Below are positions 1 through 42,288 of a stretch of DNA of 42,288 nt, in pieces; position 1 is the stretch's first letter; each line of letters starts with the position of its first letter. Position numbers and translations under genes: made by a program. Below the pieces are notes generated by a model, which was given only the letters and a program-made list of their open reading frames with translations, had not been told where the DNA came from and ran no database searches. Source of the stretch: Candidatus Fibrimonadaceae bacterium. Lineage in GTDB: Bacteria > Fibrobacterota > Fibrobacteria > Fibrobacterales > Fibrobacteraceae. The stretch lies in contig JAITFT010000059.1 of NCBI GenBank assembly GCA_031281155.1, positions 1 through 42,288 of the forward strand, written 5' to 3'.

Positions 1-1403
1 GCGTTAAACCAATTGCTTACGCATTCCGTTTGAATTACGCCAACATGGCATCTCTGCGTTACGGGATTGTATGTCTGCCCGTCGCATTTGGCAAAAGCAG
101 TATGATTGTTATGGCAGAAGTGCGTTTCGGGATCATAGGGAGCCGTGCCGCACAAAGGGCCAGAGCTACTGCTTGAAACCGCAGAGCTACTACTGCTGGA
201 ACTACTGCTAGAGCTAGAACTTTCAACCGAACTTGAACTCGCAACGCTAGACGAACTAGGCACTTCAGAAGAACTGCTAGGCTCTACCGAGCTACTACTT
301 GCCTCCGCCGAACTACTACTCACCTCGCTGCTAGAAGACGACAACGCCACCGAACTACTGCTCGGCATCGCAGAGCTACTGCTGCTCGGAGGCACATACT
401 CACGCCAAATGCCAGCAGCGCAAACATATTCCTGCGCCTTCTTCGAGCTAAGCAAATTGGCGTTCTCCTTGACATCGCCCTCATTCGCCGAATTGCACAC
501 TCCCAAGCCATAGCTCCCAGCCCAAAAACCACGAACAAAACGCTCAAAATCAGGAACTTCAGCGGAAAGATCCCAATCCTCTATATTCTTCCTTATGGCA
601 CCCAAATCTGCGCCCGAAGCCCAGTCCGCAATCTGGGTCTGCCTGGCCTCATTGTTCCATGCTCCGCTTGACTTGATGCCTTGATTAAAATCGTTCAGCA
701 GCACGGAGAACAAAGCCTCATTCAAATTGCCCTGAAGCAAAACAGAAACGGCAAGCAAAGCGGCGGAGCTTTCGTTCCTGCCGAAAATAGACATGTCATC
801 GCTATTAGCCAAATTCTCCTCTATGCCGAACACCTTCAAAATCTCGCCCTGAGCCTGCCTCTTAGCCGCTGAAACGCTCAGGCCGCCCTGCGCCAGGCTC
901 AAAACGCGCTCGTATTCCAAATGAGTGAGTATATTCGCATTGGCGTTATTCTTGTCTTTTACATCGGCAATGGAGTTCAGCGTGATTTGGGTGGCAGACT
1001 CATTCCCGCTAACCTCGTTGCGGTAAAAACCCTGCACGTTGAGCAGAACGTATGGCGAAACCAGCTCAATGCCGCTTATCTCGAAACCGCCACGGTCGTC
1101 TGTTATAGTACCCAAAAAAGACCGCCCCGTCTGCGCCAAATCGCTGTTCAGCTCATAAAGCGTAACCGTTGCGCTCCTGAGAAAGGGGCCCTTCTGCAGA
1201 AAGCCGGTGACCTTATCCTTGGAAAGACCGGCCGAACTGCTGCTAGGCTCCGCAGAGCTGCTGGACTCCGCAGAAACATTCAGCCACGGCGTATCAAAGT
1301 CGATGGTTGGGTGGTCGTTGGAGCATGTCTGGACCCCGATGACCCCGATTATCAGGATTGACAGGATGAAAATGCTCTTGAAAATAAATTTAAGCTTGCT
1401 CAT
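1..1403 (-). CDS. Serine-linker surface lipoprotein, 3' end outside window
   Basis: The frame is open for 467 codons from ATG 1403 to the window edge with no stop, so the C-terminus is missing. Residues 5-26 form a hydrophobic signal segment ending in VQTC, a weak lipobox with Cys27. A short Ser run (47-57) precedes a domain at about 64-135 (VTGFLQKGPFLRSATVTLYEL onset) that looks like a carboxypeptidase-regulatory-type beta-sandwich, then a helical region to about 335. A long linker of Ser runs follows (339-413). After it come Cys-containing repeats of the form YDPETHFC / YNPVTQRC, a pattern I associate with Fibrobacter surface proteins. AGAGG lies 7 nt before the ATG, supporting the start. 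It is probably anchored outside the cell; substrate unknown. The leucine-rich plus-strand frames here are antisense of the Ser codons. Confidence 0.85.
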   Translation of the reverse strand, partial: MSKLKFIFKSIFILSILIIGVIGVQTCSNDHPTIDFDTPWLNVSAESSSSAEPSSSSAGLSKDKVTGFLQKGPFLRSATVTLYELNSDLAQTGRSFLGTITDDRGGFEISGIELVSPYVLLNVQGFYRNEVSGNESATQITLNSIADVKDKNNANANILTHLEYERVLSLAQGGLSVSAAKRQAQGEILKVFGIEENLANSDDMSIFGRNESSAALLAVSVLLQGNLNEALFSVLLNDFNQGIKSSGAWNNEARQTQIADWASGADLGAIRKNIEDWDLSAEVPDFERFVRGFWAGSYGLGVCNSANEGDVKENANLLSSKKAQEYVCAAGIWREYVPPSSSSSAMPSSSSVALSSSSSEVSSSSAEASSSSVEPSSSSEVPSSSSVASSSSVESSSSSSSSSSSSSAVSSSSSGPLCGTAPYDPETHFCHNNHTAFAKCDGQTYNPVTQRCHVGVIQTECVSNWFN

Positions 1404-1611
1404 GACAAACCTCTGTGGTTGAAAATGAATGAAGAAAAATCGGGGAAATCCTTGAATCGAGGCCATCGGGGTTCAGACAGTAACTCGCCGGCTCGCTTGC
1501 TAGGGGGGGGGGTGCGCTTTTTAAAATGCTGACTCTAGGTCTAGACATAAGCGAGAGAGCCTTCACGTGGGGCTCGCTAGCTCGCTTTTCTGACTTGGTT
1601 GTGCAAAACAT
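1390..1611 (-). CDS. Possible 73-aa leader ORF with C10 tract
   Basis: ATG 1611 lies 7 nt after a TATCTT core, the same spacing as the leaderless genes in this window. The frame runs 73 codons and its TGA (1390-1392) lies 14 nt inside the next gene (start 1403), so the two could be translationally coupled. A run of ten C on the coding strand (1503-1512) encodes the Pro-Pro-Pro part. The peptide has no recognisable domain and its composition is ordinary. It could equally be untranslated leader. Confidence 0.3.
   Translation of the reverse strand: MFCTTKSEKRASEPHVKALSLMSRPRVSILKSAPPPLASEPASYCLNPDGLDSRISPIFLHSFSTTEVCHEQA
1503..1512. repeat. G10/C10 homopolymer tract
   Basis: Ten consecutive G on the plus strand, about 91 nt upstream of the start of the minus-strand surface lipoprotein. 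Tracts of this length are prone to slippage; here it falls inside the possible leader ORF 1390-1611. Confidence 0.9.
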
Positions 1612-1618
1612 CTGCGGT

Positions 1619-1629
1619 AAGATAGAAAA
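1619..1629 (-). promoter_or_regulatory. Promoter-like motif TTTTCTATCTT
   Basis: Reads TTTTCTATCTT on the minus strand. The core ends 7 nt before ATG 1611 and about 215 nt before the lipoprotein start. It is the only strong copy between recG and the lipoprotein gene. Confidence 0.5.
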
Positions 1630-1638
1630 ATTTTAGAG

Positions 1639-3714
1639 TCAATGCACTCCATCCTCAATCTTTTCGAATTTTTTATCGTTATACCAGTCTTGGATTTTTT
1701 GCAAAACTTCGGGGGAGAAGTTTTTGTTGTCTAATATATCGTTTGCAGTGTTTATGGTTTTCTCAATAAGCGGTTGATCTTGAATCCAGTCAAACCATCG
1801 CAAAATCCAGGCGCCGCTTTGCTCGGAGCCTTCTAGATTTCCGGCTCCTCTGTTTTGCAAATCTATTTCCGCTATCTCAAAACCATCGTTGGTTGCTGAA
1901 AAACGCTTTAATCTTTCATAAGCGGTGTTGCTTTCTTCGCACAGCAAAATGCACCACGCTTGCGTGCTTCCGCGCCCAACCCTGCCTCGCAATTGATGCA
2001 GTTGCGCAAGCCCAAAGCTTTCGGGGCGGTCTATAACCATTAAGTTTGCTTCTGGCACATTAACACCAACCTCAACTACCGTGGTGCAAACTAGCAGGGA
2101 AACTTCGCCTTTCGCAAAGGCCCTTAAATTTGCATCTCGCTCTGCTTCGGGCATTTGCCCGTGAACAACGGCAATTTTCCAGTCGCTTTTAAATTTTTTC
2201 AATTCATCGTAAATATTGGCAACGCTCGCAGCTACGCCAAATTCATCTTCTTGAACCCTGCTAACAACCCAGTAGCAGCGATTGTCTGCTAGCGATTGTT
2301 TGTAGAGATAGTTTTTCATGCTTTCACGAACATTGCCTTCTTTCATTTCTGTTTTGACGTCTTTTCTGCCTGGCGGTTTTTCTCGCAAAATTATGGCTTC
2401 CAAATCGCCGTAGAAAGTCATTGCCAAGCTGCGGGGAATAGGCGTTGCGCTCATAACCAGCAAATCGGGTTTATTGCCTTTTTCGAGCAAAGCTTCTCTC
2501 TGCCGAACTCCAAAGCGATGCTGCTCGTCAATAATCACAAAACCCAAATTATCAAACTCTACATCTTTGGAAAACAAGGCATGGGTTCCAACAACTGCGT
2601 TGATTTCACCGCTTTTTAAGCCTGCTAAAATTTCTCTGCGTTCTGCTGCTCCCATTGCTCCAACAAGCAAGACAAGCTTTAAACCTGCGTTTTTAAAAAT
2701 TTCTTCCATGCTTGAAAAATGCTGCCTTGCCAAAATATCCGTAGGGACCATGCAGGCAGACTGTACTCCTGCTCCGCAAATTCCAATCATGGCAAGCATT
2801 GCAATAACGGTTTTCCCGCTACCGACATCGCCTTGCAAAAGAGCATGAAATTGCCGTTCGCTTTCAAGCCCAGTTTTTATTTGCTCCAAAACTTGGCTCT
2901 GCCCAGCGGTTAAAGCCCAAGGCAGATTTTCTTTTGTGAAATTTATTTTTTCATAATCCAATTTTCTCGAAATTCCGGAATTCGCCAGCAATCTGCGCCG
3001 CCTTGCCTTTCTAAGGCAAAAGGGCAGAAGCGCTAAAATTTTCAATTCTTTTTTTCCTGCATAAATATCTTCCCAGTTTTGCGGGCAATGCAATTTTTTA
3101 AGATTGCTTATTGTTGATTGAAATCCTAAAAATGACAATAATTCAGGCGGGCAAGCGTTTTCTTCGGGTGGCAAAATTAAGGATAGATTTTTTCCAAAAA
3201 GGTATTTGTAAGTTTCTGCGAATATTTTTTTGCTTAACTTGGCTTTTTTCATAGACTCTGTTTTTGTATAAACAGGTATTATGCTGCCTTTATATTCTTC
3301 ATTTTCCTTAAAAAAATGCCACTCAGGATGTGAAATTTGCATAGCGCTAAATTTATTGTATTTATTTGTTGTCGCCTCACCTTTAATGAACAAACGCATT
3401 CCGTTTTTCAGCTTTGACTGCCAGTAATTTAAGTATTCTTCTTTTCCAAAAAACACCAGCTCTATCCTGCCGCTGGAGTCTTGAAGAATTGCGTTGAACC
3501 GGGGTTTTCCTCGCCTATCTATTCTAGCTTCAATAATCTGCCCCGCTAAAACAACCCATTTGCCTTCTTTGACATCTTTGATTTGTGTTATTTTCTGTTC
3601 ATCAAGCCATTCTCTGGGCCAACTTTTAAGTAAATCCCAAAGCGTATTTATGCCGTATTCTTTCAAAGCGGCAACTCTTTTTGGCCCAAGATCGGGAATG
3701 TCGGAGAGGGTCAC
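1639..3714 (-). CDS. recG: ATP-dependent DNA helicase RecG
   Basis: A 691-aa superfamily 2 helicase that remodels stalled forks and branched DNA. The N-terminus (SDIPDLGPKRVAALKEYGI) is the RecG wedge/HhH-like start. An OB-type region follows, then Walker A GDVGSGKT, the DExH box IIDEQHRFGVRQR and helicase motif VMSATPIPRS. The C-terminal motifs include VGVNVPEANLMVI and QLRGRVGRG, and both are intact. Length matches the family. The start is GTG 3714: a TACCTT promoter core ends 6 nt before it and there is no Shine-Dalgarno, so the mRNA is probably leaderless. It stands alone, divergent from the gene at 3769. Confidence 0.97.
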   Translation of the reverse strand: MTLSDIPDLGPKRVAALKEYGINTLWDLLKSWPREWLDEQKITQIKDVKEGKWVVLAGQIIEARIDRRGKPRFNAILQDSSGRIELVFFGKEEYLNYWQSKLKNGMRLFIKGEATTNKYNKFSAMQISHPEWHFFKENEEYKGSIIPVYTKTESMKKAKLSKKIFAETYKYLFGKNLSLILPPEENACPPELLSFLGFQSTISNLKKLHCPQNWEDIYAGKKELKILALLPFCLRKARRRRLLANSGISRKLDYEKINFTKENLPWALTAGQSQVLEQIKTGLESERQFHALLQGDVGSGKTVIAMLAMIGICGAGVQSACMVPTDILARQHFSSMEEIFKNAGLKLVLLVGAMGAAERREILAGLKSGEINAVVGTHALFSKDVEFDNLGFVIIDEQHRFGVRQREALLEKGNKPDLLVMSATPIPRSLAMTFYGDLEAIILREKPPGRKDVKTEMKEGNVRESMKNYLYKQSLADNRCYWVVSRVQEDEFGVAASVANIYDELKKFKSDWKIAVVHGQMPEAERDANLRAFAKGEVSLLVCTTVVEVGVNVPEANLMVIDRPESFGLAQLHQLRGRVGRGSTQAWCILLCEESNTAYERLKRFSATNDGFEIAEIDLQNRGAGNLEGSEQSGAWILRWFDWIQDQPLIEKTINTANDILDNKNFSPEVLQKIQDWYNDKKFEKIEDGVH

Positions 3715-3720
3715 GAGGGT

Positions 3721-3731
3721 AAGGTAGAAAA
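3721..3731 (-). promoter_or_regulatory. Leaderless-type promoter of recG
   Basis: TTTTCTACCTT on the minus strand, core ending 6 nt before GTG 3714; no Shine-Dalgarno in between (spacer ACCCTC). Confidence 0.55.
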
Positions 3732-3751
3732 TTTCATCTCTTTATTGCTGC

Positions 3752-3762
3752 TTTTCTATATT
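3752..3762 (+). promoter_or_regulatory. Leaderless-type promoter of the 3769 gene
   Basis: TTTTCTATATT, core ending 6 nt before ATG 3769; spacer TGCTGA. Back to back with the recG promoter. Confidence 0.55.
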
Positions 3763-3768
3763 TGCTGA

Positions 3769-4869
3769 ATGAAAGTAATAGACAGGCAAATAGAGAATGT
3801 TTTGAAAAAAGTAAGAGTAAGAATTCCTGTCGTAGCTCTGCTTGGGCCCAAACAATCCGGGAAGAAAAAACTTATTCAAGAAGGTTTCACCAAAAAAATT
3901 TCCTGCATAAAAGCCAATCCTACCATTCTTTTAAGCCAATATGAATTTCCTATTATTTTAGATGAAATACACCAAGCCCCGAAACTTTTAGCTGATATAC
4001 CAAATTTAGTTGCTAAAATAGATGATACGCAGATTTTTTTAACAGGCTTGCCTTTACCATCTTTGAAAGCTAAAATCTCTGAAACTTTGGGTGAGCTTGT
4101 ACGTATTTTTCATTTGATGCCGCTTTCAATAGCAGAACTCAATGAAAATTGGAATATGAATGAATGCGAATACATATACTTTGGTTTTATGCCGGAAATT
4201 CATGAAAAAAGAATATCACCTGCGAAATTTTACGAAAATTATAAATCAACTTATTTAAAAACAGGAACGCAGCACTTTGTTAATAAAAACAATAGGCTGG
4301 AGCTCGAAAAATTTATGAAACTGCTTGCCGAAAAAGTGGGACAGTCGCCTAATTTAAATTCAATGGCAAAAGATATTGGCGTTTCTTCCACTACTTTAGC
4401 GGCTTGGTTAAATGGTCTGGAAGCAAGTGGCATAATATTTAAATTGCCGTGTTACATTGAAAATTTTGGAAAAAGGCTAATAAAAAGCCCAAAGGTATAT
4501 TTTATGGATATAGGCTTTGCTGCTTATTTTTTAGGCATTGAAAACCCAAAACAAGTTGCGACTCATTCCTTGTTTGAAAAATTATTTGAAAATATGATTA
4601 TCACAGAAGCATTGAAAGCTAGTTACAATAAAGACGAAAAACCGGAATTATATTATTTCAAAGATAATCACGGATTTGAGATAGACTTAATTTGGCGTTC
4701 TTCACACAAAATACATCTCATTGATATAAACACGACAGAAATTCACAACCCAAAACTAACAAGCTATATCCAAAAATTTTCCGAAAAAATCAAAGAACAT
4801 AGCTGTAGCATTGCAATACATGCGGGCAATTTCAAAACCCCATTCGCCTGTTCCCATAAGGCTCCTTAG
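3769..4869 (+). CDS. DUF4143-type ATPase, degenerate
   Basis: 366 aa. It has the layout of the AAA_14/DUF4143 family of bacterial ATPases. P-loop-like GPKQSGKK is at residues 26-33 and Walker B-like IILDEIHQAP at 62-71, with FLTG sensor and PLSIAEL segments after it. A winged-helix-like stretch follows (MAKDIGVSSTTLAAWLNGLEASGI) and then a C-terminal PD-(D/E)XK-like region (GFEIDLI...HLIDIN). The P-loop lacks the Ser/Thr after the conserved Lys, and the expected E-x-K of the nuclease-like site reads D-I-N, so both sites look degraded. The region between the two Walker motifs is also shorter than usual. The 3' end overlaps the convergent AAA+ gene by 38 bp. Function unknown. Confidence 0.75.
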   Translation: MKVIDRQIENVLKKVRVRIPVVALLGPKQSGKKKLIQEGFTKKISCIKANPTILLSQYEFPIILDEIHQAPKLLADIPNLVAKIDDTQIFLTGLPLPSLKAKISETLGELVRIFHLMPLSIAELNENWNMNECEYIYFGFMPEIHEKRISPAKFYENYKSTYLKTGTQHFVNKNNRLELEKFMKLLAEKVGQSPNLNSMAKDIGVSSTTLAAWLNGLEASGIIFKLPCYIENFGKRLIKSPKVYFMDIGFAAYFLGIENPKQVATHSLFEKLFENMIITEALKASYNKDEKPELYYFKDNHGFEIDLIWRSSHKIHLIDINTTEIHNPKLTSYIQKFSEKIKEHSCSIAIHAGNFKTPFACSHKAP

Positions 4870-7030
4870 CACACGCAACATCATTTAGCTCATGTGTAAC
4901 CAGCGTTGCCGAAAGCTCATTTCTTGGCAGCCACTGCAAGCGCTTGTACACGGCATAAAAATCACCAGGCGTAAGGCACTCCAAGCTGCAGAGTTTATTC
5001 CAGCTTTCCTGCTCAAATTCTGGAAAAAAATTCTGTGCCATTTTTAATATGCCGTCATTCTTTAGGTAATCAAACTTCAAATGAAAATGAAACCTGCGAT
5101 TGCTTGCCGCATCAAGCTTGCCCTGAAAATTCGTTGAGCAAACAACAAGGCACTTGCTATTCTCCAACTGAATCAAAAATTCATTCACTTGCGTAGTTTC
5201 CCAAGAATGGTTCGCGCCTCTCCGGTCAGAAATCAGGCTGTCTGCTTCGTCTATGAAGAGCAAGGTGGCTTCCTTAGACGCTTCTTCAAACGCTGTCGCT
5301 ATTTTTTTTTCAGTTTGGCCTACCCACATTGACGAGATTTTGCCATAGCTTATTTCCTTGAAAGCGAGGCCGCTTATTCTCGCCAAATGCTTTGCAAATT
5401 CCGTTTTGCCTGTTCCTGGAGGACCATATAGAAGCATTGTGCAATTGCTGTCTGTTTCTTTGTTTTTTAGGTACTCCGCATAACATTTTGCGGCATGCAG
5501 AGCATTTTCAAGACCATGAACGTTTAAAACGCTCTCATCGTATTTTGGGGCGCGACTTAGCGTGTTTTTATGGTTGCTTTCCGTGCATAAAAGCTCTAAA
5601 TGCTGTTTCAGCACAAGTTCTGCCACTTGTTCCTGTTTGCCGTTTTTTGCAAACTGCATTTCGCTAGACACCGCAAGCTCTATGCCGCCCGGATTCGCAT
5701 CGTATCTTTGAGCCAGGCTTTTTATGCGCTCAGTTGAGAAAATTTCGCTGGCTTGGTGCTTTTCAATCACGCTTTCCCAAATTTTGAGCCTCATATTTTC
5801 GTTGTTAGCCTTAAATTTCAAGCTGAAATTAAAGCGGCGCAAGCTGGAGTTTTCAACAAAAAGCAAGCTATTGCTAATCCAAATAATCGGAAGTCGCATT
5901 TCTTCCAATATTTGGTTCAAAGCACCTTTTTCAAAGCCATTCAATATCTGGTCTGCTTCGTCAATGAGCAACATTAAATTGCTTTTATTCCTTAGCGCAA
6001 TTTCGGCTATAATCAATGCTCTTGTGCGAAATTTTATTAACGCACTATTAACATTTTCTTCTGCTTCGAGTGTGTGTTTTTTTATGCCTCGCCCAACATC
6101 CAAAATTTCGCAATTTGCATTTGCGGCTATCGTGCGAGCCAGTTCTGTTTTGCCAGTGCCTTCTACTCCGTAAAGCAAAATGTGCAATGGCTTATCGTTT
6201 TTGTGCATGGATATTAAATCTGTTACATATTTTGCCTCTCTTTGGTAATCAAATTTTTCTAGAGGCAGGGTTGGCTTTTTATCGCTTGCGGCATATATAT
6301 CCATAAAATTATCGGAACCCAGGCCTTTTAAATATTTTCTTATTTCAAGAGGAATACCAAAACCTCTTTCAGTGCTATTTAGGACGTTTAAACTTGTCAG
6401 CCCACGCTCTTTGGACAGTGCCTCCAAAACAGTTTCTTCGGATACATTTATGAGCACGCCTATTGCTGGGTAGCTTATTTTATGCCTAGAGGAATTTATA
6501 GCTTTGGTTACGTTTTCAAATAGATCGTTTATGGAGGCATTATAATCGTTTAAATGCAATAAACGCAAAACTTCTTTGTTTATATTGCATAAGCCTAGCG
6601 TTTCGCATAGCAAGTGTAACCGCTTTTCAAAAACATTCGTTTTGCGAAGTTTTCCAAAGATAGCGTTTAGCAATTTTTCCTCTGGTGCGGCTTTATCATC
6701 AAATAAATATTTCAGCATTGAATTCCATTGCGTAATAGTCAAAAGTTTATGCAATGATTTCCAAGACGAAAACGATGCGCTTTCTTTTTTGTTTTCCGCT
6801 TTTTTCGGCAAAATTTTATCATAGTGCCGTTTTGCATAGTTCTTTGCCTTTTGCAAGCTAAGAAAACTTAGAAGTTCTCCATAAAAAGAATCTTCCATCC
6901 GGAACAATTTTTTATGGTTCAGTATTGTTTTTAAGTAGTGGAGTGTATAGCTATCTGGTTCAGAGCTACGAGAATCGCGTTCAAACGTCCAGCTATTGTC
7001 TTTTATGAAAAAAAATGAAAAGTCAAGCAT
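4832..7030 (-). CDS. Tandem AAA+ ATPase of unknown function
   Basis: 732 aa from ATG 7030, chosen because AGGAGA sits 7 nt upstream; the frame is open back to 7123 but that part is the duplicated leader, whose other copy contains a stop. An N-terminal helical region of about 270 residues has no motif I recognise. AAA+ module 1 has Walker A GVEGTGKT (288-295), Walker B LMLLIDEAD (352-360) and an arginine-finger-like SSLRRF. Module 2 is closer to the Vps4/SpoVK class: GPPGTGKT (536-543), LLFIDEAD (590-597) and AASNRRF. Both modules look catalytically intact. No signal peptide or membrane span, so cytoplasmic. It probably remodels or unfolds a protein partner. It lies downstream of beta-CASP and PD-(D/E)XK genes on the same strand but has its own leader. 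Confidence 0.85.
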   Translation of the reverse strand: MLDFSFFFIKDNSWTFERDSRSSEPDSYTLHYLKTILNHKKLFRMEDSFYGELLSFLSLQKAKNYAKRHYDKILPKKAENKKESASFSSWKSLHKLLTITQWNSMLKYLFDDKAAPEEKLLNAIFGKLRKTNVFEKRLHLLCETLGLCNINKEVLRLLHLNDYNASINDLFENVTKAINSSRHKISYPAIGVLINVSEETVLEALSKERGLTSLNVLNSTERGFGIPLEIRKYLKGLGSDNFMDIYAASDKKPTLPLEKFDYQREAKYVTDLISMHKNDKPLHILLYGVEGTGKTELARTIAANANCEILDVGRGIKKHTLEAEENVNSALIKFRTRALIIAEIALRNKSNLMLLIDEADQILNGFEKGALNQILEEMRLPIIWISNSLLFVENSSLRRFNFSLKFKANNENMRLKIWESVIEKHQASEIFSTERIKSLAQRYDANPGGIELAVSSEMQFAKNGKQEQVAELVLKQHLELLCTESNHKNTLSRAPKYDESVLNVHGLENALHAAKCYAEYLKNKETDSNCTMLLYGPPGTGKTEFAKHLARISGLAFKEISYGKISSMWVGQTEKKIATAFEEASKEATLLFIDEADSLISDRRGANHSWETTQVNEFLIQLENSKCLVVCSTNFQGKLDAASNRRFHFHLKFDYLKNDGILKMAQNFFPEFEQESWNKLCSLECLTPGDFYAVYKRLQWLPRNELSATLVTHELNDVACAKEPYGNRRMGF

Positions 7031-7040
7031 GATTTTATCT

Positions 7041-7165
7041 CCTGTTTTTTCATATAATACGTTTTCAAACGAGGAAATATTGGAATTTTGAAAGTTTTTG
7101 ATAAAAACCGTTAAATTATGCAAATTTTGCGGTTTTTAAAATAGAGCTTTGTACAGTTTTCAAGT
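7041..7165 (-). repeat. Duplicated leader, copy A
   Basis: About 125 bp, roughly 91% identical to 9649-9772, including an uninterrupted identical stretch of about 55 bp (7046-7100). It begins at the stop codon of the beta-CASP gene and ends at the ribosome-binding site of the AAA+ gene. It contains the palindrome CGTTTGAAAACG (7060-7071) next to TATTATAT, and an inverted repeat AACCG...CGGTT (7106-7134). Probably a shared promoter/operator or 5' UTR element. Confidence 0.85.
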
Positions 7166-8386
7166 GATAAAAGGCACTCCGTCTTCTAATATTTTAGTAT
7201 TTTTGAAATGTTTTTGGAATTCTTTTGGGTTTTCTGTGTGGATTGGTATAATGTATTTGGGTTTTATGCTAGCCACTAATTTTTTAAGGGATTCAATATC
7301 GGCATGACCGCTGGTGTGTAGGTGCTTATAAGCATAAGGTTTTAGAAAATCTATTAAATCGTCATTTTTTGCCTCATTATTTTCATCCAAGTAGCCATTC
7401 CACATTGAATAGATTATTAAATTTTTATCTGGGTACGCTTCCAACTTTGGTTTGCTGAATTTGTTGCGAATTAAACAGCAAAAACCTTTATCAAGCATCC
7501 ATTTGTTTAAATTTTTATTGTCACTATACTCGTAAATTTCCTTGAAGTTATAGAAAGTTGACATTTTGCTGTGATCTTCCTTGACAATTTCTAATATTTT
7601 CTTTTGATATTTATCGCAAATAAAAGGTCTTCTTTCTTCGAATGTTTTATTGTACGCATTGTAAAATAAAAATATTCTATCTATATTTGTGGAGGCACAT
7701 AAGATAAAAACGTATTTATGTTTTGGATTTCTAAATAATTCCATAGCTTTTTGCTGTAGTTCATATTCTGTTTGTGCTTTTTTCGTTTTTAATATGTTAG
7801 TTCCTTCGCAAATTAGGTAATCTATATTTTTTGCATAACATTTAAATACTTTGATTTTGCCTCTTGGTCCGTGTAATCGGAAGTCGCCTGTGTAGAAAAT
7901 TCTTGTGCCGTTTGCTTCTAACAAAAAGCTGTAGGCATCGAATGCTGAGTGGTCTATCATTATTGGTGTTATTTTAATGTCGCCTAAAATAAATTCTTTT
8001 CCAGGCTCTAAGTTTTTTGTTTTTGTAAAAAGTTCGATTTCTTTTTCATAATGCTTGCGTTCTTCTTCACTGATCCTTTCAGATTTTAGCAGTCTTTTTT
8101 TTAAGGTCATATTAATTTTCTTGGCTGTTTTTCCCATATAAATTGGAATACTGGGTTTTGCTTGGGTTATTCGCCCAATATGGTCGCCGTGGTAGTGAGT
8201 TAAGAGCAGCACGCTTTTTTCAGCGTTTCCGGTGGTCAGCCCATCTATATTGATTTTTGAAACGGATTTTTCTTTGTCTTTGGTTAAATCGGCTCCAAGG
8301 TCAATAAATACTCTTGCCTTTTCGGTTGAAATTTCCGTTACGCATCCGCCAATTTGGTTAGCGCCTCTATGGATTGTTATTTGCAT
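7160..8386 (-). CDS. Beta-CASP metallo-beta-lactamase-fold hydrolase (RNase J-like)
   Basis: 408 aa. The zinc site THYHGDH (H64, H66, D68, H69) is intact. A second metal His/Asp is seen in GDFRLHGP. The C-terminus has HTSGHADIESLKKLV and YIIPIHTENP, the B/C motifs typical of beta-CASP nucleases such as RNase J. It is shorter than RNase J (about 550 aa), lacking that enzyme's C-terminal domain. Known members cut RNA or, less often, DNA. Its start overlaps the end of the PD-(D/E)XK gene by 10 bp, with no Shine-Dalgarno, so translation is likely coupled. The pairing of two nuclease folds suggests joint action on nucleic acid, but that is inference. Confidence 0.8.
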   Translation of the reverse strand: MQITIHRGANQIGGCVTEISTEKARVFIDLGADLTKDKEKSVSKINIDGLTTGNAEKSVLLLTHYHGDHIGRITQAKPSIPIYMGKTAKKINMTLKKRLLKSERISEEERKHYEKEIELFTKTKNLEPGKEFILGDIKITPIMIDHSAFDAYSFLLEANGTRIFYTGDFRLHGPRGKIKVFKCYAKNIDYLICEGTNILKTKKAQTEYELQQKAMELFRNPKHKYVFILCASTNIDRIFLFYNAYNKTFEERRPFICDKYQKKILEIVKEDHSKMSTFYNFKEIYEYSDNKNLNKWMLDKGFCCLIRNKFSKPKLEAYPDKNLIIYSMWNGYLDENNEAKNDDLIDFLKPYAYKHLHTSGHADIESLKKLVASIKPKYIIPIHTENPKEFQKHFKNTKILEDGVPFIT

Positions 8387-9090
8387 TTTTTGTTCAGATA
8401 ATTTTCAAATTTATCTTGTAACTCAGGTTCTAGCCATTTTAAATCTACTTTTAATACCTCCATTAACTCGTTAGTTTTCGGATATTTTAGGTTTTTATAA
8501 CTATTAGAAATATTGCTATCTTTAAATAGTAAAATAGTCGGTATTATATTAGGCTTTTTAGCTTCTAAACCGAAGTCTGTGCATAGTTCGTCTTGATTTA
8601 CTTGTCTAGAATATGTGTAAATTTCGAGTATACACCTTAGCAAAGTTTCTTTACTTTTACTATTTTTAAGTTCCACAAGCCTCAACTCATTCCTAGAATC
8701 TTGATATGTTAAGAGATCTATTCTTCCAGTTTCCTTATCTTTAATAGGGATTTGATAATCTATAACTTTTCCCAAGTCAGCATCTTCGTAAGAAGACAGA
8801 TGCATATATATAGCTAACTTTTCTTCTTCTCTATTCGAATCGCAGTTAAGCTTAGGGCTCTCATGTGAAGAAAGTTTATATCTCTCACCATTTCGTTTTT
8901 TTCGTATTAATGGTTTTATACTTTTTAAAAGTTCTAAATTTTCTAGTAGCCATTTTGATATTATTTCAGAAAATGATTCTTTAGAGCCTCCAGGACCAGT
9001 CCAGTTTACAATGTCGTTTCTATAAAATTCGCTTATTGATTCTTCATTTACTCCTTCTAGGACTTTTTTTATTTCTAAAAATTTACTCAT
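8377..9090 (-). CDS. PD-(D/E)XK nuclease-like protein
   Basis: 237 aa, not a family I can name. Residues 121-145 read TGRIDLL...RLVELKNSK, giving D125, E140-x-K142, the core of a PD-(D/E)XK nuclease. The preceding helical half (1-90) is charged and lacks motifs. Start ATG 9090 has GAGAGG 8 nt upstream and a TATATT core about 32 nt upstream (9123-9128). It forms a two-gene unit with the beta-CASP protein (10-bp overlap). It could be a restriction or defence nuclease or a degenerate relative; the active residues appear present. Confidence 0.65.
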   Translation of the reverse strand: MSKFLEIKKVLEGVNEESISEFYRNDIVNWTGPGGSKESFSEIISKWLLENLELLKSIKPLIRKKRNGERYKLSSHESPKLNCDSNREEEKLAIYMHLSSYEDADLGKVIDYQIPIKDKETGRIDLLTYQDSRNELRLVELKNSKSKETLLRCILEIYTYSRQVNQDELCTDFGLEAKKPNIIPTILLFKDSNISNSYKNLKYPKTNELMEVLKVDLKWLEPELQDKFENYLNKKCK

Positions 9091-9122
9091 CTTTTACCTC
9101 TCAAATTAATGTGTTAACGCCA

Positions 9123-9128
9123 AATATA
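9123..9128 (-). promoter_or_regulatory. Possible -10 of the PD-(D/E)XK/beta-CASP unit
   Basis: TATATTTG on the minus strand, 32 nt before ATG 9090, with a GAGAGG ribosome-binding site in between. Confidence 0.4.
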
Positions 9129-9199
9129 CAAAAATAAGCACTACTTAACCCAAACTTTTTGCGCTTTTTTCATTTTTTATCTCTCCTTCGCCATACAAG

Positions 9200-9637
9200 T
9201 TACAGATACGGGGCTAAAATAAAATTTTGTTTTAGCCAAATAGCAGCAAAAGTATTCATAATAACTTCGCATTTACTCTCGCCTTGCTCCATTTCAAAAT
9301 TCAGGCTCTTTGCCATTTCCAAAACACTAACAGTTATAGGATTTAAGCCACCGCAACATAAGGCAGTAGCAGTTGCTAAACCAAAGTTATTTGAAAAAAC
9401 AAGAAAGACATTCACGTCAGAAATGAAATTCCAAAAAATTTCTGCAGCATCAGGGCCAAAATCACAAAATAATTCCATTGCTTCACAAACTCCATCAACT
9501 TTCTTTTCAGATTTAATTGCTAATTGCAATTCATCAAGTTTTTTCGGCAAACCCTTTTCAAATTTAAATGAGATTGCTCTGAGCTTTACTTCGCCATCAC
9601 CGACACTCTCCATATCTAAAGCTAAGAATTTTGTCAT
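9200..9637 (-). CDS. Small acidic protein of unknown function
   Basis: 145 aa from ATG 9637 (MTKFLALDMESV). The ATG at 9643 is only 2 nt from AGGAGA, so the second start, 8 nt away, is preferred. Net acidic and probably soluble, with a Cys-Cys-Gly-Gly stretch (ALCCGGLN); no domain recognised. It is preceded by copy B of the duplicated leader, so it may be co-regulated with the AAA+ ATPase. It lies 109 bp upstream of the PD-(D/E)XK gene on the same strand. Confidence 0.7.
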   Translation of the reverse strand: MTKFLALDMESVGDGEVKLRAISFKFEKGLPKKLDELQLAIKSEKKVDGVCEAMELFCDFGPDAAEIFWNFISDVNVFLVFSNNFGLATATALCCGGLNPITVSVLEMAKSLNFEMEQGESKCEVIMNTFAAIWLKQNFILAPYL

Positions 9638-9648
9638 AATCATTGTCT

Positions 9649-9772
9649 CCTATTTTTCATATAATACGTTTTCAAACGAGGAAATATTGGAATTTTGAAA
9701 GTTTTTGCTAAAAACCGCTAAATTTTGCAAATTTTGCGGTTTGTGAAATAGAGTTTCGTGCATTTTTCAAGT
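9649..9772 (-). repeat. Duplicated leader, copy B
   Basis: Second copy of the 125-bp leader (see 7041-7165). Palindrome CGTTTGAAAACG at 9667-9678; inverted repeat AACCGC...GCGGTT at 9713-9741, complete here but with one broken pair in copy A. A 38-codon frame (ATG to TAG) crosses it, but the other copy has a stop in that frame and the differences show no coding bias, so I treat it as noncoding. Confidence 0.85.
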
Positions 9773-9851
9773 TTAAAAATAGACTTCAAGAGGTGATATG
9801 CCAGAGAAGCTTTGCTATTGAGCTGAGATGATCTTATCGAAGGTAGTGTAT

Positions 9852-9862
9852 TTTTCTACATT
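9852..9862 (+). promoter_or_regulatory. Leaderless-type promoter of nuoD
   Basis: TTTTCTACATT, core ending 8 nt before ATG 9871. The spacer AACCTCCA cannot act as a Shine-Dalgarno. Confidence 0.6.
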
Positions 9863-9870
9863 AACCTCCA

Positions 9871-11016
9871 ATGTCCACCAATGCCCAATTTCCGCCTGGT
9901 TTCAAAGTTCCATCGCTCGATAGCGGAACAGATGAGTTCTTTGTGAACATGGGGCCGCAACACCCGAGCACGCATGGCGCATTGCGGCTTGTTCTGCGTT
10001 TGGACGGTGAAACTGTGGTTGAGGTTGTGCCGCACCTTGGCTATATTCACAGAGGGCTTGAAAAACAAGCTGAAAGCGAAACTTACATCCAATACATACA
10101 CATGACCGATAGGCAAGACTACCTAACTTCGTACCAGAATAATCATTGTGTTTGCATGGCAATGGAAAAAGCAATGGGAATAGGAGTTCCGGAGCGTGGC
10201 GAATATATAAGAGTTATGCTGTCCGAGCTTAACCGCATAGCTTCGCACCTTGTTTTTTATGCCTGCTATGGCGGCGATTTAGGTGGGCAAACCGCATTGC
10301 TCTACGGCTTCAAAGAACGCGAAATGATTCACGATATTTTTGAAGAAGTATCAGGGCAGCGGCTCACTATGAATTTTTTCAGGCCTGGCGGCTCCACAAA
10401 AGATGTGCCAGATACCTTTATCCCAAGAGTCAAGGCTTTTTTGGAGCATTTAAAACCAACATTGAAAGATTACGAAACCCTGCTATCTAAAAATATAGTT
10501 ATGCTATTCCGCTCGCAAGGCATTGGAGTTCTATCAAAAGAAAGAGCCATTGCTCTAGGTTGCTCAGGCCCCGTGCTGCGAGCAAGCGGCGTTAATTACG
10601 ACGTTCGCAAAAACGATCCCTATTCAATTTACAGTTCTTTTGACTTTGATGTTCCCATTGCAAACGAAGGCGATTGCTATGCTCGCTATGTAGTTAGAAT
10701 GCAAGAAATCTACGAATCTATGAAAATTTTGGAGCAATGCATAGCCAAGTTCCCAAGCGGCCCCTATCGCTCGGCGCCAAAGCCCAGTTACAAACTCCCG
10801 CGCGGCAGCTACTATACTCAAACAGAAACCGCCAAAGGCCTTTACGGAACCTACATAGTCGCAGAACAGGGCGACAAACCCTACCGCATACACACTCGCA
10901 GCCCAAGCTTCGCAAATCTTACGGTACTAAACGAAATAAGCCAAGGCCATAAAATTTCCGATTTAGTAACAATAATAGCTACTTTGGACCCGGTGATACC
11001 GGAGATAGATCGGTAA
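9871..11016 (+). CDS. nuoD: NADH-quinone oxidoreductase subunit D (NuoD)
   Basis: 381 aa, the 49-kDa subunit of complex I, which lies at the quinone-reduction site in the peripheral arm. Family features: MGPQHPSTHGALR, HLGYIHRGLEK, DRQDYLTSY, ELNRIASHL, GQRLTMNFFRPGG and the C-terminal DPVIPEIDR. Near full length. No other nuo genes lie within the window, although nuoD is normally in a nuoA-N operon. The start is set by the leaderless-type promoter 8 nt upstream. The 3' end overlaps the convergent ADP-ribosylglycohydrolase gene by 38 bp. Confidence 0.96.
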   Translation: MSTNAQFPPGFKVPSLDSGTDEFFVNMGPQHPSTHGALRLVLRLDGETVVEVVPHLGYIHRGLEKQAESETYIQYIHMTDRQDYLTSYQNNHCVCMAMEKAMGIGVPERGEYIRVMLSELNRIASHLVFYACYGGDLGGQTALLYGFKEREMIHDIFEEVSGQRLTMNFFRPGGSTKDVPDTFIPRVKAFLEHLKPTLKDYETLLSKNIVMLFRSQGIGVLSKERAIALGCSGPVLRASGVNYDVRKNDPYSIYSSFDFDVPIANEGDCYARYVVRMQEIYESMKILEQCIAKFPSGPYRSAPKPSYKLPRGSYYTQTETAKGLYGTYIVAEQGDKPYRIHTRSPSFANLTVLNEISQGHKISDLVTIIATLDPVIPEIDR

Positions 11017-11797
11017 ACTTCGAAAATTCCGTTATAATATCAATAAATTCTTTTGGTAAATATTCCAAAACTTTTTGAACAATATAGCCTGGAATATCTT
11101 TGTAAAAGGCTCCAGCAATGCCGCCAGCAATGCTGGTGATTGTATCACTGTCGCCGCCTAAGGAAACAGCCAGCCTTATTGCATTTTCAAAATCCGAACT
11201 CTCTAGAAATGCAATTATTGATTCAGGAACGGTGCTTTGGCAGTTTTCATTAAACCTGTGCGAAGACCTTATTTCGCTGACAGTTCTGCTTAAATCGTAC
11301 CCAAAAGTTTCGGAAATAAAATCTCCTATTTCTTCTTTGCTTTTGCCTACGCGAGCCATATAAACAGCAACTGCAGTTGCCTGCGCTCCTTTTATGCCTT
11401 CGGGGTGATTATGGGTAACTTCAGCAGACCTTTTTGCTTCTGCCATAACTTCTTCAACGCTGTTAAATGCCCACCCAACAGGGCTAACACGCATTGCCGA
11501 GCCATTGCCCCAGCTATTATACGGCTGAGGATCATCTGAATCTCTCCACTTGCAAAAACCATCGCCGTAAACGCTTGGATATTTTTTGGAAAAATTTTGA
11601 TATGCCTGTATATAACCATAATTTATATCGTTTTTATTCAAAACGTCCATGGTAGCCACGGTTAAAATACTGTCATCTGTAAACTCTGTTCCAGCTCTAA
11701 AAAGCTCAAAGTCTATGCTTTTAGTATTGTCAAACTCATAAGACGAGCCTATTACGTCTCCAACTATCGCACCGATTATGCCGTATTCTTTGATCAT
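10979..11797 (-). CDS. ADP-ribosylglycohydrolase family protein
   Basis: 272 aa, DraG/ARH fold. Metal-binding motifs are FTDDSIL near residue 39 and GGDSDTITSIAGGIAGAFY near residue 214; also NGSAMRVSPVGW and THNHPEGIKGAQA. These enzymes remove ADP-ribose from proteins, or act on small ADP-ribosyl compounds, using two Mg ions. The substrate is unknown; no nitrogenase genes are visible. Start ATG 11797 has AGGGAG 8 nt upstream and a TACATT core 30 nt upstream, so this is a leadered gene. Cytoplasmic. Confidence 0.92.
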   Translation of the reverse strand: MIKEYGIIGAIVGDVIGSSYEFDNTKSIDFELFRAGTEFTDDSILTVATMDVLNKNDINYGYIQAYQNFSKKYPSVYGDGFCKWRDSDDPQPYNSWGNGSAMRVSPVGWAFNSVEEVMAEAKRSAEVTHNHPEGIKGAQATAVAVYMARVGKSKEEIGDFISETFGYDLSRTVSEIRSSHRFNENCQSTVPESIIAFLESSDFENAIRLAVSLGGDSDTITSIAGGIAGAFYKDIPGYIVQKVLEYLPKEFIDIITEFSKFTDLSPVSPGPK

Positions 11798-11827
11798 AAA
11801 ATCTCCCTTTTCGAGGCATTTAGGAGT

Positions 11828-11839
11828 AATGTAGAAAAA
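11828..11839 (-). promoter_or_regulatory. Promoter-like motif, leadered gene
   Basis: TTTTTCTACATT on the minus strand, 30 nt before ATG 11797, with an AGGGAG site between. Confidence 0.5.
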
Positions 11840-11846
11840 ATGTAGG

Positions 11847-12644
11847 TCAAAACAACTTCAACTCCACTGGCATTCCGCAAAGCTCATAAAACTTTTTTAA
11901 CGATCTCTCATGTTCAGCGGTGAAGCTGTAATCCACGGCATTATAGTAATCGTAAACCAGGTTTTGCGGGAGTTTGGCTGGGTAATGTTTCTCCCATTTT
12001 TGCAAGCAATCATCTCTGTTTTCTTTAAAATCTCTTATGCTCAATTCTGTTTCATCTAAATAGTAGTTAAGCAATTCCGAGCCAGCACTCAAGGCTTCTT
12101 TTCTTATTATCCATAGCCCAAAAACAAAGGGCAAATTTTGCCACTCTTGCCAAACGGAAGCTAAATCGTAAGCGTATTCCCATCTATCCATAACGCTTTC
12201 CTGCAAAGCGCAATCCCCTATTAAGAGCCTGGCATCGCAGCTCTCTTCGCTAAAAAAATCCCTTTTCCAAATAGGCTCGACCTTGAGATAGCAGCTCGAA
12301 AGCAATTTTAACAGAGCAACCGATGTGTCGCTTTGTTCTGTTATGTGAATGGTTTTATTGCCCAAATTTTCCCATTTATACTTTGAAAAGAGTTTTACAG
12401 AACGAATTTCAAGCGTGCTGGCAGTGCAGAATCTATTGCATATCATATAATTTTCCGAATTTTTGGCATATTCTATAGAAGAAGACGGAGAAAGCATTAT
12501 AAGCCCTTCCCTCAATCTTTTATTCTGCTCACTTGGAGTTCCATCTAAAAAACGAACTTTTGGCGTATATTTATCCAAAAAACGGTGAAAAAAAGGTGCG
12601 CAAACCAAAAAAGGTATGCGTCCAACTGTTAAAAAGTGCTTCAT
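11847..12644 (-). CDS. mqnA: Chorismate dehydratase MqnA, menaquinone biosynthesis
   Basis: 265 aa, periplasmic-binding-protein fold of the MqnA/MqnD family. Recognised by VGRIPFLVCAPFF near the N-terminus, MLSPSSSIEYAKNSENYMIC, TEQSDTSVALLKLL and RLLIGDCAL. MqnA converts chorismate to 3-enolpyruvyl-benzoate, the first step of the futalosine route, so the organism probably makes menaquinone, which would serve complex I (nuoD nearby). MqnD is the alternative, but the sequence fits MqnA better. A TATAAT box ends 10 nt before the ATG with no clear Shine-Dalgarno. No other mqn gene is in the window. Confidence 0.85.
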   Translation of the reverse strand: MKHFLTVGRIPFLVCAPFFHRFLDKYTPKVRFLDGTPSEQNKRLREGLIMLSPSSSIEYAKNSENYMICNRFCTASTLEIRSVKLFSKYKWENLGNKTIHITEQSDTSVALLKLLSSCYLKVEPIWKRDFFSEESCDARLLIGDCALQESVMDRWEYAYDLASVWQEWQNLPFVFGLWIIRKEALSAGSELLNYYLDETELSIRDFKENRDDCLQKWEKHYPAKLPQNLVYDYYNAVDYSFTAEHERSLKKFYELCGMPVELKLF

Positions 12645-12762
12645 AATAGGTAAAATTATATTTTTTTTACTTTTTCGTTACTATTTCTTGCAAAAAAAGC
12701 TATATTATAGGGAATGATTTGTAGAATTTCAACTTTTAGCATAAATACTGGTGTTTTTAGCC

Positions 12763-13047
12763 ATGCCTAGGTTCCTCGTTAAAAAAACCGTACCGTCAGA
12801 AGATGGAAAGTCCCTAGTGTTCAAGGGCAAAGTCGTGGAAGGCCCCATCAACAAAGGCATGAACCTTTTAATTTCCATGGCTGGGCAAGCTATAATCCCT
12901 GTTAAAATAACAGATATCGTGCACTTTGAAAAATCCAAAGACGATACTAAGAGAGTAGGCTTGGTCGCAGATTTTGAAGACGAGCCAGATGACATGAGAA
13001 TAATCATGGCTCTGCATATAACAGACGAAGAAATTGAGTGTAAATAA
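12763..13047 (+). CDS. Small beta-rich protein of unknown function
   Basis: 94 aa from ATG 12763 (MPRFLVKKTVPSEDG); an in-frame GTG at 12751 would add four residues. Alternating hydrophobic strands (SLVFKGKVVEGPINKGMNLLI, IIPVKITDIVHFE, KRVGLVADF) resemble a translation-factor domain 2 or OB-like barrel; this is a fold impression only. Acidic C-terminus. It ends one base before the stop of the convergent gene at 13049. Confidence 0.7.
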   Translation: MPRFLVKKTVPSEDGKSLVFKGKVVEGPINKGMNLLISMAGQAIIPVKITDIVHFEKSKDDTKRVGLVADFEDEPDDMRIIMALHITDEEIECK

Positions 13048-13048
13048 G

Positions 13049-13429
13049 CTAATTTCCGATTCTCTTTAAGAAATCATCTAAAGTATCGCATTCCTGAATG
13101 TCTTTCAGCATGTGTTCGAACATGTCCTCATCTAAGGGTTCTCTATCTAGCGTTTTTACAGAAGGCATTGGGCCTGTGAAAGCCGCACCATCAAGCCCTT
13201 CAAACCCGCCAAACTTTTTTGCCATTGCCTTTTTAAAATTCTCAAAAGTATTTTTGTCTAGCTCCACTGCATAATCTTGATTAGCCTGGTAAGATACCGG
13301 AGTTTTGCAGCTTGGGCATGTGAAAACAAAGCCCAGCAACTCTTCTGCTTTGGCTTCAGCGGAAGAATCTCCAATACCAAATGTTATTCGCATATCGCAA
13401 TGAGGGCAGGTTATGTGTAGATCTGGCAT
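13049..13429 (-). CDS. Zinc-ribbon protein of unknown function
   Basis: 126 aa. CPHC at residues 9-12 and CPSC at about 38-41 form a four-cysteine zinc ribbon; the rest is charged and helical, ending in DTLDDFLKRIGN. No named family. Its ATG 13429 lies 6 nt after a TACATT core, with spacer ATTCCC, so it is one of the clearest leaderless candidates. It may bind nucleic acid or a protein, but nothing in the sequence says which. Confidence 0.75.
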   Translation of the reverse strand: MPDLHITCPHCDMRITFGIGDSSAEAKAEELLGFVFTCPSCKTPVSYQANQDYAVELDKNTFENFKKAMAKKFGGFEGLDGAAFTGPMPSVKTLDREPLDEDMFEHMLKDIQECDTLDDFLKRIGN

Positions 13430-13435
13430 GGGAAT

Positions 13436-13446
13436 AATGTAGAAAA
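13436..13446 (-). promoter_or_regulatory. Leaderless-type promoter of the 13049 gene
   Basis: TTTTTCTACATT on the minus strand, core ending 6 nt before ATG 13429. Confidence 0.6.
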
Positions 13447-13532
13447 ATTCTCCTCAGGGAGGTCCAAAGCGAATTTTTCAAAAAATAACGCAACAAAGTA
13501 ACACTTTTTCCTATTTTTGGTGTTTAATAGGT

Positions 13533-15908
13533 ATGAAAAAGACTGTTTTTATATTCTCGCTCCTTTTTGCGGCATTTTTATATGCCGCTCCGCTGTATGC
13601 CGCACCACAGAAAGTTGAACGTTTTTTGCTGGTTGCCGGCGCGAATAACGGTGGCCCGAACAAGGTTTTGCTTCGCTATGCAGAAAGCGATGCCAACTCT
13701 TTCGCAGATGTTATGTCTCAAATGGGAGGCATAGAAAAAAACAATGTTTTGCGGGTTTTTAACCCAAGCACTGCATCTATGCAGAACGGTTTTTCTGAAA
13801 TGGAAAGGCGCTTGCAAAGAAATCCCGGGGCCCGCAGAGAGGTGATTGTATATTATAGCGGCCACGCAGATGAACAAGGTTTAAGGCTTGGCCGTGATAT
13901 TTATAGCTGGGCGGATTTTCGCCAAAGCGTTCACAGCTTGAATGCCGATGTCAAAGTCGCTGTAATTGATGCCTGCGGCTCAGGTGCCATAACCAGAACA
14001 AAGGGCGGCGTTTCAAGGCCGGCTTTTTTGCAAGATGTCAGCAGCGAAATGAAGGGCTACGCATTCTTAACCAGCTCCAATGAAAACGAGGTGAGCCAGG
14101 AAAGCGATCGGCTAAAGGGTAGCTTTTTCACTCACGCTTTGGTGAACGGCCTGCGTGGAGCCGCAGATATGACCGGAGACGGCAAAGTAACTCTAAACGA
14201 AGCATATCAATTTGCATTCAACGAAACAATGCGGCAAACCCAGTCCACAAGCGGCGGAGTGCAGCACCCAAGCCGCGATATGAACCTCGCTGGCACCGGC
14301 GATGTTGTTATGACCGATTTGCGGCAAGTTTCCGCAAGCCTGGTTTTGGAAAAAGATATGGAAGGGAGATTTTTTATCAGAGACGACAAGGGAAATTTGG
14401 TTGCAGAACTTCATAAAATCGTCGGCAGACCTTTGGAGCTAGGTTTACCTTCAGGGAAATATTCCGTGCAAATGGAGGCTCCAAGCCGTCTGTGGAGGGC
14501 CGGCGATTTTGAGCTTAAAAACGGCACAAAACACATTCTTTCAATGAACAATATGAGAAGCATAGATAGAGAAGTAGCCGTAGCTCGCGGCGATGCAGAT
14601 CCTGCGCTTATGAACGGCTTGGACTCCGCTCGCAAGGCTCCATTTACTTTTAATCCTTTTGGGTATAGCAGCGAACCGGCAAACGGCGTGCAATTGGGAT
14701 TACTAACACTTTCAAAAAGAGCTTTTGTAGGAACGCAAATATCCCTTTTTGGAAATATAGCGGCAGACGATATGGCAGGCAGCCAGCTTACGACACTTGG
14801 CAATGTTGCTGTTAAAGATTTTCACGGGATTCAAGGCTCGGCTTTGTTTAATTATGCAAGAGATTTTAGCGGACTGCAAGCTGCTCCCTTTAATTTTGCG
14901 ATAGATGGCAAAGGTTTGCAAGCCGGTGTAATAAATGTTTATGCGCATAATTTAGAAGGCGCACAGGCCTCTGCAATTAATATTGGAGGCAAGGTGACTT
15001 ATGGGCAAGGCGGTGCGATAAATATAGTGGGCAGCACGGAATATGGCCAAGGCGGTGCTATAAATGTAGCAGGCAATGCCGGCAAGATGCAGGGTGGCGC
15101 AATAAACTTAGCTGGTAGCACGGAATATGGCCAAGGCGGCGCTATAAATGTAGCAGGCAACGCCGGCAAGGTGCAGGGTGGCGCAATAAACTTAGCTGGC
15201 AGCACGGAATATGCTCAGGGTGGCGTTATAAATGTTGCTGGGAATGCTGGCCTTATTCAAGGCGGTGTTATAAATGTAGCAGGAAAGGTTGAAACATTGC
15301 AAGGCGGCGTTATAAATGTTGGCGGCCATGTTGGCAGGCAAGTAGGCGTTATAAATATTGCGGCGAAAAGCGAGCACACTCCTATAGGCTTAATAAATAT
15401 TATTGGCAATGGCATTATAGACGCTACATTCTACGCAGATGAAACAGGCAGAGCGGGCACCGTTTTACACATGGGAACTCCTTATCTTTACACGCTTTTT
15501 GAATATACCTTGAAACCAACGCTTAGCGGTGGCTGGAGCGATGCTTTTCCGCAAAGCTGGGGCTTGGGGCTTGGAACTCGTTTTGGAATGTGGAGTAATT
15601 TCTTTAGCCTCGATTACGCCTTCTTAAATACTCACGAGAAAAATCCAAAAAGCTTTGGAATGATGAATGTCAGCAGAAAAGACCCAAGCAACTATTTGCA
15701 TAAAGCTCGCTTTGGCGCTGCATACAAGTTTTTGCCAGGCCTTGCTCTAACAAGCGGCATTACACTAAACGCTCTTTCGGAAGGCTATGGGGACGACTTG
15801 TACGTTGAGCCCCGCGGCGGTTATCACTGGCACTGGACTTTTGGCGAAAAACATAAGGTTCGTTTGTGGCCGGGCTTATACGCTGGCTTAACGGTTGGGA
15901 AGTTTTAG
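13533..15908 (+). CDS. Exported caspase-like protein with repeat solenoid
   Basis: 791 aa. Signal peptide 1-24 (cleavage near LYA-AP). A C14 caspase-like domain spans about 27-260. The catalytic dyad is His111 (IVYYSGHADEQG) and Cys148 (VIDACGSGA), both present. DMTGDGKVTLNEAY (212-225) looks like a calcium-binding loop. A beta domain follows (265-345). About 16 repeats of 14-15 residues cover 385-627, the central ones matching QGG(A/V)IN(V/L)AG plus five variable residues; this predicts a beta-solenoid. Similar G-x-Q-x-G-x-I/V-N repeats occur, from memory, in surface proteins of Leptospira and Bacteroidota. The last 150 residues are aromatic-rich beta strands ending in Phe, as in outer-membrane barrels. 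It is likely a surface or periplasmic protease; target unknown. It stands alone on its strand. Confidence 0.88.
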   Translation: MKKTVFIFSLLFAAFLYAAPLYAAPQKVERFLLVAGANNGGPNKVLLRYAESDANSFADVMSQMGGIEKNNVLRVFNPSTASMQNGFSEMERRLQRNPGARREVIVYYSGHADEQGLRLGRDIYSWADFRQSVHSLNADVKVAVIDACGSGAITRTKGGVSRPAFLQDVSSEMKGYAFLTSSNENEVSQESDRLKGSFFTHALVNGLRGAADMTGDGKVTLNEAYQFAFNETMRQTQSTSGGVQHPSRDMNLAGTGDVVMTDLRQVSASLVLEKDMEGRFFIRDDKGNLVAELHKIVGRPLELGLPSGKYSVQMEAPSRLWRAGDFELKNGTKHILSMNNMRSIDREVAVARGDADPALMNGLDSARKAPFTFNPFGYSSEPANGVQLGLLTLSKRAFVGTQISLFGNIAADDMAGSQLTTLGNVAVKDFHGIQGSALFNYARDFSGLQAAPFNFAIDGKGLQAGVINVYAHNLEGAQASAINIGGKVTYGQGGAINIVGSTEYGQGGAINVAGNAGKMQGGAINLAGSTEYGQGGAINVAGNAGKVQGGAINLAGSTEYAQGGVINVAGNAGLIQGGVINVAGKVETLQGGVINVGGHVGRQVGVINIAAKSEHTPIGLINIIGNGIIDATFYADETGRAGTVLHMGTPYLYTLFEYTLKPTLSGGWSDAFPQSWGLGLGTRFGMWSNFFSLDYAFLNTHEKNPKSFGMMNVSRKDPSNYLHKARFGAAYKFLPGLALTSGITLNALSEGYGDDLYVEPRGGYHWHWTFGEKHKVRLWPGLYAGLTVGKF
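14993..15352 (+). repeat. Tandem 42-bp repeats inside the caspase-like gene
   Basis: Eight to nine 42-bp units encode the QGGAIN solenoid rungs. Alternate units are most alike, giving a higher-order 84-bp period; the two 84-bp copies around 15033-15200 are almost identical in DNA, which shows recent duplication or gene conversion. Confidence 0.85.
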
Positions 15909-16986
15909 CTAAAGGCTTTCGCCCCAGCAACCCCGCTCTATCTGGCACAAATAACATGGCCAACTCCAAACGCCTAAGGTTTGGATGCCATTCTATAGGC
16001 ATGATTTTTCTGAGAACATAGCCGCTGTTTCGCCAGCGGCTGGCTTCTTTTGCAGCATTTTTCAAATCGCCGACTATGTGCACAACTCGCTCGGGTTTGG
16101 CGCCGGCTATTGCCTGCGTTAAGGACTGAGTTAGCAACTCGCTTTTTGACGGGTTTAAAATTATTGTCCATTTGCCTTTGTTTATTTCGCCGGCAAAAAA
16201 TTTCTTAACCCATGTTTCATTCAATACGCTGTGGTAAAAGCGAGCATTTTTTATTTGCAGACTTTGAATATTTTGCACAAAAGATAATTTTGCCCACTCA
16301 CGCGCATCTAAGCAGTGAACGTCTTTGAAATTTTTGCTGAGCTGCATGGCTTCTATTGCCGCTCCTGAGTGGCAGCAAAGCAAACGATCGTCTTTTGCGG
16401 GGTGCAGCCATTCGCTCAGCTTTTCTCCAAAACGCAAATATGTTCCCTTGCTTTTTGGCAGCCAATCTAGAATGTGAAAAAAATATTTGCTCTGCGCAAG
16501 TTGAATATACTCGGAACCGAAGCCTTTGTGCAAAGTGTATTGCATTGCTGGCGGCGGGTTTGAGGTGTCGAAAGGGAAACTCGGTTTTGTTTGAACGGAG
16601 TGCGCGCACAGAATTTCTGGGTGTGTTCTTTGCAAATAATCCAAAAAGGCTTTGTAAGCTCGGCTTTGTTCAGTGGTTTTTAAACCGGCTTGAATTAACA
16701 TTCCGTAATTGGCGTTTCCGTTTGAGCGGAAAATAATTTGAAAAATTTGCCTTTTGAAAGAACGCAAATGCTCTTTATTCAGCTGCTCTTCTATTTTTTG
16801 TAAAATTTTCGGCAAAGGCTCGTCTGGGATTCCGGCCCAAACTAAAGCTGTTCTGCCCTTTATTTCTTTTGCAACATAGCGCCAATCGCCGCCGCCGATT
16901 TCCGGCTCCGCCGTGAAAACGGCTTGCACTTTTCCGGGAATTTTGTTCTCTTTCGCCCAATCACTGATTTTCTGCTTTTTGTCCAT
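15760..16986 (-). CDS. RumA/TrmA-like RNA methyltransferase homologue, catalytic motifs lost
   Basis: 408 aa. The C-terminal half follows the TrmA/RlmD (m5U RNA methyltransferase) pattern: a SAM-fold region (DDRLLCCHSGAAIEAMQLS), NPSKSELLTQ where DPPR is expected, VVHIVGDLKNAAKEA where the catalytic SCNP would be, then GYVLRKIMPIEWHPNLRRLELAMLF. The catalytic Cys and DPPR are missing, so this is a pseudoenzyme or has another activity. The last ~50 residues (after LLG) are basic, unlike the family, and overlap the caspase-like gene by 149 bp. A one-base change in the C4 run at 15922-15925 would instead end the protein at 15909, one base beyond the neighbour's stop. The start overlaps the acyltransferase gene by 26 bp; a TACCTT core lies 9 nt upstream. 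Confidence 0.6.
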   Translation of the reverse strand: MDKKQKISDWAKENKIPGKVQAVFTAEPEIGGGDWRYVAKEIKGRTALVWAGIPDEPLPKILQKIEEQLNKEHLRSFKRQIFQIIFRSNGNANYGMLIQAGLKTTEQSRAYKAFLDYLQRTHPEILCAHSVQTKPSFPFDTSNPPPAMQYTLHKGFGSEYIQLAQSKYFFHILDWLPKSKGTYLRFGEKLSEWLHPAKDDRLLCCHSGAAIEAMQLSKNFKDVHCLDAREWAKLSFVQNIQSLQIKNARFYHSVLNETWVKKFFAGEINKGKWTIILNPSKSELLTQSLTQAIAGAKPERVVHIVGDLKNAAKEASRWRNSGYVLRKIMPIEWHPNLRRLELAMLFVPDRAGLLGRKPLAKTSQPLSQRISPATNEPYVFRQKSSASDNRRGAQRTSRPHSLPKERLV

Positions 16987-17728
16987 TTACTTGAGAAGGT
17001 AGAAATTTAAACCTCCCATGCACCCAGCCATACCACTTTGCCGGGTTTTCCAAAATTAAATTTTCAAGCCAGGAGTGGTAGTTGTTGTATAAATTTTCCG
17101 TGTTTAGTTTTTTTAGAAAAAGAGTTTGATTTTTTTTGCCTTGCCGCAAATGCCCGCAAAATACAGGTGTTTTTTTATAATGCTCCAAAATAAAAATAGG
17201 AAATGGATTACAATTAACTTCTACGCCTAAAAATTTGCTCTGGCATTTCTCGCTATACTTGCGAGGGCAGGATTTTCTAAAATCCTGGTCTGCTATAAGA
17301 CCGAACAAACCACCGTTTTCAATAAATTGCAAAGCTTCTTTTGGGCTTTTTTGCAGTGCAAAGCATTTCCCTTTGAATGTTCTTTTTCTTTGTAAAAATT
17401 TATCAAAAAATTCTGGTTTTTGCACAACGCTTGCTGAGTTCAAAGGCAAGCCTAATTCTGCGAGCCTGTAGCCTAAAAGCTCGTGGTTGCCATAGTGTGC
17501 AGCTAAAAAAATACCGCCGCCTTTCATTTCTTCTAAAATAGCAATGGAGTTTTCATCAACAACGAAGCTTTCATTCTTTTTTCGGTTGTATAAAAAAAGA
17601 AAAACAAAGGCATCGCCGAACATATTTAGCATTAGCTCGCTATACTTTGGCTGCCTTTTGCCATTCAAATCAAAAAACGGTTTTGTTAGGCGCAGGTTTT
17701 CAGTGAATGTCATTTTTGGGAAGCCCAT
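16961..17728 (-). CDS. LpxL/HtrB-like lipid A acyltransferase
   Basis: 255 aa. The acyltransferase motif AAHYGNHELLG holds the H-x4-(D/E) catalytic pair, followed by GLIADQDFRKS and a C-terminal PAKWYGWVHGRFKF segment typical of late acyltransferases of lipid A synthesis. These move a fatty acid onto Kdo-lipid A precursors at the inner face of the cytoplasmic membrane. It is shorter than E. coli LpxL (306 aa) and has no obvious N-terminal membrane helix, so the acceptor may differ. It follows the SbcD-like gene by 8 bp in the recCB operon, an unrelated function. Confidence 0.75.
   Translation of the reverse strand: MGFPKMTFTENLRLTKPFFDLNGKRQPKYSELMLNMFGDAFVFLFLYNRKKNESFVVDENSIAILEEMKGGGIFLAAHYGNHELLGYRLAELGLPLNSASVVQKPEFFDKFLQRKRTFKGKCFALQKSPKEALQFIENGGLFGLIADQDFRKSCPRKYSEKCQSKFLGVEVNCNPFPIFILEHYKKTPVFCGHLRQGKKNQTLFLKKLNTENLYNNYHSWLENLILENPAKWYGWVHGRFKFLPSQVNGQKAENQ
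16996..17004 (-). promoter_or_regulatory. Possible internal promoter for the RumA-like gene
   Basis: TTTCTACCTT on the minus strand inside the 3' end of the acyltransferase gene; core ends 9 nt before ATG 16986. Confidence 0.3.
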
Positions 17729-17736
17729 GCTGATGC

Positions 17737-18927
17737 CTAACTTTTTACAACCGAGTTTAAGGCTGAATCAAAAATTGAGCTAATATCGTGCTGCCCGTCT
17801 CTTACGGATTTTCTCATTTCAATAAGCGCTTTTGCTGCTACATCTGAGGCTTTATTCCAGTGTTCCCATTTTTTGATTTGCTCTAATTCTATCTCTTCTT
17901 GTGAATTTACTTTTTTTGAAGAAAACCCAGAGCGAAAATTTTCTCTTTTCCATTTTACCTCGGCAAATAATGCACCTTTTTCCAAAACTCTTTTTTCTGC
18001 CCATTTAACATCTGGAATAAAATCACTGGCAAGGGATCTGATTTCTATAATGACAATGTCTTCGGCAGAAATACTAAGCAAGGGCAGAAATTTATCAAAT
18101 TCCTCTCTAAACTGTTCGGCACTTTCAGACTCCAAAGTTATTGTTTCCTTAATACAGCTTCTTGGCGTTTGTTCTAAAATTTTATGCTCTTTTGAATGCG
18201 TATCAAAAATAATTGCGGTTTTTAATGCAGGGTTTTCCGCTAAGTCACAATATTCGGGAGAACCCGCTACAAAAAAGAAGGGCTGGATTTCTGGATATTT
18301 TTGCAAACGATGCCCATGCCCGCCAGCTATATAAATTATGCGTTCCTTCATTTTGTCTAGCACGCTTTTATCTTTCAGAAAACCGCCTATAAATTCATTA
18401 TTTCCCAAAGCGGTATGAACAAGCACAACGCAATCTTGCTTATTATTTTTTTCACAATAAGCAGCGAATTCCAGCAATTCATCATCAACAGAAGCACCTG
18501 GATAGCCAAGCCCGAAGATTTCGGTTTCACCAATAAAAATCGAATGATATTCTTTTTCGTTATTTTCTAAAAATTTTACAAAAGGCCTTTGTAGCAATTT
18601 TTTATTTTCCAAATAAATAAGCCAACTTTCCGATTCTTTATTTCTGTAAATCAAATCGTGATTTCCCTCAATAACCACAACTTTAATTTTATGTTCTTTG
18701 CATTTCTGCAAAAGCTTTTCGGTATTGCTCAGAATATTTGGATGCGTTTCTTTTTTATCGAAAAAATCACCCGCAACAAGAATTGCCTCTACGCTATTTT
18801 CTTTTGCTTGCTCTATTATTCGTTTGAATGCGTTAAAATAATCTTCAAAGCGTTTGTTTTTAAATGCTTCCGAACCGAAAGAAGGCTTCTTCCCAAGGTG
18901 TAAATCATTGCAATGTAAAAATTTCAC
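17737..18927 (-). CDS. SbcD/Mre11-like metallophosphoesterase nuclease
   Basis: 396 aa. The five phosphoesterase motifs are visible: NDLHLG (D8, H10), GDFFD near 54, EGNHD near 91, VLVHTAL and AGGHGHR. The order and spacing match SbcD/Mre11, the nuclease that works with an SbcC/Rad50 SMC-type ATPase on DNA ends. A C-terminal domain of about 150 aa is present. No sbcC is adjacent; instead the start overlaps recB by 4 bp (ATGA), in the place where recD is often found. This suggests it assists RecBC or is simply co-transcribed for repair. Confidence 0.82.
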   Translation of the reverse strand: MKFLHCNDLHLGKKPSFGSEAFKNKRFEDYFNAFKRIIEQAKENSVEAILVAGDFFDKKETHPNILSNTEKLLQKCKEHKIKVVVIEGNHDLIYRNKESESWLIYLENKKLLQRPFVKFLENNEKEYHSIFIGETEIFGLGYPGASVDDELLEFAAYCEKNNKQDCVVLVHTALGNNEFIGGFLKDKSVLDKMKERIIYIAGGHGHRLQKYPEIQPFFFVAGSPEYCDLAENPALKTAIIFDTHSKEHKILEQTPRSCIKETITLESESAEQFREEFDKFLPLLSISAEDIVIIEIRSLASDFIPDVKWAEKRVLEKGALFAEVKWKRENFRSGFSSKKVNSQEEIELEQIKKWEHWNKASDVAAKALIEMRKSVRDGQHDISSIFDSALNSVVKS

Positions 18928-21908
18928 TTTTCTTCTCCATTAAAAATTTTATCCAGCTTCTCTACAGAATCTACAATATTTTTTCCATCGGAAAAATAAA
19001 TTCCGTTCAAATTGTTTTCATTAACACCTCTGATAAAAATATAATAAGCACCGCCGAACTGTTTTTTGAAATCAAAATTTTCATGCGTTAATTCAAGCCA
19101 CCTTTTTAGCGCAACGGCGTAAATATAGTATTGCAAATGATAACCGTTTTGCTGCATGGCTTCTTCCATTCCGCTTTGCGAAAAGTCGTTTAAGCTATTT
19201 GACTTCCAATCTAAAATATAATATTTGCCATCCTTGCCGAGAAATACCAAGTCTATTGCGCCTTTAATGTATTTAGCGAGCAATTCTTCCAAAGTAAAAT
19301 CGTAAATTTTTTCTTTCATCGCTTCTTTGATTTTTTTCAAATCTATTTTTTCCGATTTCATAAAAAAATTGAGCTCAACGCTTTTTTTATCAGATTTTAT
19401 ATCGCATAATTTTCCAGCGTTGCCTAAATTTTTATTTAAAGTTACCTGAATTTGTTTTTCAATCCAATTCTTTCTTTCAATTCCATCTTGCCCTGAAAAC
19501 TCTTTGAAACCTCCAAGCTTTCTTTCTACCATCTCTTGAATTTCGTCTATGCTCGCATCAAAATCCAAGTTCTCGAAAATATTATGCAAGAGAATTCCCA
19601 TTCTTTTGCCTTTTGGAATTATATGCTCTTGCGAGGCAGAAAAATCTTTAGTTTCTAAGTACTTGGATATTCCTGTGAAACTTGTTTTTTGCCATGCTGG
19701 TTTTATTTGAAAATTTTCAGGCAGAAATTTTACTTGTTTTAAATTGTTTTCAATAACATTATCTTTGCTGTAATCACACTTTCTTTCAAGAACCTCGTCT
19801 AAATTTTCAATATCAATATTTTCATTTTGTGCAGAAAATTTTTCAAAAATTTCTCTGCAAATGCTATCGCTTTTTCTTTTGCGAGGAGAAAAAACAACAT
19901 ATAATCTGTATTTTGCCCTTGTTAAAGCTACGTATAAAAGCCGGGCTATTTCTTCGTTTTCTCCTTTGCTGCTTAATTCTTTCGCAGGCTCGTTTTTTGC
20001 AAAATACGCTATTGTTTCTCTGCCGTTCGCATGAAAAATATATGGGCTTGGAAATTTATGCACACGTGAAGTTCTGCTGATGTCCGGTACAAAAACTATA
20101 TCGAATTGCAGCCCCTTCGCTCTATGAATAGTCATAATTTTCAAAGCATCTTCATCAGTTTCCAGCCTTTCCTCCGCTTCTTCTTTTTTTTCCGTTTCAC
20201 TGCAAAGCGCGGCCAGGCGGTTATTTATTTTTTCTGGAATTTTTCCAAATTTGACTTCTTCTTCGTTTAAAAGTTCCATTAACTGGCGAATATTCGTTAT
20301 ATTCCGTTCTCCATTTGTATTTGCCGCAATACGCTTCCATAAATTTTGTCTTGTCATAAAAAAATCTATAGCGTTCATAATGCCATGCTTTTCCCATTTT
20401 ATTTTCGCTTCGTAAATAACGTTTGCCCACTCTGTAAAAGCAGCATCTATATTTGAAAGCTCAAAACCGCAGAAATTATTTGTGAGCAAGGCCCTAACAT
20501 ATTTTACGTTGTTATAATAGCAAATTGCATTTAGCAAAACTCTCAAAAAACTTGCTGCTTCGCTTGCAAAAACAGAAGCACCCTTTACAATTGCGAAAAT
20601 GTTTTCTTTCGCCAAGGCGTTTTTATAATTCAGACAATCATTGTTATTATCAAGCAAAATGGCAATATCCTTGGGCTCAAAATTTCCAGAGTTTAACAAG
20701 CGCTTTATCTCTGTGATAACAGCTGCTTGCGCCTTTGGTTCAAATATTTCCTTATTTTCGTTGTTTGCTCCTCTCCAAATCACAAAGGGCTTGTATTGAG
20801 CATCTTTTTCTTTTATTGGTTTAAGTTCTGGCTTTCCGCATTTAACTTTATCGTAGTTTATTTCGTTGCCCATTTTTCCTTTAAAAAAGTCACTGCTGAA
20901 AAAGCTATTTAAAGCATCTAGCAAAGTTTTTTCCGAGCGATAATTTGTATTCATTGAAAATTGATTTTTGCCAGTTGATATTTTTGCTTCGTTGTAAGCG
21001 AAAATATCTCCGCCTCTAAATTTGTAAATCGCTTGTTTGGGGTCGCCAATCATAAAAAACGGCTTGTTTTTAAATAAATAATCGAAAATTTCAAATTGCA
21101 TTTTATCTGTATCTTGAAACTCATCTACCAATATGGCACTGTATCTTTTTTCCACTGCTTTTTGCAATATATTTTTTGAATCATTTTTTATAGCCCTATA
21201 GCAATTTTCAATCATATCATTAAAATCCATGATTTTTAATTTTCTTTTTTCTTCTGATATTTTTTCATAAACTTCTTTTGCCAATTTATAAACTATTGCA
21301 TATTTTAGCTTTCTCTCTGCATCTTTTTTCTTGCCGTCATCAGTTATATTTTTATACTCTATTAAAGCCTGCTCATAATCTTCGCCAGCAATTTTTGCTT
21401 GTGAATGATTTAAAATAACATCTACAGCATTTGACAATTCTTTTGGATTAAGCGCAATTATTTCATCTAAATTTTGAATTTCCCTTCTCCAAAAATCTGC
21501 AACAATTCTATCTTTAATATGGTTTGAATCTGTAGCAATTTCTTTTTCTTCAAAATTTCCAATTTCAAAAGCGAATTCGCTTAATAGTCTTTCGCAAAAA
21601 CCATGAATGGTGAAAACTGGCATTTCGTCTATGCGGGCAATAGCATCTAATAAATTTACTTTTTTTTCGTTAGGGCCATTTTCCCATGTATCATACGCTT
21701 CTCTAATTTTTTCCCAAGTGTTTTTTTTGAGTTCGGCAGTTGCTGCTTTTGTAAAAGTTATCAAAGCTATTTTGTCGATGGGTATGTTTTTTTCCAAAAG
21801 CAAACGAAGCACAATTAAACCAATGGTATAAGTCTTGCCGGTACCCGCACTCGCCTCAATGAGCACTTTTTTATCAAGCGGCAAGTTTTGTACATCAAGT
21901 ATTTGCAT
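18924..21908 (-). CDS. recB: RecB-like helicase-nuclease
   Basis: 994 aa, superfamily 1 UvrD-type helicase with a C-terminal nuclease. Walker A EASAGTGKT (18-26), LITFTKAATAELK, FTIHGFCERLL, VDEFQDTD, GDPKQAIYKFRGGDIFAY, TIHRAKGLQFDIVFVP and LLYVALTRAKYRLYVVF are all present. The RecB nuclease site is GAIDLVF (D886) and ILDWK (D900, K902) with a downstream QYYIYAVAL, so it should cut DNA. It is about 190 aa shorter than the E. coli protein. It overlaps recC by 14 bp upstream and the SbcD-like gene by 4 bp downstream. AddA is the main alternative, but the RecC-like partner and motif details favour RecB. Confidence 0.92.
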   Translation of the reverse strand: MQILDVQNLPLDKKVLIEASAGTGKTYTIGLIVLRLLLEKNIPIDKIALITFTKAATAELKKNTWEKIREAYDTWENGPNEKKVNLLDAIARIDEMPVFTIHGFCERLLSEFAFEIGNFEEKEIATDSNHIKDRIVADFWRREIQNLDEIIALNPKELSNAVDVILNHSQAKIAGEDYEQALIEYKNITDDGKKKDAERKLKYAIVYKLAKEVYEKISEEKRKLKIMDFNDMIENCYRAIKNDSKNILQKAVEKRYSAILVDEFQDTDKMQFEIFDYLFKNKPFFMIGDPKQAIYKFRGGDIFAYNEAKISTGKNQFSMNTNYRSEKTLLDALNSFFSSDFFKGKMGNEINYDKVKCGKPELKPIKEKDAQYKPFVIWRGANNENKEIFEPKAQAAVITEIKRLLNSGNFEPKDIAILLDNNNDCLNYKNALAKENIFAIVKGASVFASEAASFLRVLLNAICYYNNVKYVRALLTNNFCGFELSNIDAAFTEWANVIYEAKIKWEKHGIMNAIDFFMTRQNLWKRIAANTNGERNITNIRQLMELLNEEEVKFGKIPEKINNRLAALCSETEKKEEAEERLETDEDALKIMTIHRAKGLQFDIVFVPDISRTSRVHKFPSPYIFHANGRETIAYFAKNEPAKELSSKGENEEIARLLYVALTRAKYRLYVVFSPRKRKSDSICREIFEKFSAQNENIDIENLDEVLERKCDYSKDNVIENNLKQVKFLPENFQIKPAWQKTSFTGISKYLETKDFSASQEHIIPKGKRMGILLHNIFENLDFDASIDEIQEMVERKLGGFKEFSGQDGIERKNWIEKQIQVTLNKNLGNAGKLCDIKSDKKSVELNFFMKSEKIDLKKIKEAMKEKIYDFTLEELLAKYIKGAIDLVFLGKDGKYYILDWKSNSLNDFSQSGMEEAMQQNGYHLQYYIYAVALKRWLELTHENFDFKKQFGGAYYIFIRGVNENNLNGIYFSDGKNIVDSVEKLDKIFNGEEK

Positions 21909-24900
21909 TTTTTACTTCTGCTCCATTATAATTTTCAAATAATTTCTCCGAACATTCTATAAATTCTCTCTCCACGCCTAAATCCTTAAACGCTTTTGCG
22001 TTTCCCAAAAGCATTTTTGCGTATTGCGAATGATATTTATATTCAAAAAAAATCTTTTCTGCGGCTTTTATTTTTTTTTCTGTTTTTAAATATTCCCATG
22101 CGGCATTTGGGAAAATCGGCAGCATTTTTGTTTTTAATTCATTTGCTAATTCCCATAATTTTTCAATTTCCTTCTGTGCTTCCTTTTTTGATAATTTTGG
22201 CAATCTAATTTTTCCTGTTTTCAAAATAATGTCTGAATCCATTGCTTCTGTTAAATTCAATTCCAAATGCTTTAGCCAATGCCACAGCCTGTATTTTCCT
22301 TTATCATCGCTGGGTCTAATGAAAGTTCGGACATTTTTATCTTCCAGTTTTTTCATTTCATGGATTTCTTCTATTTTCTTTTCTATAATTTTATCGGCAA
22401 ATTTTCCGCTTGGCAATTTGCCTCTGAGCTTGAAAATTTTAATTTCTCTATTATAATCTTCTTCATTTTTCAAAATCAAATCTGCCAATTCCCATTCGCT
22501 CAAACCTTTCTCCACAATAAAAGGCTCTGTATTCTCCAGCAAATCTGCCTCTTCTGGCAATTCTATATTGCATACAGTTTTTAAGAAGTATTTTGGAGTG
22601 TCAGATAAAATTCTATACAAGCTATCAATATCCTTTTTTTCTTCTGTTTTTTCAAAAGCAGCTTTCCACTCCCAAATATTTTTTCCGCTAGCCGCTAGCC
22701 ACTGGCCATTGGCCGCTAACCACCTGTTATCGTAGGTGCTTAGAGTTCCGTTGCAATATTTTTTTGAGAAGGGTTGCAAAGGGTGTTTTGTGATTAGGTT
22801 TTTTGTTTTTATGCCGTATTGTTCTTCCAAATTTTTTAAAAGCATGATTACTACGCTGGAAGGTTCCAGCTCTTCTGCGTTTTTTTCGTCTTGGCCTACC
22901 CAGCTTATGTAGAGAGTTTGTTTTGCGCTGAGAATTGTTTCTAGGAAAATTTGACGATCTTCATTTGCTGTATCTTTGTCGCCTGGTTCGTATTCTGCTA
23001 TAAGGCTGATTTCTTTGTTTTTTGTTTGGCGAGGAAATTCTTTGCTGTTCATTCCAACGCAGCAAAATACTTTGTGCGGAAAGGTTCTGAGGCTTTCTAA
23101 ATTTGAGAAAGAAAGCAGGCCGCTTAGGGAATAGGAGGATTTGGCATTTGATTCTAATTTTTTTGGCAAGGCGCTTTTCAAAGCAGAGAAGTTTATGAGC
23201 GTGCTTGAATTATTGTTAAAGCCTATAAGCATTTCTTTTTTTAATGAATCCCAAGCGTTAATGATTTTTTGGTAAGGATTGTCTTTGTCTTCGTTAAAAT
23301 TTATTTCATCGGTACCGAAAAATATTTGGAATTTTTCTTTGAAAAAATAATCCCAATTTTCAATGCTTTTTTCTTTTTTGCTTGCTTCCTCAAATTCTCG
23401 CAAGGTATTTACAAAGCAAACAAAGTCTCCTAATATTTTGGTAGCGTTGCCTTCTATATCTGGATAGCAATAATCGTTATTTTCAGAAAATTCATTTTCT
23501 GAAAGCATAAAAAAGCCTGCGGCTAGTTGCTTAAATCCGCTTTCAAAGGAGTAGTTTGGCGGCGGTATATCAAAACTTTCCAAACCGTGCCTTATTGCGT
23601 TTTCCCTAACCCACTTTTCCAAACGATCTATCTCGCTTGATTCCAACTCCTTGCCTTGCACATACATTGAATATTCAAACAGAGAGACAATATCAGCGGC
23701 TTCGTATCTGCTGCCGATTTGCGCAAAAAGCATATTCAAAAGTTGTGCGGTTTTGCTGCTTTTTTTTACATCGTGGCCTGCAATTTTATAAGGAATGCCA
23801 TTGCGTTCAAAAACGCTTTCTATCGCACTTGCGTAATTTTCAATATTCGGAGAAACAACGGCAATATCCGCTGGCGTTAATTCTTTGTTTTCTACAAATA
23901 AATCTAAAATATAATCGCATAAAACTTCAATTTCTCGCAAGGGTGAGAAGCAGTTGTTGAGGATAATGGAGTTATCTATTTCGCATTCTGTTTTTTCGTT
24001 TTCATCGTTGATTATGTTTGCTTGGAGTTTTGAGAGGAGAGTCGCATTACTTTTGCCTGAGTCGAAGTTGGCTAAAATTAGAGGAATTTCAGAATATTCT
24101 AAATTTAATGCTAGGATTAGTTCATATAGTGTTTGAGCGTTTCGGCCTAGGTTGGCTATTAGTCTGTTGCCTAGGTCCCAATATAGCTCGGTTTCGTTTA
24201 TGATTTTGTTTTCTTGCCAGGATTTTTTTCGCAAGTTTGCGATTTTTTTGTCGCTTAAATGGTCGCCTATGTACTCGTTGCTGATTTGGTGCAGGTATAA
24301 GTTGACTTTGCAGCCGGTTTTGGCTATGAGAGTTAGCGTTTTTAAATGGATTGGGGCTATTGATAAGGGAGCAAAGATGAAAATTTGTTTTGGCAGGAAG
24401 TTTTTTTCGGCTAATTCGCTTTCTATTAGTTTGTAAAGTTGGGAAACATCCAATTCATTATATTCTTTTTTTAATTTAAGCCAAAGTTCTCTTTGCCATT
24501 TTTCATTGTTTTTGAAGTTCTCATCGGCATTTTTAATTTTATAAACTTCGCCTTTATTCCATTTTTCAATTAGCTTTGGTCTGTAAATTTGATATGCCGC
24601 AAACAGAGACGCTATTTCGCTGGCAAAGGAAAAAGTTTTTTCCGGCCCTTCCAGAAATCTGTAAATTGCCCATACCAAATTATTTGCATTGAAAATATTT
24701 TCCTTTTCATCTTTTTTTCGGTCTTTTGGCGAGAGGTTATAAGCGCATTGCATTAAAAGCCCTGCGAGCGGTTTAAAAGGCAGGGCAGTCCAAATTCCAT
24801 GCTTGTCTGCGCATTCTTTTTGCAAATATTCCTGTAAGCCTTTTGATTCGCAAACGATTACGCTCCCGCCAGTTAAAAAGCCGCCCTTTGCAGAATTTGC

Positions 24901-24981
24901 GCCGAAGTTATCTTTTGACAGAATATCTTTTAGGAGCTTGCCAGCGAGAGTTTTTAGGCTTGTGTGTGGGAATATGTGCAT
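21895..24981 (-). CDS. recC: RecC-like exonuclease V subunit
   Basis: 1028 aa, close to the length of RecC (1122). RecC is a helicase-like, mostly inactive scaffold that splits DNA strands and recognises Chi. Recognised by FAPLSIAPIHLKTL, ADIAVVSPNIENYASAIESVFERNGIPY, SLFEYSMYVQGKELES, LSGLLSFSNLESLRTFPHKVFCCVGMNSKEFPR and LYISWVGQDE. No Walker A is present, as in RecC. A 42-bp array of six heptanucleotides (22685-22726) is read through in frame as WLAANGQWLAASG. ATG 24981 is 8 nt after a TATATT core with no Shine-Dalgarno. It is the first gene of the recC-recB-SbcD-like-LpxL-like operon. Confidence 0.88.
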   Translation of the reverse strand: MHIFPHTSLKTLAGKLLKDILSKDNFGANSAKGGFLTGGSVIVCESKGLQEYLQKECADKHGIWTALPFKPLAGLLMQCAYNLSPKDRKKDEKENIFNANNLVWAIYRFLEGPEKTFSFASEIASLFAAYQIYRPKLIEKWNKGEVYKIKNADENFKNNEKWQRELWLKLKKEYNELDVSQLYKLIESELAEKNFLPKQIFIFAPLSIAPIHLKTLTLIAKTGCKVNLYLHQISNEYIGDHLSDKKIANLRKKSWQENKIINETELYWDLGNRLIANLGRNAQTLYELILALNLEYSEIPLILANFDSGKSNATLLSKLQANIINDENEKTECEIDNSIILNNCFSPLREIEVLCDYILDLFVENKELTPADIAVVSPNIENYASAIESVFERNGIPYKIAGHDVKKSSKTAQLLNMLFAQIGSRYEAADIVSLFEYSMYVQGKELESSEIDRLEKWVRENAIRHGLESFDIPPPNYSFESGFKQLAAGFFMLSENEFSENNDYCYPDIEGNATKILGDFVCFVNTLREFEEASKKEKSIENWDYFFKEKFQIFFGTDEINFNEDKDNPYQKIINAWDSLKKEMLIGFNNNSSTLINFSALKSALPKKLESNAKSSYSLSGLLSFSNLESLRTFPHKVFCCVGMNSKEFPRQTKNKEISLIAEYEPGDKDTANEDRQIFLETILSAKQTLYISWVGQDEKNAEELEPSSVVIMLLKNLEEQYGIKTKNLITKHPLQPFSKKYCNGTLSTYDNRWLAANGQWLAASGKNIWEWKAAFEKTEEKKDIDSLYRILSDTPKYFLKTVCNIELPEEADLLENTEPFIVEKGLSEWELADLILKNEEDYNREIKIFKLRGKLPSGKFADKIIEKKIEEIHEMKKLEDKNVRTFIRPSDDKGKYRLWHWLKHLELNLTEAMDSDIILKTGKIRLPKLSKKEAQKEIEKLWELANELKTKMLPIFPNAAWEYLKTEKKIKAAEKIFFEYKYHSQYAKMLLGNAKAFKDLGVEREFIECSEKLFENYNGAEVKNANT
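22685..22726. repeat. Heptanucleotide array inside recC
   Basis: Six 7-bp units on the plus strand: CCGCTAG, CCGCTAG, CCACTGG, CCATTGG, CCGCTAA, CCACCTG. Six units make 42 bp, so the reading frame of recC is preserved. It resembles the short tandem heptamer repeats known from cyanobacteria and elsewhere. Confidence 0.8.
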
Positions 24982-24989
24982 TTTTGGGC

Positions 24990-25000
24990 AATATAGAAAA
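24990..25000 (-). promoter_or_regulatory. Leaderless-type promoter of the recC operon
   Basis: TTTTCTATATT on the minus strand, core ending 8 nt before ATG 24981; spacer GCCCAAAA. Confidence 0.6.
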
Positions 25001-25034
25001 ATTCATTTGGCACGCTTTTTGCTCACATAGCTAT

Positions 25035-25772
25035 ATGGTTAATGGTCTTTACAGTGCGCGCAATGGAATGATGCTTTTGCAGGAGATGATGGATAATAGT
25101 GCCCATAATCTTTCGAATGCTAATACGGCTGGCTTCAAAAAGTCCCTTATGGCGAGCATTGCCCAGGTTGATATTCGGCGAAACGACGAATTAAAGCTTC
25201 ACCAGGACGAAGACCAGCAAATGTCTGAAAATTACATTGATTATTCGCAAGGCAGCTTGGTTATAACGGATAATCCCTTTGATTTGGCTCTCGAAAGTTC
25301 AGGTTTTTTTGAAATTGAAACGGAAAATGGCATTAGATACACTAGAAACGGCAGTTTTACACGCAATGGAATGGGCGATTTGGTCACTTTGCAGGGGCAT
25401 AAAGTGCTTGGCACAGACGGATTGCCTATAAGTTTGGAAGAGGCAGAGAATTTTCACGTTTCTGCTTCGGGCAAGGTTTATGCAGATGGCAATGAAGTTG
25501 GAAGCTTGTCAATAGTTGATTTTGAAAATAAAAGGGAAGCGCTTGGGCGCGAAGGTTATAATCTTTTTTATTCAAGAACAGATGAAAGGCCGGAACAAGC
25601 CGTTAATGCAACTGTTAAGCAGGGTTTTTTGGAAAGTTCCAATGTTAGCGTTATAGACTCAATGGTTGAAATGATAAGATTCCAGCGCAATTACGAAGCG
25701 AATCAGAAGTCCGTTCAAGCCTCAGACGAAACGTTAAACAAGGCAGTAAATGATATTGGAAGGGTTGGTTAG
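25035..25772 (+). CDS. flgF: Flagellar basal-body rod protein, FlgF/FlgG type
   Basis: 245 aa from ATG 25035 (MVNGLYSARNGMMLLQEMMDNSAHNLSNANTAGFKK is the conserved rod-protein N-terminus split here by position: motif at residues 1-36). The ANxxTxGFK signature, the central DLALESSGFFEI, TRNGSFTRN and the C-terminal SVIDSMVEMIRFQRNYEANQ helix are present. Length fits FlgF (proximal rod) better than FlgG. The frame is open 190 bp further upstream, but that overlaps recC and its promoter. No other flagellar gene is in the window. The SDR gene follows by 20 bp, with its own promoter. Symbol is tentative between flgF and flgG. Confidence 0.85.
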   Translation: MVNGLYSARNGMMLLQEMMDNSAHNLSNANTAGFKKSLMASIAQVDIRRNDELKLHQDEDQQMSENYIDYSQGSLVITDNPFDLALESSGFFEIETENGIRYTRNGSFTRNGMGDLVTLQGHKVLGTDGLPISLEEAENFHVSASGKVYADGNEVGSLSIVDFENKREALGREGYNLFYSRTDERPEQAVNATVKQGFLESSNVSVIDSMVEMIRFQRNYEANQKSVQASDETLNKAVNDIGRVG

Positions 25773-25774
25773 TA

Positions 25775-25785
25775 TTTTCTACATT
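25775..25785 (+). promoter_or_regulatory. Leaderless-type promoter of the SDR gene
   Basis: TTTTCTACATT, core ending 7 nt before ATG 25793; spacer AACCCTC. It starts 2 bp after the flgF stop. Confidence 0.6.
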
Positions 25786-25792
25786 AACCCTC

Positions 25793-26524
25793 ATGAATAA
25801 TTTATCGAAAAAATGGGTTTTAATTACCGGTGCTGCGCGTGGCATTGGCAAGCAAGCGGCTCTGGCTCTGGCAGAGCGTGGCGCAAATTTAATTTTGCAC
25901 AGTCGCAATTTAGAGCATACCAAAGCTTTGGAGGCAGAGGTCAAAGCGAAAGGCATAGAAGCTTTCTCTATAGCTGCTGAATTAAGCGATGGCAAATCAA
26001 GAGAAAATTTTTTAGCAGAGCTCGATTCCAAAAATTTGCAAATAGACATTGTGCTCAACAACGCTGGTTTGCAAACTCCTTATAGAGTGGCCTTTTGGGA
26101 AGTGCACGAAACCGATTACCTCACCAGTTTTCAGGTAAACGCAATTGCCCCTATTCAAATAAGCTGTCATTTTTTGCCAAAAATGCTCAAAGCTGGTTTT
26201 GGCAGAGTGATTTGCACCACCAGCGGCATAGCCAATGAACCTGAGCAAATGGCTTATGCCGCCGGCAAAGCCGCCCTCGATAAATTCGTTAAAGACACTG
26301 CTCATAAGTTGAATGGCACAGACATAACCCTAAACCTGCTAGATCCAGGCTGGCTTCGCACAGATCTTGGTGGCCCCAATGCGCCAAACGCTGTGGAAAC
26401 GGTAATTCCCGGCGCCATAGCTGCCGCTTTTGCAAGCAATAAAGTAAACGGCAAGTGGATTAGCGCTCAGAATTATAAAGATTTGTCGCTTGAAGAAGCA
26501 GTGGCGAGATTAGAAGAGGTGTAG
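25793..26524 (+). CDS. Short-chain dehydrogenase/reductase
   Basis: 243 aa, classical SDR. Cofactor motif TGAARGIG (12-19), LNNAG near 88, catalytic Ser in CTTSGIA and the YAAGK pair. The residues after the second strand (HSRN) favour NADP(H). The substrate cannot be read from the sequence; relatives include FabG-type ketoacyl reductases and sugar or polyol dehydrogenases. It is cytoplasmic, starts with a leaderless-type promoter, and its 3' end overlaps the convergent gene at 26510 by 15 bp. Confidence 0.9.
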   Translation: MNNLSKKWVLITGAARGIGKQAALALAERGANLILHSRNLEHTKALEAEVKAKGIEAFSIAAELSDGKSRENFLAELDSKNLQIDIVLNNAGLQTPYRVAFWEVHETDYLTSFQVNAIAPIQISCHFLPKMLKAGFGRVICTTSGIANEPEQMAYAAGKAALDKFVKDTAHKLNGTDITLNLLDPGWLRTDLGGPNAPNAVETVIPGAIAAAFASNKVNGKWISAQNYKDLSLEEAVARLEEV

Positions 26525-26998
26525 CATATAGCCTACGCCGAAGCCAGCTCTAAACGAAAACAGCACATCTTTATTTCGTGGAACTCCGCCTTTATAATAG
26601 CGCCATATTTTTCCGCCGCCAATGTAAAGGGGAATTCCAAGCTCTGTATAAACTAAAAAGTTTTTTCCCAGAAGTTGTTGGTAACCTCCTCCTGTACTAA
26701 TTTCCCATATATTCCCCACCTTGGAGTTTAACCAGTGGTGGCTTTGGAAAACATAAGGCCCTGTGTACCCATAAAAATGGTGAGAACCGGCAATGCCAAA
26801 ATCGGAGTAGTCGTTGTAGAACGAGAATGAGCCCCAAATAAAGCCAAAAGACCAATTGGGTTCCGGCCAAAACCTAATGCCTGCGAGTCCTTTGTTTGGC
26901 GAAGAATAACCTATATCAAATTCCAGGCTGCGATCTATTGCGAAAGCAGGGCTGGATAAGAGCAGCGCAAACACAATTGCAAATAGAAGGCTTTTCAT
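26510..26998 (-). CDS. Exported barrel-like protein of unknown function
   Basis: 162 aa. Start ATG 26998 is chosen over 27016: it overlaps the upstream gene's stop as ATGA, GAGGA lies 8 nt before it, and it begins a clean signal peptide (MKSLLFAIVFALLLSSPAFA, residues 1-20). The mature part is rich in aromatic residues and Gly in alternating strands (SLEFDIGYSSP, WSFGFIWGSFSF, FSFRAGFGVGYMLHLF), ending in Phe, as in small outer-membrane beta-barrels. Translationally coupled to the metalloprotease-FISUMP lipoprotein. Confidence 0.75.
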   Translation of the reverse strand: MKSLLFAIVFALLLSSPAFAIDRSLEFDIGYSSPNKGLAGIRFWPEPNWSFGFIWGSFSFYNDYSDFGIAGSHHFYGYTGPYVFQSHHWLNSKVGNIWEISTGGGYQQLLGKNFLVYTELGIPLYIGGGKIWRYYKGGVPRNKDVLFSFRAGFGVGYMLHLF

Positions 26999-29481
26999 GG
27001 GACATTCCTCACGCAACGTACGTAGTTCATGCCAGACCTACTATGGCCTACCTGCCAAAAATAGGACCGTACATTTGATGATATTTGAACTGTGGCACTG
27101 ATACTACTATATTCGTTAGTGGCAGTCCACCAAAAACTGTCGCCATCAGGATAACTTTCAAAGCGCACAAAAAGACCGCCTTCCATTGCAAAGCCACTGC
27201 CAGACAATGCCGCAAAGCCGTAAGTATCTTCACCGTTAGAATTTACATCTCTTAAGTATTTAGCTACAAAAGGTACGCCGCTGATCATAGCAGAATGTTT
27301 TATAGCTATATGCTCTTGCATTTGCATCCACTCCTCGCTGCTAGGCAAATACCAATCGCCTGGGCAAGCATTCATAGCAGTATCCCAATCGTAAAGTCTG
27401 CCATATTTATCGCAATGTTCAGTACTTTCATCTGTGAGTGTCCCTGGAACACTGCCCAACATTCCAGGCATTCCGCATTTGCTGCCATCAGCATTGAATC
27501 TTAAATTCTCAGCCATCCAAATCAACGGTCCTATTTTCGTTGTTTTATAAGCATAACCATCACGAACATCTATGAAATTTTGGCCCGGACCATCATCGCT
27601 TGCTACGACTGAGCTGGAGCTTGGAGGCGCAGAGCTAGAACTTGGCAACATCGAACTGGAACTTGACAATACCGAACTGGAGCTTGGAGGCACGGAGCTG
27701 GAACTTGACAATGCCGAACTAGAGCTTGGCTCTACTGGGCAATGACTTTCTTTTCCTGTATCCCAATATTCAAAGAGAGCATCCATATCAGCTCTAGTAT
27801 AAGACACTCTTCCGCCATTTTCATTTAGAGTTCCGCTCGGGTAATCATTCATTAGATTATTTTTAAAACCATTCCAAGAATATGATTTCATAATAGTTTT
27901 TTCTGCCATTGGAACCGTAATACCACTGACTCTATCGCAATACATATTTGTTCCGGCAAATGTAGTATTCGTATCTTCCAAGTCTTCAAATAAACCAGTA
28001 TAACCATCGACTCTATTGTAACTTCCGCCCCAAATCCCATAACGTTTTATGGTTAAGTATCTTTCTATCCCAGTTGCATAAGTTTCTTTTAATCTTTTAG
28101 ACAAATCATCGTACACTCCTATTCGTGAGTTATACCAACGTCTTTCAAGATTTGCATAATGAGAAGAATGTGCTATTTCATGTATTGTAGTTCCATATAT
28201 GCTTAAATGGCTTCGATTAGCTTGAATAGAAATATTCTCAAGACCAAAAGTATAGTTATAATCTCCAAGTATATTTCCAAATTTATTTCTAAAATCATTA
28301 TTATCCTTATAGTAAACCTCTATATCCATGCTCCAAAGACTATTTCTTGGCCGTTTCAATCCGTAAATATTCCCATACCAATAATCATGAGCCGCAGTCC
28401 ACACAACGCACCATTTAGCATGGTCTCCCGTAAAAGTATGATTCCACGGCTGGTACGACGTGCCTCCTTTCACATATTTTAAATCGTCTTTAAACCACCA
28501 ATAAAAACCGGAATGTCCGTCTTGCAACACAAATTGACCATGATCAAAATGTGCCTCGTAATGCACGCTTAGAGTCCATCTCTCAGGGCTTTGAAATTTA
28601 CCATCTTTATCCGTTCTGGACGAACGCCAGTAAAATCTATAACCTGCGGTAACTCTGACGCCAACGAGAGAAGTATCTCCCTTTCGTTCATCGCGGAACT
28701 TCAATGTACCGCTTGGTCTCCATCTACTCCATCTAGACAAGAAAGCAACAGTGTTATCCATATCAGGGGAAATATTTTTTGCAAGAGCATTGCTTGAACC
28801 GCTTCCGGCTTCGGCATCTAATCTTTCCGAATTCGGAAACGCTGCTATTTCTAAATGATATGGGGCTAAACCTTGGTTTTTCAGATAAGCTGCTATCTCT
28901 TTATTGGCTCTGTTTGATTTCTTTGCCTTGACAAAATAGCTATCTTCCTGGTCATCCTCGTCATCTTCTTCAAGCGGCTGTGTTAAAAACAGTTCCTGCA
29001 AAATTTCGTAAGGCGTTGGACCAAACTCGTAGCCAACAGGCACGGAGGCAAAGTACGGGATTATGCTGTCTGGTAAAGTTTTGTCCATGTAAACAACAGG
29101 TTGCTTGATTTCGTTGTAATCCATTGGATGTCTAAATAGCACCAGACTGGGATCGTAAGCTTTTAATTCATGTACGCCATGCCTTCCATAAGGCAGAAAA
29201 CGGACATACAAGAAATTCGCCTCCAATTTTGGAATATCTTTTGTGCTTGCACTGTTAGCAAGAATGAGATCTTTAAATATTTTGTTCATATTTTCCACAG
29301 AATACGGATTTTTTTCTTTTGGGCTAGGAAAAACACTTGTCAAGATATTTGTTCCGTCAGCATCTTGAGTCCAATCTTCTAGGTCTGGGTCGGAACCACC
29401 AGTTCCGGAACAACCGGAAAGCATAATGCTTACGAGTAAAGGCAAGGCTAGCACTAACGATAAAATCCTGGCTTTGGTCAT
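26995..29481 (-). CDS. HExxH metalloprotease lipoprotein with FISUMP domain
   Basis: 828 aa. Lipobox LSGC gives Cys24. A large N-terminal region carries a zinc-protease motif HEIAHSSHY (H434, E435, H438, with H441 as a possible third ligand). An acidic stretch (EEDDEDDQED, 171-180) lies before it. Ser-run linkers follow (about 583-632). The C-terminus is a FISUMP domain starting with YKTTKIGPLIWMAENL and ending YVRCVRNVP. The protein is therefore a secreted, probably surface-anchored peptidase. FISUMP domains are abundant in Fibrobacter; their role is unknown to me. GTGAGG precedes ATG 29481, and a TAAATT core lies about 30 nt upstream. The protease family is not identified. Confidence 0.85.
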   Translation of the reverse strand: MTKARILSLVLALPLLVSIMLSGCSGTGGSDPDLEDWTQDADGTNILTSVFPSPKEKNPYSVENMNKIFKDLILANSASTKDIPKLEANFLYVRFLPYGRHGVHELKAYDPSLVLFRHPMDYNEIKQPVVYMDKTLPDSIIPYFASVPVGYEFGPTPYEILQELFLTQPLEEDDEDDQEDSYFVKAKKSNRANKEIAAYLKNQGLAPYHLEIAAFPNSERLDAEAGSGSSNALAKNISPDMDNTVAFLSRWSRWRPSGTLKFRDERKGDTSLVGVRVTAGYRFYWRSSRTDKDGKFQSPERWTLSVHYEAHFDHGQFVLQDGHSGFYWWFKDDLKYVKGGTSYQPWNHTFTGDHAKWCVVWTAAHDYWYGNIYGLKRPRNSLWSMDIEVYYKDNNDFRNKFGNILGDYNYTFGLENISIQANRSHLSIYGTTIHEIAHSSHYANLERRWYNSRIGVYDDLSKRLKETYATGIERYLTIKRYGIWGGSYNRVDGYTGLFEDLEDTNTTFAGTNMYCDRVSGITVPMAEKTIMKSYSWNGFKNNLMNDYPSGTLNENGGRVSYTRADMDALFEYWDTGKESHCPVEPSSSSALSSSSSVPPSSSSVLSSSSSMLPSSSSAPPSSSSVVASDDGPGQNFIDVRDGYAYKTTKIGPLIWMAENLRFNADGSKCGMPGMLGSVPGTLTDESTEHCDKYGRLYDWDTAMNACPGDWYLPSSEEWMQMQEHIAIKHSAMISGVPFVAKYLRDVNSNGEDTYGFAALSGSGFAMEGGLFVRFESYPDGDSFWWTATNEYSSISATVQISSNVRSYFWQVGHSRSGMNYVRCVRNVP

Positions 29482-29511
29482 AAAAACCTCACAAGTATAA
29501 ACAACGCGTAT

Positions 29512-29522
29512 AATTTAGAAAT
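29512..29522 (-). promoter_or_regulatory. Promoter-like motif, leadered gene
   Basis: AATTTCTAAATT on the minus strand, 30 nt before ATG 29481, with a GTGAGG site between. Confidence 0.4.
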
Positions 29523-29559
29523 TTTATAGTAAGCAAGAATAAGGGGAGAGCCAGAAATC

Positions 29560-30198
29560 TCACCACAACGCAAAACCTATTCCAAAATTAACATCAAAAG
29601 ATATACCACCTATACAACCATTACCGGCTGGTATGTTATTAACTGGCACTAATAAAATAGGTGTATCTAAACGGCATGTAGGACTCCACATATAGCCTAG
29701 GCCAGCATCAAAGAATATGCTTATGCGAGAAAATTTCTTTGAATATCCAATATAGCCTAAAATATCAAAAATTTGACTAGAAGCTGTTTCACAGCAGTCT
29801 ATTGTAAAACCTTCTTCAATACTACGATATAAAATCATGTTAAGCGTTTCTCCCTCATAACGCACGTAATAAGCACTGGGCATTAATTGCAAATAAAATC
29901 CATCTGCCTTGCCGTTTGTAAAATGACGAATACCAACTCCGGAACCTAGCCTAAGATAATGACGAGACTCATTCAATCCTTCCAACATCTTACCAGTCCA
30001 TATAGATGGAGCTACGATTAAGGAATACCGCTTGTTTAATGGATATTCTACCGTTAGATAGGAAAAGCAATAGTCTTCTAAGGCGCAAAGAAGCATGCCA
30101 TATAATGAAACTGGATGCAAATAAACAGAAACTCTTTCGTTTTTTTCCTTAGCGAATACAGCCAAGCTTAATAGTAATATGATAAGCAATTTTCTCAT
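29560..30198 (-). CDS. Exported barrel-like protein of unknown function
   Basis: 212 aa. Signal peptide MRKLLIILLLSLAVFA (1-16). The mature part alternates hydrophobic and polar residues with many aromatics and Gly (YSLIVAPSIWTG, YLRLGSGVGIRHF, ISIFFDAGLGYMW, FDVNFGIGFALW), ending in Trp, which fits an outer-membrane beta-barrel. Two adjacent cysteines (DCCE) are unusual. A TAAATT core lies 17 nt upstream with an AAGGG site. It faces the GH45 gene across an 83-bp divergent promoter region and lies 78 bp beyond the start of the metalloprotease gene. Confidence 0.7.
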   Translation of the reverse strand: MRKLLIILLLSLAVFAKEKNERVSVYLHPVSLYGMLLCALEDYCFSYLTVEYPLNKRYSLIVAPSIWTGKMLEGLNESRHYLRLGSGVGIRHFTNGKADGFYLQLMPSAYYVRYEGETLNMILYRSIEEGFTIDCCETASSQIFDILGYIGYSKKFSRISIFFDAGLGYMWSPTCRLDTPILLVPVNNIPAGNGCIGGISFDVNFGIGFALW

Positions 30199-30241
30199 AG
30201 GGCACCCTTTACGATAATTTAGTAAATACTGCTCTGAAAAA

Positions 30242-30252
30242 TTTTCTATCTT
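30242..30252 (+). promoter_or_regulatory. Promoter-like motif of the GH45 gene
   Basis: TTTTCTATCTT, 29 nt before ATG 30282, with a GGAG ribosome-binding site at 30271-30274; a leadered gene. Confidence 0.5.
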
Positions 30253-30281
30253 TATAAGGATTTTTTCTTTGGAGTACGAGT

Positions 30282-31580
30282 ATGCGTTTGTTTTTGCTTG
30301 CAGTCGGTTTAGTTGTAATCCTTATTTCAGGCTGTAGCGACGGCAAACTTAATCTTTTGCTTGTTTATTGGGGCGACCACGAAGAGCCCTCCAGTTCGAG
30401 CAGAGAACCCTCCAGCTCAAGCAGACCTTCCAGTTCGAGCATGCAGCCCTACGAAGCTCCCTCCAGTTCAAGCCAAGCAGTGCCCGTCTCCTCTTCATCA
30501 AGCCAAGAGGAAACCTTGCCATCCAGCTCCAGTGGTTTGCCAGTATATTCTTCTCCATCGGGCATAATCTTGGAAAATATTCCTCCCCTTGAACTGGGCG
30601 GCGCTGATGTTAAAAGGGGTTGGGCATCCCGCTATTGGGATGGCTGTAAACCCACTTGCTCTTGGCCTTCGAATATTGCTGTAAACGGCGCTTTACCAGA
30701 CCCTTTCGTTATAGCCAGAAATTGCGATATGCGCAATGCTGAAATGCCCACTTATTTTTTAGATCCTCGCACAAGCCCTGATGATCCATGGAATCTTCCT
30801 AGATATATGGGCACCCAATGCGGCAAAGAGTCGCCAACCAATGACATAAGGCAATATTTCAGAACTAGCGTGACTTTTCAAGAGCATTTATTAAGAAATC
30901 CAAATTTCCCCACAAACCCCAATGAAGACGGTGCTCACACTTGCTTTGATATGATTCCTGTTGCAATAAACGATACCCTTGCCTACGCATTTGGAGCTAC
31001 ACCAGGCGGCGGTGGCGCATGTGGTAAGTGTTTCCAATTGCAATTCGACGGTACTTGGGCTCCTGACCCTCGTCCAAGAGTAACTCATTCAGCTCTTAAA
31101 GGAAAAACCTTAATAGTTATGGCAAGCAACACAGGTCACGATGTTGGTGATGGTCAATTTGATATTATGATTCCAGGCGGCGGTACAGGCAATTACGATT
31201 GTTTTTCTAGACCATTGGGCAAAAGCAGGTTGGAAATAGATAGAGGGCATCAGAATGGAGGCCTATTATCCTCCTGTTTTTGGGTAGATGAATTTACTGG
31301 AGTAGCAAATGAGCTAAGAGATGCTGGCTGGAATGCTACTTTGGAGGAATGGCAGGCGTGCCTTAGAAGAAAATGCAGAAACGTTTTTAGCAATGTTCCT
31401 AACGATCCAAATGGCTATCTTTTAAAAGGCTGTTTATGGCATGCAGATTGGTTTATGGCAACAGATAACCCCAATGTCCTCTATAAGGAAATACCATGCC
31501 CGCAGTATTTGAGAGATAAATACAAATCTACAATTGACGTTACGCCACCACCCGGCTGTATTAGCGGGGTTAATTGTTAA
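30282..31580 (+). CDS. GH45-type endoglucanase lipoprotein
   Basis: 432 aa. Lipobox LISGC (Cys18), then Ser-run linkers (36-92), then a catalytic domain with GH45 hallmarks. The N-terminal motif GWASRYWDGCKPTCSW (113-128) holds the catalytic Asp120. FGATPGGGGACGKCFQLQF (238-255) is the Cys-rich core, and GHDVGDGQFDIMIPGGG carries the second catalytic Asp294. LLKGCLWHADWF matches the closing strand. GH45 enzymes are inverting beta-1,4-glucanases, common in fungi and rare in bacteria, and are known from Fibrobacter. The enzyme is probably displayed on the cell surface to cut cellulose. Many cysteines suggest disulfides. Confidence 0.9.
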   Translation: MRLFLLAVGLVVILISGCSDGKLNLLLVYWGDHEEPSSSSREPSSSSRPSSSSMQPYEAPSSSSQAVPVSSSSSQEETLPSSSSGLPVYSSPSGIILENIPPLELGGADVKRGWASRYWDGCKPTCSWPSNIAVNGALPDPFVIARNCDMRNAEMPTYFLDPRTSPDDPWNLPRYMGTQCGKESPTNDIRQYFRTSVTFQEHLLRNPNFPTNPNEDGAHTCFDMIPVAINDTLAYAFGATPGGGGACGKCFQLQFDGTWAPDPRPRVTHSALKGKTLIVMASNTGHDVGDGQFDIMIPGGGTGNYDCFSRPLGKSRLEIDRGHQNGGLLSSCFWVDEFTGVANELRDAGWNATLEEWQACLRRKCRNVFSNVPNDPNGYLLKGCLWHADWFMATDNPNVLYKEIPCPQYLRDKYKSTIDVTPPPGCISGVNC

Positions 31581-31599
31581 TATGCGGTAAAAACATGAA

Positions 31600-32109
31600 A
31601 TGAGAAAATTGAGAAACATTATCCTTATTTTTATTTTATGCAGTATCACAGGCTGTATGATTGAAAGTTGTTGCGATGATTGTACATATATAGAAGAAAA
31701 AATTTCTGCATACGCAAATGAAAGTGGGGTAACGGTTAGAATAGTTGCTATTATATACAATAATACCTATGAAAAACTTATTGCAGATGGCGATACCTTG
31801 CACAGCTCATTTTATTATAGAGAAAAGCCAGAAGAATGGGATTCTTATGTTCAAATAAATTGTGATAGTATTACCAATAATTGCTCTAACCAGTATAGAA
31901 TAGAATTACATTTTCTAGGCGACTCCGAAAAATGCTTATTCTTTGATGGTCCAGTAGAACATAATGGAATTGATATACGTTCCTGGGATTCATACAAAAG
32001 AGGGAAAGAAATCGAAGATTGGGCGGATTTTTGGGCTGGTATAGAGTATGTTTATGCCATAACTCAGGAACACAAGGAATTAGCGAAAGAAGAGTATTGT
32101 AATAAATGA
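31600..32109 (+). CDS. Small lipoprotein of unknown function
   Basis: 169 aa. Signal MRKLRNIILIFILCSITGC with lipobox ITGC (Cys19), then a cluster of cysteines (ESCCDDC, 24-30) and a mixed alpha/beta region with more cysteines. No recognised domain. It starts 20 bp after the GH45 gene on the same strand and may be co-transcribed with it. Confidence 0.7.
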   Translation: MRKLRNIILIFILCSITGCMIESCCDDCTYIEEKISAYANESGVTVRIVAIIYNNTYEKLIADGDTLHSSFYYREKPEEWDSYVQINCDSITNNCSNQYRIELHFLGDSEKCLFFDGPVEHNGIDIRSWDSYKRGKEIEDWADFWAGIEYVYAITQEHKELAKEEYCNK

Positions 32110-32123
32110 TTAACTCAATGTTT

Positions 32124-32151
32124 GGGTGCGGGGTATAGGGTGTAGGGTATG
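32124..32151. repeat. Heptanucleotide array GGGTnnn
   Basis: Four 7-bp units: GGGTGCG, GGGTATA, GGGTGTA, GGGTATG, in the 160-bp gap between the small lipoprotein and the AAA gene. Confidence 0.75.
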
Positions 32152-32205
32152 GGCGATGCAAAATCACTGTTTTTAAGCGAAATTAGCCGTTTTTTGTGAA
32201 GTTGT

Positions 32206-32235
32206 CTACTCCCTACTCCCCACTCCCTACTCCCC
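32206..32235. repeat. Heptanucleotide array, inverted relative to 37261
   Basis: Four 7-bp units (GGGGAGT/AGGGAGT alternating on the minus strand). A 25-bp core matches 37261-37286 in opposite orientation, so the pair brackets a 5-kb block of four genes. Confidence 0.8.
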
Positions 32236-32251
32236 AGCGACTAAATCAGCG

Positions 32252-32262
32252 TTTACTATATT
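32252..32262 (+). promoter_or_regulatory. Leaderless-type promoter of the 32270 gene
   Basis: TTTACTATATT, core ending 7 nt before ATG 32270; spacer CCTCTAT, no Shine-Dalgarno. Confidence 0.5.
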
Positions 32263-32269
32263 CCTCTAT

Positions 32270-33841
32270 ATGCGTGAATTCAATGTAACTGGCCTCTGCG
32301 TTCCTAGCAAGCATTATATGGCAGACACTTCCGAGAAAATCCGCCAAATTGCAGCTATGGTGGAAAAGGGGCATTATTTCACCATAAACCGTGGCAGGCA
32401 ATACGGCAAAACCACAACATTGGCTTTGTTGGAAAATCAGCTGCCAGAGATGGGATACTCTACAATATTTGTCAGTTTTGAAGGCGTGGACGACAGAGTA
32501 TTTGAATCTCCAGAAAATTTTTGCCAAGGGATTCTTAATGTATGCTCAAAATATTTCACAGAGAAAAATTTACCAGGCTCTGAAGTCTGGGTTGATAGCT
32601 CGGTTACGACTTTTGATTTGCTGGATACTTTTTTAAACAAAACTTGCGAAAATAAGAAAATAGTTTTAATGATAGACGAAGTTGATAAAACTTCCAATAA
32701 TTTCATATTTTTAAAATTCTTGGGACTGCTCAGAGATAAATATTTAAAAAGAGGCAGAGGCGCAGGAGCCACATTCCAGAGCGTTATTTTGGCGGGTGTT
32801 TACGACATTAAAAACCTCAAGCTCAAAATGATACAAGCTGGCACTCATCAACTTCAAGATGGCGAAAAGCGCATTAACTCTCCTTGGAACATAGCTATTG
32901 ACTTCAAAGTTGATATGTCTCTCAATGAAAAAGAAATAGCTCCTATGCTCACAGAATACGAAAAGGAACATAGCACAGGTATGGATATAGAGGCTATTTC
33001 TAAGGAAATCAGAGCTTATACTAATGGTTACCCCTACCTAGTTTCTAGAATTTGCCAATGCATAGAGAGTGAACTAGAACGAGACTGGACGCATAACGGA
33101 ATTTTGAATGCGATAAAAATAATACTTGTAGAGCAAAGCACTTTATTTGACGATATAGCTAAAAATATAAAAAGCAATCCCGATTTAAAAGAATTGCTTA
33201 GAGAATTAACGGTTGGAAAAAGGATGCGTTCTTACAACGTTGACAATGACACAATACAATTGGCTTTGACTTTTGGAATAATTGAAAATAGAAGCGGTTT
33301 GGTAGCCATACATAACCGGATTTTTGAGATAAGGATTACGAATTATTTTATTTCAGAAAGAGAAGAGGTGGAATGCAGAGCGATATCAAGCTCATTAATC
33401 AATATGGTAAGAGACAAAGATAATTTTGATATGCCGCTTTTTTTGGAAAAATTTGCAAATCATTACTACGAAATATACAATAATAAAGACATCAAGTTTT
33501 TGGAAAGGGAATGCCGTTTGCTTTTTGTAACATATTTGAAGCCATATATAAACGGCGCTGGTAATTATTATTTGGAAAGCGAGACTCGCGATTCAGAAAG
33601 AACGGATGTGATTATCGATTATGGCAGCGAGCAATTTATTGTGGAACTAAAATTATGGTATGGCGAAGTTGCGCATGAAAATGCTTTGGATCAGATTGCG
33701 AATTATTTGGATAGTAAAAATAAAGATATTGGCTATCTGCTGACATTCGATTTCAGAAAAGAGCAGAATGTAGGCAAGCCGCAAATTAGGTGGGTTGAAC
33801 ATAGGGGTAAGAAAATTTTGGATGTGATGGTGGGGGTTTGA
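32270..33841 (+). CDS. AAA-like ATPase with C-terminal PD-(D/E)XK domain
   Basis: 523 aa. P-loop RGRQYGKTT (Lys47), Walker B IVLMIDEVDK (D136, E137), then a helical lid region with TNGYPYLVSRICQ. The C-terminal ~100 residues carry RTDVIIDYGSEQFIVELKLW, the D...E-x-K core of PD-(D/E)XK folds, followed by AHENALDQIANYLD. This layout matches a large family of anaerobe proteins (AAA-ATPase-like plus PDDEXK/DUF1703) with no settled function, often multicopy and suspected of mobile or defence roles. Cytoplasmic, no signal peptide. Leaderless-type start. A coiled-coil membrane protein follows 64 bp downstream with its own promoter. Confidence 0.85.
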   Translation: MREFNVTGLCVPSKHYMADTSEKIRQIAAMVEKGHYFTINRGRQYGKTTTLALLENQLPEMGYSTIFVSFEGVDDRVFESPENFCQGILNVCSKYFTEKNLPGSEVWVDSSVTTFDLLDTFLNKTCENKKIVLMIDEVDKTSNNFIFLKFLGLLRDKYLKRGRGAGATFQSVILAGVYDIKNLKLKMIQAGTHQLQDGEKRINSPWNIAIDFKVDMSLNEKEIAPMLTEYEKEHSTGMDIEAISKEIRAYTNGYPYLVSRICQCIESELERDWTHNGILNAIKIILVEQSTLFDDIAKNIKSNPDLKELLRELTVGKRMRSYNVDNDTIQLALTFGIIENRSGLVAIHNRIFEIRITNYFISEREEVECRAISSSLINMVRDKDNFDMPLFLEKFANHYYEIYNNKDIKFLERECRLLFVTYLKPYINGAGNYYLESETRDSERTDVIIDYGSEQFIVELKLWYGEVAHENALDQIANYLDSKNKDIGYLLTFDFRKEQNVGKPQIRWVEHRGKKILDVMVGV

Positions 33842-33874
33842 TTAATTACGTAAATTTCGCCGCTTTGAAATTAA

Positions 33875-33885
33875 TTTTCTATCTT
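33875..33885 (+). promoter_or_regulatory. Promoter-like motif of the 33906 gene
   Basis: TTTTCTATCTT, 20 nt before ATG 33906, with a GAGG site at 33892-33895; a leadered gene. Confidence 0.5.
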
Positions 33886-33905
33886 ATAATTGAGGATATA
33901 GCATT

Positions 33906-34214
33906 ATGGAATCATTAGGTCAAATAGGTGGAATTGCAGGTATAGCCGCTCTTGTAGGAGTGGTTTTGAATTATTTTAGCAATAATCGCAATAGCCATTC
34001 GGTGGAATTCAAGGCTGTTCTAAATGGTTTGCAGATACAGCTTACCAATTCTCTACAAGAAAATGGCCGGTTGTTAGATAAAATAGGCAAATTAGAAACA
34101 ACTATTGAAAAATTGGAGACAAAAATTGAAAAACTTACAGAGGAAGTCAACAAGCTTCGTACCGAAAATCACGAACTAAGAATGCAATTGAGAGAACACG
34201 GCTTACGCCCTTAG
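33906..34214 (+). CDS. Membrane-anchored coiled-coil protein
   Basis: 102 aa. Residues 6-24 are one membrane helix (GQIGGIAGIAALVGVVLNYF region). Residues 45-95 form a strong heptad coiled coil (LETTIEKLETKIEKLTEEV). No enzymatic motif. The plan resembles small phage- or plasmid-type membrane spacers, but no phage genes are near. It probably oligomerises at the membrane; partner unknown. Confidence 0.75.
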   Translation: MESLGQIGGIAGIAALVGVVLNYFSNNRNSHSVEFKAVLNGLQIQLTNSLQENGRLLDKIGKLETTIEKLETKIEKLTEEVNKLRTENHELRMQLREHGLRP

Positions 34215-34227
34215 TTGCCATAGTGAA

Positions 34228-34238
34228 TTTTCTATCTT
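34228..34238 (+). promoter_or_regulatory. Leaderless-type promoter of the FISUMP-thrS unit
   Basis: TTTTCTATCTT, core ending 7 nt before ATG 34246; spacer AACTATA. It may drive thrS as well. Confidence 0.6.
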
Positions 34239-34245
34239 AACTATA

Positions 34246-35349
34246 ATGAAACACGTTGTTAAAGCTTTTGTATGCGTTCTTTTATTAGGGTGGGCAATCA
34301 ATTCTTGCTCATTAGATATGGATGCTTTAAATAATACCGAAGGTGATTCTTCCGGTGTTGGCTCATCTGGAAACCTCTCTTCGGGTTCAGAAGCTTCAGG
34401 GAACAGCTCCTCTTCGGGCTCAGGAGCCTCCTCCAATGGCTCCTCTTCTGGTGGGCATTCCTCCGGTGCTTCGTCTTCTAGCGGCCAAACTGAACAAAGC
34501 AGTAGTTCAGTATCAGGAAACCCCTCTTCAAGTTCGGCAGGTACCACGCCTCCAATATCTTCAAGCTCGGCAAATATTATACACGGCGGCGATTTAATAG
34601 ATAACCGAGATGGCAAAAGATATAAAACCGTTGTAATAGGCAATCAAGTTTGGATGGCAGAAAACTTGAACTATGGCGGTCCTAGCGACAATATCGGCGT
34701 ATGCTATGGCACAGACGGTCTTGAAAAACGTGGCGATGGTGACAATAAGTACGATTATTGGTTTACACCAGAAGACATAGCGGGATACTGTGCCGAATAC
34801 GGCAGGCTATACGATTGGAGAACAATTATGGCCGGAGCTGCAAACTCCGATAGAGTTCCAAGCGGAGTAAGAGGCATTTGCCCAGATGGCTGGCATATAC
34901 CAAGCGATAAAGAGTGGGAAGCTCTAGCATTATATGCTGGTGATGAATATTGCATTTTTGCCGGCTGCGATCCCAATAATCCAGATTTAACGGGTATGTA
35001 CGCAGGGACAAGATTAAAAGCAAAAAGCGGCTGGAGAGCAAATGATTATTATGGAGATGGTACTGATGTCGAAGATGGCAATGGCACAGATAATTTTGGC
35101 TTTGCTGCCCTAGCAGGCGGTTTTTGCTTTGACTGCGCCGAAAAGCAGAATCTTTTGATGGGTGTAGGCTACTATCGCGGTATTGGCGAATATGGCTATT
35201 GGTGGACTGCTACGCACTATCATAATGTCCATACTGGTGATACCACCGAGGCATTTAGGCGTAGAATGAAATTTAACGAAAATACCGTGTCTAGAGAGTT
35301 TCAAAAAAAGACTGGCTACCTGTCTTCCGTGCGCTGCGTAAAGGATTAA
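34246..35349 (+). CDS. FISUMP-domain lipoprotein
   Basis: 367 aa. Signal segment with weak lipobox AINSC (Cys21). Residues 35-118 are a Ser/Gly-rich linker, less regular than the pure Ser runs elsewhere. The FISUMP domain covers about 122-367, with onset YKTVVIGNQVWMAENLNYGG, GICPDGWHIPSDKEWEAL in the middle, NFGFAALAGGF, YWWTATHYH and the closing SVRCVKD. The domain has the fold signature of C-type-lectin/sulfatase-modifying-like modules, but its binding partner is unknown. Its stop is one base before the thrS start codon. Confidence 0.9.
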   Translation: MKHVVKAFVCVLLLGWAINSCSLDMDALNNTEGDSSGVGSSGNLSSGSEASGNSSSSGSGASSNGSSSGGHSSGASSSSGQTEQSSSSVSGNPSSSSAGTTPPISSSSANIIHGGDLIDNRDGKRYKTVVIGNQVWMAENLNYGGPSDNIGVCYGTDGLEKRGDGDNKYDYWFTPEDIAGYCAEYGRLYDWRTIMAGAANSDRVPSGVRGICPDGWHIPSDKEWEALALYAGDEYCIFAGCDPNNPDLTGMYAGTRLKAKSGWRANDYYGDGTDVEDGNGTDNFGFAALAGGFCFDCAEKQNLLMGVGYYRGIGEYGYWWTATHYHNVHTGDTTEAFRRRMKFNENTVSREFQKKTGYLSSVRCVKD

Positions 35350-35350
35350 T

Positions 35351-37264
35351 ATGCCCCAAATAAACCTCACTCTTCCAGACGGCTCGGAGAAAGCTTTTGA
35401 AAGCGGAATTACCGGTTTGGAAATTGCAAAAAATATTTCAGAAGGCTTGGCTCGCAAAGCCATTGCTGTTCAGCTCGGCGAAAAAATTTTAGACTTAAAC
35501 CGCCCCTTAGCCACAAGTGGCACCTTTCGCATAATAACACCCAGCAACGAAGACCCAAGCTCTCTCTTTGTACTGCGCCACTCCTGCGCGCACGTGCTGG
35601 CAGAAGCAGTTTGCGCACTTTACCCCGGCACAAAGCTGGCCTATGGGCCTCCGGTTGAAGATGGCTTTTACTACGACCTCGCAACTCCCGAACCCATAAC
35701 TCACGCAGACTTTGAGCGCATCGAAAAAAAGATGGCAGAAATCGTAAAAGAAGACCGCCCCTTCACTCGCATTGAAATATCCCTCGAAGAAGCCTTCAAA
35801 CGCACCGAGGGCGATAAATACAAAACAGACAACATAGAAAGAGCCGCAGCCCGCGGCGACAAAGTATATAGCTTTTATGTAACCGGCATCGATGGAGCTT
35901 GGGAAGATTTATGCGCAGGCCCGCACATTCCAAGCACAGGCAAATTAAAAGCATTCAAAGTATTAAGCCTCGCAGGAGCATATTGGCACGGTGACCAAAA
36001 GAGCGACCAACTAACCAGAATTTACGGAACATGCTTTGCAGACAAAGCCGGTTTAGATGCTCATCTCAAATTTTTAGAAGAAGCAAAAAAAAGAGACCAC
36101 CGCCGCATTGGGCAAGAGATGGATTTATACCACTTGGAAGATCACAGCCCAGGCATGGTATTTTGGCACCCGCGCGGAACGATTTTGGTAAATGTTTTGA
36201 AAGATTTTGTTCGCAAAGAAATTATCAAACGCGGCTACAAAGAAATTATGACACCGGAAATTGTGGATAAATCGCTTTGGGTTCGCAGCGGCCACGCAGA
36301 TAAATACGATGCCAATATGTTTAAAACCATGGCAGGCGAACGCGAAATGGCCGTTAGGCCAATGAACTGCCCTGGCCATATAGAAGTTTTCAACCAGGGC
36401 TTAAAAAGCTGGCGCGATTTACCGCTTCGCTTTGCAGAATTTGGAAAATGCCACCGCAACGAACCGGCCGGCACAATGCACGGCTTAATGAGAGTTCGCG
36501 GCTTTGTTCAAGACGATGGCCATATTTTTTGCACCGAAGAACAAATTACCCCAGAAGTCAGCGATTTCTGCGCACTCGTAAAAGATCTTTACAAAGTTTT
36601 TGGTTTTGAAAAAATAAGCGTGAAATTCAGCACGCGCCCAGAAACACGAGTAGGCTCAGACGAGCTTTGGGACAAGGCAGAGCATGCTTTGGAAGAGGCC
36701 ACAAAGCTTGCAGGTTTGGAATATAAATTAAGCCCGGGCGAAGGCGCATTTTATGGGCCTAAACTGGAATTCGTATTAAAAGATTCTTTGGGTCGCGACT
36801 GGCAATGCGGCACAATTCAAGTGGATTTCAATATGCCTGGCCGCCTTGGCGCAGAATACGTTGGCAAAGACAACCAAAAGCACACGCCCGTTCTGCTTCA
36901 TCGCGCTGCGCTCGGCTCGCTCGAACGTTTTATCGGCATTTTAACCGAAGAATACGCCGGCGATTTCCCCTTTTGGCTCGCCCCTGTTCAAGTTCGCGTT
37001 CTGCCTGTTTCAGAAAAATTTTCGGAATACGCAGAAAAAATTTACAATGAACTTTGCAAAGCAAGCATTAGAGCAGAAGTTGATAATTCAAACGAAAAGG
37101 TGGGCTACAAAATTCGCCAGGGCGAATTGGCAAAAATACCTTACTTGCTCGTTGTGGGCGACAAAGAAGTCGCAGCAAACACCGTTTCTGTTCGCAAAAG
37201 AAAAGAGGGCGATTTAGGGCAAAAGAGTTTAGGGGAGCTGTATCATTTAGTCGCTGGGAAGTAG
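35351..37264 (+). CDS. thrS: Threonyl-tRNA synthetase
   Basis: 637 aa, class II synthetase charging tRNA-Thr. The N-terminal TGS domain starts MPQINLTLPDGSEKAF. The editing domain has HSCAHVLAEAV and the metal-binding motif around LCAGPHIPSTGK. Catalytic motifs are PMNCPGHIEVF (zinc Cys), RFAEFGKCHRNEPAG (motif 2) and LHRAALGSLERFIGILTEEYAGDFPFWLAP (motif 3, positions given here in two parts). The C-terminal anticodon-binding domain ends in LGELYHLVAGK. Complete. AAGGA lies 7 nt before ATG 35351. No T-box or attenuator is present upstream; the gene follows a FISUMP lipoprotein by one base and likely shares its transcript. Confidence 0.97.
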   Translation: MPQINLTLPDGSEKAFESGITGLEIAKNISEGLARKAIAVQLGEKILDLNRPLATSGTFRIITPSNEDPSSLFVLRHSCAHVLAEAVCALYPGTKLAYGPPVEDGFYYDLATPEPITHADFERIEKKMAEIVKEDRPFTRIEISLEEAFKRTEGDKYKTDNIERAAARGDKVYSFYVTGIDGAWEDLCAGPHIPSTGKLKAFKVLSLAGAYWHGDQKSDQLTRIYGTCFADKAGLDAHLKFLEEAKKRDHRRIGQEMDLYHLEDHSPGMVFWHPRGTILVNVLKDFVRKEIIKRGYKEIMTPEIVDKSLWVRSGHADKYDANMFKTMAGEREMAVRPMNCPGHIEVFNQGLKSWRDLPLRFAEFGKCHRNEPAGTMHGLMRVRGFVQDDGHIFCTEEQITPEVSDFCALVKDLYKVFGFEKISVKFSTRPETRVGSDELWDKAEHALEEATKLAGLEYKLSPGEGAFYGPKLEFVLKDSLGRDWQCGTIQVDFNMPGRLGAEYVGKDNQKHTPVLLHRAALGSLERFIGILTEEYAGDFPFWLAPVQVRVLPVSEKFSEYAEKIYNELCKASIRAEVDNSNEKVGYKIRQGELAKIPYLLVVGDKEVAANTVSVRKRKEGDLGQKSLGELYHLVAGK

Positions 37265-37286
37265 GGAGTGGGGAGTAGGGAGTAGA
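37261..37286. repeat. Heptanucleotide array at the thrS stop
   Basis: Units AGGGAGT, GGGGAGT, AGGGAGT, beginning within the last codons of thrS (stop TAG 37262-37264). Inverted partner of 32206-32235. Confidence 0.8.
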
Positions 37287-37303
37287 AGTTAATCAGTAAT
37301 TTT

Positions 37304-37314
37304 TTTTCTATATT
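37304..37314 (+). promoter_or_regulatory. Promoter-like motif of mreBCD
   Basis: TTTTTCTATATT, 26 nt before ATG 37341, with a GAGGA site at 37331-37335; a leadered gene. Confidence 0.55.
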
Positions 37315-37340
37315 CCTATAATATTAAAAAGAGGATTTTT

Positions 37341-38369
37341 ATGTTTGGGTTATTTTCCTGTGATGTCGGCATAGATTTAGGCACGGCTAATACTTTGGTC
37401 CATGTGGCCGGCAAAGGCATTGTTATAAATGAGCCTACCGTTGTGGCGGTGGACAGAAAAAACGAAAGGGTTACGTATATAGGCACAGAAGCAAAGAAAA
37501 TGCTGGGCAGAACGCCAGATGAAATTGTTGCTGTGCGCCCAATGAAAGATGGCGTTATCGCCGACTATCACTTGGTAGAAGCTCTTTTGCAGTATTTCAT
37601 AAAAAGAGTGCAAAGGTACCCGCTGTTCTTGGTTAAGCCACGCGTTGTGGTTGGCGTTCCTTCTGGAATAACCGAAGTTGAGAAAAGAGCGGTGCTAGAT
37701 GCAACAAGAGCAGCCGGGGCGCGTGAGGTGCATTTGGTTGCAGAGCCGATGGCTGCGGCTATCGGAATGCAAATTCCGGTTGCTGAACCCTCTGGCCATA
37801 TGGTTATAGATTGCGGCGGCGGAACCTCTGAAATAGCGGTTATATCGCTTGGCGGCCTTGTGTGCAAAACATCGGTTAGAGTTGGCGGCGATAAAATAGA
37901 CGGCGCTATTATCAGCTACTTGCGCCGCGCTCACGGGCTTTTAATTGGCGATTCCATGGCAGAAGAAGTAAAAAAGAGAATAGGCTCTGCATATCCGCTT
38001 GAAAGAGAGCTTGAGATGGAAGTTAAGGGTAGAGACTTGGCTGCCGGCATTCCGCGCACCATAGTTATCAAAAGCGAAGAAATAAGAGAAGCTCTTAACG
38101 AATCTATTTTGCAAATTGTCGAGGCAGTTAAAAAGGCACTGGAAAGCACGCCGCCGGAACTTTCCGCAGATATTTTGGATAAAGGCATAATAATGTCTGG
38201 TGGAACAAGCCAGCTTAGAGGCTTGGATGCAAGGTTGCGCCACGAAACAAACCTGCCTGTCAGCGTTATAGACGACGCTCTTTTATGCGTATGCAAAGGG
38301 ACTGCGAGAATTTTGGAGAATTTGGATTACTACCGCAACTGTAAAGTTCTTATGGCATCGTCGGTTTAA
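37341..38369 (+). CDS. mreB: Rod-shape protein MreB
   Basis: 342 aa, bacterial actin that guides lateral cell-wall synthesis. Nucleotide-binding motifs: DVGIDLGTANTLV (phosphate 1), VIDCGGGTSEIAVIS (phosphate 2) and GIIMSGGTSQLRGLD (adenosine). EPMAAAIG and GGDKIDGAII are also present, so the protein looks complete. It supports a rod-shaped or helical cell. The stop overlaps the mreC start by one base (TAATG). Confidence 0.98.
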   Translation: MFGLFSCDVGIDLGTANTLVHVAGKGIVINEPTVVAVDRKNERVTYIGTEAKKMLGRTPDEIVAVRPMKDGVIADYHLVEALLQYFIKRVQRYPLFLVKPRVVVGVPSGITEVEKRAVLDATRAAGAREVHLVAEPMAAAIGMQIPVAEPSGHMVIDCGGGTSEIAVISLGGLVCKTSVRVGGDKIDGAIISYLRRAHGLLIGDSMAEEVKKRIGSAYPLERELEMEVKGRDLAAGIPRTIVIKSEEIREALNESILQIVEAVKKALESTPPELSADILDKGIIMSGGTSQLRGLDARLRHETNLPVSVIDDALLCVCKGTARILENLDYYRNCKVLMASSV

Positions 38370-39187
38370 TGAAATTTTTTCGGTATATAGCGAAATTATG
38401 CAAGTGGGCACGCGGCCTTCTCGTTTTTTTGCTGTTTATGATTTTTTCTCTTTACATGATGATGTCACCGGTTAAGCAAAAACAAAATGTTGCTGATTGG
38501 GTTTTCTCAAGTGTTTTATATTTGCCGCAGTCTGTTGCTTCTTATGTTCTGTATTTAGGCGCAGTTAGTGAAGAGAATGTTATATTAAAAAAACAAAATG
38601 CAAAACTTAAACTGGAAATAGATTTAATAAAAGAGTATGCTATTGAAAACGAGCGGTTGAAAAAACTTTTGAATTTTGAAAACCATTGGGATTATCCAAT
38701 TTTTTTAACGCAAATAATTGGCCATAATCCTGGGCCTTACATGACAACGGTTGTTGTAAATAAAGGCTCATCAGATTCAATTTTTTATGGCATGCCGGTA
38801 TTTACGGTTAATGGCTTGGTGGGCAAGGTCTCCAAAGCTTTCCGCAATCATTCAATGATCCAATTGCTTTCCGATCCAAATTCCAGAATCTCTGTTATTT
38901 CGCAGCGTTCCAGAGCGCTCGGCACGGTATTTTCAAGAGACAATGGCGAAATACAAATACAGGTTTCCAGCTATACCGACTTGGTACCTGGCGATACACT
39001 TGTAACTTCGGGTTTTGGCGGCATTTATCCAAAAGGCATTCCTGTTGGCGTGCTAGTTAAATTCGATAAAAATGATTCAGAGGTTTTAAGTTATGGAAAT
39101 ATAAAATTATTGCAGCAGATAGAATCTTTAGAAGAAGTTTTTATAATTCGTAAAGATATGGACTGGATTATTTGGGATGGGAAATGA
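38369..39187 (+). CDS. mreC: Rod-shape protein MreC
   Basis: 272 aa. One membrane helix at about 16-33, a coiled coil (NAKLKLEIDLIKEYAIENERLKKLL) and then the two beta domains in the periplasm, with NPGPYMTTVVVNKGSSDSI, GLVGKVSKAF, LLSDPNSRISVISQRS and GDTLVTSGFGGIYPKGIPVG. It links MreB-MreD to penicillin-binding proteins. Family length is about 280-330 aa, so this one is compact but intact. Confidence 0.96.
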   Translation: MKFFRYIAKLCKWARGLLVFLLFMIFSLYMMMSPVKQKQNVADWVFSSVLYLPQSVASYVLYLGAVSEENVILKKQNAKLKLEIDLIKEYAIENERLKKLLNFENHWDYPIFLTQIIGHNPGPYMTTVVVNKGSSDSIFYGMPVFTVNGLVGKVSKAFRNHSMIQLLSDPNSRISVISQRSRALGTVFSRDNGEIQIQVSSYTDLVPGDTLVTSGFGGIYPKGIPVGVLVKFDKNDSEVLSYGNIKLLQQIESLEEVFIIRKDMDWIIWDGK

Positions 39188-39678
39188 TTAGGTTTTTTGT
39201 TTATGCGTTTTTATTTTTTGTGGCTGCTATTTTGCAAACGGTTGTGGTGCCGCAAATAGGAGTTTTGGGAGCGCAGCCTTCTCTGCTTTTGATTTTGGTA
39301 GTTATGGCAGCACTTAGGCATGGTGCTTTGGCGGGTTGTTTTCTCGGCTTTTTATCGGGTTTGCTTTGCGATGTTTATGCTCCGATTGAGTGGCTTGGCG
39401 CATACTCTTTTTCTTATTGCTTAATTGGTTTTGCTGTTGGGCAAATCGAAGAAAGCTTTATAAATTTGAATTTCGGCTTGAAAATAACAGTGCTTGCTGC
39501 TGCGGGGCTTTTGAAAGATATTTTATACTTTTTCTGCATAGGAAAAAGAGGCGATGAAATATGGCAATCCTTTGTTTCCCTCACAATCCCAAACTGCATT
39601 TACACCGTAGTTTTGGGAGTAGTTTTCTTCTACCTGCTAACGCCGCGAGTAGAGGCGAAAATTGAGATACATAAATAA
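39184..39678 (+). CDS. mreD: Rod-shape protein MreD
   Basis: 164 aa from ATG 39184, which overlaps the mreC stop as ATGA; an in-frame ATG at 39172 would add four residues. Five membrane helices are apparent. PSLLLILVVMAALRHG and the GFLSGLLCDVYAP segment match MreD. An integral inner-membrane partner of MreC. Confidence 0.92.
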   Translation: MIRFFVYAFLFFVAAILQTVVVPQIGVLGAQPSLLLILVVMAALRHGALAGCFLGFLSGLLCDVYAPIEWLGAYSFSYCLIGFAVGQIEESFINLNFGLKITVLAAAGLLKDILYFFCIGKRGDEIWQSFVSLTIPNCIYTVVLGVVFFYLLTPRVEAKIEIHK

Positions 39679-39708
39679 TTGGAAATTATTTCCCTCCTCG
39701 GAAGGCAA

Positions 39709-40083
39709 TCAATCCACAAAATAAAACACCCTTTCGCCTTTTTTGCTCATTCCATGAGAACGGGCAACGGCTTCGATAGTTAAGGTGTCGTTTACAAGTT
39801 TTTGCTTTTGTTCCATGCTTGCTTCAAACTGTTCGTTAAGCATTTTCAGCTCTGTTTGAAGTTTTCGAACATTTTCTTCTTTTTCTGAAATATCGCTTAA
39901 ACGAGATGCCAAGCCATGAAACCCAAAGCCTAATGAAACAGAGAGAATAACCATGCAAAATGTGCAAATAATTTTCAAAGGCATATCTCGCTTGCTCATA
40001 TCCTTGACCTTTCTGGCAAGGTTATCGCCAAGCTCTTGCGCTATTTGCGTGCCTGTTTTTCTCTTTTTTTTTAAACCGAGCAT
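39709..40083 (-). CDS. FtsB/DivIC-like septum formation protein
   Basis: 124 aa from ATG 40083. A basic cytoplasmic N-terminus (1-35), a membrane helix (36-57), a coiled coil (65-100, KEENVRKLQTELKMLNEQFEASM) and a C-terminal EAVARSHGMSKKGERVFYF, the usual end of septum formation initiators. These link FtsQ/FtsL and the divisome in the periplasm. The longer frame to 40146 runs through the tRNA gene and is rejected. The start lies 5 nt after the tRNA and has no Shine-Dalgarno, so the mRNA is likely released by tRNA 3' processing. The gene ends 30 bp from mreD, convergent. Confidence 0.82.
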   Translation of the reverse strand: MLGLKKKRKTGTQIAQELGDNLARKVKDMSKRDMPLKIICTFCMVILSVSLGFGFHGLASRLSDISEKEENVRKLQTELKMLNEQFEASMEQKQKLVNDTLTIEAVARSHGMSKKGERVFYFVD

Positions 40084-40088
40084 AAAAA

Positions 40089-40161
40089 AGCGGCGGACCG
40101 GGCTCGAACCGGCGACAGTCAGCTTGGAAGGCTGAAACTCTACCAACTGAGTTACCGCCGC
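40089..40161 (-). tRNA. tRNA-Gly (anticodon TCC)
   Basis: 73 nt. Perfect 7-bp acceptor stem GCGGCGG/CCGCCGC, D arm with AGTTGGTA, anticodon loop CTTCCAA on a 5-bp stem (TCAGC/GCTGA), T arm GCCGG-TTCGAGC-CCGGT and discriminator T73 as expected for bacterial glycine tRNA. CCA is not encoded. It is the first element of a unit with the ftsB-like gene. Confidence 0.98.
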
Positions 40162-40170
40162 TTGAGGGGG

Positions 40171-40181
40171 AATATAGAAAA
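40171..40181 (-). promoter_or_regulatory. Promoter of the tRNA-Gly/ftsB-like unit
   Basis: TTTTCTATATT on the minus strand; the core ends 9 nt before the first base of the mature tRNA, which independently supports its role as a -10 element. Confidence 0.65.
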
Positions 40182-40199
40182 ATTTCCTGGCAACTATTA

Positions 40200-40218
40200 G
40201 AGCTTGTACTACAAGCTC
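40200..40218. promoter_or_regulatory. 19-bp perfect palindrome upstream of the tRNA promoter
   Basis: Two 9-bp arms (GAGCTTGTA and its complement) around one central base, 24 bp upstream of the tRNA -10 core. There is no T-run on either side, so an operator is as likely as a terminator for the small ORF at 40285. Confidence 0.45.
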
Positions 40219-40284
40219 GTGCCCCCAAAACGAAAACAGATAAAGTTTTTGTAAAAATTGACAAAATAGCCTGTGGCTGCCCAG

Positions 40285-40446
40285 CTAAACCATCAATGCT
40301 TGCCCCAAACAACCTTGCCGATGTTCAGCAAAGCCGTCATCGTCATAAGCGGGCATTATCTCGCTTTGCAGCCAACTCATACCGCTATCATAGCAAGTTT
40401 TTCTGCCAATGGTGTAATAAGTTCTTTGCATGGTAGCACTGCTCAT
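40285..40446 (-). CDS. Possible 53-aa protein (duplicated small ORF, copy 1)
   Basis: MSSATMQRTYYTIGRKTC onset, acidic C-terminal half (SEIMPAYDDDGFAEH). A TACATT core ends 8 nt before ATG 40446. A second, truncated copy with the same N-terminal codons lies at 41567-41683. No family recognised. It may be a real small gene or the remnant of a larger one. Confidence 0.4.
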   Translation of the reverse strand: MSSATMQRTYYTIGRKTCYDSGMSWLQSEIMPAYDDDGFAEHRQGCLGQALMV

Positions 40447-40505
40447 ATAGCATCAATGTAGACTTCAAAAACAACGCTTTTTCAAAAGGTGGCTTGCCGC
40501 CCTAG
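40392..40505. repeat. Direct repeat, copy 1
   Basis: About 114 bp matching 41629-41742 at roughly 80%. It carries the promoter and N-terminus of the duplicated small ORF, and ends in a GGCTTGCCGCCC block. The two copies flank the zeta-toxin locus. Confidence 0.75.
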
Positions 40506-40594
40506 AAAGCGAGCTGGCGAGCTTTTGGAGAATCTTTGAATTCGCTGGCAGGTTAACCGCATTCATTTTAATGCTTGGCATGGAATGAATGGCT

Positions 40595-40804
40595 TTAGGC
40601 TTTATTTGCTATCGCGGACAGCGGACGGGGCCCCCATTCCCATTCCGTTTTTATTTCACCATTCGGCATAACAAAAACAGGCTTTCCTTCAATGGCATAA
40701 ACGTTCGGCAAACCCAGCCTGCGGTTTTCCTCTTGTGCTTTTTTGGCCCCACGATTTGCTAAACGGAGAACTTTAAAAGCGTCTTTATAATATTCTTCAT
40801 CCAT
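40595..40804 (-). CDS. Zeta-toxin-associated small protein (possible antitoxin)
   Basis: 69 aa. ATG 40804 is 5 nt after a perfect AGGAGG and overlaps the end of the zeta-toxin frame by 8 bp. The core AQEENRRLGLPNVYAIEGKP followed by V resembles small partners often next to zeta-type kinases. The last ten residues (RPLSAIANKA) lie partly in an 18-bp repeat also found at 41754-41771, so the original C-terminus may have been replaced. Confidence 0.6.
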   Translation of the reverse strand: MDEEYYKDAFKVLRLANRGAKKAQEENRRLGLPNVYAIEGKPVFVMPNGEIKTEWEWGPRPLSAIANKA

Positions 40805-41360
40805 AATTGCCTCCTATGAAATTATTGTACAAGAAATCATTTGCTACATCAATATAAGGTTCTTTCCCACGAGCAACCAAAACAAATTCATTCCCGCCAT
40901 TATAATGCAATTCCCAATAAGCTACTGAATTTTTCAAAGCCTTAAAATTTTGTTTACTCCTAAAAAATCTACGAATAACATCTTCATCTGGAACATTGTG
41001 TCCGCCTTTTGAGACTCTGTTTCTAATTCTTTGAATACAAACTTGCGGGTTATCCATGAAAACAAAATACAATTTTATTTCATATCCATTTTTCTTAAAA
41101 TTGTTAATAAGCCGATTATGATATTTTCCAGAAAGAGTAGTTTCTATAGCAACAGATTTTTTTGCAGCCAAAAATTCATTTGTTTTTTTTTAAAATTCTC
41201 TGCCGGCTTGCATATAAGCTTTTGAAACATCTTGTGGATTTATAGATTTTGCAATATCATCTGCATTTAAAAAAAATACATTTTCTGCTTCTATAAACTC
41301 CCTAGCAAGAGTGGTTTTGCCGTTGCCGTTTGGGCCGGCTATTATGTATAAGGTGGGCAT
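40797..41360 (-). pseudogene. Zeta-toxin family kinase, interrupted by a stop
   Basis: 187 codons in one frame from ATG 41360. P-loop IIAGPNGNGKTTLAREF (Lys15), NADDIAKSINP, SVAIETTLSGKYH, and a C-terminal helical part. A single in-frame TAA (41190-41192) interrupts the frame after AGREF; on the other side KKTNEFLAAKKSVAIETT continues the family sequence, so a one-base change would restore it. The stop lies at the start of a run of nine A. Zeta toxins phosphorylate UDP-N-acetylglucosamine or similar substrates. The start is set by a TATATT core 6 nt upstream rather than the ATG at 41387. Confidence 0.8.
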
Positions 41361-41366
41361 AGTGAG

Positions 41367-41377
41367 AATATAGAAAA
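41367..41377 (-). promoter_or_regulatory. Leaderless-type promoter of the zeta-toxin locus
   Basis: TTTTCTATATT on the minus strand, core ending 6 nt before ATG 41360; spacer CTCACT. Confidence 0.55.
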
Positions 41378-41403
41378 CTCTAACCATAAATCCAACTCGT
41401 CCG

Positions 41404-41670
41404 CTATGGGTTGCTAGTGATTGGCATTTATTTCATGAAAATATATTAAAGCATGATAAACGTCCTTTTGATACGGTTGAAGAAATGAATCAAAAGATTC
41501 TTGAAAACCTAAGCATAATGCCGGTTGGTTCAATTTTGCTATATGGTGGAGAGTTTGTATGGGGAGTCAAAGAGGATATGCGCTCGGCGCGCTCCTTATC
41601 CAAGTTGAGCGCAGGATTTCTGACGAGGAGCAGGTTTTTCTGCCAATGGAGTAATAAGTTCTTTGCATGA
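41404..41670 (+). pseudogene. Metallophosphoesterase fragment
   Basis: The frame reads LWVASDWHLFHENILKHDKR and continues RPFDTVEEMNQKILENL, matching the N-terminus of calcineurin-like phosphoesterases (motif D-W-H, then H-E-N). The second motif G-D-x-x is altered to GGEFVWG. There is no usable start codon upstream before a stop at 41371, and similarity ends near 41568, after which the frame runs into repeat sequence. A truncated remnant. Confidence 0.7.
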
Positions 41671-41683
41671 TTGCACTATGCAT
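41567..41683 (-). pseudogene. Duplicated small ORF, truncated copy 2
   Basis: 38 codons starting MHSAIMQRTYYSIGRKTC, parallel to the ORF at 40285-40446, then diverging into the phosphoesterase fragment's antisense. Promoter motif TTTTCTACATT (41693-41703) lies 9 nt upstream. Confidence 0.35.
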
Positions 41684-41742
41684 ACTAACATCAATGTAGA
41701 AAACTCAATGCTTTTTCAAAAGAGGGCTTGCCGCCCCCTTTT
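41629..41742. repeat. Direct repeat, copy 2
   Basis: Matches 40392-40505. Next to it, GCGGACAGCGGACGGGGC (41754-41771) repeats 40614-40631 exactly. Confidence 0.75.
41693..41703 (-). promoter_or_regulatory. Promoter-like motif in repeat copy 2
   Basis: TTTTCTACATT on the minus strand, 9 nt before ATG 41683. Confidence 0.35.
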
Positions 41743-41773
41743 AATGCCGCTGCGGACAGCGGACGGGGCAATC

Positions 41774-41779
41774 TACATT
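41774..41779 (+). promoter_or_regulatory. Leaderless-type -10 of the transposase gene
   Basis: TACATT ending 6 nt before ATG 41786; spacer TCCCCA, no Shine-Dalgarno. Confidence 0.45.
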
Positions 41780-41785
41780 TCCCCA

Positions 41786-42288
41786 ATGCTCTCCCTCGCC
41801 ATAATCATTGCCGCACTATTCCTCATCGCCGCTCTTCTCCGCAAAACACAACGCCGAATATTCCGCAGGAAAAAGCAACTCAAGCAACCTTGTCAATGCT
41901 CAGCAAAACCGCCATGGGTGAAGCGTGAAGTTATACGCATAAAAGCCTATGTGCTTAATGCAGGGTGCAGGCAGGTTGCGGATATTTTCAACAGGCGTTT
42001 TGCGGCTGAAAGAGGGATGACTGTAGGCAAAACTTATGTTAACGGAATTCTTCGCAAATACATGGCTGAAGTTATGGATATACGCAAATTGTGGAAGCAT
42101 CGCATTCCGCAATTTATGTTGCGCAATGCTGTGTGGGGAGTGGATTTTACCGGAGTCACCGATAACTCCTGCAATACTCAAACGCTGCTGGGAATCGTTG
42201 ACAATGGAACTCGCAAATGTCTTTCGCTGCAGGCGATTGGAAGCAAAGCATCTATCGTGTTATTGAGAATATTGCTGGATGTTATAGA
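41786..42288 (+). mobile_element. Integrase-core (DDE) transposase with N-terminal hydrophobic segment, 3' end outside window
   Basis: 167 codons are visible from ATG 41786 with no stop. Residues 2-18 are a hydrophobic helix followed by a basic stretch (RKTQRRIFRRKK), which is unusual for a transposase but occurs in one branch of rve-type transposases. A helix-turn-helix-like part follows (KREVIRIKAYVLNAGCRQVADIFNRRF, residues 46-72, quoted in two parts: KREVIRIKAYV and CRQVADIFNRRF). The catalytic core begins at VWGVDFTGV (D120), then LLGIVDNGTRKCLSL. The remaining catalytic residues lie outside. Terminal inverted repeats were not found. Confidence 0.75.

Follow-up and report, generated by a model that had tools for sequence, protein, structure and literature searches.

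A gene for a predicted beta-CASP nuclease and a neighbouring gene for a predicted PD-(D/E)XK nuclease of a Candidatus Fibrimonadaceae bacterium form, as judged by sequence comparison, a conserved but scattered two-gene unit that is present in several bacterial phyla and on plasmids. We consider it very probable that the two nucleases are a functional unit. The relatives and the Fibrobacter-type serine-rich lipoproteins of this metagenome-type assembly point to the Fibrobacteraceae. The pair lies in the window, the whole stretch of DNA that we analysed (42,288 nucleotides, contig JAITFT010000059.1), within the following run of features:

4832-7030, minus strand: tandem AAA+ ATPase, 732 aa, with Pfam AAA in two stretches
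7046-7172, minus strand: leader copy 2, 5' of the ATPase gene and overlapping the 3' end of the beta-CASP gene; near-palindrome at 7110-7130 with 2 mismatches
7160-8386, minus strand: predicted beta-CASP metallo-beta-lactamase nuclease, 408 aa, gene 2 of the pair; Pfam Lactamase_B_2 and RMMBL, invariant motifs
8377-9090, minus strand: predicted PD-(D/E)XK nuclease, 237 aa, gene 1 of the pair; core invariant in 12 counterparts, subfamily A profile
9200-9643, minus strand: small acidic protein of 147 aa, probably an accessory to the nuclease pair; sole relative found in G015
9653-9779, minus strand: leader of the small-gene/nuclease operon; near-palindrome at 9717-9737, exact; 91% identical to 7046-7172

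The first-pass annotation had described four same-strand genes, a 10-bp overlap of the two nuclease-like genes and a leader carried by both the ATPase and the small gene. All four genes are present, the overlap is correct (8377-8386), and the two leader copies are 127 bp long and alike beyond chance. The likely start of the ATPase is the ATG at 7030, which gives 732 aa, has ggag upstream and yields the MLDF(S) start common to the orthologues. The TTG at 7123, which falls inside the leader, is not the likely start. On the plus strand, the gene at 3769-4869 encodes an AAA_14/DUF4143 protein that matches the PADLOC candidate PDC-S01 (E 3e-51); it is convergent with the ATPase gene and overlaps its end by about 38 bp. 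Another plus-strand gene (13533-15908) encodes a long protein that resembles a caspase in its N-terminal domain (by eye, from an HSG..DACGSG pattern) and has about a dozen GGAINxAG-type repeats.

Relatives of the beta-CASP protein were drawn from the family genomes, plasmids, Clostridia MAGs, a 398-genome sample (the phylum of one of the Clostridia MAG relatives) and viral contigs. Removal of near-duplicates left 28 distinct loci, which span Fibrobacterota, Clostridia MAGs, Bacteroidota and proteobacterial plasmids, and viral contigs. A PD-(D/E)XK neighbour of subfamily A, B, B2 or B3 was recognised by profile at 20 of the 28, and at two further loci (L083 and L084) by the same residue pattern. 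The neighbourhood conservation that the first-pass annotation proposed to look for was thus found for the two nuclease genes. The L083 and L084 partners were not recovered with each other left out; a profile built from the two together matches subfamily A (E 7e-6), and the L084 partner lies on the opposite strand. Most pairs overlap or sit within tens of bp, with a gap of about 0.6 kb at L057 and one gene in between at L079. No partner was detectable at L047, L053 and L095, nor at L089 (broken) and L049 (cut by the contig end), and L080 was counted in neither group.

The partner subfamilies were first built from these neighbours, and the leave-one-out profiles are the non-circular part of the test. 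They recovered the training members with E values from 1e-13 to 1e-59, each as the best ORF in its own locus; L064, which is the same locus as L094, was absent from this run. The window PD-(D/E)XK protein was found by the leave-one-out subfamily A profile with an E value of 1.2e-42. L058 and L062 were outside the training set, yet they gave strong profile matches. In the reciprocal direction, we searched 72,556 plasmid records with two partners of subfamily B, the commonest partner type, and a beta-CASP gene adjoined the match in all seven records obtained. The same plasmid search with one subfamily-A partner gave no match, and the Butyrivibrio locus (L054) shows that it misses distant members. 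Four of the 61 family genomes have the beta-CASP family, as do 7 of the 398 genomes of the second phylum and 11 plasmid records, and one of 50,697 phage records gave a weak match. The pair has a sporadic spread and not the housekeeping distribution that had been named as speaking against the proposal.

We examined the active sites of both proteins. D29, H64/H66/D68/H69, H146, D168, E194, H361 and H383 are invariant in 14 beta-CASP relatives, and the window protein has the MBL motifs 1-4 and the motifs A, B and C of the beta-CASP superfamily, in agreement with the published motif scheme (PMC3095777). In that scheme, histidine at motif C is found in RNA-processing members and valine in DNA-processing members (PMC3095777). 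The window protein has the histidine, and the invariant H383 predicts, but does not prove, that RNA is the substrate. The alignment places the protein among nucleases of RNase J/CPSF-73 type, and its metal site is complete. Its best match among solved structures is Enterococcus faecalis EF2904 (PDB 2az4, E 1.7e-38), which has the MBL, beta-CASP and RMMBL architecture in common with it.

RNase J shares the same three-domain architecture and the motifs 1-4, A, B and C, whereas the window protein has about 400 aa, is without the RNase J C-terminal part and is paired with a PD-(D/E)XK protein. A housekeeping RNase J was rejected, with a TIGR00649 score of 78.9 bits against the curated cut-off of 400 and a position in a separate clade. 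In the maximum-likelihood tree, the module beta-CASPs stand apart from RNase J (support 100/100, branch 4.24), which is represented there by two proteins only, from the same Clostridia genomes.

In the PD-(D/E)XK protein, E89, D111, D125 and E140-x-K142 are invariant across 12 aligned counterparts. The protein has the acidic residue followed by the E-x-K core and the upstream glutamate of this superfamily, and in the alignment its catalytic core is complete. Since the catalytic residues of both families are invariant, both window nucleases are predicted to be active. Neither the 237-aa PD-(D/E)XK protein nor the small protein matched Pfam, NCBIfam or PADLOC; a lone NCBIfam line at E 0.1 in this search was taken as chance. 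A scan of the genome contigs with the PD-(D/E)XK protein gave nothing, a scan of the viral contigs with subfamily A gave only the contig already known, and the profile had no credible match among solved structures. AlphaFold2 reached a mean pLDDT of 35 for the PD-(D/E)XK protein, from an alignment of two sequences, and the prediction for the small protein reached 44, so that the quality of both models was below what could be used.

The partner subfamily does not follow the beta-CASP tree. Subfamily A is the partner type of the window protein and also that at L088, L090 and L091. The beta-CASPs of L061 and L063 share 78% identity, but the alignment of their partners covers 42 aa only. B, B2 and B3 make up one group of related subfamilies and A and C another, and A and B are linked weakly with their motifs in register. 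As read from these alignments, the partner switches subfamily between close relatives and stays a PD-(D/E)XK protein.

The small acidic protein (pI 4.6) probably belongs with the nuclease pair, on the strength of two genomes only. The one relative that we found is in G015 and is 44-48% identical. Its gene overlaps the next gene by 4 bp, and this next gene encodes a 308-aa protein that matches the independently trained B2 PD-(D/E)XK profile (E 5e-7). The small gene thus precedes a PD-(D/E)XK gene in both the window and G015. G015 also has the closest homologue of the window beta-CASP protein; its gene follows a DUF4116 gene and is located on a separate contig.

The first-pass annotation had combined all four genes into one system. 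The nuclease pair stands and the small protein probably belongs to it, but the ATPase was rejected as a subunit because it has no conserved association with the pair. It matches Pfam AAA twice (E 7e-38), and about 36 of the 61 family genomes have a relative of it (E < 1e-50). No pair member lies near the 17 other ATPase loci that we searched, and no ATPase of this kind accompanies the pair loci of other phyla. Neither the operon of the small and PD-(D/E)XK genes nor that of the DUF4116 and beta-CASP genes shares a contig with the ATPase gene in G015. By these comparisons the ATPase gene is a separate, family-wide gene that does not belong to the conserved unit. A system of four genes, with the ATPase as the motor or remodeller of the nucleases, would fit the leader common to the ATPase and small genes in the window, the palindrome before the ATPase gene and the two pair-related operons of G015, and the WYL regulator genes that follow the ATPases of several relatives. 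We consider it quite unlikely in view of the separate loci, and the common operator is found in two genomes only, with one G015 copy before an integrase gene.

A common regulation of the ATPase and the pair is possible and can fairly be proposed, because the palindrome-bearing leader is common to the ATPase gene, the small gene and the pair-related genes of G015. In G015 the palindrome is kept before the orthologous ATPase gene, the small gene/PD-(D/E)XK operon and the DUF4116/beta-CASP operon. The leader is not a genome-wide repeat, as only two copies were found in the genome (219 contigs), and it may be a repeat of mobile-element origin. A further G015 copy of the palindrome, with one mismatch, is located at L113 1501-1522 (G015:C255), about 80 bp before a tyrosine-recombinase-like (integrase) gene; it adjoins a tRNA-like stretch without an ARAGORN call. 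Promoter elements seen by eye beside the palindromes were not supported by a sigma-70 scan of the region, which gave 12 sites against 16 expected by chance. Orthologous ATPases at L005, L036 and L037 have a different palindrome just upstream, approximately GCGACA-N5-TGTCGC (by eye). A WYL-domain regulator gene is repeatedly found near the tandem ATPase gene (L005, L035, L036, L037 and L044), in some cases directly downstream. At L038 (G024), the ATPase gene is embedded in an array of genes with DUF4116 repeats or the 'major paralogous domain'; the genus has many such arrays.

The surroundings of the pair loci may be enriched in defence genes and are suggestive of defence. Genes of the GmrSD type were seen near L053 and L094 and a restriction gene of the Eco57I type near L056; WYL or HTH regulators lie near L053, L054, L080, L082, L090 and L094. 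At four proteobacterial loci (L056, L057, L058 and L095), the beta-CASP gene adjoins a gene for a small protein (about 125-150 aa) in which the motif GIFWxV recurs; the one such protein tested had no Pfam match. In Prevotella, a metallophosphoesterase gene (L053 6455-7024) lies 3' of the beta-CASP gene with a 4-bp overlap, and its product matches the PADLOC candidate PDC-S10 (E 1e-68). In Cereibacter, a metallophosphoesterase gene (L059 6203-6859) also adjoins the beta-CASP gene.

We compared the genes with known defence systems. None of the window beta-CASP, PD-(D/E)XK and small proteins matched a profile of PADLOC-DB 2.0.0, which dates from 2023, up to an E value of 1, and the related beta-CASPs gave no match or E 0.008. 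Cas14 of type VII CRISPR-Cas (PMC12669027) is likewise a beta-CASP nuclease in immunity, with a weaker sequence match, but the ORF lists contain no Cas5 or Cas7 genes near the pair and the 408-aa window protein is without the Cas10-like C-terminal domain. The Trypsin-MBL pairs (HamM and kin, PMC12799240) also join an MBL-fold nuclease to a second enzyme in phage defence; theirs are a ComEC-like MBL nuclease and a protease, whereas the window pair consists of a beta-CASP and a PD-(D/E)XK nuclease and has no protease. The ATPase matches the IetA models of IetAS over the AAA core (E 3e-35), but what is matched there is a generic AAA domain. Membership in IetAS was rejected, with 112.5 bits against a cut-off of 510 and no subtilisin-like IetS protease among the neighbouring genes. 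The earlier statement that no described system has this set holds for the pair, which is unnamed in PADLOC, Pfam and the searchable open literature. The pair is apparently undescribed, as judged from a literature search that covered mainly open papers.

Defence is the best-supported reading of the pair, as suggested by its context. That the pair is a mobile anti-phage or anti-plasmid defence unit, with the roles of the partners suggested by context, seems to us a real possibility, at slightly less than an even chance. A mobile unit for RNA processing, repair or maintenance, for example in plasmid stabilisation or of a toxin-antitoxin-like kind, would agree with the RNase-type beta-CASP family, the presence of the pair on plasmids and the metallophosphoesterase genes after the beta-CASP gene in Prevotella and Cereibacter. 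We regard it as rather unlikely, since the turnover of the partner and the restriction-gene neighbours fit a conflict better and the loci have no antitoxin-like gene in common. It is highly improbable that unrelated genes have become adjacent by chance in a defence-rich region. In favour of chance, our search of 166 further genomes of the phylum gave no relative of the window PD-(D/E)XK gene, but the pairing recurs in several phyla and in both search directions, has leave-one-out support, and is missing at two RNase J loci, where no PD-(D/E)XK partner match was found.

In a defence unit, the two nucleases would act together. The variable PD-(D/E)XK protein would recognise and cut foreign DNA, or sense it, and the constant beta-CASP enzyme would degrade RNA, either that of the invader or, in an abortive response, that of the cell itself. 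In this genus, the small acidic protein, whose gene is the first of the operon, may restrain or adapt the pair, and the palindromic operator that the ATPase gene also has may switch all the genes on together. More doubtful is a hitherto undescribed class of immune modules in which a constant beta-CASP RNase is combined with interchangeable PD-(D/E)XK partners that set the recognition, so that an RNA-cutting enzyme is redirected by a swap of its DNA-nuclease partner. If the defence reading is true, a widespread unnamed nuclease pair would join the candidates for bacterial immunity. The constant beta-CASP and the changing PD-(D/E)XK protein would suggest how such a system alters its target, and an RNase J-like enzyme would be placed outside housekeeping RNA decay.

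Follow-up and report, generated by a model that had tools for sequence, protein, structure and literature searches.

Bacterial relatives of the caspases are usually presumed to act in death or defence. In the operon section of their survey, Asplund-Samuelsson et al. (2012, PMC3501461) list sigma-70 genes in metacaspase operons, with Fibrobacter and Myxococcus among the listed genomes; that section places the sigma-metacaspase operons in a general transcription category, and makes no mention there of an anti-sigma factor, export, a barrel, a promoter, TonB or a sequence motif. In type III-E CRISPR systems, the caspase-like protease Csx29 cuts the sigma inhibitor Csx30 (PMC10028731, Science 2022). 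Here we describe an exported caspase that appears to be kept in a gene-control module throughout the Fibrobacterota, a phylum that includes the cultured rumen genus Fibrobacter. None of these features, whether the exported, barrel-anchored form of caspase, the DUF4384 anti-sigma factor, the TonB regulon or the shared motif, was described in the literature searched, and the protein is not mentioned in the main texts of the Fibrobacter envelope proteome studies searched.

The gene is located at 13533-15908 on the + strand of the window, the whole 42,288-nucleotide stretch of DNA that was analysed. Its verified reading frame encodes 791 amino acids, comprising an exported caspase, an Ig-like domain, LA_2272-type repeats and a barrel-like end. 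Residues ~1-24 (13533..13604, +) make up the signal peptide MKKTVFIFSLLFAAFLYAAPLYAAPQ, recognized by inspection from its hydrophobic core and small-residue site and conserved in the homologues; the export proposed in the original prediction is supported. The caspase domain covers residues ~28-256 (13614..14300, +), and its core, residues 45-212, was matched by Peptidase_C14 (PF00656) in Pfam with an E-value of 9.9e-11 and a score of 42.2 bits (cut-off 21.4). The top Foldseek matches of a model of this domain were caspases and legumain, none of them below an E-value of 1e-3. The protein has the same C14 domain as the prokaryotic metacaspases and orthocaspases, with the His/Cys dyad formed by His111 (13863..13865, +) and Cys148 (13974..13976, +) and an Asp, Asp146, at Cys-2. 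His111 and the DAC triplet are invariant in the aligned homologues, and the dyad, together with the GH and DACxSG motifs around it, was intact in every full-length copy read; this confirms the intact dyad first noted for the window protein, and its loss from all close homologues is clearly not what is seen. No CHAT domain was found on the protein, C14 being matched instead, and assignment to the EACC1-type conflict-system caspases was rejected, the score of 52 bits falling short of the cut-off of 140. Residues ~265-340 (14325..14552, +) form a small Ig-like beta domain of seven predicted strands, which is conserved across the phylum and has no name in Pfam. A convergent 408-amino-acid ORF on the opposite strand (15760-16986, -) overlaps the final ~149 bp of the gene.

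The caspase gene was found in 98/111 genomes of the family and 134/159 genomes of the phylum, a few of these matches being weak, and its close relatives are Candidatus Fibrimonadaceae/Fibrimonadales MAGs. The domain order recurs across the Fibrobacterota, where the original prediction had proposed that it be sought. Two forms occur in the phylum: a short form of ~500-600 amino acids, consisting of the signal peptide, the caspase, the beta domain and a short end, and a long form, that of the window protein, in which LA_2272-type repeats and a barrel-like end replace the short end. In class Fibrobacteria (L085-L089, L092 and L103), paralogous operons of sigma factor, anti-sigma factor and short caspase are found beside the long form, and some genomes therefore hold several such modules. 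Given the caspase homology, a programmed-death or fratricide protease set off by envelope stress might be considered, and a general role of this kind for prokaryotic homologues is proposed in PMC3501461. Against such a protease stand the core-like distribution of the gene within the family, the lack of defence-type neighbours among the annotated genes of the window, and the lack of any toxin or NTPase domain in a Pfam scan of the protein, and we regard it as very unlikely. No Cas7-11-type effector or CRISPR parts were seen among the annotated neighbours. Elsewhere in the window (18924-24981, -) are two adjacent large genes, the first of which encodes an AddAB/RecB-like UvrD-type helicase with a PD-(D/E)XK end and is likely ordinary.

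Among relatives whose loci have long enough flanking sequence, the caspase is in nearly all cases the third gene of an operon, following an ECF sigma factor and a membrane anti-sigma factor. The exceptions are the window's genus (g1) and one neighbouring genus (g2), the only two in which the operon is split; in g1 this holds for most genomes, with G010 still having it joined. The anti-sigma factor crosses the membrane once; its N-terminus is zf-HC2-like or degenerate, and its periplasmic domain resembles DUF4384. Pfam searches of the relatives' operons gave matches to ECF sigma, zf-HC2 and DUF4384, those to zf-HC2 and DUF4384 being weak and some anti-sigma factors having no match. In Fibrobacter, the locus runs in the order sigma factor, anti-sigma factor, caspase, receptor, lipoprotein, coiled-coil proteins, ExbD, TonB and TPR protein. 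A hand count from two tables covering 106 family genomes, in which four weak caspase matches were scored as absent, gave 87 genomes with both the caspase and the anti-sigma factor, three in which the caspase stood alone, namely two drafts and the genome of the window, none in which the anti-sigma factor did, and 16 with neither (Fisher p 2.6e-16, kinship among the genomes being ignored). Losses of the whole module, in which caspase and anti-sigma factor are missing together, were seen in several genera. When other phyla were searched, the anti-sigma factor had no match among plasmid records, and the caspases there were only distant. That the caspase belongs to an ECF sigma/anti-sigma module is well supported.

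An ECF-sigma-type promoter element, GTAACACTTT-N11-GGTGTT, lies 8 bp before the ATG of the window gene (13498..13524, +); it is a perfect match to a motif common to the relatives, and the sole one within the window. In class Fibrobacteria, GTRACACTTT-N11-GGTGTT precedes the sigma gene near its start codon, and in the window's genus it is also found directly before the split-off caspase gene; an autoregulatory promoter common to the sigma and caspase genes is present, by sequence motif alone. The strict pattern gave one match in the 2.57-Mb genome of the window (0 for a reversed control) and 17 matches in 12 genomes of its genus (3 for the reversed control). Further sites, some with one mismatch, precede the genes of a TonB-dependent receptor, ExbD-TonB-TPR proteins, a lipoprotein, a coiled-coil protein and a DUF2141 protein in the relatives, and G003, a genome with neither caspase nor anti-sigma factor, has zero sites. 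From this distribution of the shared motif, the caspase is very probably a member of the regulon, and under the control, of the operon's ECF sigma factor. In Fibrobacter G059 and G094 (L165, L156, L170 and L173), the ECF-type motif, exact or with one mismatch, precedes genes whose products were judged by eye to be flavodoxin/NADPH-FMN-reductase-like, which suggests a redox arm of the regulon. At L135:175-2532 (-) and L138:608-3019 (-), a TonB-dependent receptor under a promoter of the GTRACACTTT-N11-GGTGTT type has an N-terminal domain, FNGxxxD...LPxDTxWxxCV, in which Pfam recognizes no known signalling domain.

A gene placed in this way might be a mere output of the sigma factor, in which case other proteases, of the RseP/Prc type, would free the anti-sigma factor and the caspase would process other envelope proteins, for instance the TonB-dependent receptor, the lipoprotein or surface proteins belonging to the regulon. 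The promoter and operon common to caspase and sigma factor are in keeping with such a role, the third position in the operon suits a target no less than a regulator, and periplasmic proteolysis is known in TonB receptor systems (PMC11637429). By itself, however, it does not account for the TRxK|G match, described below, between the caspase loop and the anti-sigma factor near its membrane span, or for the way in which caspase and anti-sigma factor are almost always present or lost together; we consider it possible but on the improbable side.

In the window's own genome, a 219-contig draft that is 92% complete, neither the sigma factor nor the anti-sigma factor was found by protein, Pfam family or DNA synteny search. 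The pair is missing from the place syntenic to that of the nearest relative's pair, and the receptor gene of this genome is without the promoter motif. The missing pair may reflect an assembly gap or a loss. If these absences are genuine, the protein of this species, and of this species only, might be untied from any sigma factor, either as a relic or put to another use, a situation compatible with any of the other explanations elsewhere in the phylum. The perfect promoter motif, the intact ORF with all of its motifs and the draft state of the assembly argue against this, and it seems improbable to us.

A cut of the anti-sigma factor by the caspase is suggested by a shared motif. Nine residues past Cys148, the window caspase has a loop with the motif TRTK|GG, in which K157-G158 (14001..14006, +) is a candidate self-cleavage site. 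In the 94 caspases that match the pattern, the loop reads TRxKGG or a close form; P1 is Lys or Arg in 94/94 and P3 is Arg in 81; two other caspases have TRLKGA and TRGKGA, and the loop is missing from three distant bacterial caspases. We take it to be the loop where animal caspases are cut for activation. The position of the activation site in caspases is discussed in PMC4357240, where metacaspases are described as cleaving after Arg/Lys, and Asp146 at Cys-2 together with the putative TRxK|G site would fit cleavage of this metacaspase type. In the anti-sigma factor, TRxKG is found between the membrane span and the DUF4384 core, at a varying distance from the span, with Lys-Gly in 77/79 sequences and a conservation like that of the DUF4384 core itself. 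The conservation of the caspase loop could instead serve the fold or substrate binding, and the anti-sigma KG could be part of the edge of the DUF4384 domain.

A second candidate cleavage site in the caspase, R352-G353 (14586..14591, +), is located in the linker between the Ig-like domain and the repeats, where a [KR]G occupies the same alignment column in 27/30 caspases and the linker is otherwise variable. Since about half of the 55-amino-acid stretches in these proteins contain a [KR]G, its presence alone is not significant and only the aligned position counts. L094 (G115) has Arg in place of the P1 Lys at each of the three candidate sites, making this genome a natural test case, and the related L098 has Arg in the loop only. 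In the clade with an aromatic P2 residue in the loop, the P2 of the anti-sigma factor is mostly aromatic too (10/14 vs 0/40). This covariation is striking by Fisher test, but it was rejected as proof of co-evolution and is not independent evidence, because it goes back to what is in essence a single event on the tree.

In the long form, the linker leads into ~16 repeats of 13-16 residues of the GxQxGxINxA / QGG(A/V)IN type (14685..15368, +). The 16 units run from Q387 to Q603 at spacings of 13-16 residues, the majority being exactly 14 apart, and the DNA beneath them is a tandem repeat with a period of 84 bp and 89% matches. The NF047436 model (LA_2272_repeat) scored above its cut-off in four homologues (L039, L050, L051 and L054), and the window protein's own repeats fell below it; we read the latter as being of the LA_2272 surface-repeat kind. 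Two AlphaFold2 runs with five-sequence alignments gave weak models (pTM 0.32 and 0.34), in which the repeats took the form, at low global confidence, of regular 11-residue strands joined by 3-residue turns. The regular ~14-residue repeats of the original prediction are thus borne out, but the solenoid fold proposed for them is absent from both low-confidence models and from the best Foldseek matches. The remaining residues, ~629-791 (15417..15905, +), form the barrel-like end, the final residue being F. A separate model of this end gave a Foldseek probability of 1.0 to the 8-strand outer-membrane barrels OprF-N, Opa60 and NspA, with E-values of at least 2.5e-3 and a weak model. Pfam gave no barrel family match in this end, and a Pfam barrel search of the C-termini of the short forms was also without a match. 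The aromatic-rich end noted earlier is real, and in the low-confidence model it resembles an outer-membrane barrel of eight strands. An exported Persicobacter protein that stands alone is matched by residues 400-791, indicating that the repeats and the end make up a module of their own, joined here to a caspase. Two Persicobacter plasmids (L175:3761-5086 and L176:3578-4846) encode stand-alone exported proteins, unannotated in the plasmid table, that combine LA_2272-type repeats with a barrel-like end.

The signal peptide, the LA_2272-type repeats and the barrel-like end together could describe a surface-exposed protease held out by its repeats for contact with substrates or other cells, as was first suggested for this protein. 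A passenger that precedes an 8-strand barrel in the chain normally remains periplasmic, which counts against such an arrangement, and the caspase domain is more likely to be periplasmic than at the surface. The gene also sits in a sigma/anti-sigma/TonB regulon, and the short forms found across the phylum retain the operon without having the repeats, so that the wider evidence points away from a contact role and towards an envelope regulon of the ECF sigma/anti-sigma/TonB type. Outward-acting metacaspases have been suggested by Asplund-Samuelsson et al. (PMC3501461), and a surface protease of this kind seems to us quite unlikely here.

The explanation that we prefer, at a confidence a little short of even, is that the protein is an outer-membrane-anchored, metacaspase-like protease of an envelope-signalling module, which would cut the anti-sigma factor at TRxK|G and so free the sigma factor. 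To the domains, intact dyad, operon, co-occurrence, promoter motif and cleavage-site-like motif, which come from the sequences, this proposal adds a topology, an activation and a cleavage that we infer. The C-terminal barrel, as suggested by the weak model (pTM 0.34), would anchor the protein to the outer membrane, with the repeats as a stalk that keeps the caspase in the periplasm. Activation would come from an envelope signal, probably accompanied by self-cleavage at K157|G158 and by release at R352|G353. The activated caspase would then cut the anti-sigma factor close to the outer face of the inner membrane, on the C-terminal side of the Lys in TRxK|G, and with this cut the sigma factor would begin to be released and the sigma, caspase and receptor genes would be induced. 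With rather more reserve, we extend the proposal to the phylum as a whole, where an outer-membrane-tethered caspase might make the first cut in an ECF anti-sigma factor, cleaving both itself and this substrate at the same TRxK|G site, in a transmembrane signalling route. Because the sequences point to a probable substrate, a probable site of cleavage and a promoter, what an exported caspase naturally does in a bacterium can be tested directly.

Several described systems resemble parts of this module. Like the systems of the RseA/DegS and RsiW type, it has a membrane anti-sigma factor with a periplasmic domain, an autoregulated ECF sigma factor and a proposed periplasmic first cut, but the protease making that cut would be a caspase rather than a PDZ serine protease, and the anti-sigma factor has a DUF4384 domain. 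With Fec/Fox cell-surface signalling (PMC11637429) it has in common an ECF sigma factor, an anti-sigma factor and a TonB-dependent receptor under one promoter type, and it differs in its extra caspase and in that a FecR-type anti-sigma factor and STN were not detected: the anti-sigma factors matched zf-HC2 and DUF4384 or nothing, and the two receptors scanned had Plug and no STN. The LA_2272 surface-repeat proteins (NF047436) and the VC2662 family (NF047437) are also close: repeats of homologues exceed the NF047436 cut-off, and in the window protein the repeats are fused behind a caspase. As with Csx29, Csx30 and CASP-sigma, a protease of the caspase superfamily would cut the protein that inhibits an ECF-like sigma factor. 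Csx29 is a cytoplasmic, RNA-triggered TPR-CHAT protease that works with a CRISPR effector, whereas the window protein is of the C14 type, is exported and has no CRISPR parts in view. If the proposal is true, the two would be parallel cases, which would suggest that the cutting of sigma-factor inhibitors is a task to which this protease superfamily has been put repeatedly.
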